Part shown: positions 1 to 55,678 of the stretch, piece after piece
Numbering within the stretch: the stretch's first letter is position 1
Layout of the letters: the number at the start of each line of letters is the position of its first letter
Virus record (IMG/VR): IMGVR_UViG_3300021085_000038
Span: 1-55,678 of that record
DNA length: 55,678 nt
Reading direction: 5' to 3' (one strand)
Source of the DNA: a virus
Notes under the pieces: model-generated
Told to the model about the DNA's origin: nothing
Seen by the model: the letters and a program-made list of their open reading frames with translations, nothing else
Database searches by the model: none
Program-made: the position numbers and the translations under genes

Positions 1-584
1 GCAGGAGCATTAAGCGCTTGTGCGCCCCCTGCTGTGTTATTGGATGCATGGTAGCCTCCAGCGTGAGATGACTTTATCTCTTTCCAATTCGTACCATTAA
101 ATATAATTGCTTCGTTAACACCGTCTACAAAGCATATATTATTACCAGTACCAAAGTTAAACTGTTGGTGGCGTAATCTATTAACCGTTAATCCGTTTGC
201 AGTCATAGAACGTGTAACACTGTGATCTAAGGTAAACTTACGCCAACCTATAAATGCAGTGTAGTAATAGAAGCTATAAGTACTAGCACCTGCATCTTGT
301 CGTGCAGCTATAACAGTTGTACTTGCGGTTACATCATTCTTAAAAATAGCAATGCCAAGGACTTTACCTTGGCCTGTAGATGCACCTGCTACTGTAACTT
401 CACCATAATCAGGATCGTATTCATCATACCCCTCAATACGTCGATAGCCGCCAAATAAGGATGGCTCAAAGTTCAACATACGTGTAGCTGCGCCTGGACT
501 GTTATCCGATAAATCTAAATGATTTTCATTGGAATTCAGGCCACCGTTACAAACTAATTTGAAAGATTGTATTTGATCAGGCAT
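1..584 (-). CDS. Tail tubular protein B-like, N-terminal part (partial, strain variant)
   Basis: The start codon is at 584 and the reading frame stays open to the window edge, giving the first ~194 residues of a protein that is complete at 53245-54921. The first residues, MPDQIQSFKLVCNGGLN, match the complete copy except for N to A at position 13. The start overlaps the stop of the upstream tail tubular A gene by one base (TAATG), so the two are translationally coupled. The product should form the distal tube or nozzle of a short podovirus tail. It is truncated only by the contig edge, and it probably represents the allele of a co-occurring strain. Confidence 0.85.
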   Translation of the reverse strand, partial: MPDQIQSFKLVCNGGLNSNENHLDLSDNSPGAATRMLNFEPSLFGGYRRIEGYDEYDPDYGEVTVAGASTGQGKVLGIAIFKNDVTASTTVIAARQDAGASTYSFYYYTAFIGWRKFTLDHSVTRSMTANGLTVNRLRHQQFNFGTGNNICFVDGVNEAIIFNGTNWKEIKSSHAGGYHASNNTAGGAQALNAP

Positions 585-1273
585 TAATATCTAACTCGTG
601 TGTCACGAATGTATTCGTAATTATTAATGTATAAAGTTTGTAAATCCTTGATACCTTTCTCAAAGGCTATGAACGATGCCTGAGAAGCTTCAAGGTTATC
701 TTTAAACATATACAGGTGATACAAAGCACCATCTACTAAGACTGTATCGTAGCTATCAGGAATTCTAGTAACATCATCCGCTGCCGTAATATCAGAGTAG
801 TTCTGGTAGTATCTAAATTTTAATGTGTAGGCTTTATCTGGCGATGGGCTAACACCGTAGCCATTACCATGCGAAGAGAATACAAAGCGTGGTACACTGA
901 TACCATCTGTACCTGATGCGTAATCATTATCCCTGTGGTTCTTATACCACTCGTCACGATCTATATGCTTCAAGGTCGTGAAACTTACACCTTGTGCTGT
1001 ATCTTCTTGGATTTGAAAGCTGTTCCAATCAGCTATTTTATAAAATGAAGGCCATGTATATTCTTCCTGACCCACAACCAATGTATCTGTTTCTTCAGCG
1101 GCATTGAAAGGCCACTCAAACTCAGCTTGGTTTATTTTAGCTACCGCAGATTTTACAGCATCTTTAACAAGTGCTTGTACTCCAGAAGCAGATGCAAAAT
1201 CACCTTCCACAAGCTCAACTTCGTTTAGTCGGCGTAGTACTTGATTACATAAACTTATATAGGTGCTAGGCAT
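584..1273 (-). CDS. Tail tubular protein A-like (strain variant copy)
   Basis: A 229-residue protein beginning MPSTYISLCNQVLRRLNEVE. It resembles the T7 gp11 tail tubular A / head-tail adaptor family in its N-terminal helix, its length and its place between the capsid and tail tubular B genes. It should form the ring that joins the portal to the tail nozzle. It is about 92 % identical to the copy at 54921-55610, with roughly 18 scattered substitutions concentrated at residues 21-30. It lies 56 bases downstream of the capsid stop. The family call is by motif and synteny; function in this phage is inferred. Confidence 0.85.
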   Translation of the reverse strand: MPSTYISLCNQVLRRLNEVELVEGDFASASGVQALVKDAVKSAVAKINQAEFEWPFNAAEETDTLVVGQEEYTWPSFYKIADWNSFQIQEDTAQGVSFTTLKHIDRDEWYKNHRDNDYASGTDGISVPRFVFSSHGNGYGVSPSPDKAYTLKFRYYQNYSDITAADDVTRIPDSYDTVLVDGALYHLYMFKDNLEASQASFIAFEKGIKDLQTLYINNYEYIRDTRVRY

Positions 1274-1295
1274 ATTGTACCCTTAGATAGAGGAA

Positions 1296-1321
1296 TGGGG
1301 CTAACAGATTAGCCAGCCCCA
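1296..1321 (-). terminator. Hairpin between capsid and tail tubular genes
   Basis: A perfect 7-bp inverted repeat (TGGGGCT / AGCCCCA) with a 12-base loop lies between the capsid stop and the tail tubular A start, and is identical at 55633-55658. No convincing T-run follows on either strand. It may be a pause, an RNA-processing or 3'-end-stabilising element, or a partial terminator that lowers tail gene expression relative to capsid. Confidence 0.4.
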
Positions 1322-1329
1322 TAAAAAGT

Positions 1330-2651
1330 TTAAGCTGCGTTATATTTCGCAGTAACCAACGCTTCTGGGCGTAGGATTTTTCTACCGTAAAGGTGCATCC
1401 CTCTAACGATGTCTGCAAAGCTATCTGGATCACGGTATGTTTCCGTTTTGTTGATCTGTTCTGCTGTTGCCACCGCTGAGTCATGTCCAGCTACGATAAC
1501 ACCGAAATGGGCGTTGTTATTCGCTGCACCTGAATGCCCTGCACCGTTTCCGACTGCTGGTAGGTTTGATGATGTATATACACGGAAGCCGTGGAAGTTA
1601 TTTAACACCAATCCGTTACGAAGCGCACCTGAGTCACCGTAATCGGCGTTCAAGAAGCGTGAATCTTCGTCAGCTAGTAGTTCCATAAATACTGGATCTA
1701 CACATAACCAACGACCTGCTGAATCAACTTGATTTTGATCCAATAGACGCTTCATACGAGCTACAACCATTGCTGGTGAACATGTAGCTGTAGGTAGTGC
1801 TGTTGCACCTGGTAAACGTGCTGCTAATGGAATCGAATGATCTCCAGCAGAAGTTGTTGTAATGTTACCAAATGAACCTTTGTTTAACTTCATTGAAGCT
1901 AACAATTCGTCAGAACCTGCTGCTGTATCCGCTTTAGAACCATTTACTTGGTCGTTAACTGCGGCTGCATTAGCATGTAAAGCAGACTGCTTATAACCTG
2001 ATAAATAGCCAAGAACTTCTTGGTCATACTGATCAGCTAAACGGTGTGCTGCACGGTCTGTTGCAAGGGACATAAAATTCACATGACTAAACTGGTCCTC
2101 GATATCATCCATCTTGAAAGCAAAGTAGTTAGCTTTGTCGATTGTTAATGAAAAATCGGCATCAGTTAAATCTTGTGCAGCTATGGTCGTGCCACGCTTG
2201 TACTGCGACACAGAAATTTCTGGTTCTTTGATAATTCTGCAATATGTTCAAATAAGATCGTTAGTTCTTATTCCGCTTTTTAAAGCTGCTACATGTCGCC
2301 ATGTAGATCAGACCATATCATCATCCACTGGGGATGCTCTGCGCTTCGAGCCACTTGGCTCTACTTCCTGTCGGAATGGTCGTTGGACGTTCCTATTTCT
2401 AGGCTTCGCTGCTGATTGTCTCGTGGAGATGTCCCAGCAATTCACAGAGTTTTTCGAAGTAGATTGCTCTACTAAGCCGCCAAATTAACGGTATCACCTT
2501 GGGATGCAATTTCCCCAAAGTAATCAGAGTTAGTGATAGCACCCGTAACAGTATTCTTGCGGAATGCGAGTTGGACTTTCTTCGAATAAATTACACTCGA
2601 AAAATTTCCTGAGTTGAGGTTGGTGTACCCCGATGCTTTTGCAATTGCCAT
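1330..2651 (-). CDS. Major capsid protein, gene split by a group I intron
   Basis: The coding sequence is the join of exon 1 (2488-2651) and exon 2 (1330-2236), 1071 nt encoding 356 residues. The ATG at 2651 follows an AAGGAG ribosome site. Exon 1 ends in GDT plus two bases of a Val codon; exon 2 supplies the third base, giving the continuous junction GDTVIIKEPEISVSQYKR. Without splicing, the reading frame stops five codons past the junction (VNLAA, then TAG). Exon 2 has the features of a podovirus HK97-fold capsid protein (DFSLTIDKANYFAFKMDD, and C-terminal RKILRPEALV). It forms the icosahedral shell. The gene follows the scaffold gene and precedes the tail tubular genes. The capsid assignment rests on position and sequence character; the split is seen directly. 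Confidence 0.9.
2237..2487 (-). ncRNA. Group I self-splicing intron in the capsid gene
   Basis: The intron is 251 nt with no endonuclease gene. On the minus strand P1 pairs exon CCGUU with intron GGCGG, giving the expected U-G at the 5' splice site after ...ACCGU. Intron AAUU can pair with the first exon 2 bases AAUU as P10. Further helices are P2 (AGTAGA, GCAA loop, TCTACT), P6 (CCTA, GAAA loop, TAGG), P8 (GAGCC/GGCTC), P7 (GACCAT/ATGGTC), P9 (CTACATG, GCGA loop, CATGTAG) and P9.2 (AATAAGA/TCTTATT). The P3-P4 strands AATTGCTGGGA and ATCAGCAGCGAAGCC look like the conserved core. The last intron base is G, as required. Exact end positions are chosen because they restore the reading frame and satisfy P1 and P10. 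Confidence 0.93.
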
Positions 2652-2908
2652 TGTATGTACTCCTTGTGAAATGGCTAGGCCGAAGCCTGAACAAAACCGA
2701 AGAGGACAATTAAGTGGCAGTGATAAATAAGGGTGCGAATAACTATGAAGTTGCAACTAAATAGCAGACGGGCCTCAACACACTGGTAGACTAAACGTCG
2801 ATATTCTTCTGTATTATATTAAGACATAGAGGTAGACCGTAAGGTGGCTCTATTCTGTAGTTGAGAAATTTAGCTCTCAGAAGATATGTCTTTAGAAGAC
2901 GTATCATT

Positions 2909-2950
2909 AAAAAGCTGGGAAGGGGCGAGTCGTATAATCTTCGCCTCTTC
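2909..2950 (-). terminator. Terminator-like hairpin in the capsid leader
   Basis: The 338 bases between scaffold stop and capsid start (2652-2989) hold no gene. Near the scaffold end, a 10-bp inverted repeat (2919-2928 with 2941-2950, one A-C mismatch) is followed on the minus strand by CCAGC and five T. Closer to the capsid start is a TGCCACTTAATTG box (about 2709-2721), but no good promoter hexamers are next to it. The layout suggests attenuation of read-through, or a separately controlled capsid transcript. I see nothing else in this stretch. Confidence 0.4.
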
Positions 2951-2989
2951 ACCTTTATTATAACATTAGTTAGGTGTCATTGCAACACC

Positions 2990-3769
2990 CTATCTAGCGC
3001 CACCACTTAGATCATAATCAAAGTTACCAGTTTGCATGGCTTCTTCAATTGCTTCTACATTCTTACCAAATTCAATATTACTCATTTGCTGTACTTGGCT
3101 TTCAGAGAACGTAGCTCTTCCTGCGGCTTTAGGTGTAGATGATGATGTTCGACCTACAGAGTGTGCTGCTGATTTAGATTTAGATTTTGTAGTAGATCTA
3201 CTCATATCGTATTTATATAAGTCAATAGCACGAGAAGCGGATCTAGCATCAGAATTGTTTTTATACAGAGCATTTTGAGTATCTATAGTTTGTTCTGCTA
3301 CCCAATCATGAAAACTTTGATCTTGTCGTATTTGATTAAAGTCAGGATGCATTTTAAGAAGTTCTTGTTCAGCTTCCTTTTTGGTAAGCTTAGTTTCTAA
3401 CTGACGTAATCCTTCCATACGCTTTTCGCCCTCTGCAAGTGCTTCATTAGCACGTTTTTGAGCGATGCTATCCACAATCTTTGCTACATCAGGATATTTC
3501 TTAGACCAGACATCAATCTCTTCATCTGTCTTAGGAAACTTAATCTGACCTTTGGCGGCCTGATCTAGTTGAGCTTTCATTTTTTGTAGCTCTTGATCCT
3601 TTTGTTGCATCAACTGCTGCGAGTGTCGTCGGAGATCACCATATCGTTTCTTATATGTTGTATCTTCGCCTTCGACTACTTCAGAATCTTTTGCAGGATT
3701 TTGAGCTTCAAGCTCTTCTGCATAAGATAGTCCATTGTCTTCATCTTCTATTCTTCGATATTTTGCCAT
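2990..3769 (-). CDS. Scaffolding / capsid assembly protein
   Basis: A 259-residue, highly charged protein immediately upstream of the capsid gene. Residues ~45-75 (rich in Q, K, E with heptad spacing) and ~100-140 are predicted coiled coil, and residues ~190-220 form a Ser/Lys/Ala-rich low-complexity linker. HPDFNQIRQDQSFHDWV is typical of podovirus scaffolds. Such proteins guide procapsid assembly and leave before DNA packaging. There is no sign of a protease domain. The call rests on composition, length and the order portal, scaffold, capsid. Confidence 0.78.
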   Translation of the reverse strand: MAKYRRIEDEDNGLSYAEELEAQNPAKDSEVVEGEDTTYKKRYGDLRRHSQQLMQQKDQELQKMKAQLDQAAKGQIKFPKTDEEIDVWSKKYPDVAKIVDSIAQKRANEALAEGEKRMEGLRQLETKLTKKEAEQELLKMHPDFNQIRQDQSFHDWVAEQTIDTQNALYKNNSDARSASRAIDLYKYDMSRSTTKSKSKSAAHSVGRTSSSTPKAAGRATFSESQVQQMSNIEFGKNVEAIEEAMQTGNFDYDLSGGAR

Positions 3770-3809
3770 TATTGCCTCACGGGGGTCGCATAAAGCGAGT
3801 AGCCCTTAA

Positions 3810-4910
3810 TTAAGATATAAATGCATAACTCTTTCGTTGCATCACACTTGGTAGGTTTGATGTACGTGGGGAAATCTCCTCAGTTTCCTCATCGTCATCA
3901 AGTTTGTCGTCTACTTCTACAGTAGCGACTTCGACTTCGATGTCCTCTTCAGGAGCATCTGTTTCTGCTGCTTCTACCTCTTCAGGTTCTTCAGCACCTT
4001 CTTCGTCTGTGTACTGGATAAGCCCAGTATCATACATGCTCATCAAGCCCATCTCGGCTTCTGATTGCATATCCATAATATGTTTTAGGCCGTGCCATTT
4101 AACTACGTTGGCAGGGAGAACGTATTCACCTTCAGATATCATTACCTCGATATCATCCCGTACATTTTCTGCACTAGATCCCATTGGTATTTCGTTACCG
4201 CTTTCTGGATCGGACATCATACCGCAAGCCATACCGCCATGAGACATCTCTATAAGCTCGTCATCATCCATAGCTTTTTGTATGGCTTCGCCTGTAGTTT
4301 CTTCATATTTACTTAATTTACCGTCACCATTCTTATCGGCTTTTTTACGGTCTAATTGAAATTTCTTCTTAGCCATATCCTGTCCTTCAACTGTTTTAAT
4401 TCCCTTGTTAGCAACTGCCAGACCGCCCAGCGCAAAGCCTGTTTTTTCATCATCAGAAATGCCAAACACACCATAAACTTTGTCTCTAGCTCCTGCCGCA
4501 AGATCAATCATGTCTTGCTTTCTATCTGCCCAACTGGTGTCAGAACCATCTTGTTTAGAGTACAGGCCTGATTCACCTGCATAGAACTCTTGTTCTGATA
4601 GATCGAAATTAAACATGTTATCTGAACGCCATATAGAATAGGCATCCGCAGTTGTAACATCTTCGAATACAGGTAGCTTTTCACCTGTAAATATATCGTA
4701 AGGGCCATTCTCTTTATAATGTTCGAATAGCTTATCCAAATCGTAAAATTCTCCTGTAGTAGGATCAATTGTAGGTGACACGATTTGACCATCGCCATAT
4801 TCAAATGACATAGATTTTTCAGAGTACGGTTCATCATTCTCGTCGTTAATCCAAACAGGCTTACCGTTACGGGTTTTTGCACCTTTAACTTTTCTAGCAT
4901 TCGTATTCAT
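3810..4910 (-). CDS. Head-gene-cluster protein with an EF-hand loop
   Basis: A 366-residue acidic protein between the portal and scaffold genes. A canonical EF-hand calcium loop is visible at residues 192-203 (D192, N194, D196, K198, S200, E203 in DKNGDGKLSKYE). Residues ~255-280 (ISEGEYVLPANVVKWHGL) form a motif I recognise from phage head-region proteins of unknown function. The tail (~300-345) is almost entirely Glu, Asp and Val. The start overlaps the stop of the upstream 71-residue gene by one base. A structural or assembly role that responds to seawater calcium is conceivable, but it is an inference. Confidence 0.7.
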   Translation of the reverse strand: MNTNARKVKGAKTRNGKPVWINDENDEPYSEKSMSFEYGDGQIVSPTIDPTTGEFYDLDKLFEHYKENGPYDIFTGEKLPVFEDVTTADAYSIWRSDNMFNFDLSEQEFYAGESGLYSKQDGSDTSWADRKQDMIDLAAGARDKVYGVFGISDDEKTGFALGGLAVANKGIKTVEGQDMAKKKFQLDRKKADKNGDGKLSKYEETTGEAIQKAMDDDELIEMSHGGMACGMMSDPESGNEIPMGSSAENVRDDIEVMISEGEYVLPANVVKWHGLKHIMDMQSEAEMGLMSMYDTGLIQYTDEEGAEEPEEVEAAETDAPEEDIEVEVATVEVDDKLDDDEETEEISPRTSNLPSVMQRKSYAFIS

Positions 4911-5125
4911 TATTCAGCTCCCTTAACTACTTCGTCACGAAGTGTTTTAAATCTACGCAACTCAGCAATAGCGCCTTGTATTCTTAGAATGTCGTGGTGA
5001 TCTTTTGAGGCTTCTAGTTGTTTATGGTGCAGTGCGATCTTTGCTTCTGCATATTCCTTTAGAAGTTCCATTGATTTCTTATCGTTCACCAACATAAGCA
5101 GCGCACGATACAGTTGTTTATCCAT
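4910..5125 (-). CDS. Small hypothetical protein between portal and EF-hand gene
   Basis: A 71-residue, mostly helical protein (MDKQLYRALLMLVNDKKS...) with alternating charged residues and no recognised domain. It is coupled by a one-base overlap to the downstream gene and sits 92 bases after the portal gene. That 92-base gap contains a run of eight G (plus strand, ~5163-5170) and a repeated GTGTTCCA. Its position suggests a minor head component or assembly factor. I do not recognise the family. Confidence 0.65.
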   Translation of the reverse strand: MDKQLYRALLMLVNDKKSMELLKEYAEAKIALHHKQLEASKDHHDILRIQGAIAELRRFKTLRDEVVKGAE

Positions 5126-5217
5126 AGGTGTGTTAACCCTATTGTTTAATTATAGTGATGTAGGGGGGGGTAGGTGTTCCAGTGTTCCAGTAAATTGGAA
5201 TACTTAGTGGTTATTTA

Positions 5218-7371
5218 TTATTGTACTGGTGGTTGCTGTGGTGCATTAGCTGGCGCTGGTTCATTACCGCCATTGTCTCCACCACCTGCTCCAGTAAATC
5301 CTGGTGCGCCTGGTTCGGGTGCTGATCCTGGTGCTATATTCCCACCACCATTACCTGTAGGATCACTAGGGTTAGGTGCGCCTTCAGCAGGTGCAGCTTG
5401 CGGTGGAGGTGGTGGCATCATCGCTTGTATCTCAGCCATCATCTTAGCTTGTACGATTGCTTCACGTTGGTCGTTCAAAATCTTATCTTCATCAAGATCC
5501 ATTGAAGCTGCCAGTTCACGAAGTACATAATCATATTTAACAAACGGGGCCATTTGTTGGTTCTGCGTCATTTGCATAAACTGTAGTAGGCGTTGGCTAC
5601 GAATTTCATTCCGCATCAAGCTTTCTGTACCTCTAGCTTTTACTTCAAGATCACCATCAGCAAATTGCTTGTCGAAGTTGAATTGCATGTTAAAGCTAAA
5701 CAATGCCTTGCCTAATGGTGCTAGTAGATAATCATCTACGTTTCTCACCACTGTTTTAATACCTTGAGCCGCAGCACCCATAAGCATAGACATACCTGAA
5801 GCAGTACGACCTACACCTGTGATACCTGTTTGTCCGTGTGAGAAAGACGGTATGCCTGTACTCTCATCTGATAGCTGACGTGCTTTATCAAACATCATCA
5901 GCAACTCATTAGATACGTTCGGAAACTTTGTGCCGAAGATGGCTTGACCAGGCGCTCCAGCTTGTCTGCGAAACACTTTGCCAGGGTACACAGATAAGTC
6001 TTGTCCAGGTACTAGGTTTGTTTCATCAATCTCAATTAACAGGTTGCCTGATAGTGCAGCATTATCCACACTCATTCGCATAAACCCATTCATCAGTAAT
6101 TGTGTGTCAGTCATATTCTCAGCAACACCGATACCAAATAATCCGTAAGGATTTAGCTCGTAAGGTACTGCACAGAATGGAATACGGCTTGGTGTAAATG
6201 GATTTAGGACTAATCGTAGTATTTGACCGTTACAGACCCAGACATTAACTTCCATCTGGTCACGATCTTTAAATTGTTTTGGTATTTTCAGATCAGCTTC
6301 TTCTGCTAACTCTGAATCCATCATACCCCAGTATTCAATTACTTCAAAACGCTCAATAGTGTCTGATTGTGTGTGATCTTCTAGTGCATCTTCCCAGTAC
6401 TCTCTTGTATAGTCAGGGCCATATTCAATAGCTAATTCTATGCTTTCATCACGGAAATGTGGGCGTTTCTTTAGATTTCGTAGCTGTGAACGACTTAAAC
6501 GGTGGCGCTGCACTACATATTCTGCTTCTGCCATGTTTCTAGCGTCAGGATCAGGATACATATCCCAAATACTTACATATTCAAGCTTTGGTATTGTTTC
6601 CATGATAGGATCGTAGTTACCTTCGTCGTCCCAGCGTGGATATTCCTTATCATAGGCAAATGGCCCTTTGATAATACCTGTACCAAACAATGCACACTCA
6701 AATGCAGCAGATCGTAGATGCTTATCGGCGTTGGTTTCTTCCAACTGGTCGTGCATCTTCTTTTCCATCAGTTGTGCAGCACGTTTTGCTGGTTCATACG
6801 TGATAGAACCTGGATTTGTACCCGCACCTGCCTCTAAATCATCTTTAATAGGCTCTAGCTTGTCTTGGTATAGCCCTAAGTCCCGTGCAATCTCTGGACG
6901 GACGATATTTCGTGGTACTTTGTAGTCTACTTGCGTCTTTTCTTTAACTTTTTCATCTGTAAGAGCATTTGGGTCAAAATGTACGCTATCAGCCACATTA
7001 TTTGGGTATCTACGGGCTTCCATGCCAATGGGAAACTTAGATCCTGCAAACAAAACGTCTGTCATCTGTGCATATGCAGCTAAAACCTTAGTCTTGGTGA
7101 TTTTAACGAATGCCTGTGACTTCTCAGTGTCAGTAAACTGTACTTCTGGGCCATAAATGCCTCGATAATTGCGATAAGAGGACAACCAACGGGTTTCATC
7201 TTGCAATCTGTGGTCTTTTGATCGTCTAAATTGATCAGAAACGTACTCGGATAGCCTAGAATACTCTAAGTTCTCTTGTTCAACATCTCCGCTTTCATCC
7301 AAAGATACTACATTGGTAGATTCCATGCTATCTTCAGGGTTCGTATCAGTAGGTTTATCCATTAATGCCAT
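5218..7371 (-). CDS. Portal protein (podovirus head-tail connector)
   Basis: A 717-residue protein directly downstream of TerL (4-base gap). It forms the dodecameric ring at one capsid vertex through which DNA is packaged and ejected, and on which the terminase docks. The length fits large podovirus portals. Visible traits are an Asp/Glu-rich N-terminus with LSEYVSDQFRRSKDHR, the central WDMYPDPDARNMAEAEYVVQ segment typical of this portal class, and a C-terminal helical region. It ends in a Pro/Gly/Ala-rich tail from about residue 655 that starts MMPPPPPQ. The assignment rests on these segments and on TerS-TerL-portal order. Confidence 0.9.
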   Translation of the reverse strand: MALMDKPTDTNPEDSMESTNVVSLDESGDVEQENLEYSRLSEYVSDQFRRSKDHRLQDETRWLSSYRNYRGIYGPEVQFTDTEKSQAFVKITKTKVLAAYAQMTDVLFAGSKFPIGMEARRYPNNVADSVHFDPNALTDEKVKEKTQVDYKVPRNIVRPEIARDLGLYQDKLEPIKDDLEAGAGTNPGSITYEPAKRAAQLMEKKMHDQLEETNADKHLRSAAFECALFGTGIIKGPFAYDKEYPRWDDEGNYDPIMETIPKLEYVSIWDMYPDPDARNMAEAEYVVQRHRLSRSQLRNLKKRPHFRDESIELAIEYGPDYTREYWEDALEDHTQSDTIERFEVIEYWGMMDSELAEEADLKIPKQFKDRDQMEVNVWVCNGQILRLVLNPFTPSRIPFCAVPYELNPYGLFGIGVAENMTDTQLLMNGFMRMSVDNAALSGNLLIEIDETNLVPGQDLSVYPGKVFRRQAGAPGQAIFGTKFPNVSNELLMMFDKARQLSDESTGIPSFSHGQTGITGVGRTASGMSMLMGAAAQGIKTVVRNVDDYLLAPLGKALFSFNMQFNFDKQFADGDLEVKARGTESLMRNEIRSQRLLQFMQMTQNQQMAPFVKYDYVLRELAASMDLDEDKILNDQREAIVQAKMMAEIQAMMPPPPPQAAPAEGAPNPSDPTGNGGGNIAPGSAPEPGAPGFTGAGGGDNGGNEPAPANAPQQPPVQ

Positions 7372-7374
7372 ATT

Positions 7375-9225
7375 TTAGTATCCAAATGTTGAATCTGATG
7401 GTTTGTAGTTTCTTTCGGGTACGCCTCTACCCATATCGAATGGTGAAAGAGATCTAGGTCTGCTCATTAAGCCGTAACGTAATGAGTCATACGTGTGATC
7501 TGAGGCATAGCGTTGATCTATATCGTCTGAGCCTTTGGGGCAGGATGGTATGACAGGTAAATCTGCTATGATTTGTCTACATGTGTTAAAGAAAACGATA
7601 CCAGGATGTCCTGTATCTTCGTCTACCTTCAATCTTTCATGCAGTTGGTTCTTACCTGCTACTCTAGCACCTGCGGTACGATCACTTGGTCGCCATCTGC
7701 AACCCATTGTAATCATTTCTTCTGCAATACTTGGGCCTATCTGCCCTCGGTTATGCCAACAGGAGCTATCAAGTATACCAAACTTAATACTGTCACCCAT
7801 TTCTGCATCTAAAACAGCACGACCTAAGTCTTTGCCTGTATGTTTAGATAGGTATAGCTCTCGATAGACAATCAAGGTTTCGAATGCAGGATCAATTGCG
7901 TACCAGTGAACTGCACTCCACGAACTATATCCGTAATCCGCTGATCTAAACCGTACCCAGTTGTGTGGTATATCAAATGGTTCTACTACATGTACGGATT
8001 GTCTAAATTCAGGAAACGCTGCACCGTCTGCAACTGCCCAATCACCTTCTAAAAGCTGTCTGCGCTGGTTCTCTGGTAGAGACAAAAGGTTAGCTTCGTA
8101 TTGCCCACCTTCCATAAGATATGGGTTGTCTGTGAGAGATGCAGGAATAAACCTACGGCTAAATAATGGCTGCCCTGCTTTTGCATGTCCTTCTGGATAT
8201 TCTAAAGGTTCACCACTGTTTAAATCTGTAGCAACAAATGCTTGGTTTGCAGGGGCAGGATCAATAAACATCCTCTTAACCCAACCATGCCCAGCGCCTC
8301 CAGGGTTTGTAGTTGCCCTCATAAATATAGGAAGGTCTGGATCAGTCGTTCTCAAACGTGAGCGCATATAATCCCAAGCAAATGGTGTTGGGTGCTGCGT
8401 TAACTCGTCAAAGGCAATGTAACTAAAAGCCAAACCTTGATAACGTCTAACATCATCTTCACGTTCTAGGTAGGTTAACCAAAGCTTTGCACCACTAGGT
8501 AATGTCCATTGTGATTTCTTCTCTGCCCACTTAGCTCCTGGAAATGCTTTAGGATATAGCTCCTGTGATTTCCAAATTAATTCTCTAAGTTCGTCATTAG
8601 TACGACGAAGTATCAACCCATTAAAGTTAGGGTTATGGAAGTACCGCATTGGGTCAGCTAGTAATCCAAATGACTTACCGCCACCTGCTGCACCGCCATA
8701 TAGTACTTCTTGTTCAGACGCTGCAAGGAACTCTGTCTGTGGCCCAGGATTAGGTGCAAACACCACTTCCCTTTGTACTTCTTCCTTTTCATAAGCTGCG
8801 AAATCTAATGTATCACTAATCTCGTTTTTAGGCTCATGTGCAGCTAACTTCTTAGTCATTAAAGTCTGGATACGTTTAGCATCCGATCTTTTACGCTTTA
8901 CCGCAGCTATTGCTTTTTCTTTTCTAGTTTTAGGCTTACGCTTCTTGTTAGCCTTATCTAGTGCAGCAATACGAGGACTGTCTGGTCTATTCGCTCTCCA
9001 TACAAGTAATACACCTTGGTGTGATATCTTGCGCTGGGCTTTATCTGTTAGCCACTCAGCTACCTTACGAGTACTGTAACCATTATCAAGATAATCCATA
9101 GCCTCTTCAATAAGAGGTACTAAGGTTTCATCAGGTTCTATTACAAGCGGATCATCTTCGTTAGCTTTATAGCCATACTGTATCCGTGCAGTAGCATTTG
9201 GTCTGGTCTTGTTAGCCCACGTCAT
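7375..9225 (-). CDS. terL: Terminase large subunit with an extra N-terminal helix-turn-helix region
   Basis: The packaging motor: an ATPase that translocates DNA plus a nuclease that cuts the concatemer. Walker A is GGAAGGGKS, Walker B is YIAFDE followed by LTQHP, and the TNPGGAGHGWVK coupling segment is present. The C-terminal nuclease carries the acidic residues RSADYG and ILDSS and a late SDHTYDSLRY. I prefer the ATG at 9225 (AAAGG six bases upstream) to an upstream in-frame GTG at 9258. Unusually, ~150 residues precede the ATPase. They include GYSTRKVAEWLTDK, which resembles a resolvase-type helix-turn-helix, and a long Lys/Arg-rich linker. The gene overlaps TerS by 14 bases. Confidence 0.93.
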   Translation of the reverse strand: MTWANKTRPNATARIQYGYKANEDDPLVIEPDETLVPLIEEAMDYLDNGYSTRKVAEWLTDKAQRKISHQGVLLVWRANRPDSPRIAALDKANKKRKPKTRKEKAIAAVKRKRSDAKRIQTLMTKKLAAHEPKNEISDTLDFAAYEKEEVQREVVFAPNPGPQTEFLAASEQEVLYGGAAGGGKSFGLLADPMRYFHNPNFNGLILRRTNDELRELIWKSQELYPKAFPGAKWAEKKSQWTLPSGAKLWLTYLEREDDVRRYQGLAFSYIAFDELTQHPTPFAWDYMRSRLRTTDPDLPIFMRATTNPGGAGHGWVKRMFIDPAPANQAFVATDLNSGEPLEYPEGHAKAGQPLFSRRFIPASLTDNPYLMEGGQYEANLLSLPENQRRQLLEGDWAVADGAAFPEFRQSVHVVEPFDIPHNWVRFRSADYGYSSWSAVHWYAIDPAFETLIVYRELYLSKHTGKDLGRAVLDAEMGDSIKFGILDSSCWHNRGQIGPSIAEEMITMGCRWRPSDRTAGARVAGKNQLHERLKVDEDTGHPGIVFFNTCRQIIADLPVIPSCPKGSDDIDQRYASDHTYDSLRYGLMSRPRSLSPFDMGRGVPERNYKPSDSTFGY

Positions 9226-9595
9226 CAACGGCCTTTGGTGGCAGGATGAATACGCCACCGCCTTTATTGGTGACTTCTACTTGTTCTTTCTTAACCAAGC
9301 CAGTTCGATCTAATATCTCACGAGCCGCAGCTATAGAATTACGTGCGCCCATCGCACTAGGATCATCTAATACATCAACAATACCAAAAGCGGCTTTAGG
9401 AGCATTCATTGCAAGCATTTCACTTGCAGCTTTAATGATCTCTTTGTTTAGACTTCTAACCACTTCACTAATCTTAGTGGTCTTAGCATATCCTGCTATA
9501 TCCATAGCTGTACGGATGTTGCCTTTAGCTTCACCCATTAAAGCATCTAAGAATAAGAGTTGCTTATCAGTATATACTTTAGCTTCATCCATCAT
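9212..9595 (-). CDS. terS: Terminase small subunit
   Basis: A 127-residue protein just upstream of TerL. The N-terminal DKQLLFLDALMGEAKGN followed by AMDIAGYAKTT is the helix-turn-helix-like start typical of small terminases, which bind the pac or cos region and load TerL. The central helices (residues ~50-95) would form the oligomer core. Its ATG overlaps the stop of the 45-residue basic protein (ATGA overlap) and its end overlaps TerL, so the three are read as one unit. Confidence 0.85.
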   Translation of the reverse strand: MMDEAKVYTDKQLLFLDALMGEAKGNIRTAMDIAGYAKTTKISEVVRSLNKEIIKAASEMLAMNAPKAAFGIVDVLDDPSAMGARNSIAAAREILDRTGLVKKEQVEVTNKGGGVFILPPKAVDDVG

Positions 9596-9729
9596 TTCTT
9601 TTTAGCCTTTTTCTTTTTAGGCCACCCAGCTTTCATATCCGCATAAGCTTTTGGGCTAACGGTAGACTTTTTCTTGCTACGGCTAGTTCCTGCTTTTTTA
9701 CGGGCGTTCATGTTTTTAACTAAGGACAT
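9592..9729 (-). CDS. Very basic 45-residue protein upstream of TerS
   Basis: A short reading frame from the ATG at 9729 to a TGA overlapping the TerS start. The product is about 40 % Lys plus Arg, with GTSRSKKKSTVSP and a C-terminal tail of Lys clusters. It fills the gap between the methyltransferase and TerS exactly and has a purine-rich leader. It could be a DNA- or RNA-binding peptide aiding packaging. I do not recognise a family. Tight coupling to TerS supports that it is real. Confidence 0.6.
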   Translation of the reverse strand: MSLVKNMNARKKAGTSRSKKKSTVSPKAYADMKAGWPKKKKAKKK

Positions 9730-9730
9730 G

Positions 9731-11002
9731 TTATTCTTTCTTATTTTCTACTTGTTGTATTCTTTCGCCAATCCATTTCATCACTGGAACAGCCATTGAA
9801 TTTCCCATCGCCTTGTATCGATGTCCATTGGGGCATTCTTCTGCTTCTTTGCCCCGCCAAGATATTTGCGTATAATCGTCAGGAAAACCCTGTAATCTCT
9901 CACATTCTCTTGGTGTCATTCGTCTTACTGTTGGACTATCAGTAGCTACTAAATCTGTTGCGTCTTTATGATCCCTAGCTTTAATTGTGCTTGCAGTTTC
10001 ATCTTGTATGTAATCACCAAATCCACGCATTCTAGAAGCTACAACTGCATGAACATCTGTGGCAGTCTGGCAGGGGGATAACTCTACAAAGGGTTCTACC
10101 TGATTGCCGCCATTCTCTGGCTTTCTACCAATCCAATTACCAGGAAGTGCATATGTTACTGCTTGTACACCTTTATAGTCAGTAGAGGTTAAAGTTGATG
10201 CAACGTCTTTACCTAAAGTTAGAGCAAGGGATCGTGGTGCAATTGTAATAGCCTGCGGCTCTTTATAATCACTTGCCATAAGTGTGAGTGCAACATCATC
10301 AGCAGTATTAAGTGATACTTGCTTTGAAGCAAAGGCAGTAGTAACTAAAGCATCTGCTTCTACTCTGGCATTTCCTGTGCGACTGTACGGAGCGCCTGTG
10401 CCAACTGTTGGGGCAACTCTTTGCCTCGTTTCTCTGCTCGGCGCAGGATGCCCTGACAAGCTTTCGGACTCAAATAAAACACTTGCGGCACTTCGCCAAT
10501 CTCCAAGACATCCGATAACGAACACACGTCTGCGTCTTTGTGGAACTCCGAAGTATTGAGCGTCCAACACTCTGTAGGCGAACCCATACCCGATTTTCCC
10601 CATCGCTGTGAGGAAGGTTGCAAAATCTCGTCCTCGGTTAGATGACAGGACGCCAGGGACATTTTCCCAAACAAGCCACTTGGGTTTAAGTTGTTCAGCC
10701 ATGCTAAGATAGGTGAGCATGAGGTTGCCTCTTGGGTCCTTGAGGCCACTTCTAAGTCCTGCGACTGAGAAGGACTGACATGGTGTCCCTCCAACGAGAA
10801 GGTCAATTGATTCATTTTTAGGCCATTCCTTAAATTTAGTCATGTCCCCATAGTTAGGTACGTCAGGGTAATGATGTTCCAAAACAGCACTTGGAAATTT
10901 ATCTACTTCACTGAACCACTGAGGCTTCCAACCTAAATCGTGCCAAGCAACCGTTGCTGCCTCTACACCTGAACAAACTGATCCGTATTTTAAATTCTTC
11001 AT
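9731..11002 (-). CDS. C5-cytosine DNA methyltransferase
   Basis: A 423-residue enzyme that transfers methyl from S-adenosylmethionine to C5 of cytosine in DNA. Motif I is SVCSGVEAATVAW, motif IV with the catalytic Cys is GGTPCQSFSVAG, motif VI is WENVPGV, motif VIII is PQRRRRVF. Motif IX is RMTPRECERLQGFPDDY and motif X is AMGNSMAVPV. The target recognition region (~residues 190-330) is long. No cognate restriction enzyme is nearby, so the likely role is protecting phage DNA from host restriction or marking it. It has its own upstream TGCCAC-box region (11011-11041). Confidence 0.95.
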   Translation of the reverse strand: MKNLKYGSVCSGVEAATVAWHDLGWKPQWFSEVDKFPSAVLEHHYPDVPNYGDMTKFKEWPKNESIDLLVGGTPCQSFSVAGLRSGLKDPRGNLMLTYLSMAEQLKPKWLVWENVPGVLSSNRGRDFATFLTAMGKIGYGFAYRVLDAQYFGVPQRRRRVFVIGCLGDWRSAASVLFESESLSGHPAPSRETRQRVAPTVGTGAPYSRTGNARVEADALVTTAFASKQVSLNTADDVALTLMASDYKEPQAITIAPRSLALTLGKDVASTLTSTDYKGVQAVTYALPGNWIGRKPENGGNQVEPFVELSPCQTATDVHAVVASRMRGFGDYIQDETASTIKARDHKDATDLVATDSPTVRRMTPRECERLQGFPDDYTQISWRGKEAEECPNGHRYKAMGNSMAVPVMKWIGERIQQVENKKE

Positions 11003-11010
11003 ATTAGTAC

Positions 11011-11041
11011 TGCCACTTTATTATGTATTAACTAAGTGGCA
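11011..11041 (-). promoter_or_regulatory. Paired TGCCAC boxes before the methyltransferase
   Basis: TGCCACTT at 11011-11018 and its inverted partner AAGTGGCA at 11034-11041 face each other 15 bases apart, just upstream of the methyltransferase start at 11002. On the minus strand a TTGACT lies about 20 bases further upstream. This is the only site with two fully inverted arms, so it may bind a dimer or form a loop. Confidence 0.6.
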
Positions 11042-11067
11042 TAACTAAAGTATTGAGTCAATAAATA

Positions 11068-11310
11068 TCACCAGTTCTTGCATGACCAGTATCTTGCGGT
11101 CAGCTTTGATTTTGCTGTGGAGCATTTATGCCTAGCCCTGAAAGACTTACGCCGTGCAGGGTTAGACTTTTTAATTCGCATGTTGGAATCGCCATAGCGG
11201 ATGATCTTTTCAGTTCCATCCTCACAGGCTTTAACAACAAACTTCTTTGGGCCATCAGGAGTTCGACGAGGCTTATTACAAGCCATCTTATCCTTATTGA
11301 TTTTACCCAT
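11068..11310 (-). CDS. Small basic phage protein with KSNPARRKSFRARH motif
   Basis: An 80-residue basic protein with Cys residues (ACNKPRR, KACEDG, HKCSTAKS, YWSCKNW). Its C-terminal half, KSNPARRKSFRARHKC then ARYWSCKNW, is a recurring module in marine and other phages whose function is unknown to me. The spaced Cys and His could bind zinc. It is coupled by a one-base overlap to the 44-residue gene upstream. This is a conserved phage family by my recognition; no activity is claimed. Confidence 0.75.
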   Translation of the reverse strand: MGKINKDKMACNKPRRTPDGPKKFVVKACEDGTEKIIRYGDSNMRIKKSNPARRKSFRARHKCSTAKSKLTARYWSCKNW

Positions 11311-11444
11311 TACTTTTTCTTAACAGCCATACCACCGTGACCATACTTAGGCTTTTTAACAGCCATGCCGCCCATCATCATCTTAGGTTTTGATTTCTGT
11401 GTGGCAGGAACAGATGCTCCGCAATTAGCTTTCTTCGTCTTCAT
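11310..11444 (-). CDS. 44-residue Lys/Gly/Met-rich protein
   Basis: A short frame from the ATG at 11444 to a TAA sharing one base with the next start. The sequence contains a repeat, GGMAVKKPKYGHGGMAVKKK, that is common in tiny marine phage proteins. It overlaps the end of the 80-residue upstream gene by 20 bases. The function is unknown. The repeat, frame coupling and codon pattern suggest that it is translated. Confidence 0.6.
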   Translation of the reverse strand: MKTKKANCGASVPATQKSKPKMMMGGMAVKKPKYGHGGMAVKKK

Positions 11445-11667
11445 GGGTAATTTCCCTATCAATAAATGGATTAGGATCTTCTACTTTAGTAGCGGCTTCT
11501 TCAAACTCGAAGTATTCAGAATAACCTCTAAATATTAGATCTCTGTTTTGAGCTTGTGCTTTAGAGATAAGACCTTCTTGAAGCAGGGCTTGTACTACTT
11601 GATCAAGAGATAACTCCTGACCAGTACGTTCTCTAATAGCTGCACGAATGTATATGAGATTTATCAT
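11425..11667 (-). CDS. Hypothetical acidic protein, first gene of a leftward transcript
   Basis: An 80-residue protein (MINLIYIRAAIRERTGQELSLDQVVQALLQEGLIS...) whose residues 15-40 resemble a small helical binding domain, followed by an acidic tail. It starts 28 bases downstream of a clear minus-strand promoter (TTGACC, 18 bases, TACAAT). It is therefore the first gene of a transcript that runs through the methyltransferase and packaging genes. A regulatory role is possible, but I do not recognise the family. Confidence 0.65.
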   Translation of the reverse strand: MINLIYIRAAIRERTGQELSLDQVVQALLQEGLISKAQAQNRDLIFRGYSEYFEFEEAATKVEDPNPFIDREITHEDEES

Positions 11668-11694
11668 GAGGGCTTTCTTTACCCTGATACATAT

Positions 11695-11779
11695 ATTGTA
11701 CCATCAGGAGCGGGTTTAGGTCAACCACTTTATTAGGTGGCATTATTAGGATTGACTTTTTCGCCAAACAGTGTATAAT
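11695..11779. promoter_or_regulatory. Divergent promoters around a TGCCAC box
   Basis: The minus-strand promoter has TTGACC (11719-11724), an 18-base spacer and TACAAT (11695-11700). Immediately behind it is the 18-bp box CCACTTTATTAGGTGGCA (11725-11742). A plus-strand promoter follows, with TTGACT (11752-11757), a 16-base spacer and TATAAT (11774-11779). The leftward promoter serves the head operon. The rightward one points into the antisense strand of the DUF1127-like gene and has no sense gene after it. Confidence 0.7.
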
Positions 11780-11806
11780 TAAGTAACACGCCCCAGCCTA
11801 TAACTA

Positions 11807-11965
11807 CTACTTATATAGCTTTCGGTATAGGTCGCCTCTGTTAATACCCATGTCCTTTAATTGACGATCAGTCATGTTATGTAAGATCCAATGGTTAGCT
11901 CGTCTTTCTTGACTACGCTCTATTGTTTTCCAGATACCATTAAGACCATTAAATAAATGTTTCAT
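11807..11965 (-). CDS. DUF1127-like (YjiS-type) small protein
   Basis: A 52-residue protein containing LHNMTDRQLKDMGINRGDLY, which matches the DUF1127 signature of a short helix followed by D-x-x-L-x-D-x-G-h-x-R-x-D. The family is abundant in Alphaproteobacteria, where some members bind RNA or tune metabolism. A phage copy may mimic a host regulator. On the minus strand the start is preceded by an AAGGAG site (plus-strand ctcctt). A TATAAT-like element lies near 12000. Little else can be seen. Confidence 0.7.
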   Translation of the reverse strand: MKHLFNGLNGIWKTIERSQERRANHWILHNMTDRQLKDMGINRGDLYRKLYK

Positions 11966-12030
11966 TGCAAACTCTCCTTAATATGTGTTGCTAAGTATAT
12001 TATAGCACCACTGAACTAAGGGGAGTTTTG

Positions 12031-12486
12031 TTATTTAGTAATACCCGATATGCAGCCGATGGCTTCTGATACAGGCAACTTAAACCATTCACCTCTACGA
12101 TCCTGAGATATAGCCGCAAGCTTTTGGTGAGCTATAGATTCATCTTCCCTACGATTGGTAGAAGCAAATGAATACTCAACTACATAATCCCTAAACGGAC
12201 TACTGGTCTGGTAATTACAACATCTATCTGCTGCATCGATAGCCATACCAACCTTTACCCACTCAGGCCAAGCAGGATTAGATATTATATAAACATGCCC
12301 TGCCTTAACCTGGTTATACTGTCTAAGTGCAGTCTGGTGTATGCTTAAAGCTAAACGCTTTAGGCGATTGCGTTTCCCCTTCTTGGAATCACAAACACGG
12401 CATATATAATTATTCTTACGGACGTTACCAATAGACCAGTTAATATTATCTAAAAGCACATCACAATGATTGCAGCACTTATTCAT
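12031..12486 (-). CDS. GIY-YIG nuclease of the T5orf172/MUG113 type with zinc ribbon
   Basis: A 151-residue protein. Residues ~4-36 hold CCNHC and CRVC, a likely zinc-binding pair. Residues ~63-145 (GHVYIISNPAWPEWVKVGM, then CNYQTSSPFRDYVVEYSF, EDESIAHQKLA and GEWFKL) match the compact GIY-YIG fold of the T5orf172/MUG113 group. Such free-standing nucleases are often homing endonucleases or DNA-cleaving accessory proteins. It overlaps the upstream 106-residue gene by 8 bases. It is the only recognisable homing-type nuclease in a genome that also carries an endonuclease-less group I intron. Confidence 0.75.
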   Translation of the reverse strand: MNKCCNHCDVLLDNINWSIGNVRKNNYICRVCDSKKGKRNRLKRLALSIHQTALRQYNQVKAGHVYIISNPAWPEWVKVGMAIDAADRCCNYQTSSPFRDYVVEYSFASTNRREDESIAHQKLAAISQDRRGEWFKLPVSEAIGCISGITK

Positions 12487-12799
12487 CTACAATATTAAAC
12501 AGATCATCTACAGCATCTACGCTGTTCTCAATACGCCCTGCCGAAGCTCTAAGCATCTCAGCCATACGGCTAAACTCATGTGCAATCGTATACAGGCGCT
12601 GATAGCCATCAATGTTGCCATAGAAATCACATAGATCCTCAACAACACCTTCAAGGTCTACCTTAACTTCGGTAGCCTCATCTTCTTCTCCTGCGTACAG
12701 GAAGGTAACAATAGAACTAACACCATCAGCATCTACTACAAAATCATGATCTACGTGTATGGGAAATGTGATGGAGGTATCTGAGCCATATCCACTCAT
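12479..12799 (-). CDS. Hypothetical acidic protein
   Basis: A 106-residue, strongly acidic protein with a beta-rich first half (HDFVVDADGVSSIVTFLY) and a helical second half (YQRLYTIAHEFSRMAEMLRASAGRIE). It has a dedicated promoter with TTGACT-17-TATGGT and an internal TGCCAC box, so it is regulated with the box regulon. It forms a two-gene unit with the GIY-YIG nuclease. I do not recognise the family. An acidic, DNA-mimicking anti-restriction role is possible but unsupported. Confidence 0.65.
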   Translation of the reverse strand: MSGYGSDTSITFPIHVDHDFVVDADGVSSIVTFLYAGEEDEATEVKVDLEGVVEDLCDFYGNIDGYQRLYTIAHEFSRMAEMLRASAGRIENSVDAVDDLFNIVDE

Positions 12800-12845
12800 A
12801 ATATTCTCTCTAAAAGAAACAGCCTAAATAAATAGCCTGTACCTT

Positions 12846-12874
12846 ACCATAACTAAGTGGCACTACTAAGTCAA
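12846..12874 (-). promoter_or_regulatory. Sigma70-type promoter with TGCCAC box in the spacer
   Basis: On the minus strand the -35 is TTGACT (12869-12874), the spacer is 17 bases and the -10 is TATGGT (12846-12851). The box TGCCACTTAGTT occupies the spacer (12851-12862), where a bound protein would block or remodel RNA polymerase. It drives the acidic protein and GIY-YIG genes. Confidence 0.7.
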
Positions 12875-13132
12875 GCTATTTACAACATCCTGATCAAATA
12901 AACCCTGTACCCACACGATGTTGACATAACCACAACATACAATCCTGCTGCTCCCAAGCATGGCCTACTTTACTGTTCCATTTTCCCAATCTCTGGTTGT
13001 GTTTGTATACGGTACGGGTATACCCCCCCATGGCACATGCCCCCTCTAAGCTATTGATATTGTTATATAATATATATGTATACTATTAGGCCACAACTTA
13101 AAAGATATAGGGCTTTAAGCTTTAATTGCCTG

Positions 13133-13421
13133 TATAATATAAGGATTAATTAAAAAAGTTTTTGTAAAAAGTTAATGTTTTGAAAGCTTACCAGGCTTTT
13201 ATCGATAAAAAATTATTATCTCAAAGCTAATGACGAATCACACAAGCAAGGGCGGAGGTTCATTGCGTGCATGAACTGGTAAGCTTTCAGCTGCATGAAA
13301 ACAAACGCCCTTGCTAACGGCTATATAAGCCACACACAAAGCCATTAGTTAAGGCTTGCTTGTATACCTAGCTAAAAGATATTTAAGGGCGTGTATGGCT
13401 TTTAATAGTTATCAATAGGCA
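13133..13421 (+). ncRNA. Candidate structured RNA or origin region with nested inverted repeats
   Basis: The stretch 12875-13421 has no gene. The left part (12880-13132) is AT-rich and contains a C-run; I see no other element in it. From a TATAAT at 13133 onward there are long perfect pairings. A 14-bp stem joins 13181-13194 to 13276-13289. A 9-bp stem joins 13246-13254 (GCAAGGGCG) to 13306-13314 and crosses the first stem as a pseudoknot. GTTCAT/ATGAAC (13258-13276) and the palindrome TTTTATCGATAAAA sit inside. Competing partners are CTTGCTTGT (13355-13363) and AAGGGCGT (13385-13392). It could be a noncoding RNA ending at the next hairpin or a replication origin. The strand is a guess. Confidence 0.4.
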
Positions 13422-13456
13422 TAAAAAAAGCCTTACCAAATGAATGATAAGGCTTT
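13422..13456 (-). terminator. Rho-independent terminator of the accessory cluster
   Basis: A 9-bp perfect stem (AAAGCCTTA / TAAGGCTTT) with a 12-base loop is followed on the minus strand by an unbroken run of seven T (counting the stem end). It lies 23 bases after the stop at 13479 and closes the leftward transcript of the 13.5-15.2 kb genes. Confidence 0.85.
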
Positions 13457-13478
13457 CAAAGCTTTATGTTTGTTTTAG

Positions 13479-13829
13479 TTATTCGTTATTATTTACATAG
13501 TTAATTACTTCCTGAAAATCATTTGTAGAAAGTAATGTAATGTCATTGCTAATTACACCATTATAATTATCAGCATATTCTATTGTGAATCTAGACATTA
13601 AATTATCATCTGTTACATCAACACCATCAACAATTTTTCTTTCTTCTGAAATATATAAATCTTTACCAAATATATTTTTAGTGTTTTGTATACGCTGATG
13701 TAAATCGTGGCTATCAATCCAAATATGATAACCATTGAATTGATAACTAGGTAATTCATCATGATGAAAGCTTGTGCATTCCCAATTATCAGGAATATCT
13801 AAATCAGTTATATATGTATCCCAATTCAT
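13479..13829 (-). CDS. Hypothetical acidic protein in the AT-rich cluster
   Basis: A 116-residue protein, acidic and Asn-rich (MNWDTYITDLDIPDNWECTS...), with no motif I recognise. It overlaps the preceding gene by 4 bases (ATGA type) and is the last gene before a strong terminator. Base composition is markedly more AT-rich than the phage core genes, as for the rest of this small cluster, consistent with recent acquisition. Confidence 0.65.
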   Translation of the reverse strand: MNWDTYITDLDIPDNWECTSFHHDELPSYQFNGYHIWIDSHDLHQRIQNTKNIFGKDLYISEERKIVDGVDVTDDNLMSRFTIEYADNYNGVISNDITLLSTNDFQEVINYVNNNE

Positions 13830-14038
13830 TTGCCTGACTCCTTTATTTGCTTTTCAATCTTTTCTTTTATTGCTTTTACTTGATCAATTGTAAGCATATT
13901 AGCAAATTGTTCTGAAAGATTAATAGCACGCTTTTCTTGTTCTTTGCTTGGTGCAAGAATTGCTAGGCATAAAGCATTTTCAAAAGCTTTTGATATTGTC
14001 ATATCTTTTTGATTAAAATCTATATTTTCAAGTTTCAT
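13826..14038 (-). CDS. Small hypothetical helical protein
   Basis: A 70-residue protein, MKLENIDFNQKDMTISKAFENALCLAIL..., ending in a charged helix (IDQVKAIKEKIEKQIKESGK). The start lies in a 26-base leader repeated exactly before the GP88-like gene, with AAAGGA as ribosome site. It is coupled to the next gene by a 4-base overlap. I do not recognise the family. Confidence 0.65.
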   Translation of the reverse strand: MKLENIDFNQKDMTISKAFENALCLAILAPSKEQEKRAINLSEQFANMLTIDQVKAIKEKIEKQIKESGK

Positions 14039-14056
14039 TTGGTCAGTTCCTTTTGT
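14031..14056. repeat. 26-bp exact repeat of a translation leader (copy 1)
   Basis: This segment is identical to 15217-15242 and covers the ribosome site, spacer, ATG and first codons of two unrelated genes (13826-14038 and 14520-15224). A looser third copy lies before the gene at 14350, and a decayed copy without a start codon is near 29013-29038. Leader duplication may have accompanied gene acquisition or ensures shared translational control. Confidence 0.75.
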
Positions 14057-14058
14057 GT

Positions 14059-14151
14059 TTAATTAATTAATAGTTCAATAAATAGTGAAGCATATATGAT
14101 TCCGAATAGGCAAAGACATGCTATAAAATCGGCAATGAATTCTTTAATCAT
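14059..14151 (-). CDS. Tiny single-span membrane protein
   Basis: A 30-residue frame whose ATG overlaps the TAA of the upstream membrane gene (ATGATTAA). The product is one hydrophobic helix (FIACLCLFGIIYASLFIELL) with a short charged start. Overlapping two membrane genes is typical of phage lysis accessory or superinfection-immunity peptides. The function is inferred only from this layout. Confidence 0.45.
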   Translation of the reverse strand: MIKEFIADFIACLCLFGIIYASLFIELLIN

Positions 14152-14350
14152 TTGCTTTTCTTTCTATTTCCAATTCATGAATCCGCATTTCATCTTGAAC
14201 TCTTTTTCTTGCCGCACTTATTAACCTTTGTTCAAAGGCTTCATAATATTCAGGATTTCTTAATCGTTTATCATTGCGATAAGCGAAAACAAAAACCGCA
14301 AGAATAGTTGTAATAAGTAACAAGCAAATAATTAATAATAGTGTTTGCAT
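14144..14350 (-). CDS. Small membrane-anchored protein
   Basis: A 68-residue protein with one N-terminal transmembrane helix (residues 3-24, LLLIICLLLITTILAVFVFAY) and a long charged cytoplasmic helix rich in Arg and Glu. The shape resembles spanin- or exclusion-type phage membrane proteins, but the real lysis genes lie at 40-42 kb. It is coupled to the 30-residue membrane peptide. The leader contains AAACACAAAACGGAG, a variant of the repeated leader. Confidence 0.6.
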   Translation of the reverse strand: MQTLLLIICLLLITTILAVFVFAYRNDKRLRNPEYYEAFEQRLISAARKRVQDEMRIHELEIERKAND

Positions 14351-14404
14351 ATTCCAGACTCCGTTTTGTGTTTAAGTTAAGGGCAAAGCTTGCGCCCTTA
14401 ACAA

Positions 14405-14453
14405 TAATTAATGTATTTTTGGTATTTAGTAAAGCCACTCTATTAAATGGCTT
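14405..14453 (-). promoter_or_regulatory. Promoter with palindromic GCCACT box
   Basis: On the minus strand, TTTACT (14428-14433), a 17-base spacer and TAATTA (14405-14410) precede the membrane-protein gene. Overlapping the -35 is the near-palindrome AAGCCA...TGGCTT (14432-14453), a variant of the TGCCAC box. The 168-base gap between 14351 and 14519 otherwise holds only AT-rich leader. Confidence 0.55.
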
Positions 14454-14519
14454 AAAAGGTTTGGTCTATTATCCAAAGCCAAACAACAACAAAGCCTACA
14501 AAGGCATACAAATAAAGCA

Positions 14520-15224
14520 TTAGGCAACCGCCCTTAATGCTGTTTCAGGATTGTCTATTATAAACGGACTCTTGCTTGCTTGTATTGCTTTGCCGCCCTT
14601 TAACTTTAAGCCAACAACAACTTTACCTGAATATAAGTTTACTAAGTCTGATTTATCGCCATCAATCACAATTCTATTTAAGTATGTGGAAGGCATACCA
14701 CCACGAAAAACAACAGTTATAGGAAAATCTGTTTCCATTGCTTGCTTAACTTGTGGCTGATACTTTTCAGCGGCGCTATATGAAAACATAAGTTTATAAT
14801 TATCAGGCGTTTTTCCTAATCGTCTTGCTACCTTAGTATAGTCATAGAATAATGAATTTTTGAATAGTTGTGGAATTGCGTATTTTTCCCAAGCAATGTC
14901 AGAAATTGTATTTAAACGAAAAGCGGCTAACTTACCTTTTCTTTCACACTTCAATTCAAAAGCGGCTATTTCTTTTTTTAATTGTTCAAGAAATATTTCT
15001 TTATCTGAATGCCATAAATCCGTTTTGCTTTGTCTTGCTTTTGCTACTGAATGCATTTGACCACGTCCTGAACTTACAAGACATTCATGAACACAATTAG
15101 CCATGTATTGTTGTGGACATATTACAAGGTCAGGCATTAACGACAAACTGGCAATATTATATTCAGTTCCGTTTTGAGTTTTCATTATTTTAGTGTTGGA
15201 TGCATTTGTATTTAATAGTTTCAT
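14520..15224 (-). CDS. GP88-like phage protein
   Basis: A 234-residue protein resembling the phage GP88 family. A short N-terminal strand region is followed by LSLMPDLVICPQQYMANCVHECLVSSGRGQ (family pattern: pairs of Cys then GRG). KARQSKTDLWHSDKEIFLEQLKKEIAAFE and then FRLNTISDIAWEKYAIPQLF follow, matching the family's RLN-SDI-WE block. The biochemical role of the family is not established to my knowledge. It is the first gene of the AT-rich leftward cluster and has its own promoter and the repeated leader. Confidence 0.75.
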   Translation of the reverse strand: MKLLNTNASNTKIMKTQNGTEYNIASLSLMPDLVICPQQYMANCVHECLVSSGRGQMHSVAKARQSKTDLWHSDKEIFLEQLKKEIAAFELKCERKGKLAAFRLNTISDIAWEKYAIPQLFKNSLFYDYTKVARRLGKTPDNYKLMFSYSAAEKYQPQVKQAMETDFPITVVFRGGMPSTYLNRIVIDGDKSDLVNLYSGKVVVGLKLKGGKAIQASKSPFIIDNPETALRAVA

Positions 15225-15242
15225 TTGGTCAGTTCCTTTTGT
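15217..15242. repeat. 26-bp exact repeat of a translation leader (copy 2)
   Basis: This is identical to 14031-14056 and spans the start codon and ribosome site of the GP88-like gene. After the shared part the two leaders diverge, except for a common TTGTGTTTA element a few bases on. Confidence 0.75.
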
Positions 15243-15301
15243 TTTGTGTTTAGTATCGACCAGGCTTTTTTTTTGTATTGGTTAGATACAAGCCTGATCA
15301 A

Positions 15302-15337
15302 TGCCACTTTATTAAGCTGCATGAAAATTTTTAACAA
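15302..15337 (-). promoter_or_regulatory. Promoter of the GP88 cluster with TGCCAC box
   Basis: On the minus strand, TTGTTA (15332-15337), a 17-base spacer and TAATAA (15309-15314) form a promoter. The -10 lies inside the near-palindrome TGCCACTTTATTAAGCTGCA (15302-15321). The remaining bases of the 272-base gap 15225-15496 are AT-rich, with a plus-strand TATAAT at 15448-15453. Confidence 0.65.
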
Positions 15338-15456
15338 GATTATTTTTTTTCAATAATTATTTTTTATATTATTTTTAGTTGCTACCTGGTCTAGGTATTG
15401 TTATGTATGTACTCAGTCTCATCCAGATACCTTATGTATTATCCGTGTATAATGAT

Positions 15457-15475
15457 TTGACGTGCGAGTAGTTTT
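15457..15475. repeat. 19-bp direct repeat flanking a 59-residue gene (left)
   Basis: TTGACGTGCGAGTAGTTTT is repeated exactly at 15673-15691, 216 bases on. The left copy lies between the TATAAT and the ribosome site of the small gene. The right copy begins one base before its stop codon TGA and overlaps that codon. It could be a recombination scar, a short mobile cassette boundary or a regulatory RNA element. Confidence 0.85.
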
Positions 15476-15496
15476 AATTTTTTAAAAGGAGGCATA

Positions 15497-15676
15497 ATGA
15501 TCATCAACAAAATACAGGCAAGAGAGTTAGGCGAAGCTATCATTGACGCAGCAGAGGCTGTAGAAGTTAGAAAGCAAGACCAACACATTGTTATGGTAGG
15601 CGAGAAAGCAGTAGCTATACCATACCATCCTGCCTATGCAGATGAGTACGAATCAATCGCTATTATTAAGTATTGA
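15497..15676 (+). CDS. 59-residue hypothetical protein between direct repeats
   Basis: A short frame with a strong AAAGGAGG ribosome site seven bases before the ATG. The product, MIINKIQARELGEAIIDAAEA..., has an N-terminal helix, a strand pair (HIVMVGEKAVAIPYH) and an acidic end. It is the first rightward gene, downstream of an extended -10-type TATAAT (15448-15453). The position before the integrase suggests an early regulator or excision factor. No family is recognised. Confidence 0.65.
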   Translation: MIINKIQARELGEAIIDAAEAVEVRKQDQHIVMVGEKAVAIPYHPAYADEYESIAIIKY

Positions 15677-15691
15677 CGTGCGAGTAGTTTT
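15673..15691. repeat. 19-bp direct repeat flanking a 59-residue gene (right)
   Basis: The second exact copy of the 15457-15475 sequence. It overlaps the last codon and TGA stop of the 59-residue gene and is followed by a C/G-rich hairpin. Confidence 0.85.
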
Positions 15692-15695
15692 CCAA

Positions 15696-15730
15696 AAAAG
15701 AACCCCCCGATACCGAAATACCGAGGGGCT
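15696..15730 (-). terminator. GC-rich hairpin, terminator-like on the minus strand
   Basis: AACCCCCC and GAGGGGCTT pair over at least four GC pairs with a 16-base loop. On the minus strand the hairpin is followed by TTCTTTTTT. Because the flanking genes run rightward, it may block leftward read-through or shape the 3' end of the 59-residue gene's transcript. Confidence 0.4.
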
Positions 15731-15780
15731 TAGACTAGGAAGGGTAGCCGAGGGAGAAAGACTACACTTGAAGTATAGCA

Positions 15781-15843
15781 AAGCCACCTAATAAAGCAAG
15801 TATTATTTCATGTATTGACATTACTAATGCCACCTAATAGCTT
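15781..15843 (+). promoter_or_regulatory. Integrase promoter region with two TGCCAC boxes
   Basis: The box AGCCACCTAATAAAG begins at 15782 and TGCCACCTAATAG at 15828. TTGACA (15815-15820) is followed 17 bases later by a weak TAGCTT, and the second box fills the spacer. The pairing of two boxes before the integrase makes this the best candidate for lysis-lysogeny control. Confidence 0.6.
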
Positions 15844-15874
15844 CATGTAAGTTATGAGGCCATGGGAGCTAGTT

Positions 15875-16948
15875 ATGTCAAAGATGAAATACATTTATAC
15901 ACGCACAGTTAAGAACGGCAGCACAAAGTGGGTGGTTAGTCCACCTGCATATGTTAAAGCAGCAGTGCAAGCACAATATATGGTGTTTACCAATCAAGCT
16001 GATGCAACAGAGTATTCCCTGAACATTCAGGATGCATACAACTCTCACCGAAGAGGTATCAAACATAAGAAATACCTTGAGAAGGATACAGTTGAGGCAT
16101 TAATTGATAACTATAAGGGTAGTAAAGAGTGGTCTGAGTTAAGTCAGAACTCAAAGCGTACTTACAATCAGTTACTGGGATGTATGACGGGTGTTAGAGT
16201 AGGTGAATCCCGTAAAGCTTTTCAGAACATGCGTATTTTAAATATAAATAGAACTTACGCTAATAATTTACATCAACAACTACATAAAGATGTAAGCAGA
16301 CATCGTGCAAACCACACTTGTAAAGTTCTTCGTCGCATCTGGTCGGTAGGTGAACTTGCAGAGATAGTTAAAACCAATCCATTTCGCAACATGGGGCTGA
16401 AGAAGACAAAGCAACGTGAAGTAATGTGGACACCTGAACAGGTTCAACAGTTTATGGAAACAGCAGATAACATGGGGTTACCTAGCATGGGTACAATGGC
16501 TCTTATGTGTTACGATCTCTGCCAACGACCAGGTGATATGCGCCAAATGACGTGGGATAAATATAAATCTCAACGGTTCTCGTTTGTACAAGAGAAGAAT
16601 AAATCCGTGGTAGATATCCCTGCATCACCACGCCTTATAGAGCGACTTAGATCAGCCGCTGTTAGTAATCAGCACGATAATATTGTGTATTATGAAACCA
16701 CAGGCAAAACCTATGATCGTAGGCACTACAACAAAGTGTTCTGTCGTGTACGTGATGCTGCCAATCTCCCTTCCCATCTGCAAATGCGTGATTTACGCCG
16801 TACTGGAGCTACAGAGATGGCTGAAGCAGGATGCACCAATACTGAATTACGATCAGTTACAGGACACAAGAGTGTCGATGTTCTGGCAATATATGTACGA
16901 CCAACAGTCAAGCTTGCGGCAGCAGGTATCAACAAAAGATTTGGATAA
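15875..16948 (+). CDS. int: Tyrosine recombinase (integrase)
   Basis: Catalyses site-specific recombination between phage attP and a host attB. I choose ATG 15875 because GGGAG lies seven bases upstream; an in-frame ATG at 15854 has no ribosome site. The N-terminal half carries an arm-binding and SAM-like core-binding region. The catalytic domain shows the first Arg in CQRPGDMRQMTW, a Lys-containing hairpin (QEKNKSVVDIP), RDLRRTGAT (Arg replaces the usual His of HxxR), GHKS and the nucleophile Tyr in AIYVRPT. About 357 residues, a full-length enzyme. thyX follows after 3 bases and the probable attP lies behind thyX. Confidence 0.93.
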   Translation: MSKMKYIYTRTVKNGSTKWVVSPPAYVKAAVQAQYMVFTNQADATEYSLNIQDAYNSHRRGIKHKKYLEKDTVEALIDNYKGSKEWSELSQNSKRTYNQLLGCMTGVRVGESRKAFQNMRILNINRTYANNLHQQLHKDVSRHRANHTCKVLRRIWSVGELAEIVKTNPFRNMGLKKTKQREVMWTPEQVQQFMETADNMGLPSMGTMALMCYDLCQRPGDMRQMTWDKYKSQRFSFVQEKNKSVVDIPASPRLIERLRSAAVSNQHDNIVYYETTGKTYDRRHYNKVFCRVRDAANLPSHLQMRDLRRTGATEMAEAGCTNTELRSVTGHKSVDVLAIYVRPTVKLAAAGINKRFG

Positions 16949-16951
16949 ATA

Positions 16952-17581
16952 ATGATTAAAGCAACACTACTAGACTACATGGGTTCAGACTTATCAATTG
17001 TGAACGCAGCACGAGTATCCTTCGGCAACAAGCACGAAGTATTCAACCAGAAGAAAGATGCAAAGCTAATTAAGTTCTTAGCTAAACATAAACACACTTC
17101 ACCATTTGGGCATGTGTTTGCTTCATTCCATGTATCAGCACCTGTGTTTGTAGCACGTCAGCTTGTTAAGCATAAGTTCTTGCGCTGGAATGAAATCTCC
17201 AGACGTTATGTATCCAACAAACCTAAACTGTACGAGCCTACAACATGGCGTGGGAAGGCTCACGATAAGAAGCAAGGATCTTCTGATAGCGTTGTGATCG
17301 AGGGTGTTGAGATAAGAGCTACACAAGCTTACGACATATCTCTGTATGAACACCTATTGGAAATGGGAATCTGTGAAGAGCAAGCACGCATGGTTTTACC
17401 ACACAACCTAATGACCGAGTGGCATTGGTCTGGTAGTTTAGATGCCTTTGCAGATATGTGCATCTTGCGCTGTAATAAAGATACTCAAAACGAAACGAGG
17501 ATCATTGCAGATGATATTAGCAGCATCATGGATAAGTTATATCCTGTGTCTTGGGACGCATTGATGCCACAAATTAAGTAA
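16952..17581 (+). CDS. thyX: FAD-dependent thymidylate synthase ThyX
   Basis: Makes dTMP from dUMP using methylenetetrahydrofolate, FAD and NADPH, feeding phage DNA synthesis. The 209-residue protein has the ThyX signature region KHKFLRWNEISRRY at residues 73-86, a conservative variant of RHRxxSxNExSxRY with both Arg changed to Lys. AARVSFGN, HTSPFGHVFASFHVSAP and ARMVLPHNLMTEWHWSG are also family hallmarks. It is read from the integrase transcript (3-base gap) and works with MazG and NrdJ in nucleotide supply. Confidence 0.93.
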   Translation: MIKATLLDYMGSDLSIVNAARVSFGNKHEVFNQKKDAKLIKFLAKHKHTSPFGHVFASFHVSAPVFVARQLVKHKFLRWNEISRRYVSNKPKLYEPTTWRGKAHDKKQGSSDSVVIEGVEIRATQAYDISLYEHLLEMGICEEQARMVLPHNLMTEWHWSGSLDAFADMCILRCNKDTQNETRIIADDISSIMDKLYPVSWDALMPQIK

Positions 17582-17665
17582 AAATAATTGCAGTTTTCAC
17601 CAAAAACAAAAACATTTATTATCTTTACATTTTTTGAGAAAAAAAATCCAACAATATCAGATAGT

Positions 17666-17705
17666 TGGTTGCGGGAGTAGGATTTGAACCTACGACCTTC
17701 AGGTT
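17666..17705 (-). other. Probable attP core: 3' half of an initiator tRNA
   Basis: On the minus strand these 40 bases read as the 3' part of a tRNA. They give AACCTGAAGGTC (anticodon-stem 3' side and variable loop), a perfect T arm (GTAGG, TTCAAAT, CCTAC), the acceptor strand TCCCGCA, discriminator A and CCA. The CCCGCAACCA end and the anticodon-stem sequence fit alphaproteobacterial tRNA-fMet. There is no 5' half, so it is not a gene. Phages that integrate into tRNA genes carry this piece to restore the gene. It sits close to the integrase, behind thyX. Confidence 0.85.
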
Positions 17706-17766
17706 CTGTGTTTATTCAATGATTTCAATAGGTTATAAATTTAAAATGTAACTGTTCCCATAACTC

Positions 17767-17812
17767 TGCCACTTAATAAAGTGGTTGACTTATTCACAAA
17801 CCACTGTAGCCT
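17767..17812 (+). promoter_or_regulatory. Replication-operon promoter behind a TGCCAC box
   Basis: TGCCACTTAATAAAGTGG (17767-17784) abuts TTGACT (17785-17790), with a weak TAGCCT 16 bases later. The arrangement box-then-TTGAC matches the leftward promoter near 11.7 kb over 22 bases with one or two changes. It would start the primase-helicase-polymerase transcript. The 274-base gap before the primase holds attP and this promoter. Confidence 0.65.
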
Positions 17813-17855
17813 ACGGCAAGCCCGTCTGGGGTTGTATATACCAAGAGTTAATTAA

Positions 17856-18626
17856 ATGACTAATTACCGTGATCAAATTGAATATGTTAAATCAATCATA
17901 CTAAGAGAAGGTGATCGGCATACAGCCGATTGCCCTTTCTGTGGCGGTAAGAACAAATTCACATTAGATAAGTTTGATGGGAAATTAATCTGGAACTGTT
18001 ACCGAGCATCCTGCGGTGTTAAAGGTGCATACTCTGGCAAAAGAGATATCAATGCAGCTAAATCCTATCTTCAAGGTAATGCCACCCAGCGCTTCAAAGC
18101 TAAATATAAAGAAATACCAACCTTAACTACACGAGTTACCAACCATGAACCTGCTGTAAGCTACTTGAAGCATGTTAACAGCTATGACGCTTACCTACGA
18201 GGGGATATAAAGATTAAGTACGCTCCTAAAGAAGACCGTGTACTGTTCTATAACTCTGAAGGAACAGGTGCTGTAGGTAGATCCTTACGCCCTGTTAGAG
18301 CCAAGTGGTGGAGCTATGGTGATCTATCAGAAGGTATACATGTAGGTACTGGTAAACATGCTGTGCTTGTAGAAGATGTTGCATCAGCTTGTAGCGTATC
18401 TAACTGTGTCAATATGACCGCAGTAGCGCTACTAGGTACAAACATTACTAAAAGTATAGCTAAAACACTTAATAAGTACGAAAGAATCACATTAGTTCTT
18501 GACAATGACGCATCTCTTAAAGCAATATCCCTAGCAAGAAAACTAAATATGCATTGTAATGTAAGATTTACGAAACTTGATTTAAAATATCTTACTACAC
18601 AAGCAATTGAACATTTAGTTATGTAG
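17856..18626 (+). CDS. DNA primase, T7 gp4 primase-like
   Basis: Synthesises RNA primers for lagging-strand replication. The 256-residue protein has an N-terminal zinc-binding domain (C26, C29, C48, C53 in CPFCGGKNKF and CYRASCG). A TOPRIM fold follows, with HAVLVEDVASA (the metal-binding Glu) and ITLVLDNDAS (the DxD-type pair). It lacks a helicase domain; the helicase is a separate gene 600 bases downstream, a split of the T7 gp4 arrangement that is common in marine podoviruses. Confidence 0.9.
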   Translation: MTNYRDQIEYVKSIILREGDRHTADCPFCGGKNKFTLDKFDGKLIWNCYRASCGVKGAYSGKRDINAAKSYLQGNATQRFKAKYKEIPTLTTRVTNHEPAVSYLKHVNSYDAYLRGDIKIKYAPKEDRVLFYNSEGTGAVGRSLRPVRAKWWSYGDLSEGIHVGTGKHAVLVEDVASACSVSNCVNMTAVALLGTNITKSIAKTLNKYERITLVLDNDASLKAISLARKLNMHCNVRFTKLDLKYLTTQAIEHLVM

Positions 18627-18663
18627 AAAGCAAACGACTATACGTTTTGCAGAGAGGGAAGCA

Positions 18664-18852
18664 ATGGTACAAACAAGTATTTTCTATTGGAATTATATTA
18701 GGAACAAGGTCATAGGTAGACATAATAGAAACCGTATCAGGGAATATTATTATTCTGACAGAGTCCCTGATGCTATTTGTCATTTGCACATACGTCCTGT
18801 CTCGTCGTGGTGCAACACCACACTAGCTCCACCAACTATCCTGTTGAAATAA
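18664..18852 (+). CDS. Possible 62-residue protein over a hairpin-rich leader
   Basis: A good ribosome site (GAGGGA four bases before the ATG) supports translation, and the product is basic and aromatic-rich (FYWNYIRNKVIGRHNRNRIREYYY). No family is recognised. Four inverted repeats lie in and around it: GCAAACG/CGTTTTGC at 18630-18650, TCAGGGA/TCCCTGA at 18737-18770, GTGGTG-CAA-CACCAC at 18807-18821, and ACATGC/GCATGT just before the next gene. The DNA may therefore act as a structured leader instead of, or as well as, a gene. Confidence 0.4.
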   Translation: MVQTSIFYWNYIRNKVIGRHNRNRIREYYYSDRVPDAICHLHIRPVSSWCNTTLAPPTILLK

Positions 18853-18927
18853 ATTTTAAATCAAACTACATGCGTACAAATAGGTGCATGTAATAATTTT
18901 ACATAATTATTTTTATAGGAGATCGAC

Positions 18928-19131
18928 ATGAAGTGTCGTGGAATAGTAGTTATAGACTACGATATAGACGGTGGCTTTTTAGAAGCTGCGGAAGAACAAA
19001 AGAAATTAGAAGATGCGATTGCATCTATCGTAAAAGGCAATAAGCGAGTTGTCTTCCATCAGGTGGATATGAAAGAGCGTCGAGGTGAACAATCACCAGA
19101 TATTAAGAACATGAAATTTAGGAACAGCTAA
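18928..19131 (+). CDS. Small hypothetical protein before a terminator
   Basis: A 67-residue protein, MKCRGIVVIDYDIDGGFLEAAEEQKKLEDAI..., with a strand-helix-strand look (VVIDYDI, long acidic helix, KRVVFHQVDMKERRG). It has an AGGAG ribosome site nine bases from the ATG. A strong terminator follows within 35 bases, so it ends the first rightward transcript unit. HMO-2011-like phages carry small genes here. The function is unknown. Confidence 0.65.
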   Translation: MKCRGIVVIDYDIDGGFLEAAEEQKKLEDAIASIVKGNKRVVFHQVDMKERRGEQSPDIKNMKFRNS

Positions 19132-19160
19132 CTTACTGTTCTAAAACAATAAACAAAGAA

Positions 19161-19197
19161 AAATGCCCTGGTCGAAAGATTGGGGCTTTTTTTATTT
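19161..19197 (+). terminator. Rho-independent terminator after the primase unit
   Basis: A stem GCCCTGGTC / GATTGGGGC with a GAAA tetraloop (GU pairs allowed) is followed by eight T. It is oriented to stop rightward transcription between the primase unit and the helicase, so the helicase onward needs read-through or the weak box-like promoter region near 19210. Confidence 0.85.
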
Positions 19198-19252
19198 CTA
19201 CTAATGGTTATTACTAGGGGCATAATAAAATGTCACATGGAAGGGCAGAGCA

Positions 19253-20470
19253 GTGGAAATACAATTAATAAAGACGTTACTGAGTAATGACACTTACTTA
19301 AACACAAAGCATAGATTACGCCAATCAATATTCTCAGATGAACTTGCACAGATTTACACTTTACTGGGTAAAGCTCATACTAAATACGAAACAGATATTA
19401 AGCCTGACGATCTGTATTCTCTTTGGTTAACAGAGAACCCTGTAGCAACAACCGCAGAGATAAATGACTTCAGGGATCTTGTTGATCAGTTAAAGTATGC
19501 AGATAAAATCACAGATACTATAGCTACAGATGTAATCGAAAGCTTATGGCGTAGAGAAATCGGTAGAGACATAGCCAACCTCGGTATCAATATGTCCGAA
19601 GGCGATACAACAGCGATGGGCAACCTTATATCCCTGCTTGAGCGTACCAAAGATTCGTACATGCCTGATGATTTCGGTGAGCCAACCACAGATGATATAT
19701 ACGAGCTTTTGGCTGAAACCTCTAATGATAATAGGTGGCAGTTCAACATAGAAACTCTTAGCCGCAATGTGTATGGTATCGGCCCAGCGGAATTTGGAAT
19801 TATCTTTGCACGACCCGAAACAGGTAAGTCTGCATTAGCTGTAAGCTTTTGTGCAGCACCTGGTGGTTTTGCTCAACAAGGCGCAAAGATATTATATCTT
19901 GGTAATGAAGAGAAAACCACACGCACTAAGCTAAGAGCTATCCAAGCTTGTTCTGGTATGACCCGTGAGCAAATAGCAGACAATCCTGATCTAGCCATGA
20001 GCAAATACCTATCGATCCAAGACAGAATAGTCATGAAGGATGTTCAGGAGTGGGATTTAGATACAATCAATGGATACTGTGAAAAGATCAAACCAGATGT
20101 AATAGTAATAGACCAGGCAGATAAAATTAATATCTCTGGCAATTACAATGCTTCTCATGAACGCATTAGAGAGTTGTATCGAAGCTTACGTGAGTTAGCT
20201 AAGAGACATGACTGTGCATTGTTAGGTATCAGCCAAGCAAGTGCTGACGCAGAAGGTCGTACTCGTATAGATTTCTCGATGCTTGAAGGATCAAAGACAG
20301 GTAAAGCAGCCGAAGCTGATCTTATCATTGGTGTAGGTAAGCATAGTGCTGCTGAAGACGATAATCCTGACCACACAAGGTTTATAAACATAAGCAAGAA
20401 TAAGCTAAGTGGTTATCACGGCTGCGTCATTTGCAATATCGAGCCTGAAGTAAGCAGGTACGTGGTATGA
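19253..20470 (+). CDS. Replicative DNA helicase (RecA-fold, DnaB/gp4 type)
   Basis: A hexameric ATP-driven helicase that unwinds DNA ahead of the polymerase. The 405-residue protein has an N-terminal helical region (~1-140). The RecA-like motor carries Walker A ARPETGKS at residues 186-193, Walker B in PDVIVIDQADK, and the sensor segment LLGISQAS. The start is GTG with an AAGG site; the only nearby ATG is out of frame. Upstream lies TTACTAGGGGCATAATAAAA, a degenerate TGCCAC-type box. The stop overlaps the next start (ATGA). Confidence 0.9.
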   Translation: MEIQLIKTLLSNDTYLNTKHRLRQSIFSDELAQIYTLLGKAHTKYETDIKPDDLYSLWLTENPVATTAEINDFRDLVDQLKYADKITDTIATDVIESLWRREIGRDIANLGINMSEGDTTAMGNLISLLERTKDSYMPDDFGEPTTDDIYELLAETSNDNRWQFNIETLSRNVYGIGPAEFGIIFARPETGKSALAVSFCAAPGGFAQQGAKILYLGNEEKTTRTKLRAIQACSGMTREQIADNPDLAMSKYLSIQDRIVMKDVQEWDLDTINGYCEKIKPDVIVIDQADKINISGNYNASHERIRELYRSLRELAKRHDCALLGISQASADAEGRTRIDFSMLEGSKTGKAAEADLIIGVGKHSAAEDDNPDHTRFINISKNKLSGYHGCVICNIEPEVSRYVV

Positions 20471-21264
20471 GCAACACTGGAAAAATAATATCCTGGTGGT
20501 CAGCGGGTGTAACATCTGCCGTAGCCTGTAAATTAGCAATTGATGAATTTGGTGACAGAGTAACTCCCATGTACTTTGCTATAGATAGCAGCCACCCAGA
20601 TAATGATAGGTTCAAAAAACAATGTGAAGAATGGTATGGTGTAGATATTGAAGTTCGAAGGTCAGAAAAATACTTAGATCAATATGATGTCATTGAAAAA
20701 ACAAAATATGTTAATGGGCCTTCTGGGGCAAGGTGTACGCTAGAATTAAAGAAAAAAGTAAGAATGCAGGTAGAGAAAGAGTGTTCTTATGATGGTCAGG
20801 TCTTTGGCTTTGAATACTCTAAGAAAGAAATAAACAGAGCATTACGCTTTAAAGAACAGTACCCCTCTGCTAAACCTCTTTTCCCTTTAATTGAAAAGAA
20901 AATTACAAAACCTGAAACTTTATATTTATTAGAACAGGCAGGTATACCTCGTCCTGAAATGTATAATTTAGGATATAAGAATAATAATTGTATTGGTTGT
21001 GTAAAAGGCGGCACGGGATATTGGAATAAAATACGCATAGATTTTCCAGATCATTTCAATCGGATGGCTGAATTAGAACGTAAGATTGGTAGAAGTTGTA
21101 TAAAAAGTGATTTCTTAGACGAATTAGATCCAAATAAAGGACACAAACAAAAGATAGTTATGCCTGATTGTGGTAACTTCTGTGACATTGAATTTTCAGA
21201 ACTAGAACACCCACAACTAGAACTTTTTACTAACTACCCTGAATTATTGAGGGGAGATAAGTAA
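20467..21264 (+). CDS. PAPS-reductase-like ATP pyrophosphatase with Cys cluster
   Basis: A 265-residue protein with an N-terminal PP-loop (SAGVTSAVA, residues 12-20) that in PAPS reductases, TtcA and DndC activates a substrate with ATP. Five Cys stand out: C90 (GARCT), C175 and C178 (CIGC), C235 and C239 (CGNFC). The last four could hold an iron-sulfur cluster. Phage members are usually labelled phosphoadenosine phosphosulfate reductase, but the substrate is not known here. The tight overlap with an N6-methyltransferase gene (TAATG) hints at nucleic acid modification over sulfate assimilation. Confidence 0.75.
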   Translation: MSNTGKIISWWSAGVTSAVACKLAIDEFGDRVTPMYFAIDSSHPDNDRFKKQCEEWYGVDIEVRRSEKYLDQYDVIEKTKYVNGPSGARCTLELKKKVRMQVEKECSYDGQVFGFEYSKKEINRALRFKEQYPSAKPLFPLIEKKITKPETLYLLEQAGIPRPEMYNLGYKNNNCIGCVKGGTGYWNKIRIDFPDHFNRMAELERKIGRSCIKSDFLDELDPNKGHKQKIVMPDCGNFCDIEFSELEHPQLELFTNYPELLRGDK

Positions 21265-21788
21265 TGGGAAAACGATCAAACTTTGAAAGAAATCCAAGAG
21301 ATTATTATAGAACACCTCGTGAGGCTGTATTTCCTATATGGCCTTACCTGCAAGATCACCAGACCTTCTGTGAACCTTGTGCAGGAGATGGTGCATTAAT
21401 CAGATCACTACAAGAGATTGGACTTACCTGTTCAAGTGCGTGGGACATTGAGCCACAATCTAATGGTATTGATATCCAAGATGCCTGTGATCTTAAAGAA
21501 GAGCATTTATACGATGCTGATCTAATCATTACAAACCCACCGTGGGAGCGGAAGCTTCTGCATCCTATGATAGAACGGTTCTCAGACCTCAGACCTACTT
21601 GGCTGCTGTTTGATGCTGATTGGATACACACCAAGCAATCCATTCCATTCATGCCTCGCCTTAGAAAGATCGTAAGCGTTGGTCGTGTGAAATGGTTCGA
21701 CAAAACCGCAGGTAAAGATAACGCATGTTGGTATTTGTTTGACCGCCACGACGAAACTTATGCAACGAGATTCTATGGGAGAACGTAA
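21264..21788 (+). CDS. N6-adenine DNA methyltransferase-like
   Basis: A 174-residue protein with an S-adenosylmethionine site (CEPCAGDGAL, residues 36-45) and the catalytic NPPW motif (91-94) of amino-methyltransferases acting on adenine. It lacks a separate target recognition domain, so specificity may be broad or supplied by a partner. The gene is joined by one-base overlaps to the PAPS-reductase-like gene upstream and the polymerase downstream, so it is made early with the replication proteins. Confidence 0.82.
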   Translation: MGKRSNFERNPRDYYRTPREAVFPIWPYLQDHQTFCEPCAGDGALIRSLQEIGLTCSSAWDIEPQSNGIDIQDACDLKEEHLYDADLIITNPPWERKLLHPMIERFSDLRPTWLLFDADWIHTKQSIPFMPRLRKIVSVGRVKWFDKTAGKDNACWYLFDRHDETYATRFYGRT

Positions 21789-23926
21789 TGAACATATTAG
21801 TATTGGATTTAGAAACAACCGTTCAGAAGATAGGTGGAAAGACGGACAACAGCCCGTACCATCCTGATAATAAATGTGTGAGTTCTCATACTTCTCGTGT
21901 CGAGCTAGAAGGCATGTCCAAGGTAAAAAACCTGGTCTTTCATCATAATGAAAAAGATGTTTCTGATAGCCCAGCGCCGCTACAAGACGAACTCAATTGG
22001 GCTACACTTTTGGTATGCCAGAACGCTAAGTTTGATGTTACCTGGTTATTAGAAATGGGCTTTGATATCCCTGACCAGGTCTATTGCACTATGATAGGTG
22101 AATACATCCTATCTAAAGGGCAGAAGCGTCCATTGTCGCTAAAGGCAATAGCTGAACGCAGAGATGTTACACGCAAGAAGTCTGATCTTGTAGATGATCT
22201 ATTTAAAAGCGGTACTGGCTTTGAAGCTATGCCACTTGCTACTGTTATAGAATATGCAGAAGCTGACGTTATATCCTGTGGTGAAATCTATCTGGATCAA
22301 CAGGACGAGTATGCAGCTAAAAGCAATAGATCATTAGCAGAGACAGTAAAGCTGATGAATGAAATGCTTTTATTTCTGGTTGAGATTGAAAGAAACGGCA
22401 TAAAGATAGACCTAGATGTACTTGGGGATATTAAGAACCAGTTCCAACAAGAACAACAGGATCTTAACAAACGCTTAGAAGAAATAGTCGAAGAGGTTAT
22501 GGGCGACACGCCTATTAACTTAGCGTCAGGTGCTGATATGACTAAGGTTGTATACAGTCGTGAAGTATTAGATCGCAATAACCATAAACAAGTATGGAAC
22601 ATAGGTGTTGGGCCGACAGGTAAACCATTATATCCACCACGAATGAACAAGAGTGAGTTTAGAAAAGCTGTTAGGGCAACGACTAAAATCATTCAACGTA
22701 CTGATGTTATATGCTGCGATGCTTGCGATGGGCGTGGTCGTATACAAAAGTTTAAGCAAATCACTCGTACAAAGATGGGTAAGAAGTATCGTGTTCAAGG
22801 TGATCCATACAAAAATCTATCTAAATGCCCTGCTTGTGTAGGTGTTGGGGCTTTCTATAACCCTAATGGTATAACAGCAGGTCTAAAGCTTAATCCTGAA
22901 TCACCGTCTGATGCTTCTATAAACGGATTTAAGACTGATAAAGTTACGATAGAAAGACTGATCTCTCAGGCTGAGAGTAAAGGCAACGAGATAGCTGTAG
23001 AGTTCTTAACAAAAAGTAGCAGATTAAACGCTGTTAATGTTTACCTCGATAGTTTTGTTAAAGGGTTTGAAACTTGGACACGATCAGATGGTATATTGCA
23101 CACACAGTTTACTCAATGTGTTACAGCCACGGGTAGGTTATCCAGTACAGCACCCAACATGCAGAATGCTCCGAAGCGTGGTTTTCCTGTACGCAAGGCT
23201 GTTGTAAGTCGATTTGAAAACGGAACAGTTGTTGAAGCAGATTTTAGTTCTATTGAATTTGTTTTGGCAGGAGAATTGAGTAGAGATACCCAGATTATAG
23301 CTGATGTTATCAACGGCAAAGACTTACATAAACAGACCGCATCAATAATACATCAATGTAGTGAAGATAAAGTGACTAAGGATCTTCGCCAGGGGTCTAA
23401 AAAATTCAGTTTTAGCCCCATTTATGGTGGACGTGGGGTAGGAGAAGCTCCTCACGTACAAAACTATTTTAGTGAGTTCTTTAATATCTATCAGGGTTTA
23501 GGTGCTTATCATGAAAGGCTTGCAAAAGGTGTTTTAAAGAATGGCATTGTGCAAACACCTTCAGGTCGTCAGTTCTTTTGGCCTAACGTAAAAAGGTTAA
23601 AAGGTAATCGTACTACTTTCTATACGCAGATAGTTAATTACCCTGTGCAGTCTAGTGCAGCGGATTTAATGCTCCTATCTTGTGTACGTGCTTTCCGTAG
23701 GTTCAAAGAACTAAAACTGAAATCTCTTTTAGTCCTGACTGTACATGATTCCATAGTCTGTGACGTTTATCCTGGTGAATTAGAGCAAGTAAAAGAAGCT
23801 CTTATCTGGGCAATGGTTGGTGTGACTGAAGAAGCTGCCCAGCGCTGGGACTACACTTTCGCCCTACCCTTAGAAATTGAGATTTCTGGTGGAAAAAACT
23901 GGCTGGAACAAAACGAATACACTTGA
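21788..23926 (+). CDS. Family-A DNA polymerase with DnaJ-type zinc insert
   Basis: The replicative polymerase, 712 residues. The 3'-5' exonuclease motifs are DLETT (7-11), NAKFDVTWLL (79-88) and YAEADVISCGE (156-166). Between exonuclease and polymerase domains is a Cys-rich insert: C310-x2-C313 followed by GRG, and C347-x2-C350 followed by GVG. This matches the DnaJ central-domain CxxCxGxG repeat reported for phage HMO-2011. Polymerase motif A is EADFSSIEFVLAGELS, motif B is RQGSKKFSFSPIYGG and motif C is LTVHDSIV (HDS instead of the usual HDE). It is the strongest marker of the phage's relatives. Confidence 0.95.
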   Translation: MNILVLDLETTVQKIGGKTDNSPYHPDNKCVSSHTSRVELEGMSKVKNLVFHHNEKDVSDSPAPLQDELNWATLLVCQNAKFDVTWLLEMGFDIPDQVYCTMIGEYILSKGQKRPLSLKAIAERRDVTRKKSDLVDDLFKSGTGFEAMPLATVIEYAEADVISCGEIYLDQQDEYAAKSNRSLAETVKLMNEMLLFLVEIERNGIKIDLDVLGDIKNQFQQEQQDLNKRLEEIVEEVMGDTPINLASGADMTKVVYSREVLDRNNHKQVWNIGVGPTGKPLYPPRMNKSEFRKAVRATTKIIQRTDVICCDACDGRGRIQKFKQITRTKMGKKYRVQGDPYKNLSKCPACVGVGAFYNPNGITAGLKLNPESPSDASINGFKTDKVTIERLISQAESKGNEIAVEFLTKSSRLNAVNVYLDSFVKGFETWTRSDGILHTQFTQCVTATGRLSSTAPNMQNAPKRGFPVRKAVVSRFENGTVVEADFSSIEFVLAGELSRDTQIIADVINGKDLHKQTASIIHQCSEDKVTKDLRQGSKKFSFSPIYGGRGVGEAPHVQNYFSEFFNIYQGLGAYHERLAKGVLKNGIVQTPSGRQFFWPNVKRLKGNRTTFYTQIVNYPVQSSAADLMLLSCVRAFRRFKELKLKSLLVLTVHDSIVCDVYPGELEQVKEALIWAMVGVTEEAAQRWDYTFALPLEIEISGGKNWLEQNEYT

Positions 23927-23957
23927 CTTGTGCCACCTAGTAATGCCATAATATAAT
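23923..23957 (+). promoter_or_regulatory. Promoter with TGCCAC box in the spacer
   Basis: TTGACT (23923-23928) and CATAAT (23947-23952) are 18 bases apart, with a second TATAAT overlapping just after. The spacer contains TGCCACCTAGTAATGCCA (23931-23948). It starts the unit from the SSB-like gene to NrdJ. Confidence 0.7.
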
Positions 23958-23981
23958 ACCACATAACAAAAAGGTTCTAAC

Positions 23982-24836
23982 ATGAACGAATTAACACAAA
24001 TCGACAGCAGCGAATTAGCAGAATTGGCTGAAATATTAGGAACAGAAGTACCAACAGGAAGCAATAAATCTGCTTTGGTCAGAGTTCCTGAACTAAAAAT
24101 TAATGCGAAGTCTCGTAATAAAATTACCAAGAAAGCCATACCTGAAGGTAGCTTTTACCTTACAGGCACAGACACTCCTGTTTACTCTGAAACAGTTAGC
24201 TTTCGACCATTGGCTTCACACGTCCAGTACTTCCATTGGGATGAAGTAGATGGCAAGCGTAAATTAGTTAACAAATCCCTTGCAGTTAAAAATCCATACA
24301 AAGATGAAGCCAGAGATTTACTTGGTGGAATTGCTTGCGGTATGCCTTCATGGGATGCACGTAAGGAAATGGAATACGATGAAGCCAAGAAGTGGCGGGC
24401 TATGCAACACCGTGTAATTCGTGGCGTTGTCTCCTACACAGGTAAAACTGAAGATGGTGTAGAAGTCACAGTAGAAAATGAACCATGCATCATGTTCCAC
24501 AAGAACAGCAATTATGGCGGCTTCTATAATGAATTTATCAAGAAGTTACCTCAAGGTTCACAGATTTATAATTACGCTGCTGAACTTACTTCATCATACA
24601 ATGAAAATGGCTCAGTAGTCTGGTATACTTTTGGGTACAAGCCTGACCTAAAAAATGAATTAGGTATGACTAAAGACGTACATGATACCATGTTAGTTTT
24701 TGCTGATGCCATCCGTGCTGAAAACAAGTATGTTGATGAACATTACTTTAAGTCAATCAAAGAAGGTTCAATTGATAGCGCAGCTATCGATGCACTCGGC
24801 GATTCATTAGACGCTGACTTTGAAGACGTAGCGTAA
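23982..24836 (+). CDS. Candidate single-stranded DNA-binding protein
   Basis: A 284-residue protein directly after the polymerase and before a RecE-like exonuclease. Its centre is beta-rich with many aromatic residues (CIMFHKNSNYGGFYNEF, WYTFGYKPDL). It ends in an acidic tail (DALGDSLDADFEDVA), the usual partner-binding tail of phage SSBs. Location between replication and recombination genes fits. I do not recognise a named SSB family, so the assignment rests on context and composition. Confidence 0.55.
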   Translation: MNELTQIDSSELAELAEILGTEVPTGSNKSALVRVPELKINAKSRNKITKKAIPEGSFYLTGTDTPVYSETVSFRPLASHVQYFHWDEVDGKRKLVNKSLAVKNPYKDEARDLLGGIACGMPSWDARKEMEYDEAKKWRAMQHRVIRGVVSYTGKTEDGVEVTVENEPCIMFHKNSNYGGFYNEFIKKLPQGSQIYNYAAELTSSYNENGSVVWYTFGYKPDLKNELGMTKDVHDTMLVFADAIRAENKYVDEHYFKSIKEGSIDSAAIDALGDSLDADFEDVA

Positions 24837-25618
24837 TGGTAGATAGTAACGCTATAATAAAAGACATGAGCAATGACGTGTACCACTCTTCGGGTGGTAT
24901 ATCGTCATCCGCTGTGAAGACGGTATATAAAAAATCCTTAAAGCATTGGAAGGGTCAAAAGATTACCCAATCGGCTGCTTTTGCTATGGGTAATGCTGTT
25001 CATGCACACTTACTAGAGCCAGAACGTAATTTGGTTATCAAAGGCCCGAAAACAAAATCTAGTGCCGCCTTCAAAGACATGAAGGAAAAACTAACTGATG
25101 ATCAGGTTCTGCTAACTGAAGTTGAGTTTAATGTTGCTAATCGTATTGCCCAGGGAGCATTAGAAAACCCTGTATGCGAAGCGGCATTAAAGCATCCAGA
25201 TAGGATTAATGAGTGTAGTATATTCATAAAAGATCCAGTGTCCTCGTTACTTTTAAAGACCCGCCCAGATTTGTTGATTGAGTCTGAGCGCACTGTCTAT
25301 GATGTTAAGACTACACAGGATGCAAGCCCTCGTGGCTTTTCATTTGAATGCAACAAGTATGCGTACCTGATACAGGCGGCTGTGTATGTTTATATCTGTA
25401 ACTTAGTTGGATTAGACGTTAATAAGTTTGCCTTCATAGCCTGTGAAAAGTCTGCCCCATACGTCAGCCATATGCATTTTGTAAGCCCAGAAGCTTTGGA
25501 ATGGGCAACTACAGAGATGCACAAAACACTCGCTGTAATTGCTGAAGCTGAAGACAAGCAAGATTATGGCACTGGGTGGGGTAATGTATCCATACTTGAG
25601 AAACCGAAATGGCTATAA
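24836..25618 (+). CDS. RecE-like exodeoxyribonuclease (PD-(D/E)XK)
   Basis: A 260-residue nuclease of the exodeoxyribonuclease VIII / RecE type. Family marks are YHSSGGISSSAVK near the N-terminus, AMGNAVHAHLLEPE, the catalytic core KTRPDLL (Asp), YDVKTTQDASPR (Asp and Lys), and YLIQAAVY. It resects double-stranded ends for phage recombination or degrades host DNA. It overlaps the SSB-like gene by one base and the next nuclease by 10 bases, suggesting a recombination module. Confidence 0.85.
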   Translation: MVDSNAIIKDMSNDVYHSSGGISSSAVKTVYKKSLKHWKGQKITQSAAFAMGNAVHAHLLEPERNLVIKGPKTKSSAAFKDMKEKLTDDQVLLTEVEFNVANRIAQGALENPVCEAALKHPDRINECSIFIKDPVSSLLLKTRPDLLIESERTVYDVKTTQDASPRGFSFECNKYAYLIQAAVYVYICNLVGLDVNKFAFIACEKSAPYVSHMHFVSPEALEWATTEMHKTLAVIAEAEDKQDYGTGWGNVSILEKPKWL

Positions 25619-25965
25619 GCCCACAGTCTGCAAAGGCAAAGGGGCGGCGCTTTCAGCAATGGGTACGTGATCGTCTGTATCAAACATTTCCCACCTTAGA
25701 GGATGGCGATGTGAGATCAACAAGCAGCGGCGCTGGTGGGGAAGATATTTTACTATCGCCATTAGGACGTAGATTATTTCCCTACTCAGTTGAATGCAAA
25801 AACAACAAAGCCAACGCAATTTATAAAGTTATGGATCAAGCCGTCAGTAACTGTCCAAAAGGCATCACACCACTCGGTATGGTCAAGGCTGATAAACGTA
25901 AACCATTAGCGGTGGTAGATGCAGATCACTTCTTCGAGCTAGTAAAGAAAAATAATGAAAAATAA
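25609..25965 (+). CDS. Small PD-(D/E)XK endonuclease, resolvase-like
   Basis: A 118-residue protein with AKGRRFQQWVRDRL (helix with basic residues), GGEDILLSPLGRRLFPYSVECKN (Asp then Glu-x-Lys catalytic pattern) and GMVKADKRKPLAVVDADHFFEL. The fold and size match phage endonuclease I / Holliday-junction resolvase-like enzymes that trim branched DNA before packaging. It overlaps the exonuclease gene at its start and the next gene by 11 bases. Confidence 0.75.
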   Translation: MAISPQSAKAKGRRFQQWVRDRLYQTFPTLEDGDVRSTSSGAGGEDILLSPLGRRLFPYSVECKNNKANAIYKVMDQAVSNCPKGITPLGMVKADKRKPLAVVDADHFFELVKKNNEK

Positions 25966-26263
25966 AAGTATACCAGTTGATACTGTAGCTATCTGTGTAT
26001 CGCTTTCTGAAGATGGCAGCACCCTAACACAAGTAATGGATAATTTTAGTAAGAGCTATCCTATCGTTGAAAAAGAATACTTACATCTACTGCTAAAGGG
26101 TTTGGAATTTATCATCCATACAAACCCTGACTTTGCAGCCACTGTAGGCAATCTCACAGAGCTATTAGAGAGCAAACAAGTAGAGTTCGAAGCCGACGAT
26201 GAACTCAAGGATGCAATCTCTGATGCAAAGGTAGTTCCTATCAATAAAAATAGGATGAACTGA
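25955..26263 (+). CDS. Hypothetical early protein
   Basis: A 102-residue protein, MKNKSIPVDTVAICVSLSEDGSTLTQVMDNF..., largely helical and acidic toward the end. It has no recognised motif. It overlaps the endonuclease gene and is joined to the next gene by one base (TGATG type). It is expressed with the recombination and nucleotide genes, so it may be an accessory of one of them. Confidence 0.6.
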   Translation: MKNKSIPVDTVAICVSLSEDGSTLTQVMDNFSKSYPIVEKEYLHLLLKGLEFIIHTNPDFAATVGNLTELLESKQVEFEADDELKDAISDAKVVPINKNRMN

Positions 26264-26559
26264 TGTCTAACTACTTCAAAAAAACTCCATCTGTAGATGA
26301 AGATATTATAGGCACAGTAGACCGTAAGAAGGTGGCTTCTGATGGCCTCTCAACGTCCTATTACAGCCTCCCTAGCCACGCTACGGAGCTTCGTCATCTT
26401 ATATCTCAAAAAAGCATGAGCAAGAGCCGTGGGGATATATTTAAGGCCTGTTACAGGTTGGGAGAAAAGGACGGAACAGACACTCTGTACGACCTGAATA
26501 AAATGAAATTTTTCATACAAGATTTAATCGAAATGCACGAGAGAGGCGAACACTTATGA
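26263..26559 (+). CDS. Hypothetical early protein
   Basis: A 98-residue basic protein, MSNYFKKTPSVDEDIIGTVDRKKVASDG..., with RGDIFKACYRLGEKDGTDTLYDLNKMKFFIQDLIEMHERG at the end. No family is recognised. It overlaps MazG by 4 bases, so the two are translated together. Confidence 0.6.
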   Translation: MSNYFKKTPSVDEDIIGTVDRKKVASDGLSTSYYSLPSHATELRHLISQKSMSKSRGDIFKACYRLGEKDGTDTLYDLNKMKFFIQDLIEMHERGEHL

Positions 26560-26882
26560 AGATGCAAGACTACCAGGAACAAGCAGGTAAAACTGCAATA
26601 TATAAAAAAGAAGATGCGGTTATATACCCAGTATTAGGACTTCTTTCAGAAGCAGGAGAAGTAGGCGGTAAAGTTAAGAAAATTATACGTGATCAAAATG
26701 GTAACTTTGAAGACGGAAACCGTACAGAAATTGTTGACGAGTTAGGTGACTGCCTTTGGTATATCCAATGCATCTGCACAGACCTTGATATTGGCCTGGA
26801 AGAAGTAGCCAAGCGAAATTTAGCAAAATTAAACAGCCGATTAGAACGTGGGGTTCTAGGCGGTTCGGGCGATAACAGATAA
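26556..26882 (+). CDS. mazG: MazG-like nucleotide pyrophosphohydrolase
   Basis: Hydrolyses nucleoside triphosphates (possibly non-canonical dNTPs or alarmones) to monophosphates. The 108-residue protein carries the all-alpha NTP-PPase pattern, with metal ligands in LLSEAGEVGGKVKK (E32, E35) and EIVDELGDCLWY (E62, D65). It is single-domain, like other phage MazG proteins, and lies directly before the ribonucleotide reductase gene, fitting nucleotide recycling. Confidence 0.9.
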   Translation: MKMQDYQEQAGKTAIYKKEDAVIYPVLGLLSEAGEVGGKVKKIIRDQNGNFEDGNRTEIVDELGDCLWYIQCICTDLDIGLEEVAKRNLAKLNSRLERGVLGGSGDNR

Positions 26883-26901
26883 TATAAAAAGGGAGCAGTT
26901 A

Positions 26902-28644
26902 ATGCTAAGAAATGAATACGGGCCTAAATTACCTATCAGTGAGCAGATACATAAAGAAAAATATCGTAGTGAAGGAGAAACCTTCCACGAGGCAATGACA
27001 AGAGTTGCTGAAGCACTAAAAGATGATGAAATACACTTTGAGCAGTTTAGAAGTATCCTAGATAATCAAAGATTCCTACCAGCAGGTAGAGTACAGTCAG
27101 CGATGGGCGCACCTCGCACTGTTACTCCATACAACTGTTTCGTATCAGGCACTATTGAGGACAGTATGGAAGGAATTATGGACGCAGCAAAAGAAGCTGC
27201 TAAGACCATGCAACTTGGTGGTGGTATAGGATATGACTTCTCTACTCTAAGGCCGCATGGGGCGCTTATTAAGAGCCTAGATAGCCGTTCTAGTGGGCCG
27301 TTAAGCTTCATGGCTATATTCGATAGCGTCTGCCATACAATCGCTTCAGCAGGTCACAGGAGAGGCGCACAAATGGGCGTTTTAAGGGTCGATCATCCTG
27401 ATATCGAGAAGTATATACGTGCTAAAAATAACTCCACTGATCTTACAGGTTTTAACATCTCAGTAGGTGTGACTGATGCCTTTATGGAAGCGGTTAAAAC
27501 AAACAGTCAATTTGATTTGGTCTTTGAAGACCGTGTTTATTCTACAGTGAATGCTCGTGCATTATGGGATGATATCTTACGATCTACATGGGATTGGGCA
27601 GAACCAGGTATCCTGTTTATTGATCGTATTAATAGAAAAAACAATCTACATTACTGTGAAAACATCGTAGCCACCAATCCCTGCGGAGAGCAGCCTTTAC
27701 CCCCTTATGGTGCATGTTTGTTGGGTTCTTTTAACCTAACTAAGTACGTTGTGCAGCACGATGGTAAGTATGTTTTCAACATGAATATGCTCAAGACAGA
27801 TATACCATATGTAGTCAGGGCTATGGACAATGTTGTTGATAGAGCAACATATCCGTTACCGCAGCAAGAGAAGCAAGCAAAAGACACTCGACGCATGGGT
27901 CTTGGGGTAACTGGGGTTGCTAATGCTATTGAAGCGTTAGGCTTTGATTACGGATCAGATGAATTTATTCGTGTGTTTGAAGACATTATGGGTACTATTC
28001 GTGATATCTGCTATGAAACATCTGTTGAACTGGCAAAAGAGAAAGGTGCATTCCCGTTATTTAAGAAAGAATACTTGGATAGTGAATTTGCACAAACCTT
28101 ACCTGCTAAGATTCGCAAGAGTATTGCAAAGCATGGCATTCGTAACTCACACCTATTGTCAGTAGCACCAACAGGTACAATCAGCCTGAGTGCAGACAAC
28201 GTATCATCTGGTATTGAGCCAGTGTTCTCACACTTCTATGATCGTACAATCCAGACGTTTGATGGGCCAACTATAGAGCGTGTAGATGACTATGGGTATC
28301 GTGAGTTTGGTATTAAAGGTAAAACTGCGGATGAACTATCTGTGTTTGACCATGTACGTGTGCTTAATGTTGCATCTCGTTATGTAGACAGTGCCTGTTC
28401 CAAAACATGTAATGTTGGAGATGATGTTACTTGGGAGCAATTCAAGAAAGTCTATATGGATGCCTATGAAGGTGGTTCATCAGGATGTACGACATTCCGT
28501 GCATCAGGAAAACGCTACGGTATCTTAAATGCATCTGCATCCGAAGACGTTGTAGAAGACAAACCAACAGAAAAAGACAACTTCATTGAAGAAGGTGGGG
28601 CTTGTTACTTTGACCCTGCTACTGGTCTTAGGAAGTGTGAATAA
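26902..28644 (+). CDS. nrdJ: Class II (B12-dependent) ribonucleotide reductase
   Basis: Reduces ribonucleotides to deoxyribonucleotides with adenosylcobalamin. The 580-residue protein has RFLPAGRVQSAMG, LGGGIGYDFSTLRP, and the catalytic loop ATNPCGEQPLPPYGACLLGSF (N259, C261, E263). Near the C-terminus it has SVAPTGTISLSADNVSSGIEP and a redox tail with two Cys (GACYFDPATGLRKCE). It has an independent ribosome site (GGGAG). A cobalamin-dependent enzyme avoids an oxygen requirement and matches hosts that have B12. No separate thioredoxin or glutaredoxin gene is seen. Confidence 0.93.
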   Translation: MLRNEYGPKLPISEQIHKEKYRSEGETFHEAMTRVAEALKDDEIHFEQFRSILDNQRFLPAGRVQSAMGAPRTVTPYNCFVSGTIEDSMEGIMDAAKEAAKTMQLGGGIGYDFSTLRPHGALIKSLDSRSSGPLSFMAIFDSVCHTIASAGHRRGAQMGVLRVDHPDIEKYIRAKNNSTDLTGFNISVGVTDAFMEAVKTNSQFDLVFEDRVYSTVNARALWDDILRSTWDWAEPGILFIDRINRKNNLHYCENIVATNPCGEQPLPPYGACLLGSFNLTKYVVQHDGKYVFNMNMLKTDIPYVVRAMDNVVDRATYPLPQQEKQAKDTRRMGLGVTGVANAIEALGFDYGSDEFIRVFEDIMGTIRDICYETSVELAKEKGAFPLFKKEYLDSEFAQTLPAKIRKSIAKHGIRNSHLLSVAPTGTISLSADNVSSGIEPVFSHFYDRTIQTFDGPTIERVDDYGYREFGIKGKTADELSVFDHVRVLNVASRYVDSACSKTCNVGDDVTWEQFKKVYMDAYEGGSSGCTTFRASGKRYGILNASASEDVVEDKPTEKDNFIEEGGACYFDPATGLRKCE

Positions 28645-28646
28645 AT

Positions 28647-28826
28647 ATGAAAACCCCTTTTGATCAAGGTTACTTAGCCTTCTTTGAAGGGGATTTTGTA
28701 TGCAAATACAGGCCTCGATCTCATTACAATTTAGAATGGCATCGGGGCTTTAACAAAGCTTATTTTTATAACAGGAAAACATATGTACAAAGTATTCCAA
28801 TCGAAAGACTTCAACAAGTACGATGA
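28647..28826 (+). CDS. RMF/CrpP-like small protein
   Basis: A 59-residue protein with the spacing QGYLAFFEGDFVCKYRPRSHYNLEWHRGFNKAYF. This resembles ribosome modulation factor and CrpP (GYxAxxxG, then C-x-Y/P, then W-x-x-G-[FW]-x-x-A). RMF-type proteins dimerise ribosomes. A phage copy might tune host translation, but this is inferred from a short motif. It begins two bases after nrdJ and overlaps the next small gene by 44 bases. Confidence 0.6.
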   Translation: MKTPFDQGYLAFFEGDFVCKYRPRSHYNLEWHRGFNKAYFYNRKTYVQSIPIERLQQVR

Positions 28827-28950
28827 AGCAGCACGTTCCCAGGCTAAATCATTCTGGAGTAGCCAAGGGTATACATGCACTGATCATGAAAACGAGTATG
28901 ATGTAGATCTTGTTGTAGAAAAAGCTGTATTTATTCAAACAATGCAATAA
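28783..28950 (+). CDS. 55-residue hypothetical protein at the end of the early region
   Basis: Starts with an AGGAAAAC leader and ATG at 28783. The product, MYKVFQSKDFNKYDEAARSQAKSFWSSQGY..., looks like a compact alpha-beta domain ending in a strand (EYDVDLVVEKAVFIQ). It resembles small phage proteins with a DHENEYDVDL acidic stretch that I cannot name. The stop codon is followed at once by the hairpin that terminates the opposing transcript. Confidence 0.6.
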   Translation: MYKVFQSKDFNKYDEAARSQAKSFWSSQGYTCTDHENEYDVDLVVEKAVFIQTMQ

Positions 28951-28981
28951 AAAACGCCCTCAAGTGCTTGACCTGAAGGCG
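28949..28981 (-). terminator. Terminator of the leftward virion operon
   Basis: On the minus strand CGCC-T-TCA ... TGA-G-GGCG forms a stem with one mismatch and is followed by TTTTTT. It lies ~85 bases beyond the last minus-strand stop (29066) and overlaps the stop of the last rightward gene. Confidence 0.75.
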
Positions 28982-29038
28982 TAAATTATATAAAAAAATC
29001 TAGAAGCTGAACCTTGGTCGGTTCTGTTTTGTGTTTAA

Positions 29039-29067
29039 GCCCCTGGACTTCGGTTCGGGGGTTTTTT
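29039..29067 (+). terminator. Terminator of the rightward early operon
   Basis: A 9-bp stem CCCCTGGAC / GTTCGGGGG (GU pairs included) closed by a TTCG tetraloop is followed by six T. It overlaps the stop of the opposing virion gene. Early and late transcripts therefore overlap antisense for about 90 bases before each stops. Confidence 0.9.
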
Positions 29068-32000
29068 ATTGCATACTAAAAAGTTCTAACATGTCACGAT
29101 CCATAGTGCTGTTTTCTTCCTTACCGAAAGCATCTTCCTCTATAACACGTATCTCATATCTACTACCTGCTGCGGTAGCACTTACAGCTTCTAAGGCTAA
29201 TTTATTAGCAACTTTTCTAACAGTTGTACCTTGTCCTTTTGCTAATTCTCTTAGTAGTTCTTCGAACTTAGCAGGTTGTGAAACGATAACGGCTAATACA
29301 TTAGATGCTACTTCTTTCTGTAACTTTTCTGCTTCAGCTATAGGTACACTGGTAATTCTGCGTAGCATAGCGGCTGTGGGGTTCATGTAACCTGCTGTTA
29401 ATAGAATGGCTGTAGATACCGCATCTCGTATGTCTTCGCTACGTGCTGCATTTACTATAGTATCTGATCCTGCCTGAGAAACTTTCAGACGGCTAGGTAG
29501 AGATGTCTGATACATCATGTTAACAACATCAGTAACAGCTTCTGCCATTGCACTGTCATTACCATATACCACATTAATAGACTTAAATAAGTTACTTGTA
29601 TCATCTGCACTTAATTTACTAACTGCACCTATATTTATATTTTTACGTGCTTTTGTACCTGTCTTTAATGCAGTACCTGTAGCACCAAATATCTTTTCTC
29701 CTACCGTGTTCAACGCTACGGCTTGCAAAGCTTCTCTGGCTAACTTCTTTTGAGCATCATCAGGTAACAAATCAATCTTATTTACTAACTCTTGCATCCT
29801 GTTAGCAGAGTTTTTAGATGTCATAATTGATTGTATTACATCTTTAGCACTAGAAGTTACGGTACTTGCTCCCGTACCTGTAGCAGTGGTATCTATAAGT
29901 TGCTTTACCACACCTTCATGAGCTTGCTTAATACTAGCATCTAGCTCTTTAACTAATAAATCATTTGCGGCTTTAACATCCCCAAGACCTGAGTGTGCTG
30001 CGCTAACCTGATCAAAAGCCTTCTGCACACGATTTAATAGGTCTTGATCACCTAATCTCTGTAACTGCTCCCGTACAGGAGCGAATGCATTGAACAGTAC
30101 TTTCTCAGGATCTCCTCCTCCAGCACCAGATGCTAGTACATCTCTAAGACTGTTTGCTGCTTTTGCTACAAACATATCACGGAAAGACCCTTTTAATTCT
30201 TCGGGATTAACTATGTCTTTTGCTGCAAAGATAAGACCGTCCATTAACGTACCTGTTTCATCAGCAATTACTTCATTAACAAACTGACTTCCTGCAAGCA
30301 CTACATCGTCTTGGTTTCTTTGTCCTGGCCCAGGATAATTAGCATCCTCATAATCAAACTTACGCATTTCTTGAAATGTATCAGTTAAACGCCGCATAGG
30401 CTCAGACCTAGCAAACTGTGCTTTAGCTAAAATATACTTATCATCAGCGGCTTTGTAGGCATCGGCTATCGCTGGATTATCTACAGTTCTAAGGACATAT
30501 TCCATTTGTCCGTTTTTGTTATCTGTTATATGGTTTCTAAAAGAAATTAGCTTTTGTTGTACTGACGGCTGATCACTGTAAGCATCTATAACTCGTGCTA
30601 ATCTTGCTTTTAAGGTATACAAATCTTTAAAGTTTAAACCTTCTCCAATGTTTTCCATTACATCATCAACAGGACTATCAAATAGTTCATTGAGAGCGGC
30701 TTTAGTTCTGCCACCTGTATTATCTATTAGGTTAATGCTCTCTGTTACTTCTGCTAATTTAGAGTTGAATAAATCAACATCAATCGGTGCTTCTGGTAGA
30801 TTTTTATATGCCAGATCAACTTCATCCATTACTGCAACAAACTCATCATAAACATCAGTACTAACTAATTCAGTTAATTTCTGACGCATCTCGTTGTTGG
30901 TATTGGTGAATAAATTATCAGTGCCTGTTAAATCACCTACAATGTCTTGCAACACAGGGTTGTCTATAATTACATCTGATTGGGCATTTAGTATTTCATC
31001 AGTCTGTGAATTAAGCTCATTCTTCTGTAGGTTTAAGGCGGCTACTTCATCATCAGCACTTTTTACAACTTGAGATGCAACCGATTGAGCTGCCCCATCC
31101 ACATCTCCACCTATTTCTGCTGCTTCAGTTATAAACTCCCCTATTTGATTAGGTACACTATCAACAGTTGCAGCTACTCTTGAATCACTTAACTGGCTTC
31201 TAAACAAACCAATCATTGACGAAGACATACGAGCAGCTTCAGTATTTACTAACTCTTCGAATGCTTCCGCAGACATTGTATTTTTTAAACCTGCCCGTGT
31301 TTCTCTAATATATGCATCAGAAGACATCATGATAGCATTGGTAGTATCAGCGGTTATTTCACCTGTAACATCGCCCAGCGCAACTTTTATAATTCTATTA
31401 TCATTTAGCTTGTCTGCCAGGGATGAAATTCTAAGCTTTAATTGTGCGGGTTTTAAATTAACAATATCAGGATCAAGGTATTTAAATACTTCTAATATAG
31501 TACCATCTTGTACTGCCTTTTTAAGAGCATTCTTATTAAGTGCTTGTTTACCTGCTGATACTTTACCATAGGCAAAACCAAAGCCTCTTCCTAATAGAGA
31601 TAATGCACCATCCATTACACCATTAAGAGCTAAACCATCAATAAACATTGCTAAGTTTTTAGCATTTTGATCACTGATGTTTGGCAACAAATCATTAACA
31701 GCACTTGGTTTAACAAATAAACCCTCGTCACCCTCTCCTGACATAACCGTTTCAGATACAGCACCACCAAGGGCTACAGCAAGAGCAGTACCTTTTGTAC
31801 CTACATCTCCTGACTTACCTGCGGTAGATGCATACTTTATAAGACCCCCGCCATATTTTAATACTTTAGTTACTGGTAATGTAGGAGCAGCTATAGATAG
31901 GATAGTAGACGCAATCTCTTCGCCTCCTGATAAATCCATATCTGGTCTGGATTCAGCAAACTTGCTTTTACCCATTATAGCGCCTTCAGTAATCAGACCT

Positions 32001-32668
32001 CCAAGTTCTTGGTATATATTTCTACCTGCCTGATCTATCACTCTTCTAAATCCAGAACTATCAAATTCAGGGTTTGGAATTAAAACCTTTTCATAATTAT
32101 ATTTTGTTACATTACCTTCTGCATCTTTTACAGGGATGTAGCGGTCATAAATTTGATTAACACCTTCTGTATAAAAGGCATCACTTTCGTATAAATCCTT
32201 GACTGCCGTAGAATATTTTTCAATCTCTACATTATAAGTATCTCGTGCAACTTGAGATTTCTTTTTTGGTGCGCCTTCTGGATTTACAGCATCATAAAAC
32301 ATTGCGCCAATGCTATCAAACACACTTAGATTTGGCTTTTCTAGCTTATTACCATCTTCAAGAGTTACTTCACCATATAAGTTATCATAAGTGAAAGAAT
32401 CTCTCTTGTCCTTTTCAATAACAGGAGCTTTTACCTTAGATGTTTCATTGCTGTATTTTTCAGCTTCTTGCTGCCATTCATCTTCTGTACCTCCATATAG
32501 TTTTAAGGGTTCTGGTACAGAAAGATTATTTGCATTTAAGAAATCTAACTCTTCATCATTTAGTTCAGTTGAAGTAGTCGTATCCTCTTCCTCAAGAGGT
32601 ACAGGGATTGGTAAGTTGTTATCTTCTAAAAATTTCAACTCTTCTGGAGTTAATGTAGTATCAGCCAT
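29066..32668 (-). CDS. Large internal virion (ejection) protein
   Basis: About 1200 residues from the ATG at 32668, chosen for the AGGAG site 8 bases upstream. The N-terminus has a duplicated motif (LTPEELKFLEDNNLPIPVP and LNDEELDFLNANNLSVPEP). The middle (~230-380) is Gly/Ala-rich with possible membrane-active helices, and the rest is long alpha-helix and coiled coil. The size, last position in the virion operon and lack of enzymatic motifs fit the inner-core proteins that podoviruses eject to form a DNA channel. The family is inferred by architecture. Confidence 0.7.
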   Translation of the reverse strand: MADTTLTPEELKFLEDNNLPIPVPLEEEDTTTSTELNDEELDFLNANNLSVPEPLKLYGGTEDEWQQEAEKYSNETSKVKAPVIEKDKRDSFTYDNLYGEVTLEDGNKLEKPNLSVFDSIGAMFYDAVNPEGAPKKKSQVARDTYNVEIEKYSTAVKDLYESDAFYTEGVNQIYDRYIPVKDAEGNVTKYNYEKVLIPNPEFDSSGFRRVIDQAGRNIYQELGGLITEGAIMGKSKFAESRPDMDLSGGEEIASTILSIAAPTLPVTKVLKYGGGLIKYASTAGKSGDVGTKGTALAVALGGAVSETVMSGEGDEGLFVKPSAVNDLLPNISDQNAKNLAMFIDGLALNGVMDGALSLLGRGFGFAYGKVSAGKQALNKNALKKAVQDGTILEVFKYLDPDIVNLKPAQLKLRISSLADKLNDNRIIKVALGDVTGEITADTTNAIMMSSDAYIRETRAGLKNTMSAEAFEELVNTEAARMSSSMIGLFRSQLSDSRVAATVDSVPNQIGEFITEAAEIGGDVDGAAQSVASQVVKSADDEVAALNLQKNELNSQTDEILNAQSDVIIDNPVLQDIVGDLTGTDNLFTNTNNEMRQKLTELVSTDVYDEFVAVMDEVDLAYKNLPEAPIDVDLFNSKLAEVTESINLIDNTGGRTKAALNELFDSPVDDVMENIGEGLNFKDLYTLKARLARVIDAYSDQPSVQQKLISFRNHITDNKNGQMEYVLRTVDNPAIADAYKAADDKYILAKAQFARSEPMRRLTDTFQEMRKFDYEDANYPGPGQRNQDDVVLAGSQFVNEVIADETGTLMDGLIFAAKDIVNPEELKGSFRDMFVAKAANSLRDVLASGAGGGDPEKVLFNAFAPVREQLQRLGDQDLLNRVQKAFDQVSAAHSGLGDVKAANDLLVKELDASIKQAHEGVVKQLIDTTATGTGASTVTSSAKDVIQSIMTSKNSANRMQELVNKIDLLPDDAQKKLAREALQAVALNTVGEKIFGATGTALKTGTKARKNINIGAVSKLSADDTSNLFKSINVVYGNDSAMAEAVTDVVNMMYQTSLPSRLKVSQAGSDTIVNAARSEDIRDAVSTAILLTAGYMNPTAAMLRRITSVPIAEAEKLQKEVASNVLAVIVSQPAKFEELLRELAKGQGTTVRKVANKLALEAVSATAAGSRYEIRVIEEDAFGKEENSTMDRDMLELFSMQ

Positions 32669-32672
32669 ATTA

Positions 32673-34985
32673 TTACTCCTGAGTTCCAAATTCTTTTCTA
32701 AGTACATCTACTGGGATGTCGTAGGTCTTAGATAATATATCCAAGTATTTATTGGCTTCGACTTCACCTTGGCTACCAAGAATCCCACTATATGCATCCA
32801 GATTTTGTGCATATGTAGGTGCGTTTTTATAGGTTGAAAGTGCTTGACCAATTGTAGGGGTAATTTCAGATGTATTATTTCCACCGTTACCTGGTGGTGG
32901 GTTTTGTACTGTAGCTTTTGTGGTTGCGTATTCTACAAGATGAGACAACCCACGACCTTCTAGATACTGCTCTACAGACTGTGTATATCCAGAGGATAAG
33001 TTCTTAGATGGATCTAGTTGATCTAGTATTTTAATCTGTGCGCTTGTTCCTACAAGGTCGTTAATTCTACCTTTAACTTTTTCAATACCCTCAAGTGACC
33101 TTGATCTTAGGTTATTACTAAATGTTGTGTAATCCGATCCAGGGCCAACAATCTGTAACGCATTCTTGAAGTCTGTATTAGATAGCCCAGCGCCACGTTG
33201 TTCAAGTGATACTGTTGCATATAAGTATGCATATTTAAGTAGCTCTGCTTCGAACTGAGAAGCTTTAGATGCAACGCCATCTTCACCAACAGACACACTA
33301 TCTATATAGCTGAATACTTCATCATCCGAGCTACCTTTTAAGTACATCTCATTGAGAGCTTTGTATTCATTATCGATGCGTTTAATAAGACGCTGTATAT
33401 CACCGCCGACTGTGGTCAATATTTCAGGAGATCCGCCTTTGCTAGGATCAATGAAGGATTCTAGCTTTTCAGCAGACTGCAACATAGTAGCCATCTCACG
33501 ACGACTTTCTGTTAATGGTACTAGAACCTTATCATTCATCTGAGACACTGTTTGCGCCTGTGCTTGTAGGGTTTTAATAGCTACACTACTTACATTGTTA
33601 TTTGTAGGTACAACTCTTTGCCTATCAATATCAAACAACTGTCCGTTTTTAGTAGGTGCAGTTGTTGCTATTATCGTGTCACCATTTTCGTCTTGATAAG
33701 TAGAGATTAAGAAACCTGCGCTTGTATCTAGTTCGATTTCAGCAGGGACATTTGCACGAGCCTTCTTCAATGACTCTAGCTGAGATTTCATTTGCCCTTT
33801 AGCAGTAGCAATAGCAACATCAAGTGTTGCACCTTTGATAGTATCCCAATCTTTTATATCAAAATCTTCCTTGCGACCTTTAAGTATAGCGTCAGCAGCT
33901 TTCTGCATTTCGGTAGTTTCGAATGGGTTATCTCTAGTACCTTGTAGTCCATTATCGTCTAATTTAGATAACTTTCTACCCATTTCCTTGTACTTTGAAT
34001 CAATAACTTGGTTAAATAGTTTTGCTTGAGCTTCTTCTAAACCTCCTGCCTCTATAGATCCTTCAAGTATTGATAAATCTAATTGATTTACTTCCACTAA
34101 TGTTAAAGGTTTCTTTAAAGATTTTACTAAAACCTCGCCAAGTTCAGTGACTTTCTTAGCTAATTCTTTTCCGTTTTGTAACTGTGTATTATTTTCAAAC
34201 CCAGCCGCTATTTGTATATAATTATCAGCAGTTATGTCTGCATAAGGAATTATCTGTGCTTCCTTATCAAGTATTGCTTGGTTTTCTGTAACCCAGTTAG
34301 TGATTTTTTGTTTATCTTCAGATGACATGGTAGCATCTTTTAATGCAGCAGCTCTACCTGCTTCTCCTAAATCTACTATTTCCTTGGTTGTTATAGCTAC
34401 GGATTGATATCTACTGACAGGTTCTTTATCTTCACCACCTACAGGAGCATTTTCTGTATCTGTTGTAGAAAACACAGTTTCCGTTTCTGTATCTAGAGTA
34501 CTTTCAATACTGTTGTCATCAAGTGCTGCGGCAGTGTCATCATTTTCAGGTACATTGTTTTTAGTAATATCCACTACAGGTGTTGTGTTAATAATAGGCG
34601 AACTACCATATGCAAATTCTGGAGAAAACTGTTTGTTGGGATCGCCGTAATAAGATATAGCGTCCTTACCCATTATTTGTACGTCTTTAAGAATATCTAA
34701 TCGTACACCAGGTACAACTTTTTTAGGATCAAGATTTTGTTCTCTTAGAATAATGCTAACTATTTTTGCATCTTTCTTATCCTGGGCATCTTTGGCCGCC
34801 GCTTTTTCTGCCGCATCAGCGGCTGCTTTAGCATCTGCCTTTTCTTTTTCGTAAGCTATTTCAGCTTCACGCTTATCTTTAGCAATCTTCGCAGGTACAT
34901 ATACACTGGCAAACCCTGTTAAGGCATCGCCGATAGCATTACTCTTAGGTGCATAATCTTGAGGGTTTGTATTACGCCATGCCAT
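32673..34985 (-). CDS. Internal virion / structural protein
   Basis: About 770 residues from the ATG at 34985, which follows GAGG at suitable spacing; an upstream in-frame ATG would overlap the previous gene heavily. The N-terminus (AWRNTNPQDYAPKSNAIGDALTGFASVYVPAKI) is typical of marine podovirus internal proteins. Next is a helical Ala/Lys-rich stretch (AYEKEKADAKAAADAAEKAAAKD) and then long helices. It probably forms part of the ejectosome with its neighbours. No enzyme motif is seen. Confidence 0.7.
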   Translation of the reverse strand: MAWRNTNPQDYAPKSNAIGDALTGFASVYVPAKIAKDKREAEIAYEKEKADAKAAADAAEKAAAKDAQDKKDAKIVSIILREQNLDPKKVVPGVRLDILKDVQIMGKDAISYYGDPNKQFSPEFAYGSSPIINTTPVVDITKNNVPENDDTAAALDDNSIESTLDTETETVFSTTDTENAPVGGEDKEPVSRYQSVAITTKEIVDLGEAGRAAALKDATMSSEDKQKITNWVTENQAILDKEAQIIPYADITADNYIQIAAGFENNTQLQNGKELAKKVTELGEVLVKSLKKPLTLVEVNQLDLSILEGSIEAGGLEEAQAKLFNQVIDSKYKEMGRKLSKLDDNGLQGTRDNPFETTEMQKAADAILKGRKEDFDIKDWDTIKGATLDVAIATAKGQMKSQLESLKKARANVPAEIELDTSAGFLISTYQDENGDTIIATTAPTKNGQLFDIDRQRVVPTNNNVSSVAIKTLQAQAQTVSQMNDKVLVPLTESRREMATMLQSAEKLESFIDPSKGGSPEILTTVGGDIQRLIKRIDNEYKALNEMYLKGSSDDEVFSYIDSVSVGEDGVASKASQFEAELLKYAYLYATVSLEQRGAGLSNTDFKNALQIVGPGSDYTTFSNNLRSRSLEGIEKVKGRINDLVGTSAQIKILDQLDPSKNLSSGYTQSVEQYLEGRGLSHLVEYATTKATVQNPPPGNGGNNTSEITPTIGQALSTYKNAPTYAQNLDAYSGILGSQGEVEANKYLDILSKTYDIPVDVLRKEFGTQE

Positions 34986-35550
34986 CGATGTTTTCCTCTT
35001 CAACTGGTTCTTCGCTATCTGCGTCCATGCCAAGCATTGAGGCTTGTTCTTCCTCACTAGCGGTCATTTTATCTTGATCCATAGGAGCGCCCATTAGACC
35101 TCCTTCAGGAATAGCTGATACTACTTCTTCTGGTGTATCTTCCATTTCCTCATCATCATCATCTTCAACAATGCCCATCGCCATTTTAAGCAATGTAGGT
35201 GTGATCTTAACCCTGTCAGATGTATCTGTACCCATGTCGTACTTGTAGCCATTGGTTTGAGCAAGTACCTCGATGTACCTAGCTACTGGCCCACTAATAA
35301 GTATAGCCAGATCAATTGGTATTTTACCTTTAGCAATTGACTGCATCAAAAGGCCTGAGACAACTGTCGTAACTGTCGTATCAATCTGTAGTAACGAGTA
35401 TACTAACTCTGCTTGTTCTTCTTGGGATATACGAGATATCATATAGCTGACTGCTTCATCGTAATCAGTAATATCAGGCGGTCTGTGCCAAGGGTAATTA
35501 CGGGTGTCGGCTAATAAATTAGCACCAGGAACGGGCGCATCAATCTTCAT
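34972..35550 (-). CDS. Acidic virion-cluster protein
   Basis: A 192-residue protein with a structured first half (YPWHRPPDITDYDEAVSYMISRISQEEQAELVYSLL) and a very acidic second half (EDDDDEEMEDTPEEVV, EEENIDGMA). The acidic part may act as a chaperone for neighbouring virion proteins or mimic DNA. It overlaps both neighbours (11 and 14 bases). The family is not recognised. Confidence 0.65.
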   Translation of the reverse strand: MKIDAPVPGANLLADTRNYPWHRPPDITDYDEAVSYMISRISQEEQAELVYSLLQIDTTVTTVVSGLLMQSIAKGKIPIDLAILISGPVARYIEVLAQTNGYKYDMGTDTSDRVKITPTLLKMAMGIVEDDDDEEMEDTPEEVVSAIPEGGLMGAPMDQDKMTASEEEQASMLGMDADSEEPVEEENIDGMA

Positions 35551-35725
35551 CTGTAGTTTCCTCTACTTCTGGTGCATCCCCTTCTTCTTCCATAGCCTTT
35601 TTAAAGCCATCAAAATATTCAGGAGTGTACTTTACTTCGCCACCACTAACCTCCATGAGGTTCTTAGGCATTTTACCATCCATAAATTGTTTGATGGATT
35701 TCTTTACTGCTTCTTGAAATGTCAT
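35540..35725 (-). CDS. Small hypothetical virion-cluster protein
   Basis: A 61-residue protein, MTFQEAVKKSIKQFMDGKMPKNLMEVSGGEVKYTPEYFDGFKKAMEEEGDAPEVEETTDED, with helical and acidic ends. It is encoded between two structural genes and overlaps the next start by 11 bases. Probably a minor assembly factor; the function is unknown. Confidence 0.65.
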   Translation of the reverse strand: MTFQEAVKKSIKQFMDGKMPKNLMEVSGGEVKYTPEYFDGFKKAMEEEGDAPEVEETTDED

Positions 35726-35749
35726 TGGATCATCCCGTGTATTTATTAA

Positions 35750-37870
35750 TTATTTACTGATATAAGCAGCACCGATTTGTCCGATAGCATTCCAAATACC
35801 ACTACTTGAACTACTACCCTTTGATGCCCCTGCAATCTCTGCCGCAAGGATCTGTGCTTCTAATGTGGCTTCTGTTTGTGCGCCTTTAAACATATAGTCC
35901 AACAGGCTATCTATACGATCCCAAAGACGGTTCAGTCCCTCTTGGTTCATATCCATAGAGTTCTTGATATCCGCAGAATATGCTTCAAACATCATTTCAG
36001 AGTTGGAAGTTAAAACTTCTTGTCGCCACTTGGCGTTAGCAGTATCTACATTAAATTGCATGTTTGCGTAAAACTGATCACGGCTATCTTGCATTTTAGC
36101 ATTAAACTCAGATGCATCATTAATTTCACCTGCATTGAAACGCTTCATAATATTGATTTGCTCACTATTATGCGTTTGAACTTGTACGCTCATAGTGTCG
36201 TAAAACTTCTGAAACTCGTTAGCATTTTCTGCACCAAAGATACGTGCTGCATTAATAGCTGCCTGATCATTAAAGATAGCATCCATCATTAACTGGGTGT
36301 TTAGCACTTCAGCTTGTTGTTCATTGGTTAGGTTAGCTAAGTCCATCTCTAAGAAGTTACGTGCATTCTGTACCGCAGCTTCTTGTCTTGCATCTAGGTT
36401 AGCTGTTTCAAAGTTAGCTAATACACTTGCTTTATTTATAATTGCTTGTTGTTTATTATCTAAATTCTTTATTGTAATAGTTTGGAAGAATGAAGCTTCT
36501 TTTTCTGCAACTCCTAATACAGCTTCCATAATAGCATTAGACATAGCGGCGGTTTGTGCCGTGCCTGTGATACCACTGAATGCCATAGTACGTGATACAT
36601 CACGAGACAAGCTTTGCGCCCACGGTGGGATAATAGGGTCACCTTTAGAGTTCTTAAACTCCGCAGATATAATTTCCATCTGCCCTAATATTGTAGCCTT
36701 ACTATCTGTGTAATTACCTTCACCTAGCTTTTGTGCAAGTAATTTACCTGCCACAGTAGATGTATCAATAATCGTACTGATATCTTGAGTAGCGAAGTCA
36801 TTAAGAGCATTACCAACAACGCTGGTAGTACCATCAGCATTTACACCAGTAGCAGCACCTACCATATCGATCTGTTCTGCTTCTATCGTAGTGTCTGCAT
36901 CTATTTCGCCTGTAGCAGCGTTAATAGTAGTAGCATCTGTACCCATTAAGTCAGAAGTAGTTGATGCTTCATAGTTAACAGGTGCTGCGGCATCAGGGGC
37001 GGTAACTTCTGCTACATCTGACATCAATGCAGGATCAACTACAGGTGTATCACCCAGCGCATAATTAGGATTATTGGGATCTAGTAATGCTTTAGCATCT
37101 TCAGGATCAATTAAAACACCATTCTCGTTAACAATATCTGCTAAGTTTAAACCTTTGCTTTTTAGATACCCTGCTGGATCTTCTGTAATAGCTTTTAGGT
37201 CTTCATTAGAAGCAAATATTCCTGCCTTCTTAGCCCATGCAAGTACGTTATCCGCATTAAGTTCCATGCCAGAAGTAGAACCAGTACTTGTATTTGAGTT
37301 TTCTATCTCTTCTTGTAGGATCTTGTCAGCCGCATCATTATCGCCATTGGCAATAGCTTCGGCTGCCTTGATTGCATACCCATTAGTGCTTTTGTTATAC
37401 CCTTCTTCACCAGGCACTTTACCTGAAGCATCTATTTTTAATGCATCAACAAGTTTACCATTAACTTCTTTAACTTCGTAAGGAAGCCCTAAGAAATTGT
37501 AAGAGTAAGTAAATCCTGTCTCTTTATTTTTATAGGTCTGGTAGCCATCAACTACTTTACTTTCTTGAGTTTTAGGATCAAGCCCATTAGCCCACCCCGC
37601 AAGTTTACCTATAAAAGGTATGGCAGGAGTTATCGCCCCTGTAATGGCATTAAATACACCACTAGGTGCTTTGCCTTTAACTTCAGCGGGTTCTACTACG
37701 GGTGTGGGTTTGGCTGCACCGTATCCTGGAGGCGTAGCAGTAACAACTACGGGTTTCTTATCATTGTCATCATTGTGGGTTGTAGCATTGTAAGAGCTAT
37801 GCAATGCCCCTGCTGAAGATCCTACCATAGATGCCCCTCCAGCGTTAGCATCCATATTATATTTACCCAT
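35750..37870 (-). CDS. Internal virion protein, Asn/Ala-rich helical
   Basis: A 706-residue protein. A Gly/Ala N-terminus with a short hydrophobic segment (GVFNAITGAITPAIPFIGKLAGWANGL) is followed by an acidic Thr/Ala/Asp linker (~260-360). A long helical C-terminal half (LANFETANLDARQEAAVQNARNFLEMDLANL...) resembles internal proteins common in marine podo- and cyanophages. It likely belongs to the ejection apparatus. Confidence 0.7.
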   Translation of the reverse strand: MGKYNMDANAGGASMVGSSAGALHSSYNATTHNDDNDKKPVVVTATPPGYGAAKPTPVVEPAEVKGKAPSGVFNAITGAITPAIPFIGKLAGWANGLDPKTQESKVVDGYQTYKNKETGFTYSYNFLGLPYEVKEVNGKLVDALKIDASGKVPGEEGYNKSTNGYAIKAAEAIANGDNDAADKILQEEIENSNTSTGSTSGMELNADNVLAWAKKAGIFASNEDLKAITEDPAGYLKSKGLNLADIVNENGVLIDPEDAKALLDPNNPNYALGDTPVVDPALMSDVAEVTAPDAAAPVNYEASTTSDLMGTDATTINAATGEIDADTTIEAEQIDMVGAATGVNADGTTSVVGNALNDFATQDISTIIDTSTVAGKLLAQKLGEGNYTDSKATILGQMEIISAEFKNSKGDPIIPPWAQSLSRDVSRTMAFSGITGTAQTAAMSNAIMEAVLGVAEKEASFFQTITIKNLDNKQQAIINKASVLANFETANLDARQEAAVQNARNFLEMDLANLTNEQQAEVLNTQLMMDAIFNDQAAINAARIFGAENANEFQKFYDTMSVQVQTHNSEQINIMKRFNAGEINDASEFNAKMQDSRDQFYANMQFNVDTANAKWRQEVLTSNSEMMFEAYSADIKNSMDMNQEGLNRLWDRIDSLLDYMFKGAQTEATLEAQILAAEIAGASKGSSSSSGIWNAIGQIGAAYISK

Positions 37871-37879
37871 TATATATCC

Positions 37880-39853
37880 TTACCTAGTTGTAGCAAACGG
37901 AGAAGCAAACCCAGATACAGGAACTTGACCAGACATAGCAGGAGATAAATTACCTATTGAGGCATTTGCTCCCTGCACGTTTTGCATGTTTTGTAGATCA
38001 GTTAGAGAACGGTTTATGTTAATTACCTTATCTCCAATGGCACGGCCTGTTACATCAAATGATCGTAATAGTAGATTACCCTGCTGATCCATATTGCGAG
38101 TAATTGTGTTACCTTGTGCATCTATACTTGATTTTATTAGAGCGCCTGTATCATCAAAAGCATTACCTAATTGATGGAAGTTTTGCCTCATTCCCATATC
38201 AAGGTCGTTCTGAGTAGATGCTACTTTAGCTAAATCTCTTGCAGCAGTTATCTGCCCAGCGCCTATATTATCAAAGCCTGTATTCATGTTGTTTTGTAGA
38301 GATCTCATGCCAGCAGTAAGCTCTGCATTATTAGCGTTTAAATTATTTGCAAACCCTAAATCGATGTCATTTCGTAAATTATCTATATTATTATTATAAT
38401 CTACATTATTGTTTCTTAATATATCACTAAGATTATTATTTTTTAGTGTCAAATTTCCGTTAATATCGGCAAAGCCACTTGCTGTTGCATTATTAGCATT
38501 TGCAAATTCACGATCAATAGCATCACTAACACCACTTAACTTGTTCTGGTTGTTCTCTGCTTGAGTTAGTACCTGATTAACATTTGTAGAAACTTGATCA
38601 ACTTGTTGTCCTGATGCATCAAACTTACTGGTGATCATGTTACCTTGATCATCCATAGTTCTTGTAAGCGTGTTACCTTGTGCATCGATGCTGTTGGATA
38701 TTAACTGTCCATTTTCATCGAAGCTAGATGATAGGGCTTGGTACTGCGCTCTTGTATTTGCATCTAAGTCTGCACCTGTTTGGTTCAGGAGAGACTTTAG
38801 GTTGTTCATACGATTACCTAGGTTGTTCTGTGTAGCTTCGTAAGTATCTCCTAGAGTATTAAATCCACCTTCTAGAGAACCGCTTATTGCACTGTTTTCT
38901 GCACTAAGATCACTAAACCCACCTTCAACGGCAGAACCTAATGCATTAGTAGAAGCCATAAGTGCATTGCCTAAGTTTTCCGTACCAGCAACACTTGCGT
39001 TAGCATAGTTACCAATATCTTCACGTAACCTTTGGTTTGCATTAGCATTAGCTTTCTGCATATCAGCACGGGTTTGTTGTGCTAGTTCTGTGTCTTCACC
39101 ATAGCGCTCTACATAATCATCAAAGCTAGAAGTAAATCCTTCTTGATTTGAGGCTAGACCTGCTTGGTTCTCTAAGCTTTGTGTAGCATAAATATCAGCA
39201 GTATCTGCCATAGTGTCTAAGCTAGACTGTAGTCCACCTTGACCATTTAAGACATTAGCTTGTGTTTCTGTAAGTGCAGTATTTGCATCATTAAACCCAG
39301 TTGATAATGCATCACTTGCCGCAGAGAATTGATTAGTACGATCATCTTGTGCAGCACCAAACTGTGCAGTTCTATCTGCCTGTGCATCAGAGAAACCTTG
39401 TGCTTGATCAACAAACCCTTGGTCTACAGCATTTTGCATATTAGTATTAGCTGCATCAACAGTATCAAACCGTCTACCAGCTTCATCAAAGCCTCCAGTT
39501 ACACTGGTGTTTAAATCAGAAAGACTATTAGCATTAGCTGTAGCATTATTCGCCATAGATGTAGCGTTGTTGGCTATACCTGTATTAGCGTTTGTAAGCT
39601 GTGTGTTTAAGCTTGTATTATACTTATCCATCAAATCTTGGATATTAGTAAAACCAGTGTTAACAGAAGAACCAACACCTGCAACTGAGCTATCTACATT
39701 ATCAAAACGACCATCAAATGTATCAAAGCGTTTATTAGCTTCTGCTGCTTCATCTGTAATCTGTCCAGATATACCAACCTGGTTGTCAGCTAAGTCTTGG
39801 TACTGGTCGTCTGATAAACCGCCATCGACCGTAGTTGTTCCACCGCCACCCAT
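37880..39853 (-). CDS. Repetitive, lysine-poor coiled virion protein
   Basis: A 657-residue protein rich in Asn, Asp, Gln, Ser and Thr, with only about ten Lys. It is built of short helical repeats such as GFDEAGRRFDTVDAANTN. A duplicated ~40-residue unit contains SIDAQGNTLTRTMDDQGN in the first copy and SIDAQGNTITRNMDQQGN in the second, roughly 200 residues apart. The repeats suggest an elongated fibre or inner-core rod. The neighbour at 39855 is a HlyC-type acyltransferase, for which the few Lys residues would be candidate targets (inference). Confidence 0.7.
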   Translation of the reverse strand: MGGGGTTTVDGGLSDDQYQDLADNQVGISGQITDEAAEANKRFDTFDGRFDNVDSSVAGVGSSVNTGFTNIQDLMDKYNTSLNTQLTNANTGIANNATSMANNATANANSLSDLNTSVTGGFDEAGRRFDTVDAANTNMQNAVDQGFVDQAQGFSDAQADRTAQFGAAQDDRTNQFSAASDALSTGFNDANTALTETQANVLNGQGGLQSSLDTMADTADIYATQSLENQAGLASNQEGFTSSFDDYVERYGEDTELAQQTRADMQKANANANQRLREDIGNYANASVAGTENLGNALMASTNALGSAVEGGFSDLSAENSAISGSLEGGFNTLGDTYEATQNNLGNRMNNLKSLLNQTGADLDANTRAQYQALSSSFDENGQLISNSIDAQGNTLTRTMDDQGNMITSKFDASGQQVDQVSTNVNQVLTQAENNQNKLSGVSDAIDREFANANNATASGFADINGNLTLKNNNLSDILRNNNVDYNNNIDNLRNDIDLGFANNLNANNAELTAGMRSLQNNMNTGFDNIGAGQITAARDLAKVASTQNDLDMGMRQNFHQLGNAFDDTGALIKSSIDAQGNTITRNMDQQGNLLLRSFDVTGRAIGDKVININRSLTDLQNMQNVQGANASIGNLSPAMSGQVPVSGFASPFATTR

Positions 39854-39854
39854 A

Positions 39855-40277
39855 TTAAAACTCCTTCGTGTGTTTGATGTCTGGCTGATTAAAGCGCCGC
39901 CAATTGGCAGGAACTCTTCGGCCTAATACTGATTGTGAATGATTCATCATGCCCCGCATAACTTTGATTGTGTCTCCGTATGGAGCTATAAACTCGATGC
40001 CCCAAAGCTCTAAATCTTCGGTTACTACATCAGGTCTACTGTACGTTGTTTCGTCTGGTACAAACTTCTCATCTAGAAATGCCTGACCTTCTTCTTTTGT
40101 AATCCATGCCCAAGAAACAAAACCTATTGGCTTATCATCTTTATAAAATAGTCGGGCTTTTTGGTGGATTAGTGGATATAAACAGTAGTGGTTAAACTCT
40201 ACTAATGTGTATAATCTGTGGTCTGGGGATTGGTTAAATAAGAACAGTGCGTCTAGGACGGCTTTCTGTAATTTCAT
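39855..40277 (-). CDS. HlyC/RtxC-family lysine acyltransferase-like
   Basis: A 140-residue protein matching the toxin-activating acyltransferase fold, which moves fatty acyl groups from acyl-ACP to Lys of RTX toxins. The N-terminal SPDHRLYTL holds the likely catalytic His20. Next come YPLIHQKARLFYKDDKPIGFVSWAW and LELWGIEFIAPYG; the usual Asp of WxxDxxAPFG is Glu here. There is no RTX toxin in this genome. It has its own good promoter and sits between the lysis genes and the large virion proteins, so a virion protein may be its substrate. Confidence 0.75.
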   Translation of the reverse strand: MKLQKAVLDALFLFNQSPDHRLYTLVEFNHYCLYPLIHQKARLFYKDDKPIGFVSWAWITKEEGQAFLDEKFVPDETTYSRPDVVTEDLELWGIEFIAPYGDTIKVMRGMMNHSQSVLGRRVPANWRRFNQPDIKHTKEF

Positions 40278-40305
40278 ATTAGCCTTAAAATTTAACTATA
40301 TGATA

Positions 40306-40334
40306 ATTATACCACTTAGTTAGTGTATTAGCAA
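40306..40334 (-). promoter_or_regulatory. Promoter of the internal-protein operon with box in the spacer
   Basis: On the minus strand TTGCTA (40329-40334), 17 bases, and TATAAT (40306-40311). The spacer ends in AACTAAGTGG, a half of the TGCCAC box. This lets the acyltransferase and the internal protein genes be expressed independently of the upstream tail genes. Confidence 0.75.
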
Positions 40335-40346
40335 GTGTATAATTAA

Positions 40347-41162
40347 TTAAGCAACCAATGCTTTGTACGTCTTTGGCCCTACTAAACCATCCGCAGTAAG
40401 CCCATTTTCTTCCTGCCAAGCCTTAACAGCCTTCTCTGTCATAAGACCAAATACACCATCATCTTCTAACCCTAATGCTGCTTGTGCAAGCTTAACTGCT
40501 TCTCCTGTTGAACCTACCTTTAATAGGATAGGCGATGGGCTAGGATTGTACTGACCGCCTAAGATATCCAAAGCATTCTTGTAGTGATGTTTTCTATCTT
40601 CAAGACCTATTGTGCCACCATTAATTTTCTTCGTGGCTCTAATAATATCATCTGCGTATCTGTTGAGGCCATTCTCTTTCCAGAACCAACAAGCACTTTC
40701 TAATGCACCTGTTTTTGTGCCTAGATACTCAAGTGTACGTTCAAGAGTTTTACCCATTGAGTTAGCGAATGCAGTTTGATTATTCTTACCAGTTAATTGG
40801 ATGATACCAATTCCCTTGTGCGTCCAACCATCTCCGCTTTCAGTTGGCCCATTACCCATGCGATTAGCATAGATCACATTAGCAATCTTCTCAGGATGTC
40901 TGTGATACTCTTCAGCATCACGACCTGCACGTTCAAAATACTTAGGAAAGATTGCATTCAAGGCTTTTGCTGAATAGTTTAGGTTTTCCCTGAGTACCCT
41001 AAAGTTATTACTCTCATGACCGCACTGAGCCATAAACATTGCAATACGTTCAGGAGTATCTATCTCATACATAGGCAACATCTTCTGTAATGGTTCTACC
41101 CAAGATTCCCACTCGCTGTTGCCATGTAATAAGTTATGTACTTGATCAGAAGTTACTTTCAT
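40347..41162 (-). CDS. Endolysin: GH19 muramidase/chitinase fold plus peptidoglycan-binding domain
   Basis: Degrades host peptidoglycan at lysis. Residues ~1-200 form the GH19 domain, with catalytic Glu in QCGHESNNFRVLRENLNYS (E50, E59) and the substrate loop KGIGIIQLTGKNNQ. Residues ~210-268 form a PG_binding_1 domain (LKVGSTGEAVKLAQAALGL, DGVFGLMTEKAV, LVGPKTYKAL). There is no signal peptide, so release needs the holin directly upstream; the two genes share a TAATG overlap. Confidence 0.93.
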   Translation of the reverse strand: MKVTSDQVHNLLHGNSEWESWVEPLQKMLPMYEIDTPERIAMFMAQCGHESNNFRVLRENLNYSAKALNAIFPKYFERAGRDAEEYHRHPEKIANVIYANRMGNGPTESGDGWTHKGIGIIQLTGKNNQTAFANSMGKTLERTLEYLGTKTGALESACWFWKENGLNRYADDIIRATKKINGGTIGLEDRKHHYKNALDILGGQYNPSPSPILLKVGSTGEAVKLAQAALGLEDDGVFGLMTEKAVKAWQEENGLTADGLVGPKTYKALVA

Positions 41163-41614
41163 TATTTTGCTCCCATGAATTTGTTTACTGAACGCTGACC
41201 AAACCAGAATGCTATGATTGCACTGAATAAAGCTTGTGTTTCGTTATCGAACATCAACGGTACTGCGTCTTTCCAATCCGAACCACTTTCAAGAGCTTTA
41301 AGTAAGATAACGGCTTTGACGGCAAGGAATAAGCCAAAAAAAAGATAAGTAATAACAGGTCGTACAGAAGCGGATAAGCCAGCAGCAAATCCAGACTTTG
41401 GGTTAGCAAATTCATATAATGCCTTTGTTTCTGCGATCTCTGCTTGTTTATCTAATTTTTGGATATCATTCTGAACACCCATCTTTGCGAGTTCGCCTTG
41501 GAGTTTAAGTTCTTCTAAGCGGTTTTTATGATCCTGCTTCTTCTGAAAGAAGCTTAGAACTTGTGGCAAGAAGCTTGTACCAAAACCCAGCGCACTTCCT
41601 AGTAAAGCAATCAT
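41162..41614 (-). CDS. Holin, three-transmembrane (GTA-type)
   Basis: A 150-residue membrane protein. A first hydrophobic helix is at residues 2-22, followed by a charged amphipathic helix (~25-65). SVRPVITYLFFGLFLAVKAVILL (~83-105) and the C-terminal ALFSAIIAFWFGQRSVNKF come next. The ARPxxT-like start of the second helix and the WFGxR end match the holin family known from gene transfer agents. It makes the inner-membrane holes that let the endolysin out. It is coupled to the endolysin and to the EF-hand membrane gene. Confidence 0.82.
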   Translation of the reverse strand: MIALLGSALGFGTSFLPQVLSFFQKKQDHKNRLEELKLQGELAKMGVQNDIQKLDKQAEIAETKALYEFANPKSGFAAGLSASVRPVITYLFFGLFLAVKAVILLKALESGSDWKDAVPLMFDNETQALFSAIIAFWFGQRSVNKFMGAK

Positions 41615-41910
41615 TTCTTAGACTCCATTGCATTGAAGCCAAAGTATGCCGCTACTACACCAGATGCAGCTACAACGTATACAGCAGCGATATCAGCTAT
41701 CAGTCCTGCCGCCCCTGAATGCCCCATGATAGACGATGCCAGGATAACAAACGGATAGAGAAGCATACCTGCACAAGTAGCCACTACGAGCTTACGCTGC
41801 GTGTCTCTCTTAGCATCTGAATCTTCCATCTGTCTGCGGCGATCCTCAAGCATGATCTCACGCTCTTCAGGATCAATTACTCCGTTACCATTTAAATCAT
41901 AATCAGTCAT
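41611..41910 (-). CDS. EF-hand plus two-helix membrane protein
   Basis: A 99-residue protein starting with a calcium-binding-type loop (DLNGNGVIDPEE), then a charged helix. Two transmembrane helices follow (VVATCAGMLLYPFVILASSI and LIADIAAVYVVAASGVVAAYF). It overlaps the holin by 4 bases. It may be a holin partner or antiholin gated by divalent cations (inference). Similar EF-hand/TM proteins occur in other marine phages. Confidence 0.7.
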   Translation of the reverse strand: MTDYDLNGNGVIDPEEREIMLEDRRRQMEDSDAKRDTQRKLVVATCAGMLLYPFVILASSIMGHSGAAGLIADIAAVYVVAASGVVAAYFGFNAMESKK

Positions 41911-41919
41911 ATTAATTCC

Positions 41920-42462
41920 TTAATTAGCTAATGGATTATCTAAAGCCCGTTGCAATTTCTTTGTTAAACGAGCTTCTAATTCTTTCATCTCAGCATCTTG
42001 AGAAGTGCGTAATCGATCCCGTTGGCTTTCAAACCTAACATCTGCTGCATCGATTAATGTGCGTATCTTTGCTTCATGTTCTCGTAGTAAAGTATCAACA
42101 TTATCTTCGATTGATCTTACAGTATCTTCAACACGATCTGATTGCTTCTCTATGCCCAGTATATCGTCCCGTAGTCCGTTCTTGATGTCTCTTGTGTACT
42201 CAACACTCTCTTCAACCTTAGTGCTGATACCAGTGACTTTAGCGTCCATAACGTCCATAGCCTGTTGGTATTCTCCTAGATCAAGACCTGCTACTTCTTC
42301 GATCTTCTGGTACATCACAAAGCCGCCGTATAAGCCGCCTACTACAGTGGATAGAAAGGTAATGATTGCGAAGACTGATGCAGGAGTTAGCTTGATGCCC
42401 CCTGCCTTAATTTGCCTGTCTGCAAGCCCATCGATGTTGTCTGCGATCTTGGTTGTGTCCAT
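41920..42462 (-). CDS. Membrane-anchored coiled-coil protein (possible spanin component)
   Basis: A 180-residue protein with one transmembrane helix (VFAIITFLSTVVGGLYGGFVMY, ~29-50) followed by ~125 residues of charged coiled coil. The inner-membrane anchor plus periplasmic coil and the place next to holin and endolysin fit an inner-membrane spanin-type role in disrupting the outer membrane. No lipoprotein partner with a lipobox was seen. The assignment is by architecture only. Confidence 0.6.
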   Translation of the reverse strand: MDTTKIADNIDGLADRQIKAGGIKLTPASVFAIITFLSTVVGGLYGGFVMYQKIEEVAGLDLGEYQQAMDVMDAKVTGISTKVEESVEYTRDIKNGLRDDILGIEKQSDRVEDTVRSIEDNVDTLLREHEAKIRTLIDAADVRFESQRDRLRTSQDAEMKELEARLTKKLQRALDNPLAN

Positions 42463-42463
42463 C

Positions 42464-42874
42464 TTAGTTCTCGAACTCCATGCCGCCTTTTTGGAGGTCT
42501 TTTAGGGCTTCTAATTCATTACGAAGTTGTTGTATCTCTAACTTGCGCTGCGTAAGTTCTACTTTATATAAATCATCGCAATTAATACGTGATCTTGGTT
42601 TATCTAAAGGAATAACAATACGAGTATAAACTCCTATGTCTTTGCTTTGCCCTTGGCTGTTTATTCCAAACGAGCCACCTACATTGTTTATATTACCCAT
42701 TACACCAAACTCTAGGCTTGTTGCTCCACCTACTGCATTTGAGCATCTTAGATTACCAGAACTAAAGGTATCCGATTGGTAGTTCATAGGTGGGTTTGGT
42801 AGTGTTAGTGCGAGTGAGCTACTATCAGCATATGCAGTACCTGTTACTAATATAAGTGCTAGTGCTAGTTTCAT
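42464..42874 (-). CDS. Exported protein 1 of a five-gene cassette
   Basis: From the ATG at 42874 (ATGA overlap with the previous stop) the product is about 136 residues. It has a Sec signal peptide (MKLALALILVTGTAYA, cleavage before DSSS). A beta-rich Gly/Ser region (SNAVGGATSLEFGVMGNI) follows and the protein ends in a coiled coil (VELTQRKLEIQQLRNELEALKDL). Similar proteins occur in marine podoviruses and cyanophages without known function. Export suggests action in the periplasm or at the host surface. Confidence 0.7.
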   Translation of the reverse strand: MKLALALILVTGTAYADSSSLALTLPNPPMNYQSDTFSSGNLRCSNAVGGATSLEFGVMGNINNVGGSFGINSQGQSKDIGVYTRIVIPLDKPRSRINCDDLYKVELTQRKLEIQQLRNELEALKDLQKGGMEFEN

Positions 42875-43257
42875 GCTGTACCGCCGTCTATTCTGCTGCA
42901 TATACGAGAAGATACCAAAGTCTTAGAGCTGCGTTGTTTAAGTACTTTAGAGGTTGTGCAGATAAAAACTGCTCTTCTTAGATCACTTTTGCGTAGATAT
43001 ACTTCAAAGTTCTTACGCTCTTTATAATCAAGCTTCATAATCCTGTATGGTGAGGAGAATGGTATATTAATAAAGTTCTTATCGAACACTTCTACCAAGT
43101 AATACTTAATGTCTTCTCTTTGATTTACCAAAGTCATCTGAGCTTTAACTACACCTTTAACGTGGCTTGGTTTTATCTCAGGATATGCTGGTGTCATCTC
43201 ATGAGCAGATACAAAAGACGACACGCATATCAGTAGGGCTGTTAATCTATTTAGCAA
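42871..43257 (-). CDS. Exported protein 2, immunoglobulin-like, chaperone-like pattern
   Basis: A 128-residue protein with a signal peptide (MLNRLTALLICVSSFVSA, then HEMTP). Alternating strands follow (VVKAQMTLVNQREDIKYYLVEVFD, INIPFSSPYRIMKLDYKERKNFEVYLRKSDLRRAVFICTTSKV). The pattern is reminiscent of the N-terminal domain of PapD-type pilus chaperones, but it is only one domain. If right, it could stabilise the other exported proteins. The resemblance is weak and by eye. Confidence 0.55.
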   Translation of the reverse strand: MLNRLTALLICVSSFVSAHEMTPAYPEIKPSHVKGVVKAQMTLVNQREDIKYYLVEVFDKNFINIPFSSPYRIMKLDYKERKNFEVYLRKSDLRRAVFICTTSKVLKQRSSKTLVSSRICSRIDGGTA

Positions 43258-43735
43258 TACACGTAGCCTGAACTACCGCAACGTAAGTACCTCCAGAAAA
43301 AGGCTTCGAGGCCGCATAGGTCGCAGTCGAACTCGTAGAAAACCAAGTACTACCAGCAACAGTCAAATCAAAAATGGTTGTATTGTTTACTACAGTTTTA
43401 GCTGCGTTGTATCCTGACATCCCTGCATCAGAAGTATTCGTAACAGCCGTTGATCCTGTCCAAGCTACACTGTCAGATAATACAGGAGATGAACTGAATG
43501 AAGTAGGGTGCGTAATGTTAGCTGTGTAGTAATCTGCTAGTGCTACATCAAAACGAACTACGGGTAATACGCCGCCGTCAGAAGGTGCTGTACTAAGAAC
43601 ACTTGCTGAAGGGTTTCCGTATACACCTGATTTATCTGTTTGTATCACGCACTTCGCTGCTACGTTACCTGTAATATTCACATTCGCATAGGCAGGTAAT
43701 GCACATAGCGAAAGTACTGCTAAAGAATATTTCAT
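43247..43735 (-). CDS. Exported protein 3, pilin/spore-coat-like beta protein
   Basis: From the ATG at 43735 (GAGG site 6 bases upstream), ~162 residues. It has a signal peptide (MKYSLAVLSLCALPAYA, then NVNIT) and a Ser/Thr/Val-rich beta domain. One Cys lies near each end (AAKCVIQ and VQATCIAK), which could form a disulfide. This layout recalls fimbrial and SCPU-type secreted subunits. It lies next to the chaperone-like gene. The function is unknown. Confidence 0.6.
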   Translation of the reverse strand: MKYSLAVLSLCALPAYANVNITGNVAAKCVIQTDKSGVYGNPSASVLSTAPSDGGVLPVVRFDVALADYYTANITHPTSFSSSPVLSDSVAWTGSTAVTNTSDAGMSGYNAAKTVVNNTTIFDLTVAGSTWFSTSSTATYAASKPFSGGTYVAVVQATCIAK

Positions 43736-43742
43736 ATTTTCC

Positions 43743-44612
43743 TCATTTGTTATACTGCATATCAATCATTTTTTCGTGCAGTAGTTGTTGTGCTAAATTA
43801 TTTCGTAATGCTTTTTTATTATCGGGTAATTGTTCGTCGGCTATTGAATTTACATCTGCATATACGCCGCCATTGATCTTGGTATTGTAGTACATTGCAA
43901 TGTTCGTTTGCTTGTTCATCTGGTCTATAATGCTTGACTGACCTTGTACTTTTAGCATTGTTAATGCGTTCTTAGATGAGGCTAACCCTAGCTCTATTCT
44001 CGAAGGTTTTTCTTCTTCCTCTTCTTCCTCAATACGATTACCGTCCTCGTCGTATTTGAAATCGTCTTCTGTACCCAAGGCATCTACTACAGCGTTGTCT
44101 TCTAGTGCGTTGTAGACTTCTACCTTTGGTATAACTGGCATTGGTTTCTTGTAACCAGGACAAGAAGGATTTAGTTGTGGATCGAAACATTCATCAATCC
44201 GATAATTATAAATAACGTAAGGATTTTTTACCTCGCCCTTGCCTTCTACTTCTATCGATCCTCTACCCCATAATTCGAATGGTATATTATTAAAGGTAAA
44301 GGATTTAGTGATTGTATTGCCTGGTACTCCTGACCAATCATCTGTTTCTCTGAAGGTGTAACCATCCCCATTTGGATTTAGATTACCAACATGTACCTTC
44401 ATAGCATCTTCAGGATTTTTAACTGTAGAGTATCGGTATATTAATCCGTTTATTGATAGCCCTGTTGCGTTTGGAAATACACTTCCCATTCCCCAACTTA
44501 GTCCGTTTGATGCTGCGTTACCTGATGCACCGTAGCTGTATGGATCAGAGTAGGAATAAGAAGAGTAAGCTACCAAACACAGTGCCAATACCAATCTTTG
44601 TATCATTATCAC
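43743..44612 (-). CDS. Exported protein 4, conserved marine phage protein
   Basis: A 289-residue protein. The signal peptide (IQRLVLALCLVAYSSYSYS) is followed by SNGLSWGMGSVFPNATGLSINGLIYRY, TFRETDDWSGVPGNTI, WGRGSIEVEG and DECFDPQLNPSCPGY. I recognise these blocks from a protein family in cyanophages and other marine phages with no known role. Two Cys are spaced for a disulfide. A poly-Glu linker (~195-205) leads to a helical C-terminus. Its start overlaps the next exported gene by 68 bases. Confidence 0.7.
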   Translation of the reverse strand: MIMIQRLVLALCLVAYSSYSYSDPYSYGASGNAASNGLSWGMGSVFPNATGLSINGLIYRYSTVKNPEDAMKVHVGNLNPNGDGYTFRETDDWSGVPGNTITKSFTFNNIPFELWGRGSIEVEGKGEVKNPYVIYNYRIDECFDPQLNPSCPGYKKPMPVIPKVEVYNALEDNAVVDALGTEDDFKYDEDGNRIEEEEEEEKPSRIELGLASSKNALTMLKVQGQSSIIDQMNKQTNIAMYYNTKINGGVYADVNSIADEQLPDNKKALRNNLAQQLLHEKMIDMQYNK

Positions 44613-45102
44613 TGTTGAACAACCTTTTTAATGTTCCGTTGCTTTCTTCTTCAGCTACCTTGTTATCTAGCTCGTAAGCTATCTGTGCAGCATCCCCTAT
44701 CAATGATTTGTAAGGGCAAGGTGTACCTGCATTACTCATGGCTTTTCTAATTACGCCAGTTTCTTCTTCACACATAATACTTACCGCTGCGACTTTCATA
44801 CCCATGTCATACATGGTTTTGGCATTCTTCAGTCTAAGGCAGTTATCTTCAGTAAAAACTTTACCGATACTTAATCCTAGTATCTGTGTCTGTATGCTAC
44901 CTGATGCTGATATTGTGCAGAGATCGCCTGTACCTGTAGTGAGGTTAGGAGATATTGCGCTGGGCGGTGGGCTATTGATTGTAGTTTCCATAGACCCATT
45001 TGATGTAACAGTACTGTTTGTATCTGTTCTTATTACATCGTCATCATCGGCATGTGCAATGCTACCGATTAGTAAGGTAAATAGTATAAGTAAGAGTTTC
45101 AT
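44545..45102 (-). CDS. Exported protein 5, conserved marine phage protein with C-terminal anchor
   Basis: A 185-residue protein with a signal peptide (MKLLLILFTLLIGSIAHA, then DDDD). The marine phage block STVTSNGSMETTINSPPPSAISP is followed by DLCTISASGSIQTQILGLS and CLRLKNAKTMYDMGMKVAAVSIMC. A C-terminal hydrophobic helix (IGIGTVFGSLLFLFLL) probably anchors it in a membrane. Several Cys suggest periplasmic disulfides. It is usually found with exported protein 4. Confidence 0.72.
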   Translation of the reverse strand: MKLLLILFTLLIGSIAHADDDDVIRTDTNSTVTSNGSMETTINSPPPSAISPNLTTGTGDLCTISASGSIQTQILGLSIGKVFTEDNCLRLKNAKTMYDMGMKVAAVSIMCEEETGVIRKAMSNAGTPCPYKSLIGDAAQIAYELDNKVAEEESNGTLKRLFNSDNDTKIGIGTVFGSLLFLFLL

Positions 45103-45365
45103 TTCTCTGCTTGTTCTGCCATTCTTTCAACAAGGTTACGAATAGCTTTAATGTTTTCGTCAATACGACCTAGAGAAACAGCTTGTGATTGTACTGTCTT
45201 CTCTAGTGTATTAATACGAGTTTCTTGGCGAACTAAATCACGAGCATTATTTTTGACGGCTGAGTCTAGGGAAGACACATACCATACAAGTGATATAGTT
45301 TGTAGTACGATAGCTACGATTAACGTAACTGGTACTGACTTAGAAAGATGCCAACTCTCAGTCAT
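45099..45365 (-). CDS. Single-span membrane protein with coiled coil
   Basis: An 88-residue protein with one transmembrane helix (VPVTLIVAIVLQTISLVWYVSSL, ~11-33) and a C-terminal coil (ETRINTLEKTVQSQAVSLGRIDENIKAIRNLVERM). The architecture resembles small phage holin or spanin-like membrane proteins. It overlaps exported protein 5 by 4 bases and abuts the next gene, so it may assist secretion or lysis. No family is certain. Confidence 0.6.
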   Translation of the reverse strand: MTESWHLSKSVPVTLIVAIVLQTISLVWYVSSLDSAVKNNARDLVRQETRINTLEKTVQSQAVSLGRIDENIKAIRNLVERMAEQAEK

Positions 45366-45718
45366 TACTCAGCAGCCCAAGGCATTCCAGTAGCTTCGGC
45401 TGTCTTACGAGCAACTTGTGCAGTAACCTTACCCTGACGGTTTGTTTCGATACGAGTTTTTGCTTCGTCGGCTGTTTCTTCGCCTTCGATTAAGCTGTCA
45501 TATACCCAACCAAGAACTGTAGCTTCTGTTAGGTCAGCATATGCTACAAAGTCAGACGCATCTGGGTCTGGGTCTAAGCGCATCTTGCCACCTTCAACTG
45601 CCGAACAGTCTGTGTGAGTATCGTCGGATACATGACATTCCCAATAGACAGTTTTAACACCGCCTGTTGCATCGTCACGAACCATGTCGTTTATTTTCCA
45701 TGTTGTTGTTTGTGCCAT
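45365..45718 (-). CDS. Conserved phage protein, tail-region
   Basis: About 117 residues from the ATG at 45718 (AAAGGAT leader), which avoids overlap with the upstream stop. The sequence (TTTWKINDMVRDDATGGVKTVYWECHVSD... FVAYADLTEATVLGWVYDSLI) matches a small beta-rich protein common in marine phages near fibre genes. It may be a virion decoration or fibre-associated protein; the role is unknown. Confidence 0.68.
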   Translation of the reverse strand: MAQTTTWKINDMVRDDATGGVKTVYWECHVSDDTHTDCSAVEGGKMRLDPDPDASDFVAYADLTEATVLGWVYDSLIEGEETADEAKTRIETNRQGKVTAQVARKTAEATGMPWAAE

Positions 45719-45732
45719 TGTTTGTTTATCCT

Positions 45733-46047
45733 TTATGGTTTTGTAGGCCAAACCACATCGGTTAGGCTGGTGTATGTGTCAGTGATGTCACGAAGGGCTT
45801 GGCGGTATGCTGTTTGTTCAGCGGTCATGGTACGGTCTGAGTTCGCCCACCAATCTGTTTCTGCTAAAAGTTTATCACGTTCAAAACGTAGACAATCTAA
45901 GTTGTTAGCTAATATTTCTTCATCAGATATAGTAAATGTGGGGCCAACCGAAGTTTGACTTTGCGAGGCCACTATCATTTCGTCATAATTTGGATGCCGA
46001 TATTCAATCGTGCCGTCTTCTCTTATAAATTCAACAAAGTTTTCCAT
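45733..46047 (-). CDS. Tail fibre assembly chaperone-like protein
   Basis: A 104-residue protein whose second half, CLRFERDKLLAETDWWANSDRTMTAEQTAYRQALRDIT, ending VVWPTKP, is a widespread module in phage tail fibre assembly chaperones. These proteins help fibres trimerise. It is encoded downstream of two long fibre genes, as expected. Confidence 0.75.
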   Translation of the reverse strand: MENFVEFIREDGTIEYRHPNYDEMIVASQSQTSVGPTFTISDEEILANNLDCLRFERDKLLAETDWWANSDRTMTAEQTAYRQALRDITDTYTSLTDVVWPTKP

Positions 46048-46048
46048 C

Positions 46049-46516
46049 TTAGTATCCTGTAGTGTTATTGCTACTGCCTAAATAAGCAAGTACTGCGGCG
46101 TTCATTTGATAGTGCGTTTTTCCAGATTGAAACCAAAGCATGCCGCCCGTGTAATTGTCATTGGTTCTTACAACTATGACCACATAATTATCTGAGGAGT
46201 AATAAACATTATTTATTCCATAAGCCGAGCTACTACCCCAGTTGTTAGTGCGATAATCGTATGGACTGGTAGTACCACCATAAGTGTAAAACGAAGTACT
46301 ACTTTCAATATTCGCCCCACCATAAGCATATCCCGAAAACATAAACTTACACATTATACTACTGCTACCACCTATGTTTGTTTTAATATGTTGGTATGAG
46401 TTAACTCCTGTTGGCCCTGCGAATCCCATGCAAATTAATCCACCTTGATGCATATTAGACACTTGAAACTTTAAATCGTCACTTGTTGTTATACCCGTTG
46501 GCCCAAAACTACTCAT
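46049..46516 (-). CDS. Fibre-associated beta-rich protein
   Basis: A 155-residue protein rich in Gly, Ser, Tyr and Asn (FMFSGYAYGGANIESSTSFYTYGG, YYSSDNYVVIVVRTNDNYTGGMLWFQSG). It looks like a compact jelly-roll or tip domain and lies directly after the S74 fibre gene (stop and start share one base). It may be a receptor-binding tip expressed as a separate chain. The family is not recognised. Confidence 0.6.
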   Translation of the reverse strand: MSSFGPTGITTSDDLKFQVSNMHQGGLICMGFAGPTGVNSYQHIKTNIGGSSSIMCKFMFSGYAYGGANIESSTSFYTYGGTTSPYDYRTNNWGSSSAYGINNVYYSSDNYVVIVVRTNDNYTGGMLWFQSGKTHYQMNAAVLAYLGSSNNTTGY

Positions 46517-48672
46517 TATATTGCCTCCAATTCTGAGACACGTTGTTTCAGTGCCTTGATTTCGTTTGTTGCTTCTTGCAGAGCCGCTACTAGAACAGGT
46601 GTTATACGCCCGTAGTCCATGCTCATCATCTCTTCGCCACCGTCTTCGCCTGATACAGCTTCTGGGACGATCTCCTGCATTTCCTGTGCGATAAAGCCGT
46701 GTACGGAAGGAGCTTCTGGATCAGCAATCCATGTGTGCGTGACAGGCTTCATAGACATTAGTTTGTCTGTGGCATCTGCTATAGGTTCGATGTTGTCTTT
46801 AAGTCTGCGGTCTGAGGTGGTGTTGTAGGTTGTGCCAGTTGTTGAAACTGAAATGCTACCTCTGCCTCCACCATTTTTTGAGAAGTAAAAGAAGTTAGAG
46901 GTAGTTGCGCCAATTTGTTGCATATTGATCACATGATTACCATCGACGTTATGTTGTAGGTTAATTGCGTCTCCGCCATCAACTACTATGTTAAACGTAC
47001 CCGCACCCGTTGTGCCTTGGTTTGTTCCTGTCCCGAAATACTTGGCCCCATTACTACCATCGACGTAGAAAGCGTGTGTGTTGTTGTCGCTCTCAACACG
47101 GAATTCAGCATTTACGCCTCCTTCATTAAATACGGTGTGTCCCCCTGCCACTGGAGTAGTAGTAAAACGACCCTGATTAGTTAGAGCTAACCGCACATTG
47201 TTTCGTAATGAAAACTCTAAATGAGAATTACCGCTAACCCCCTCTCGCCTAGCTATAATCTCAGCGGTTGGGGTGTATACATCAATGTCTGTAAATTGTA
47301 TCTTACCGCCCTTGCCAGATTGATGTACATTAGAGCCACAATCGAGCCTCAAAAGTTCTACGGTGTTGTCTGCGCCAGAGTTTGTTCTAACATGCAGAGG
47401 AGCTTGTGGACTTGATTCAGCTACACCAACACGATTATTATTAGCATCAACAAACAGCATATGAGAGACATCGTCACTCTCGACACGGAAGTCTTGGTCG
47501 TTGCCGTCTTCATTCACGACGACAGTGCCGTTCCCAATAGACAAATGAGAAGTCATTGTGCCACCAGATGAACTAGACCAGCTATTCCCGTTGCCAAACG
47601 TCGCTCTGCCGTTGCCAACAGAAATAACAAAGGGATTGTTTGCGCCGCCGCTATCTTGGTTGCCTATCAACAGACTTTGCCCACCAGCGTTGTCTGTAAT
47701 AGCAAGAGTACCTGCGACATTGACGCGGGACGGACCACCTATGTAGCCGCCAAAAAACGTTTTTCCGCTACCCTGAATACGCAAATCCCTATCGTTTGAA
47801 ACACCAGCCTCAGTAACTTCAATCTGCATCGATCCGTTACTACCCGAACCCGTGCCATCTTCCACCATGAAGTTAGCGCGGAGGTTGGCGTTGTCTGAGT
47901 CGATCAAAACAAGTTGTGAGTTAGTTTGTGCCGACTGAGATGCTGGGGAACGAGAATAAATCCCAGGGCGCGATCCTGTAGCTATAACATCAAACGTCGC
48001 GGTGGGGTTGCTGTTATTGACACCCACTTTGTTTTGGCCTGCATCAACAAACAGCATATGCGAGTTGCTGTCACTTTCAACACGCAAGTCACCTTCTGCA
48101 TTACCTGTTTCGTTGAGTATAACCTCTCCATCAGGCTTTAACTTCATATGGTTAGTATTATTTGCGTAAAAAGCTAATGTATCATTTGAAGTTGTTCCAA
48201 AATTAAGAATATTACTACCAGCGGATAAAAATCCATTAGTAGTAGAATTATCAACATATAATGTACCTGTAAGTGAAACATTAGAATTAAACGTAGCCGC
48301 ACCCGCCGCTGACATATCAAGGGTGAGGGCTGTAACATCAGAGCCACCATCGTTGCCTATAAACTTTATGTCTTTATCTGAAGTACCTGATTGAAAAACA
48401 AAATCCCCACTTTGATTTCTAATTTGTCCGAAATCAACACCGCCATCTCTAAGTGTAATGTCGCCACCATCAGCATCAAGGATAATGTCTCCTGCAACGT
48501 CTAGTGTTAGGTTGCCAGAAGCATTGGTAATATTACCAGCTACACCTATGTTACCAGTAAAAGTGGGACTAGCCGTGGGTGCAGCACCAACAACTTCCGC
48601 AACAGAAATCTGTCCATCTGCTAGTTCAGCATTGTCAGATATTAAATTTGCTAATGTTCTTGCCTTACTCAT
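46516..48672 (-). CDS. Tail fibre/spike with C-terminal S74 self-cleaving chaperone
   Basis: A 718-residue protein. The N-terminus (MSKARTLANLISDNAELADGQISVAEV) is a standard fibre attachment region. The shaft contains several copies of a unit with FRVESDN/SHMLFVD followed by N-K/R-VGV, a beta-repeat. The C-terminal ~100 residues (TSDRRLKDNIEPI, HGFIAQEMQEIVPEAV, MDYGRITPVLVAALQEATNEIKALKQRVSELE) are the intramolecular chaperone / peptidase S74 domain, which folds the trimer and cuts itself off. It binds host surface receptors. Confidence 0.92.
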   Translation of the reverse strand: MSKARTLANLISDNAELADGQISVAEVVGAAPTASPTFTGNIGVAGNITNASGNLTLDVAGDIILDADGGDITLRDGGVDFGQIRNQSGDFVFQSGTSDKDIKFIGNDGGSDVTALTLDMSAAGAATFNSNVSLTGTLYVDNSTTNGFLSAGSNILNFGTTSNDTLAFYANNTNHMKLKPDGEVILNETGNAEGDLRVESDSNSHMLFVDAGQNKVGVNNSNPTATFDVIATGSRPGIYSRSPASQSAQTNSQLVLIDSDNANLRANFMVEDGTGSGSNGSMQIEVTEAGVSNDRDLRIQGSGKTFFGGYIGGPSRVNVAGTLAITDNAGGQSLLIGNQDSGGANNPFVISVGNGRATFGNGNSWSSSSGGTMTSHLSIGNGTVVVNEDGNDQDFRVESDDVSHMLFVDANNNRVGVAESSPQAPLHVRTNSGADNTVELLRLDCGSNVHQSGKGGKIQFTDIDVYTPTAEIIARREGVSGNSHLEFSLRNNVRLALTNQGRFTTTPVAGGHTVFNEGGVNAEFRVESDNNTHAFYVDGSNGAKYFGTGTNQGTTGAGTFNIVVDGGDAINLQHNVDGNHVINMQQIGATTSNFFYFSKNGGGRGSISVSTTGTTYNTTSDRRLKDNIEPIADATDKLMSMKPVTHTWIADPEAPSVHGFIAQEMQEIVPEAVSGEDGGEEMMSMDYGRITPVLVAALQEATNEIKALKQRVSELEAI

Positions 48673-48697
48673 GTTGGCTAATCCCTCTTATTGTAAT

Positions 48698-48922
48698 TTA
48701 AGCTGCTTCTTCTACTGGCGGTGTTTCCAGTGATGTAGCGAGCATTTTGACGAAAGCTTCTCTACCAATGCCTAGCTGATCTAGGTTAAATTGCGTTGTA
48801 GAAATCTTCCGATCTAAGTCGGTGATATGGTTGATCATAGTCTTTTGCTGATCAGTCATACCTTCAATTTCGTATTCTTTATCATTTACCGTTATAGTTG
48901 GGTTTTTTTCTGTTTTTCCCAT
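48698..48922 (-). CDS. Small conserved tail-region protein
   Basis: A 74-residue protein, MGKTEKNPTITVNDKEYEIEGMTDQQKTMINHITDLDRKISTTQFNLDQL..., matching a DUF6447-like phage family: a short beta hairpin then a long helix. It often accompanies fibre genes. The function is unknown; an assembly or capping role is plausible. Confidence 0.7.
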   Translation of the reverse strand: MGKTEKNPTITVNDKEYEIEGMTDQQKTMINHITDLDRKISTTQFNLDQLGIGREAFVKMLATSLETPPVEEAA

Positions 48923-48945
48923 TATAAACTCCTTTAAGTTTGTGG

Positions 48946-49218
48946 TTAGGGGGTTTCTGAAGCCGCTTCTGCTTCAGCGTTTTGTTGTTCGGCTGTCTTA
49001 GCCCAACCTCTTGTGAAAGCATCTGCTACGATCAACTCTCTTGTTGCTGGTATAGCTACGCCTTCATCTAATGCACGATTGGTATACATTGAGATGATTT
49101 CATCGTTAGCTATTCTTGCTTGATTATGCAGAGCATTGTCAGCAAAATCTTGTGGATTACTTTTGTATTCTAATCCTTTTAGCTGTGTCTCTGTTATTGT
49201 TACTGTTATTGTTGGCAT
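48946..49218 (-). CDS. Small tail-region protein
   Basis: About 90 residues from the ATG at 49218, preferred because GGAG lies nine bases upstream; an ATG at 49233 overlaps the previous stop. The sequence (MPTITVTITETQLKGLEYKSNPQDFADNALHNQARIANDEII...) is helical with an acidic end. Such proteins sit beside fibre genes in marine phages. No activity is known. Confidence 0.65.
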   Translation of the reverse strand: MPTITVTITETQLKGLEYKSNPQDFADNALHNQARIANDEIISMYTNRALDEGVAIPATRELIVADAFTRGWAKTAEQQNAEAEAASETP

Positions 49219-49233
49219 TTTTGTATACTCCAT

Positions 49234-52200
49234 TTAGCCTATTAAAAAGCCTGTAAAATTACTTTCCCCACCTACATGGATGCCAGGTATATTGGCATAA
49301 CACGTTACCCATTCATTCGCATTTAGTTGCACTACAGCACTACCAGAAATTTGAAGATACCCGTAAGCGTGTGTGCTGTTATCATTTACATACGAATATT
49401 GAGCGTGATAGCTGTCATTTTTTCGTATTGAGAAAAATCCTGTGCCATTATAGCTATCATCCCATAAAAGATTATACGCAAAGTAATAGTGTCCCGTCAC
49501 AGGCGCAGTGAACCGTCCATTGGTACTATTGTAATGATTTCCATTATTGAAGGGTTTCGTCGCAAACACTAGGTTTCTAGCAGTGTTTGTACCACCGTCA
49601 TGATAACCACCGTTACTTGGTGAACGGGCTGTGAAAGATGGCTGATACGGCATTGTGACACGGCCTGATGAGTCGATGCGCATACGTTCTGTGTTAGATG
49701 TAGTCCCAGTGAGAAAACTTATCCTCATTGGGACATTACCAGAACTTACCGCACCATCAACAGCCACAGTCATGCTTGCTCGTTGCTGATACGAGCTACC
49801 ATCGTGTCCAGAAAAGTGAATCTGCCCCACTGCTGAATTATTTGTCTTGGCTGTTGGAGACGCAAAAGTTCCGTTAGTGGAGAAGAATCTCATGTCGTTA
49901 CCGCTGTTTCCAGAGCGATATGTGTGAGGCCCTGCTTCTCCTACACTTTTAAGGGTCGTTGTTCCTCCTTCAACAAGCAAACCACCAGCATTTACATTAC
50001 CTGATAGGTGTAGGTCTTTGAAGCGGCCATCACTGTCACCTAAATCTATAGCAGCATCAGTTCTTACGTCATTTTTTACAGGACGAATTACATCATTATT
50101 CTGGAAAGATAGGCCGCTGACTTTACCTATATGTAAATTACCCACTACCGTAGAGATACTACCTGCAATTGAGCCGTCTTTGCGGAACTGCATAATTCCA
50201 CCGTCGTTTCCTATACGATTAGAAACAATCGGTGTAGCCTGATAACGAGAATTGTATATTGAACCGTTTTCACGTAGAGCAATACCAAAACCAGTGGATG
50301 CTGAGTTATCGTAAGGATCAGTATCAGTAGTACCCACCAACAAGTTTCCTGACGAGTCTATGCGCATGGCTTCTGAGCCGTTGGTTTTAAACTTGGTTAA
50401 AGTACCACTTTCTAAGTTTAACTCTGTGGGCTGTGCTGAACCCCCACCAATATATATATTATTACTTGAGGATTGGACAGATATTACGCCGTGACCATTA
50501 AACAACAAGTTGCCATTCTGCTCAAATCTTATTTTTTCCGCACCGCTATCATTGGATATAATTAAATCATTAGTCTTCATCCCAAGGTACATACGATAGT
50601 TGCCAGTGGTTTGTGCAAACCTTAACTGCGGCTGTGTTGTGTGAGCTATATTTATTGCTGCTCCAGTGTTAGAAGCTGTGCTTGTATCTAAAATATCTAA
50701 ATTAAAACTAGGCGAACTCGTACCCAACCCAAGCCGTTCATCAGCCGCATCCCAATGGAACTTAGCAGTTGTGCCTGTGTCTTCGTAGAAGCTGATGTCG
50801 CCTGTGTCATCTATACGCATATGACGTAAAAAGTTAGTTCCGTCCCACGATGCAAACTGTAGGTACGGGGCAAGACCTGTTTGATTGTTAAAACCAATTG
50901 TACTTTCACCAATAGAATTACTTTTGTTCCAGTTGAGGAATAACCCCTTGTCCCCAGAAGGGTTTGCCCCAGCACCATTTGTATTTATGTATACATAGCC
51001 ACTTCCATCCACAGTCAGCCCATCGCTGGTCACTGTGCCAGTTATATCAAGATTACCTGTGTGTGTTGGTTGAACATAACGTGCATCTGATGCAGTTCTT
51101 GTGTAATGATCTGCAAGAGCAAACGTACCATAAGCTACAATATCAACTACATCATTTACTGATGCACCTGATGCTAATGTAATGCTTGTACCATTTGTAG
51201 CTGTGAAGTCTGTGCCAGATAATAATTTGACCCCATTCAAAAATGTATCAATATAGCCAGAATCGTAAGTAGCAGCAAAGACTGTTTGACCTGCCGTAGC
51301 TGTATAAGTCACACGATTTGATGTGCCATTTACTGACGAACCTGCATTTGTCCAACCAGATGAAGAGTAGACTTTCATAGCATTAGCTACTGTATCAAAA
51401 TACAGATCACCAACATCTAAAGCTGACCCATCTGGGTCTTGCGTGGGGGCTGAACTTTGTGCGCCAAGGTATTGATTTTGGAATGTGGATAACGATGTAG
51501 CCGCTGCATTCTTGCTAGTTAAGGCCGCCGCCGCTGAATTACTTGCATTTGTTTCGCTTGTAGCCGCATTGGATTCTGAAGTTGCAGCATTGGAAGCTGA
51601 TGTCGCCGCCGCTGTACTGCTACCAAGGATACCATCTACATACGTTTTATTAGTGACATCAGTACCAGCAGTAGGTGTAGCAAGACCAGTGATCTTATTG
51701 TTACCCATAGCCAATGCGCCAGACATTGTATCGCCTGTCTTAGCTACACGAGTATCTCTCTGTGTATCTGTATATGCTTTTGTAGCTACGTCTTGTGCTG
51801 ATGTAGGATCACCTGCACCTGTAATCTTGTTGGTACTCATTGCGATAGCACCTGTCATAGTGCCACCAGCTTTTGGTAGTTTAGTCGCAATGGAGTTAGT
51901 TACTGTAGTGCTGAAGTCATCATCATCATTAAGAGCATCAGCTAGTTCACCTAGCGTATCAAGCCCTGCCCCTGCATCTCCAATCAACGTAGATATTTCA
52001 TCATCTACATACTTCTTAGTTGCGGCATCAAGATCATTAGTTGGAGCAGTAAGGTTTTGGATAGTAGCTGATGTACCAGCATTCATGTTTAACGTACCAT
52101 CAATAGTTACGTTAGTGAATGTAGATGTACCAGAACCTGCAGTTACATTACCAGTTAGGTTTCCAGTGACGTTACCTGTAACATCTCCTGTTACGTTGCC

Positions 52201-53241
52201 AGTAACATTACCACTTACGTTTCCTGTAAGCGATCCAGTGATACCGCCAGAAGCAGTTAGTGTAGTAAATGCGCCAGTGGATGCAGAGTTAGCACCTATC
52301 GTAGAACCGTCTATAGAGCCACCGTTAATGTCAGCAGTAGCTAGGGTAGCTTGGCCTGTTGTAGACAGCGTTGTGAAGCTACCTGCGGCTCTTGTAGAAG
52401 CACCTATTACCGTACCATCTATGTTACCGCCGTTAATGTCTACAGTAGCAAGAGTTGATGTACCTGATGCACCTAGAGTAGTGAATGCACCTGTGCTTGG
52501 AGTAGTTGCACCTAGTGCAGCACCATCTATCGTACCACCATTAATATCCGCAGTAGCGGCAACTAAGGATGTACTAGCATTAAGTGTAGTAAAAGTACCT
52601 GCCGCTGGTGTAGCTGAACCAATTACAGCATTATCAATAGCACCAGAGTTAAGGTCAACTGATGTAATAGTTGTAGTACCAGTAGCTGATAAATTGGCAA
52701 AAGTAGCAAGACCAGTGAATGCAGATGTACCCGTAGTCGTAAGTGTACCACCGATTGCTACGTTACCTGCTGCCGCAATACCACCACTTAGGAATAAATC
52801 TTGGAAGCGTGTAGAGTTGTTACCTAAGTCTACAGTGTTATTAGATGCAGGAAGTATAGCATTACCGCTATCAACTTGTACTAGCTCACGCCAAACGGCT
52901 GCGCCAGAACTATTACCTACACAGATATATACACGGCCTGTAGCAGAGTTCTCCCAGATAGAACCTGGTGCATACCCATCGCCACTATCATCATTAGCTG
53001 TAGGAACAGAGTTTGTTACGTTGTTACGACCACCAACACCACCATGTACTAATGGGAGATATCCACTGACAGAAGTTGTTAATGGTATCTTAGGAGCATC
53101 TCCTGTACCACCTGTATGTCCGTGTCCTGATGATGCATTAAACGCAGCTAGTAGCTGGTTAAATTCTGCATTAATTGGTGGCGCTGTAATACTAGAACCA
53201 TTTATAATACTAGCAGTTGATTGCCGAGTGTAACCTGCCAT
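49234..53241 (-). CDS. Long tail fibre with C1q-like tip
   Basis: A 1335-residue fibre. The N-terminus (YTRQSTASIINGSSITAPPINAEFNQLLAAFN, then GHGHTGG) is the podovirus fibre attachment type. Residues ~150-330 contain at least five ~40-residue repeats of the form DINGGxIDGxxIGAxxxxxGxFTTL, then a short tandem of GNVTGNVTG units. Next come T4-type shaft repeats (AATKKYVDDE), an Ala/Ser/Asn coiled stretch (ATSASNAATSESNAATSE), and several LRIDSSG-like shaft units. The last ~120 residues (VFATKPFNNGNHYNSTNGRFTAPVTGHYYFAYNLL...) look like a C1q/TNF jelly roll, a probable receptor-binding tip. Confidence 0.9.
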   Translation of the reverse strand: MAGYTRQSTASIINGSSITAPPINAEFNQLLAAFNASSGHGHTGGTGDAPKIPLTTSVSGYLPLVHGGVGGRNNVTNSVPTANDDSGDGYAPGSIWENSATGRVYICVGNSSGAAVWRELVQVDSGNAILPASNNTVDLGNNSTRFQDLFLSGGIAAAGNVAIGGTLTTTGTSAFTGLATFANLSATGTTTITSVDLNSGAIDNAVIGSATPAAGTFTTLNASTSLVAATADINGGTIDGAALGATTPSTGAFTTLGASGTSTLATVDINGGNIDGTVIGASTRAAGSFTTLSTTGQATLATADINGGSIDGSTIGANSASTGAFTTLTASGGITGSLTGNVSGNVTGNVTGDVTGNVTGNLTGNVTAGSGTSTFTNVTIDGTLNMNAGTSATIQNLTAPTNDLDAATKKYVDDEISTLIGDAGAGLDTLGELADALNDDDDFSTTVTNSIATKLPKAGGTMTGAIAMSTNKITGAGDPTSAQDVATKAYTDTQRDTRVAKTGDTMSGALAMGNNKITGLATPTAGTDVTNKTYVDGILGSSTAAATSASNAATSESNAATSETNASNSAAAALTSKNAAATSLSTFQNQYLGAQSSAPTQDPDGSALDVGDLYFDTVANAMKVYSSSGWTNAGSSVNGTSNRVTYTATAGQTVFAATYDSGYIDTFLNGVKLLSGTDFTATNGTSITLASGASVNDVVDIVAYGTFALADHYTRTASDARYVQPTHTGNLDITGTVTSDGLTVDGSGYVYINTNGAGANPSGDKGLFLNWNKSNSIGESTIGFNNQTGLAPYLQFASWDGTNFLRHMRIDDTGDISFYEDTGTTAKFHWDAADERLGLGTSSPSFNLDILDTSTASNTGAAINIAHTTQPQLRFAQTTGNYRMYLGMKTNDLIISNDSGAEKIRFEQNGNLLFNGHGVISVQSSSNNIYIGGGSAQPTELNLESGTLTKFKTNGSEAMRIDSSGNLLVGTTDTDPYDNSASTGFGIALRENGSIYNSRYQATPIVSNRIGNDGGIMQFRKDGSIAGSISTVVGNLHIGKVSGLSFQNNDVIRPVKNDVRTDAAIDLGDSDGRFKDLHLSGNVNAGGLLVEGGTTTLKSVGEAGPHTYRSGNSGNDMRFFSTNGTFASPTAKTNNSAVGQIHFSGHDGSSYQQRASMTVAVDGAVSSGNVPMRISFLTGTTSNTERMRIDSSGRVTMPYQPSFTARSPSNGGYHDGGTNTARNLVFATKPFNNGNHYNSTNGRFTAPVTGHYYFAYNLLWDDSYNGTGFFSIRKNDSYHAQYSYVNDNSTHAYGYLQISGSAVVQLNANEWVTCYANIPGIHVGGESNFTGFLIG

Positions 53242-53244
53242 TTT

Positions 53245-54921
53245 TTATCTTCTCCCTGCCGCACTAAATTCGAAGACTAAGCCTTGAATTGAGAATGGTT
53301 CTGATTGTCCGTCTGTCACAAAAGTAGCTCGAACTGAAAAGCCCGAACCTTGAATATCCGATGTCATGATCGGTTTGGATGCACCGCCGTAAATCACGTT
53401 TGCTCCACTATAAGTAATATTACGCCCAGCGTAGATCGTAGGCGCACCAGCAGATGTCTGCGTATATGTAGAAGGTACTGATGTATTGTAATCGCCCCAA
53501 TCATAATCAATAGCGAGGTTCATCTCGAATGGCCCTTCGGCACGTATGAATGTATTTAGTTTTCGAATAACTTTTCGTTGTTCTGTCTCACCGAAATCTA
53601 GATAAGGTGTAGCGTAAACAGATATAATATTAGAGCCGTTAAAGCTCGTTCCATTTTCTTGGCGATAGACTTTACCATCATGATCTCCGTGTAAAATAAG
53701 TTCGTCTGTGCCTACATAATCAGACGTTGCACAGCTTGCTCGTATGCCTAGTAGCTCACCAAATTCCCACTCAATTGAACCTGAAGTGTCAGTCAGTCCA
53801 CCAATGATACCGATAGCATCTGTAGCAGCTACAACAGTCCCACTATTGGTTGTGGTAACAAAGTACCGTACCTGTGACTTAGAACGTATAACAACGCCTG
53901 TTAAAGCGTCCATGTCTTCGTTCTTAATAAGATCAACAAGTGTAGATTGTATTGGCTTAGATAAAGTTTCTAGCTCGATATCGCCAACTCTAGAAGTACC
54001 AGCAACAGGTCTAAACCCATCAGGAGACAGGAACATTAAGTCTCCACCGATCTCTAGTACGCTATCTCTAGCCACGCAGCCGATGTTACTTGTTACGTTC
54101 TCTAATGCAAAAGCATTTGATGCACTAACTGTAATCTTCTTGATATTCTTATTACCAAATACAAATAGATTATCACGGAATGGTTTGATCTGTACGACAT
54201 CAAAGCCAGCCGCTATCTGTCCACCCCCTGCTGCAACTGTCCAGGTATAAGGATCGTTTGGTGCAGAGTGTGCTATAGCCGCCCTACTAGCTTCATGACC
54301 ACCTAAGAACAAATGGTTTTCAAATACATCTACTAGCGCAGGAGCATTAAGCGCTTGTGCGCCCCCTGCTGTGTTATTGGATGCATGATAGCCTCCAGCG
54401 TGAGATGACTTTAGCTCTTTCCAATCTGTACCGTTAAATATAATCGCTTCGTTAACACCATCTACAAAGCATATCTTATTACCAGTACCGAAGTTAAACT
54501 GTTGGTGTCGTAGTCTGTTAACAGTTAGGCCGTTTGCGGTCATAGATCGTGTAACACCGTGATCTAAGGTAAACTTACGCCATCCTATAAAAGCAGTATA
54601 ATAGTAGAAGCTGTAAGTACTAGCACCTGCGTCTTGTCGTGCAGCTATGATAGTTGTGCTGTTGGTAACGTCATTCTTAAAGATGGCAATACCAAGTACT
54701 TTACCTTGACCTGTAGATGCACCTGCTACCGTTACTTCACCATAGTCAGGATCGTATTCATCATAACCCTCTACACGACGATAGCCGCCAAAGAGGCTCG
54801 GCTCAAAGTTCAACATACGTGTAGCTGCGCCTGGACTGTTATCCGATAAATCTAAATGATTTTCATTGGAGTTCAGGCCACCTGCGCATACAAGTTTGAA
54901 GGACTGTATTTGATCTGGCAT
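53245..54921 (-). CDS. Tail tubular protein B-like (nozzle)
   Basis: A 558-residue protein, complete copy of the one truncated at the left edge. It is beta-rich, with repeated propeller-like strands (NLFVFGNKNIKKITVSASNAF, DLMFLSPDGFRPVAGTSRVGDIE). It follows tail tubular A with a one-base overlap, as in T7-like phages where gp12 forms the nozzle under gp11. It is 3 bases upstream of the long fibre gene. The assignment rests on order, size and character. Confidence 0.82.
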   Translation of the reverse strand: MPDQIQSFKLVCAGGLNSNENHLDLSDNSPGAATRMLNFEPSLFGGYRRVEGYDEYDPDYGEVTVAGASTGQGKVLGIAIFKNDVTNSTTIIAARQDAGASTYSFYYYTAFIGWRKFTLDHGVTRSMTANGLTVNRLRHQQFNFGTGNKICFVDGVNEAIIFNGTDWKELKSSHAGGYHASNNTAGGAQALNAPALVDVFENHLFLGGHEASRAAIAHSAPNDPYTWTVAAGGGQIAAGFDVVQIKPFRDNLFVFGNKNIKKITVSASNAFALENVTSNIGCVARDSVLEIGGDLMFLSPDGFRPVAGTSRVGDIELETLSKPIQSTLVDLIKNEDMDALTGVVIRSKSQVRYFVTTTNSGTVVAATDAIGIIGGLTDTSGSIEWEFGELLGIRASCATSDYVGTDELILHGDHDGKVYRQENGTSFNGSNIISVYATPYLDFGETEQRKVIRKLNTFIRAEGPFEMNLAIDYDWGDYNTSVPSTYTQTSAGAPTIYAGRNITYSGANVIYGGASKPIMTSDIQGSGFSVRATFVTDGQSEPFSIQGLVFEFSAAGRR

Positions 54922-55678
54922 TAATACTTAACCCGTGTATCACGAATGTATTCGTAATTATTAATGTATAAGGTTTGTAAGTCTTTGATACCTTTTTCAA
55001 AGGCCATGAACGAAGCCTGAGAAGATTCAAGATTATCTTTAAACATATAGAGATGATATAAAGCACCATCTACTAAGACAGTATCATAGCTATCAGGAAT
55101 ACGTGTAACATCATCTGCTGCTGAGATATCAGAGTAGTTCTGATAATATCTGAATTTTAATGTGTATGCTTTATCAGGCGATGGGCTTACACCGTAGCCA
55201 TTACCATGAGAAGGGAATACAAAGCGTGGAACACTGATACCATCAGTACCTGATGAATAATCATTGTCTCTGTGGTTCTTATACCACTCGTCACGTTCTA
55301 TGTATTTTAGCGTAGTGTAACTTACACCTAGTGCTGTATCTTCTTGGATTTGAAAGCTGTTCCAATCAGCTATTTTATAAAAAGAAGGCCATGAATATTC
55401 TTCCTGACCTACAACCAATGTATCTGTTTCTTCAGCGGCATTAAAAGGCCACTCGAACTCAGCTTGGTTTATCTTAGCAACCGCTGCTTTCACTGCATCC
55501 TTAACCAATGCTTGAACGCCAGTAACTGAATCAAAAGCACCTTCCGCAACTTCAACTTCGTTTAGTCGGCGTAGTACTTGATTACATAAACTTATATAGG
55601 TGCTAGGCATATTGTACCCTTAGATAGAGGAATGGGGCTAACAGATTAGCCAGCCCCATAAAAAGTTTAAGCTGCGTT
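54338..55678. repeat. Right terminal copy of the 1341-bp repeat
   Basis: Collinear with 1-1341 with no insertions or deletions. The last 127 bases (55552-55678) are identical to 1215-1341 and include the capsid-tail hairpin (55633-55658). Joining at this match gives a closed genome of 54,337 bp. Confidence 0.93.
54921..55610 (-). CDS. Tail tubular protein A-like (main strain copy)
   Basis: A 229-residue protein, allele of 584-1273. It is joined to tail tubular B by a one-base overlap. Differences from the other copy are mostly conservative and spread along the gene (for example VELVEGDFASASG against VEVAEGAFDSVTG), as expected for orthologs under purifying selection in related strains. The last 12 bases of the window (55667-55678) are the end of the capsid gene (Asn-Ala-Ala-stop) on the minus strand. 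Confidence 0.87.
   Translation of the reverse strand: MPSTYISLCNQVLRRLNEVEVAEGAFDSVTGVQALVKDAVKAAVAKINQAEFEWPFNAAEETDTLVVGQEEYSWPSFYKIADWNSFQIQEDTALGVSYTTLKYIERDEWYKNHRDNDYSSGTDGISVPRFVFPSHGNGYGVSPSPDKAYTLKFRYYQNYSDISAADDVTRIPDSYDTVLVDGALYHLYMFKDNLESSQASFMAFEKGIKDLQTLYINNYEYIRDTRVKY

Follow-up and report, generated by a model that had tools for sequence, protein, structure and literature searches.

In an HMO-2011-like phage, an ORF-less group I intron interrupts the major capsid gene at one of several intron insertion sites

The DNA described here is a 55,678-nt virus record (IMG/VR IMGVR_UViG_3300021085_000038), analysed over its whole length and referred to below as the window. On its minus strand lies a major capsid gene that is split by a 248-nt insertion, the features of which are collected in Table 1; we call the insertion point, in codon 55, site A. 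The spliced gene specifies a protein of 357 residues that is 68% identical to the HMO-2011 coat protein over its full length and up to 77.9% identical (CRP-13) to the coat proteins of Roseobacter phages, with HMO-2011 and CRP matches covering 99-100% of the protein, and that matches PHROG 267, major head protein. Intron-free capsids from 80 contigs, HMO-2011 and the CRP phages are collinear with the spliced gene, and no related capsid translates the inserted segment; these 80 are the best full-length relatives in a ranking that favours uninterrupted genes, and their intactness is hence no estimate of frequency. Exon 1 runs into an early in-frame stop in 19 of the 19 site-A introns checked, the window included (a different codon in contigs L233 and L343), while exon 2 is open in all 108 capsids of the exon-2 tree. 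The dependence of full-length capsid on removal of the insertion follows from the sequence, since exon 1 alone ends at this stop. An earlier note on this DNA had described a split major capsid gene with a stop soon after exon 1, and had suggested alignment with intron-free capsids of HMO-2011-type phages; the intron, the gene it interrupts and the stop are borne out.

Table 1. Positions of the capsid exons, the intron and its structural elements in the window.
Feature	Position	Strand	Remarks
Capsid exon 1	2488..2651	-	164 nt; start codon at 2651; codons 1-54 + GT of codon 55, MAIAKASG...QGDTV; aligned to intron-free capsids
ORF-less group I intron	2240..2487	-	248 nt; RF00028 83.2 bits; nhmmer positions 1-248 at 2487-2240
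Capsid exon 2	1330..2239	-	C of codon 55 to stop (at 1330); C AGA ATT ATC = (V)RII...KYNAA*; PHROG 267 1.2e-61
P1 + P10 region	2477..2491	-	sequence and fold; pairing kept in L224, L233
P1	exon CCGU 2491-2488 with GCGG 2480-2477	-	CCGU is the end of exon 1; splice-site U.G
P10	guide 2484-2481 with exon 2 CAGA 2239-2236	-	pairing kept in L224, L233
In-frame TAG ending translation of unspliced exon 1	2472..2474	-	
P2 hairpin AGUAGA-GCAA-UCUACU	2458..2473	-	4/6 pairs compensated in L233/L343
P3, encloses P4-P7.2	2337..2449; strands 2449-2443/2343-2337	-	
P4	2439-2434/2415-2410	-	
P5	2429-2426/2422-2419	-	
P6	2403-2400/2395-2392	-	covaries
P7.1	2376-2373/2368-2365	-	covaries
P7.2	2361-2357/2352-2348	-	
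P7 pseudoknot GACCA/UGGUC	2311..2381; 2381-2377/2315-2311	-	U-A to C-G covariation
P8	2336-2332/2326-2322	-	
P9, GCGA loop	2306-2300/2295-2289	-	compensatory pairs
P9.1	2286-2283/2278-2275	-	compensatory pairs
P9.2	2272-2266/2257-2251	-	compensatory pairs
Terminal G of intron	2240	-	identical in all complete site-A homologues

The insertion has the sequence and fold of a group I intron. A covariance search with the Rfam group I model RF00028, as the earlier note had proposed, gives a match at 2289-2497 on the minus strand (83.2 bits, E 9.9e-20, model positions 1-253) against a curated gathering threshold of 50 bits, at which the 55.7-kb window matches no other Rfam family; the minus strand folds 3.3 SD more stably than its shuffles. 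Helices P2, P3-P8, P9, P9.1 and P9.2, among which the note had recognized P2, P6, P7, P8, P9 and P9.2, are present and covary where they are variable, and GNRA loops cap P2 (GCAA), P6 (GAAA) and P9 (GCGA). We examined covariation in an alignment of 14 site-A introns, 13 of them distinct, with helices P2-P9.2 written out and P7 treated as a pseudoknot. Standard pairs fill 99.3% of the cells and compensatory changes occur in 17 of the 64 pairs across the 13 distinct homologues; none of 500 shuffles reaches these values of pairing and compensation, and sliding the partner strands lowers pairing to 30-44%. Both P6 and the P7 pseudoknot covary, and P3, P4, P5, P7.2 and P8 are paired but invariant among site-A introns and neutral as to covariation. 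The structure and its covariation are thereby demonstrated for the site-A intron. Introns of the T4-like subgroup IA generally have hairpins P7.1 and P7.2, placed after the 5' strand of P7 and before the 3' strand of P3; both occur here, P7.1 with three compensated pairs, and on this criterion the intron probably belongs to the subgroup. The 248 nt contain no endonuclease ORF, and stops lie in or beside the intron in all three forward frames, which agrees with its earlier description as endonuclease-less.

The same intron occurs at the same codon in other viruses. Scanning IMG/VR for the end of exon 1 followed by the intron P4 sequence yielded 17 contigs at this codon, 16 with a complete 248-nt copy and one (L215) hybrid, and core and profile searches found two more (L233 and L343, with introns of 258 and 252 nt in capsids of 54-65% identity), so that 18 contigs besides the window and L215 carry a complete site-A intron. 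RF00028 found no match in 50 records of intron-free capsid relatives, and the exact site-A core found none in bacterial genomes; a lenient DNA scan was discarded, since the matches inspected were chance matches and none was a capsid intron. In L215 (3407-3960, reversed orientation) the 5' half of the site-A intron is joined to the 3' half of a codon-96 intron and codons 56-95 are lacking. The hybrid may have arisen when two introns recombined ectopically, or by misassembly; the contig was treated as one or the other and excluded from the counts.

Comparison of these copies with their host genes shows identical introns in capsid genes that are only ~70-85% identical. The pairs L209/L213 and L212/L213 share identical 248-nt introns with exons at 81-85% identity, as do L220/L223 with exon 2 at 72% and L210/L216 with exon 1 at 67%; part of this conservation relative to the exons is expected, because RNA structure constrains the intron. 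At least seven changes of intron state are needed on the exon-2 tree of 108 capsids. Between 690 bases before and 477 bases after the site, the filled allele L206 and the empty allele L002 differ by the intron and four bases only (-3, +1, +2 and +4), all synonymous (ACA/ACC, GTT/GTC, CGT/AGA) and all at positions that pair in P1 or P10. The simplest reading of this pair is that L206 gained the intron by very short-tract conversion from a filled donor; the mirror case, loss by a similar conversion, is possible, as in principle is assembly switching between strains within the ~35 nt of shared flanks, and some chimeric patterns (L210, L215, L223 and possibly L206) could reflect how short reads from a shared intron were assembled and not recombination. 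Empty and filled alleles and a spread over diverged capsids are demonstrated for site A, and from the identical introns in diverged genes together with the L206/L002 pair it appears that the intron moves between capsid alleles without an endonuclease of its own.

This distribution bears on what the intron does for its host. The earlier note had suggested that splicing could delay or tune capsid synthesis, and only a general argument, that splicing takes time, speaks for retention of the intron as a regulator of capsid timing. Its patchy presence, with the near-identical L206 and L002 respectively filled and empty, argues against a needed regulatory role, and the several sites and types of intron in this one gene (see below) resemble parasitic insertion; the proposal finds no support here and we regard it as very unlikely. 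With high confidence we instead see the element as a complete, ORF-less group I intron of the T4-like kind that is a mobile and nearly neutral passenger of a hotspot gene and moves between alleles as a short block.

The boundaries of the intron can be fixed by comparison with its relatives. The 5' boundary is at 2488|2487, where the earlier note had set it; the 3' end, which the note had put at 2237 to give 251 nt, lies at 2240 (...CATATTG), with the 3' splice site at 2240/2239. Splicing restores the reading frame, as was claimed, but the product is GDTVRIIKEPEIS and not GDTVIIKEPEIS; at the nucleotide level the ligated junction is ...GGTGATACCGT|CAGAATTATC..., with GT|C AGA ATT ATC read as V-R-I-I. 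We assign a length of 248 nt because four observations agree. All 76 readable intron-free relatives have an extra residue (K, R, Q or N) between V and II, which is R also in the closest of them (L002 and L003). L224, L233 and L343 carry A at position 2237 whereas 2240 is G in all homologues, so that the terminal G of the intron is the one at 2240 and not that at 2237, where the note had ended it; the intron ends are ACATTG|TAAAATTATC in L224 and CATAATG|CAAAATTAT in L233 and L343. The 248-nt junction lets a P10, a helix for which the note had seen complementarity, stack on P1 through C-G, A-U, G.U and A-U pairs between exon 2 and the nucleotides immediately 5' of the P1 guide, and equivalent pairs form in L224 (U.G, A-U, A-U, A-U) and L233 (C-G, A-U, A-U, A-U). 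Finally, the exact ligated junction GATACCGTCAGAATTAT occurs uninterrupted in 11 intron-free capsid genes; we rejected these 11 as evidence of splicing, as they are intron-free genes ~52-68% identical to the intron-bearing alleles. An intron of 251 nt would also be in frame and end in G in the window, and a different P10 (AAUU/AAUU) could be formed with it, yet it would remove the residue that every readable intron-free relative possesses, would end in A in three homologues and would leave P10 unstacked from P1, which makes it very improbable.

In the model that follows from this structure, the transcript would fold into the group I form, guanosine would attack after the U at the end of exon 1 (2488), and the exons would join to encode the uninterrupted 357-residue capsid protein. 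That the site-A intron splices in the cell, and does so efficiently, we infer from the sequence. In a rival reading it would be a degenerate remnant that no longer splices, and the capsid gene would be inactive or translated in two parts; the GTG-started ORF of 293 aa in exon 2 could fit this. Such a remnant is as improbable as the longer intron, given that the core is complete and under persisting pairing constraint, that the exons are open and in register across the site-A alleles, and that the capsid is essential and a non-exhaustive reading of the window ORFs showed no second capsid gene. An assembly artefact, in which an unrelated intron was joined to the capsid gene of a metagenomic contig with mixed strains at its ends, is more improbable still, since the separate record L208 matches a 4,550-bp stretch of the window that includes the intron at 99.7% identity and thus rules out a private assembly error, and the filled arrangement recurs in ~15 metagenome datasets, as judged from contig names. 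The two ends of the window (1-1341 and 54338-55678) align without gaps at 90.0% identity and are two alleles of a tail gene, the right-end one of which (97.6%) adjoins the capsid gene in L225; the window probably represents a circular genome of ~54.3 kb, with two strain variants at the point of closure.

Site A is one of about eight insertion sites within the first 107 of the 357 codons, and introns are so frequent in this capsid gene that it is a hotspot; the clustering of the sites is only suggestive, as two of them were what the DNA scans had been aimed at. Short or apparently ORF-less introns lie at codon 20/21 (L224, L226, L229 and L329), codon 96 (L227 and L302), codon ~99 (L384) and codon 106 (L226-L229 and L243), and introns with a LAGLIDADG_2 endonuclease ORF lie at codons 43/44, ~48-51 and 61/62. 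A search with the endonuclease as query, which targeted no position, found 39 contigs with a LAGLIDADG copy inside this gene. Several genes are interrupted more than once: L224, L226, L227, L229, L302 and L384 have two introns each, those in L227 (~2600-3170, minus strand) being ORF-less and flanking a ~10-codon mini-exon (KMDDIEEAHS), and L367 (the same contig as L308) has three successive LAGLIDADG-encoding introns at 780-3744 with mini-exons of a few codons between them. The site-A profile scores 105-130 bits against the ORF-less introns at codons 20/21, 96 and 106; the LAGLIDADG introns of codons 43/44 and 61/62 match it weakly (~26-50 bits), and descent of the site-A intron from either by ORF loss is therefore not supported. 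A single lineage for all capsid introns was likewise set aside: a tree of 82 cores gave no single group, and this tree, poorly resolved and with partly unreliable site labels, was not used. Group I cores also occur in phage sequence with no capsid match, seven within a few kb in L298 (3513-7130) and three in L304 (4495-5429), and L383 has a weak group I profile match (4515-4732) just 3' of its capsid match.

The search for an endonuclease that might act in trans on site A identified none that cuts there, and the window has no LAGLIDADG match. It does encode a T5orf172/MUG113 (GIY-YIG-like) ORF at 12031-12486 on the minus strand, with a possible zinc-binding N-terminus and a 91% identical copy in L212, which by its sequence is a candidate free-standing endonuclease. 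Trans homing by this ORF is not favoured, as its relatives occur in the intron-free contigs G035 and G050 and in CRP-2 and CRP-235, were mostly not found in intron-bearing fragments and do not track the intron.

The site-A core has a counterpart in the DNA polymerase intron (annotated Intron_gpI) of Escherichia phage vB_EcoM_G2285, with 75% identity across 85% of the intron. An intron has also been suspected in the DNA polymerase of related OM43 phages (PMC10580990). The ORF-less and mini introns of T4-like and phiKZ-like phages likewise interrupt conserved protein genes; theirs are polymerase or nucleotide-metabolism genes, whereas site A lies in the capsid gene of an HMO-2011-like podovirus. 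Introns in phage capsid genes are already known. The major capsid intron of the Cluster J mycobacteriophage LittleE, with splicing shown by RT-PCR and N-terminal sequencing, also has an exon 1 ending in U and an intron ending in G, but it is 819 bp long, contains a LAGLIDADG-type ORF, was called most likely group I and resides in an HK97-like siphovirus (PMC3706429); a capsid-subunit intron of lactococcal Tuc2009 is cited in the same paper. In the human gut, crAss-like phages of the Delta and Zeta groups carry several group I introns per MCP gene, with one MCP ORF in five fragments; these were identified by their endonuclease domains, in contrast to the ORF-less site-A intron (PMC7886860). The Jug phages, huge gut phages, have many short group I introns averaging ~206 nt, with terL and nrdD as named examples; for 37 of 76 introns, metatranscriptome reads bear out the splicing (PMC12363816). 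Collaborative (trans) homing resembles the case of site A in that an ORF-less intron spreads at a fixed site, but there a known free-standing endonuclease cuts the intron site (PMC3984707). A search of the open literature found no report of HMO-2011-type capsid genes with introns. What is new here is the frequency of the introns, their ~8 sites and their apparent passage between near-identical viruses, an unusually clear case of mobility.

Our comparative data suggest how such an intron might spread. It would travel as a short block together with a few bases of both exons, and at the DNA level this would occur by gene conversion, for which an endonuclease from another element may provide the start. 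More tentatively, and with greater doubt than conviction, we propose that group I introns are actively traded in the HMO-2011-like capsid gene: those without an endonuclease would spread by conversion tracts of tens of bases or less, and the exchanged block would be approximately the intron with its P1 and P10 partners. If this is true, short-tract spread would favour an unknown trans-acting endonuclease, or reverse splicing followed by DNA copying, over classical long-tract homing. The near-isogenic filled and empty alleles, with their four silent differences on P1 and P10, offer a clean natural system for the spread of introns without endonucleases. Among marine phages the HMO-2011 type is well known, and its capsid gene is an obvious marker; because that gene can be interrupted at about eight places, automated gene calling, marker-based surveys and PCR would miss or break capsid alleles.

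Follow-up and report, generated by a model that had tools for sequence, protein, structure and literature searches.

A conserved gene-free region beside the late operon of HMO-2011-type phages, tentatively read as a replication origin

GOLLD, ROOL and HEARO are large structured phage RNAs. The region described here resembles them in being a long gene-free part of a phage genome with strong predicted stems; it differs in having neither an Rfam match nor a covarying consensus fold. Another close precedent is a DNA element: in PLE, the satellite of phage ICP1, a repeat-bearing non-coding region (NCR, with RepA iterons) is a known replication origin (PMC7145576). As in NCR-type origins, we find a single intergenic non-coding region in each genome, containing repeats in direct and in inverted orientation. 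Unlike them, the region has two box pairs of constant spacing and no regular iteron array, no initiator protein was identified for it, and its role as an origin is one that we infer. HMO-2011-type phages, to which it belongs, are described as a dominant group with a wide distribution in the ocean (PMC9038755). We found no report in the literature of where replication or packaging starts in these phages and no published description of the region, papers on HMO-2011-type phages included. As far as we found, it was previously undescribed; it belongs to a known kind, that of phage control or origin regions acting in cis, and its anatomy is unusual. A universal, single-copy, alignable non-coding element is a precise target in the search for the start of replication or packaging in cultured phages, for example CRP-235.

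The window, that is, the whole stretch of DNA analysed, is the IMG/VR virus record IMGVR_UViG_3300021085_000038 (55,678 nt). The two contig ends (1-1341 and 54338-55678, 1341 bases each) overlap, matching end to end where checked, and the contig is therefore terminally redundant, with a map of about 54.3 kb. The terminase shares 74% identity with that of Roseobacter phage CRP-235 and about 63% with that of Puniceispirillum phage HMO-2011; judged by this identity, the source is an HMO-2011-type podovirus. No close DNA match was found among phage records, and a distant-mode DNA search of these records matched only CRP-235 and CRP-212. A group I intron (Rfam RF00028, 83 bits) lies at 2289-2497 on the minus strand, the strand of the structural genes. 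The minus-strand operon adjoining the gap encodes a T5orf172/MUG113 (GIY-YIG-like) protein at 12031-12486, and CRP-738 has a putative endonuclease VII at a like position. There is also a minus-strand DUF1127 protein at 11807-11965; CRP-603 likewise annotates one near its terminase.

The initial annotation called the region free of genes, and indeed there is no ORF longer than 45 aa in 12800-13478. At the left edge, a promoter scan gives a candidate sigma-70 promoter (TTGACT-17-TATGGT, 12846-12874, minus strand) for the late/packaging operon that starts at 12799, and by eye a -35 TTGAC with a similar -10 is seen at this edge in several relatives. At the right edge, the hairpin previously annotated as a strong terminator (13422-13456) is present, but its T-run is on the minus strand, opposite to the TATAAT. 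Because of this orientation, we assign it as the predicted intrinsic terminator of the minus-strand operon 13479-15224 and not as a plus-strand terminator; relatives have a plus-strand A-run followed by a hairpin in the same place. The TATAAT itself was correctly located at 13133-13138. The promoter scan, however, found no acceptable -35 for it, nor any plus-strand promoter in the gap. Two other promoter types were considered and rejected: a sigma-54 promoter built on TGGCAC has the wrong spacing by eye, and for hairpin promoters of an N4-type virion RNA polymerase the phage encodes no protein that large (the largest ORF is 1335 aa).

All 13 Roseobacter/HMO-2011-type genomes compared (CRP-235, 212, 3, 738, 1, 2, 9, 13, 207, 345 and 603, ctYwJ313 and HMO-2011) have a gene-free region of about 0.5-1.5 kb at a corresponding position. 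In CRP-235, 212, 3 and 738 it is about 750-860 bp long, carries no annotation and lies upstream of a homologue of the 106-aa gene 12479-12799, and in CRP-1, 2, 9, 13, 207, 345 and 603 it is 0.9-1.5 kb of gene-free sequence at the end of the record. Pattern and protein searches yielded many IMG/VR contigs. Positions 12800-13478 are the window's version of this region, which HMO-2011-type phages retain beside the late operon. A Paracoccaceae single-cell genome contains an HMO-2011-like provirus in decay (L148; G001:C34:1-17500), with a split terminase and an integrase followed by host-type genes. Integration would split an attP of the phage integrase; in this provirus, with its adjoining host-type genes, the gap is intact.

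Two blocks of the region each align almost without gaps across 22 phages. The core of block A (12969-13010, plus strand) comprises a TTTAC box and a GTATAC box whose starts are 36 bp apart. Its pattern occurs once per genome in eight of eight records, with zero hits for a reversed-pattern control, and the window carries it once without mismatch; a more diverged block A is found in CRP-1, 2, 9, 13, 207, 603 and 345 and in ctYwJ313, and a weak one in HMO-2011. Comparison with relatives extends the block through 13011-13046 (plus strand; GGTACGGGTATACC palindromes, a C run, TGGCACATG and a second C run), so that block A overall spans 12969-13046: after GTATAC come GGTACGGGTACACC-type palindromes and TGGCACTCG between C or G runs. 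Across relatives the runs flanking TGGCACTCG are C/C, G/C, C/G or G/G, and they switch strand independently (L083, L107, L110, L114, L122, L130, L135, L138). We considered a hairpin around TGGCACTCG: the runs can pair in some phages (G/C, C/G) and not in others (C/C, G/G), and these varied combinations exclude a simple stem. Further along the plus strand, the alignment shows a conserved motif, AAGCTATTGATATTGTTATATAA, at 13047-13071 (family AA-CC-TTGTTTTTATT), AT-rich in the window but not in GC-rich relatives, and at 13095-13106 a degenerate small-dyad copy (AACT..AGTT / ACCT..AGGT in relatives).

Block C (13230-13272, plus strand) consists of (T/A)TGACG, a G-rich core (GCAAGGGCGGAGG...TTGC) and GTGCAT, the boxes being 37 bp apart; in relatives TTGACG and the G-rich core are followed, 37 bp on, by GTGTAC. 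Block C lies about 260 bp after block A, with distances of 255-325 bp among the phages, and the box spacing within each block is fixed although the sequence between the blocks is replaced from one relative to another. The GC content of this intervening segment is 24% in the window and 61-62% in GC-rich relatives; its AT-richness, being lost there, is unlikely to be a general unwinding element.

The stems on which the initial annotation was built are all present in the window: a 14-bp inverted repeat (TGAAAGCTTACCAG 13181-13194 with CTGGTAAGCTTTCA 13276-13289), whose 5' arm is confined to this phage and to L147, a contig identical to it; a 9-bp pair crossing it (GCAAGGGCG 13246-13254 with CGCCCTTGC 13306-13314), extendable to 10 bp as 13245-13254/13306-13315; and alternative pairs of 9 bp (ACAAGCAAG 13242-13250 with CTTGCTTGT 13355-13363) and 8 bp (ACGCCCTT 13305-13312 with AAGGGCGT 13385-13392). 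They exceed chance: a 14-bp inverted repeat with spacing up to 150 arose in one of 500 dinucleotide shuffles of 12875-13456, where inverted repeats of at least 8 bp number 8 against 2.2 expected (P 0.002). The only other short-spaced 14-bp inverted repeat in the window is at 28942-29074, between convergent operons. Minimum free energy z-scores against shuffles are -3.3 for the plus and -3.9 for the minus strand; the two being similar, folding has no strand preference.

The word ACAAGCAAGGGCG lies within block C (13242-13254, plus strand) and has partial copies downstream, two inverted (AGCAAGGGCG at 13306-13315 and ACAAGCAAG at 13355-13363, both minus strand) and one direct (AAGGGCGT at 13385-13392, plus strand). 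More generally, within the 370 bp after block C its 7-letter words are repeated 91 times directly (30.6 expected) and 83 times inverted (51.6 expected), the direct enrichment being the stronger and neither count being reached in 200 shuffles; the arrangement of the copies is irregular. Since block C words recur downstream in both orientations, and any inverted pair of words resembles a stem, some of these pairs are bound to cross one another or to compete for the same arm. The stems noted at the outset would then be what a short word looks like when copies of it, direct and inverted, are dispersed through the sequence, with no RNA fold.

A new structured RNA with alternative folds, as initially proposed, is not borne out by the relatives. 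Covariation among homologues had been suggested as the check, and it did not show the stems to be kept by compensatory changes. Across four relatives, pairing in the 14-bp stem amounts to 59%; the stem is perfect in the window alone and broken in the three relatives that differ there (the closest relatives being L100, L088/L004 and L006). No variation is seen in the 9-bp stem or its alternatives among two or three near-identical sequences; as they never vary, they provide no test of pairing and prove nothing. The standard tool gives almost no consensus fold: -1.07 kcal/mol on the plus strand for a 22-phage alignment of 12960-13279, and 0 kcal/mol for a 16-phage minus-strand alignment. A less strict alignment of 25 sequences, stripped of gappy columns, did fold below its shuffled columns (-17.9 against -9.4 and -21.1 against -7.7). 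This weak contrary signal is present on both strands, stronger on the minus, and comes mostly from local palindromes and a C-run:G-run match; we read it as DNA palindromes, and it keeps alive the rival of a plus-strand phage RNA of about 270-300 nt, perhaps running from block A to block C. Such an RNA would also fit the strong stems and their z-scores, the constant distance between the blocks, a plus strand that is G-rich up to block C and, in a small hairpin, what may be a single compensatory change (AAAGCCAT/ATGGCTTT in the window, AAAGCCAC/GTGGTTT in L100, with a one-column shift). We nevertheless consider it improbable, given the broken 14-bp stem, the near-zero energies of the 22- and 16-phage folds, z-scores that favour neither strand, the minus-strand terminator and the lack of a plus-strand promoter in the scan. 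Rfam gives it no match either: at gathering score only the intron at 2289-2497 reaches threshold in the window, and at E 10 only chance-level matches fall in 12800-13500. A tRNA/tmRNA search found none.

The main rival to an origin is a transcription control region with no replication role, carrying operators and upstream activator sites for the late (minus-strand) and early operons, with a phage regulator acting at blocks A and C. The gap shares with phage late-promoter and operator regions a candidate promoter at its edge, small dyad motifs and -35-like boxes. On the minus strand the promoter-like site at the left edge is conserved, a terminator marks the right edge, the TTTAC and TTGAC boxes resemble -35 elements, and GTATAC or GTGTAC lies where a start site would be. 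In CRP-1-type phages it parts minus-strand late genes from plus-strand genes at the start of the record. However, a search of both blocks for sigma-70 elements 16-18 bp apart found the -35-like box and no -10, neither block having one at 17 bp; block A, single-copy in each genome, is not repeated at other operons; and at about 600 bp, with a long, variable, repeat-bearing segment, the region exceeds what a promoter needs. We regard this explanation as unlikely, if still one to be taken seriously. A packaging (pac) site recognised by the terminase strikes us as quite improbable. Like pac and cos sites, the region is a conserved, G/C-rich cis element a few kb from terminase genes (about 4 kb), and strict box spacing and G/C runs would suit it; moreover, of 28 contigs (L112-L137) about 15 stop inside the gap, while only 2 stop within 900 bp on the far side of the flanking gene. 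But five near-complete contigs and the window run through the gap, which makes fixed genome ends unlikely, the points at which contigs stop vary by hundreds of bp, as tandem repeats or strain variation can explain, and about ten genes separate the gap from the terminase small subunit. The frequent breaks of shorter contigs perhaps reflect such repeats or strain variation; the gap is an assembly-break hotspot among the 28 contigs.

Conservation without coding or folding argues for a cis-acting DNA region, which a phage or host protein would bind. Its most likely role, to which comparison of these sequences leads us to give a rough probability of 0.48, is that of a replication origin. The initial annotation had named an origin as the alternative to an RNA, and this remains plausible: each genome has one such conserved non-coding locus, as would suit an origin, it lies at an operon boundary, and it carries repeated words. 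Enrichment of direct as well as inverted words counts for DNA, since an RNA would favour inverted ones only. GC skew had been proposed earlier as a check. Its sign changes just after block C in most phages, and when same-strand genes on the two sides of the gap are compared, three of five genomes show a GC3 skew shift in the direction predicted for an origin; the step is absent in CRP-738 and in the window. At such an origin, the box pairs and the repeated words would serve as protein-binding sites, and the segment between the blocks (AT-rich in this phage) would melt to let in the phage primase/PolA machinery, with the late promoter and the early-operon terminator placed at the two edges of the region. 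A more specific version, in which two box pairs (36 and 37 bp spacing) about 260 bp apart, one with strand-flipping G/C runs, form a new kind of phage DNA element that a novel phage protein recognises to start replication or packaging, is in our estimate doubtful. In CRP-1, 345, 13 and 2 (L139, L140, L141, L144), the perfect palindrome TTGTGATCACAA is present in one or two copies, and in the gap only.
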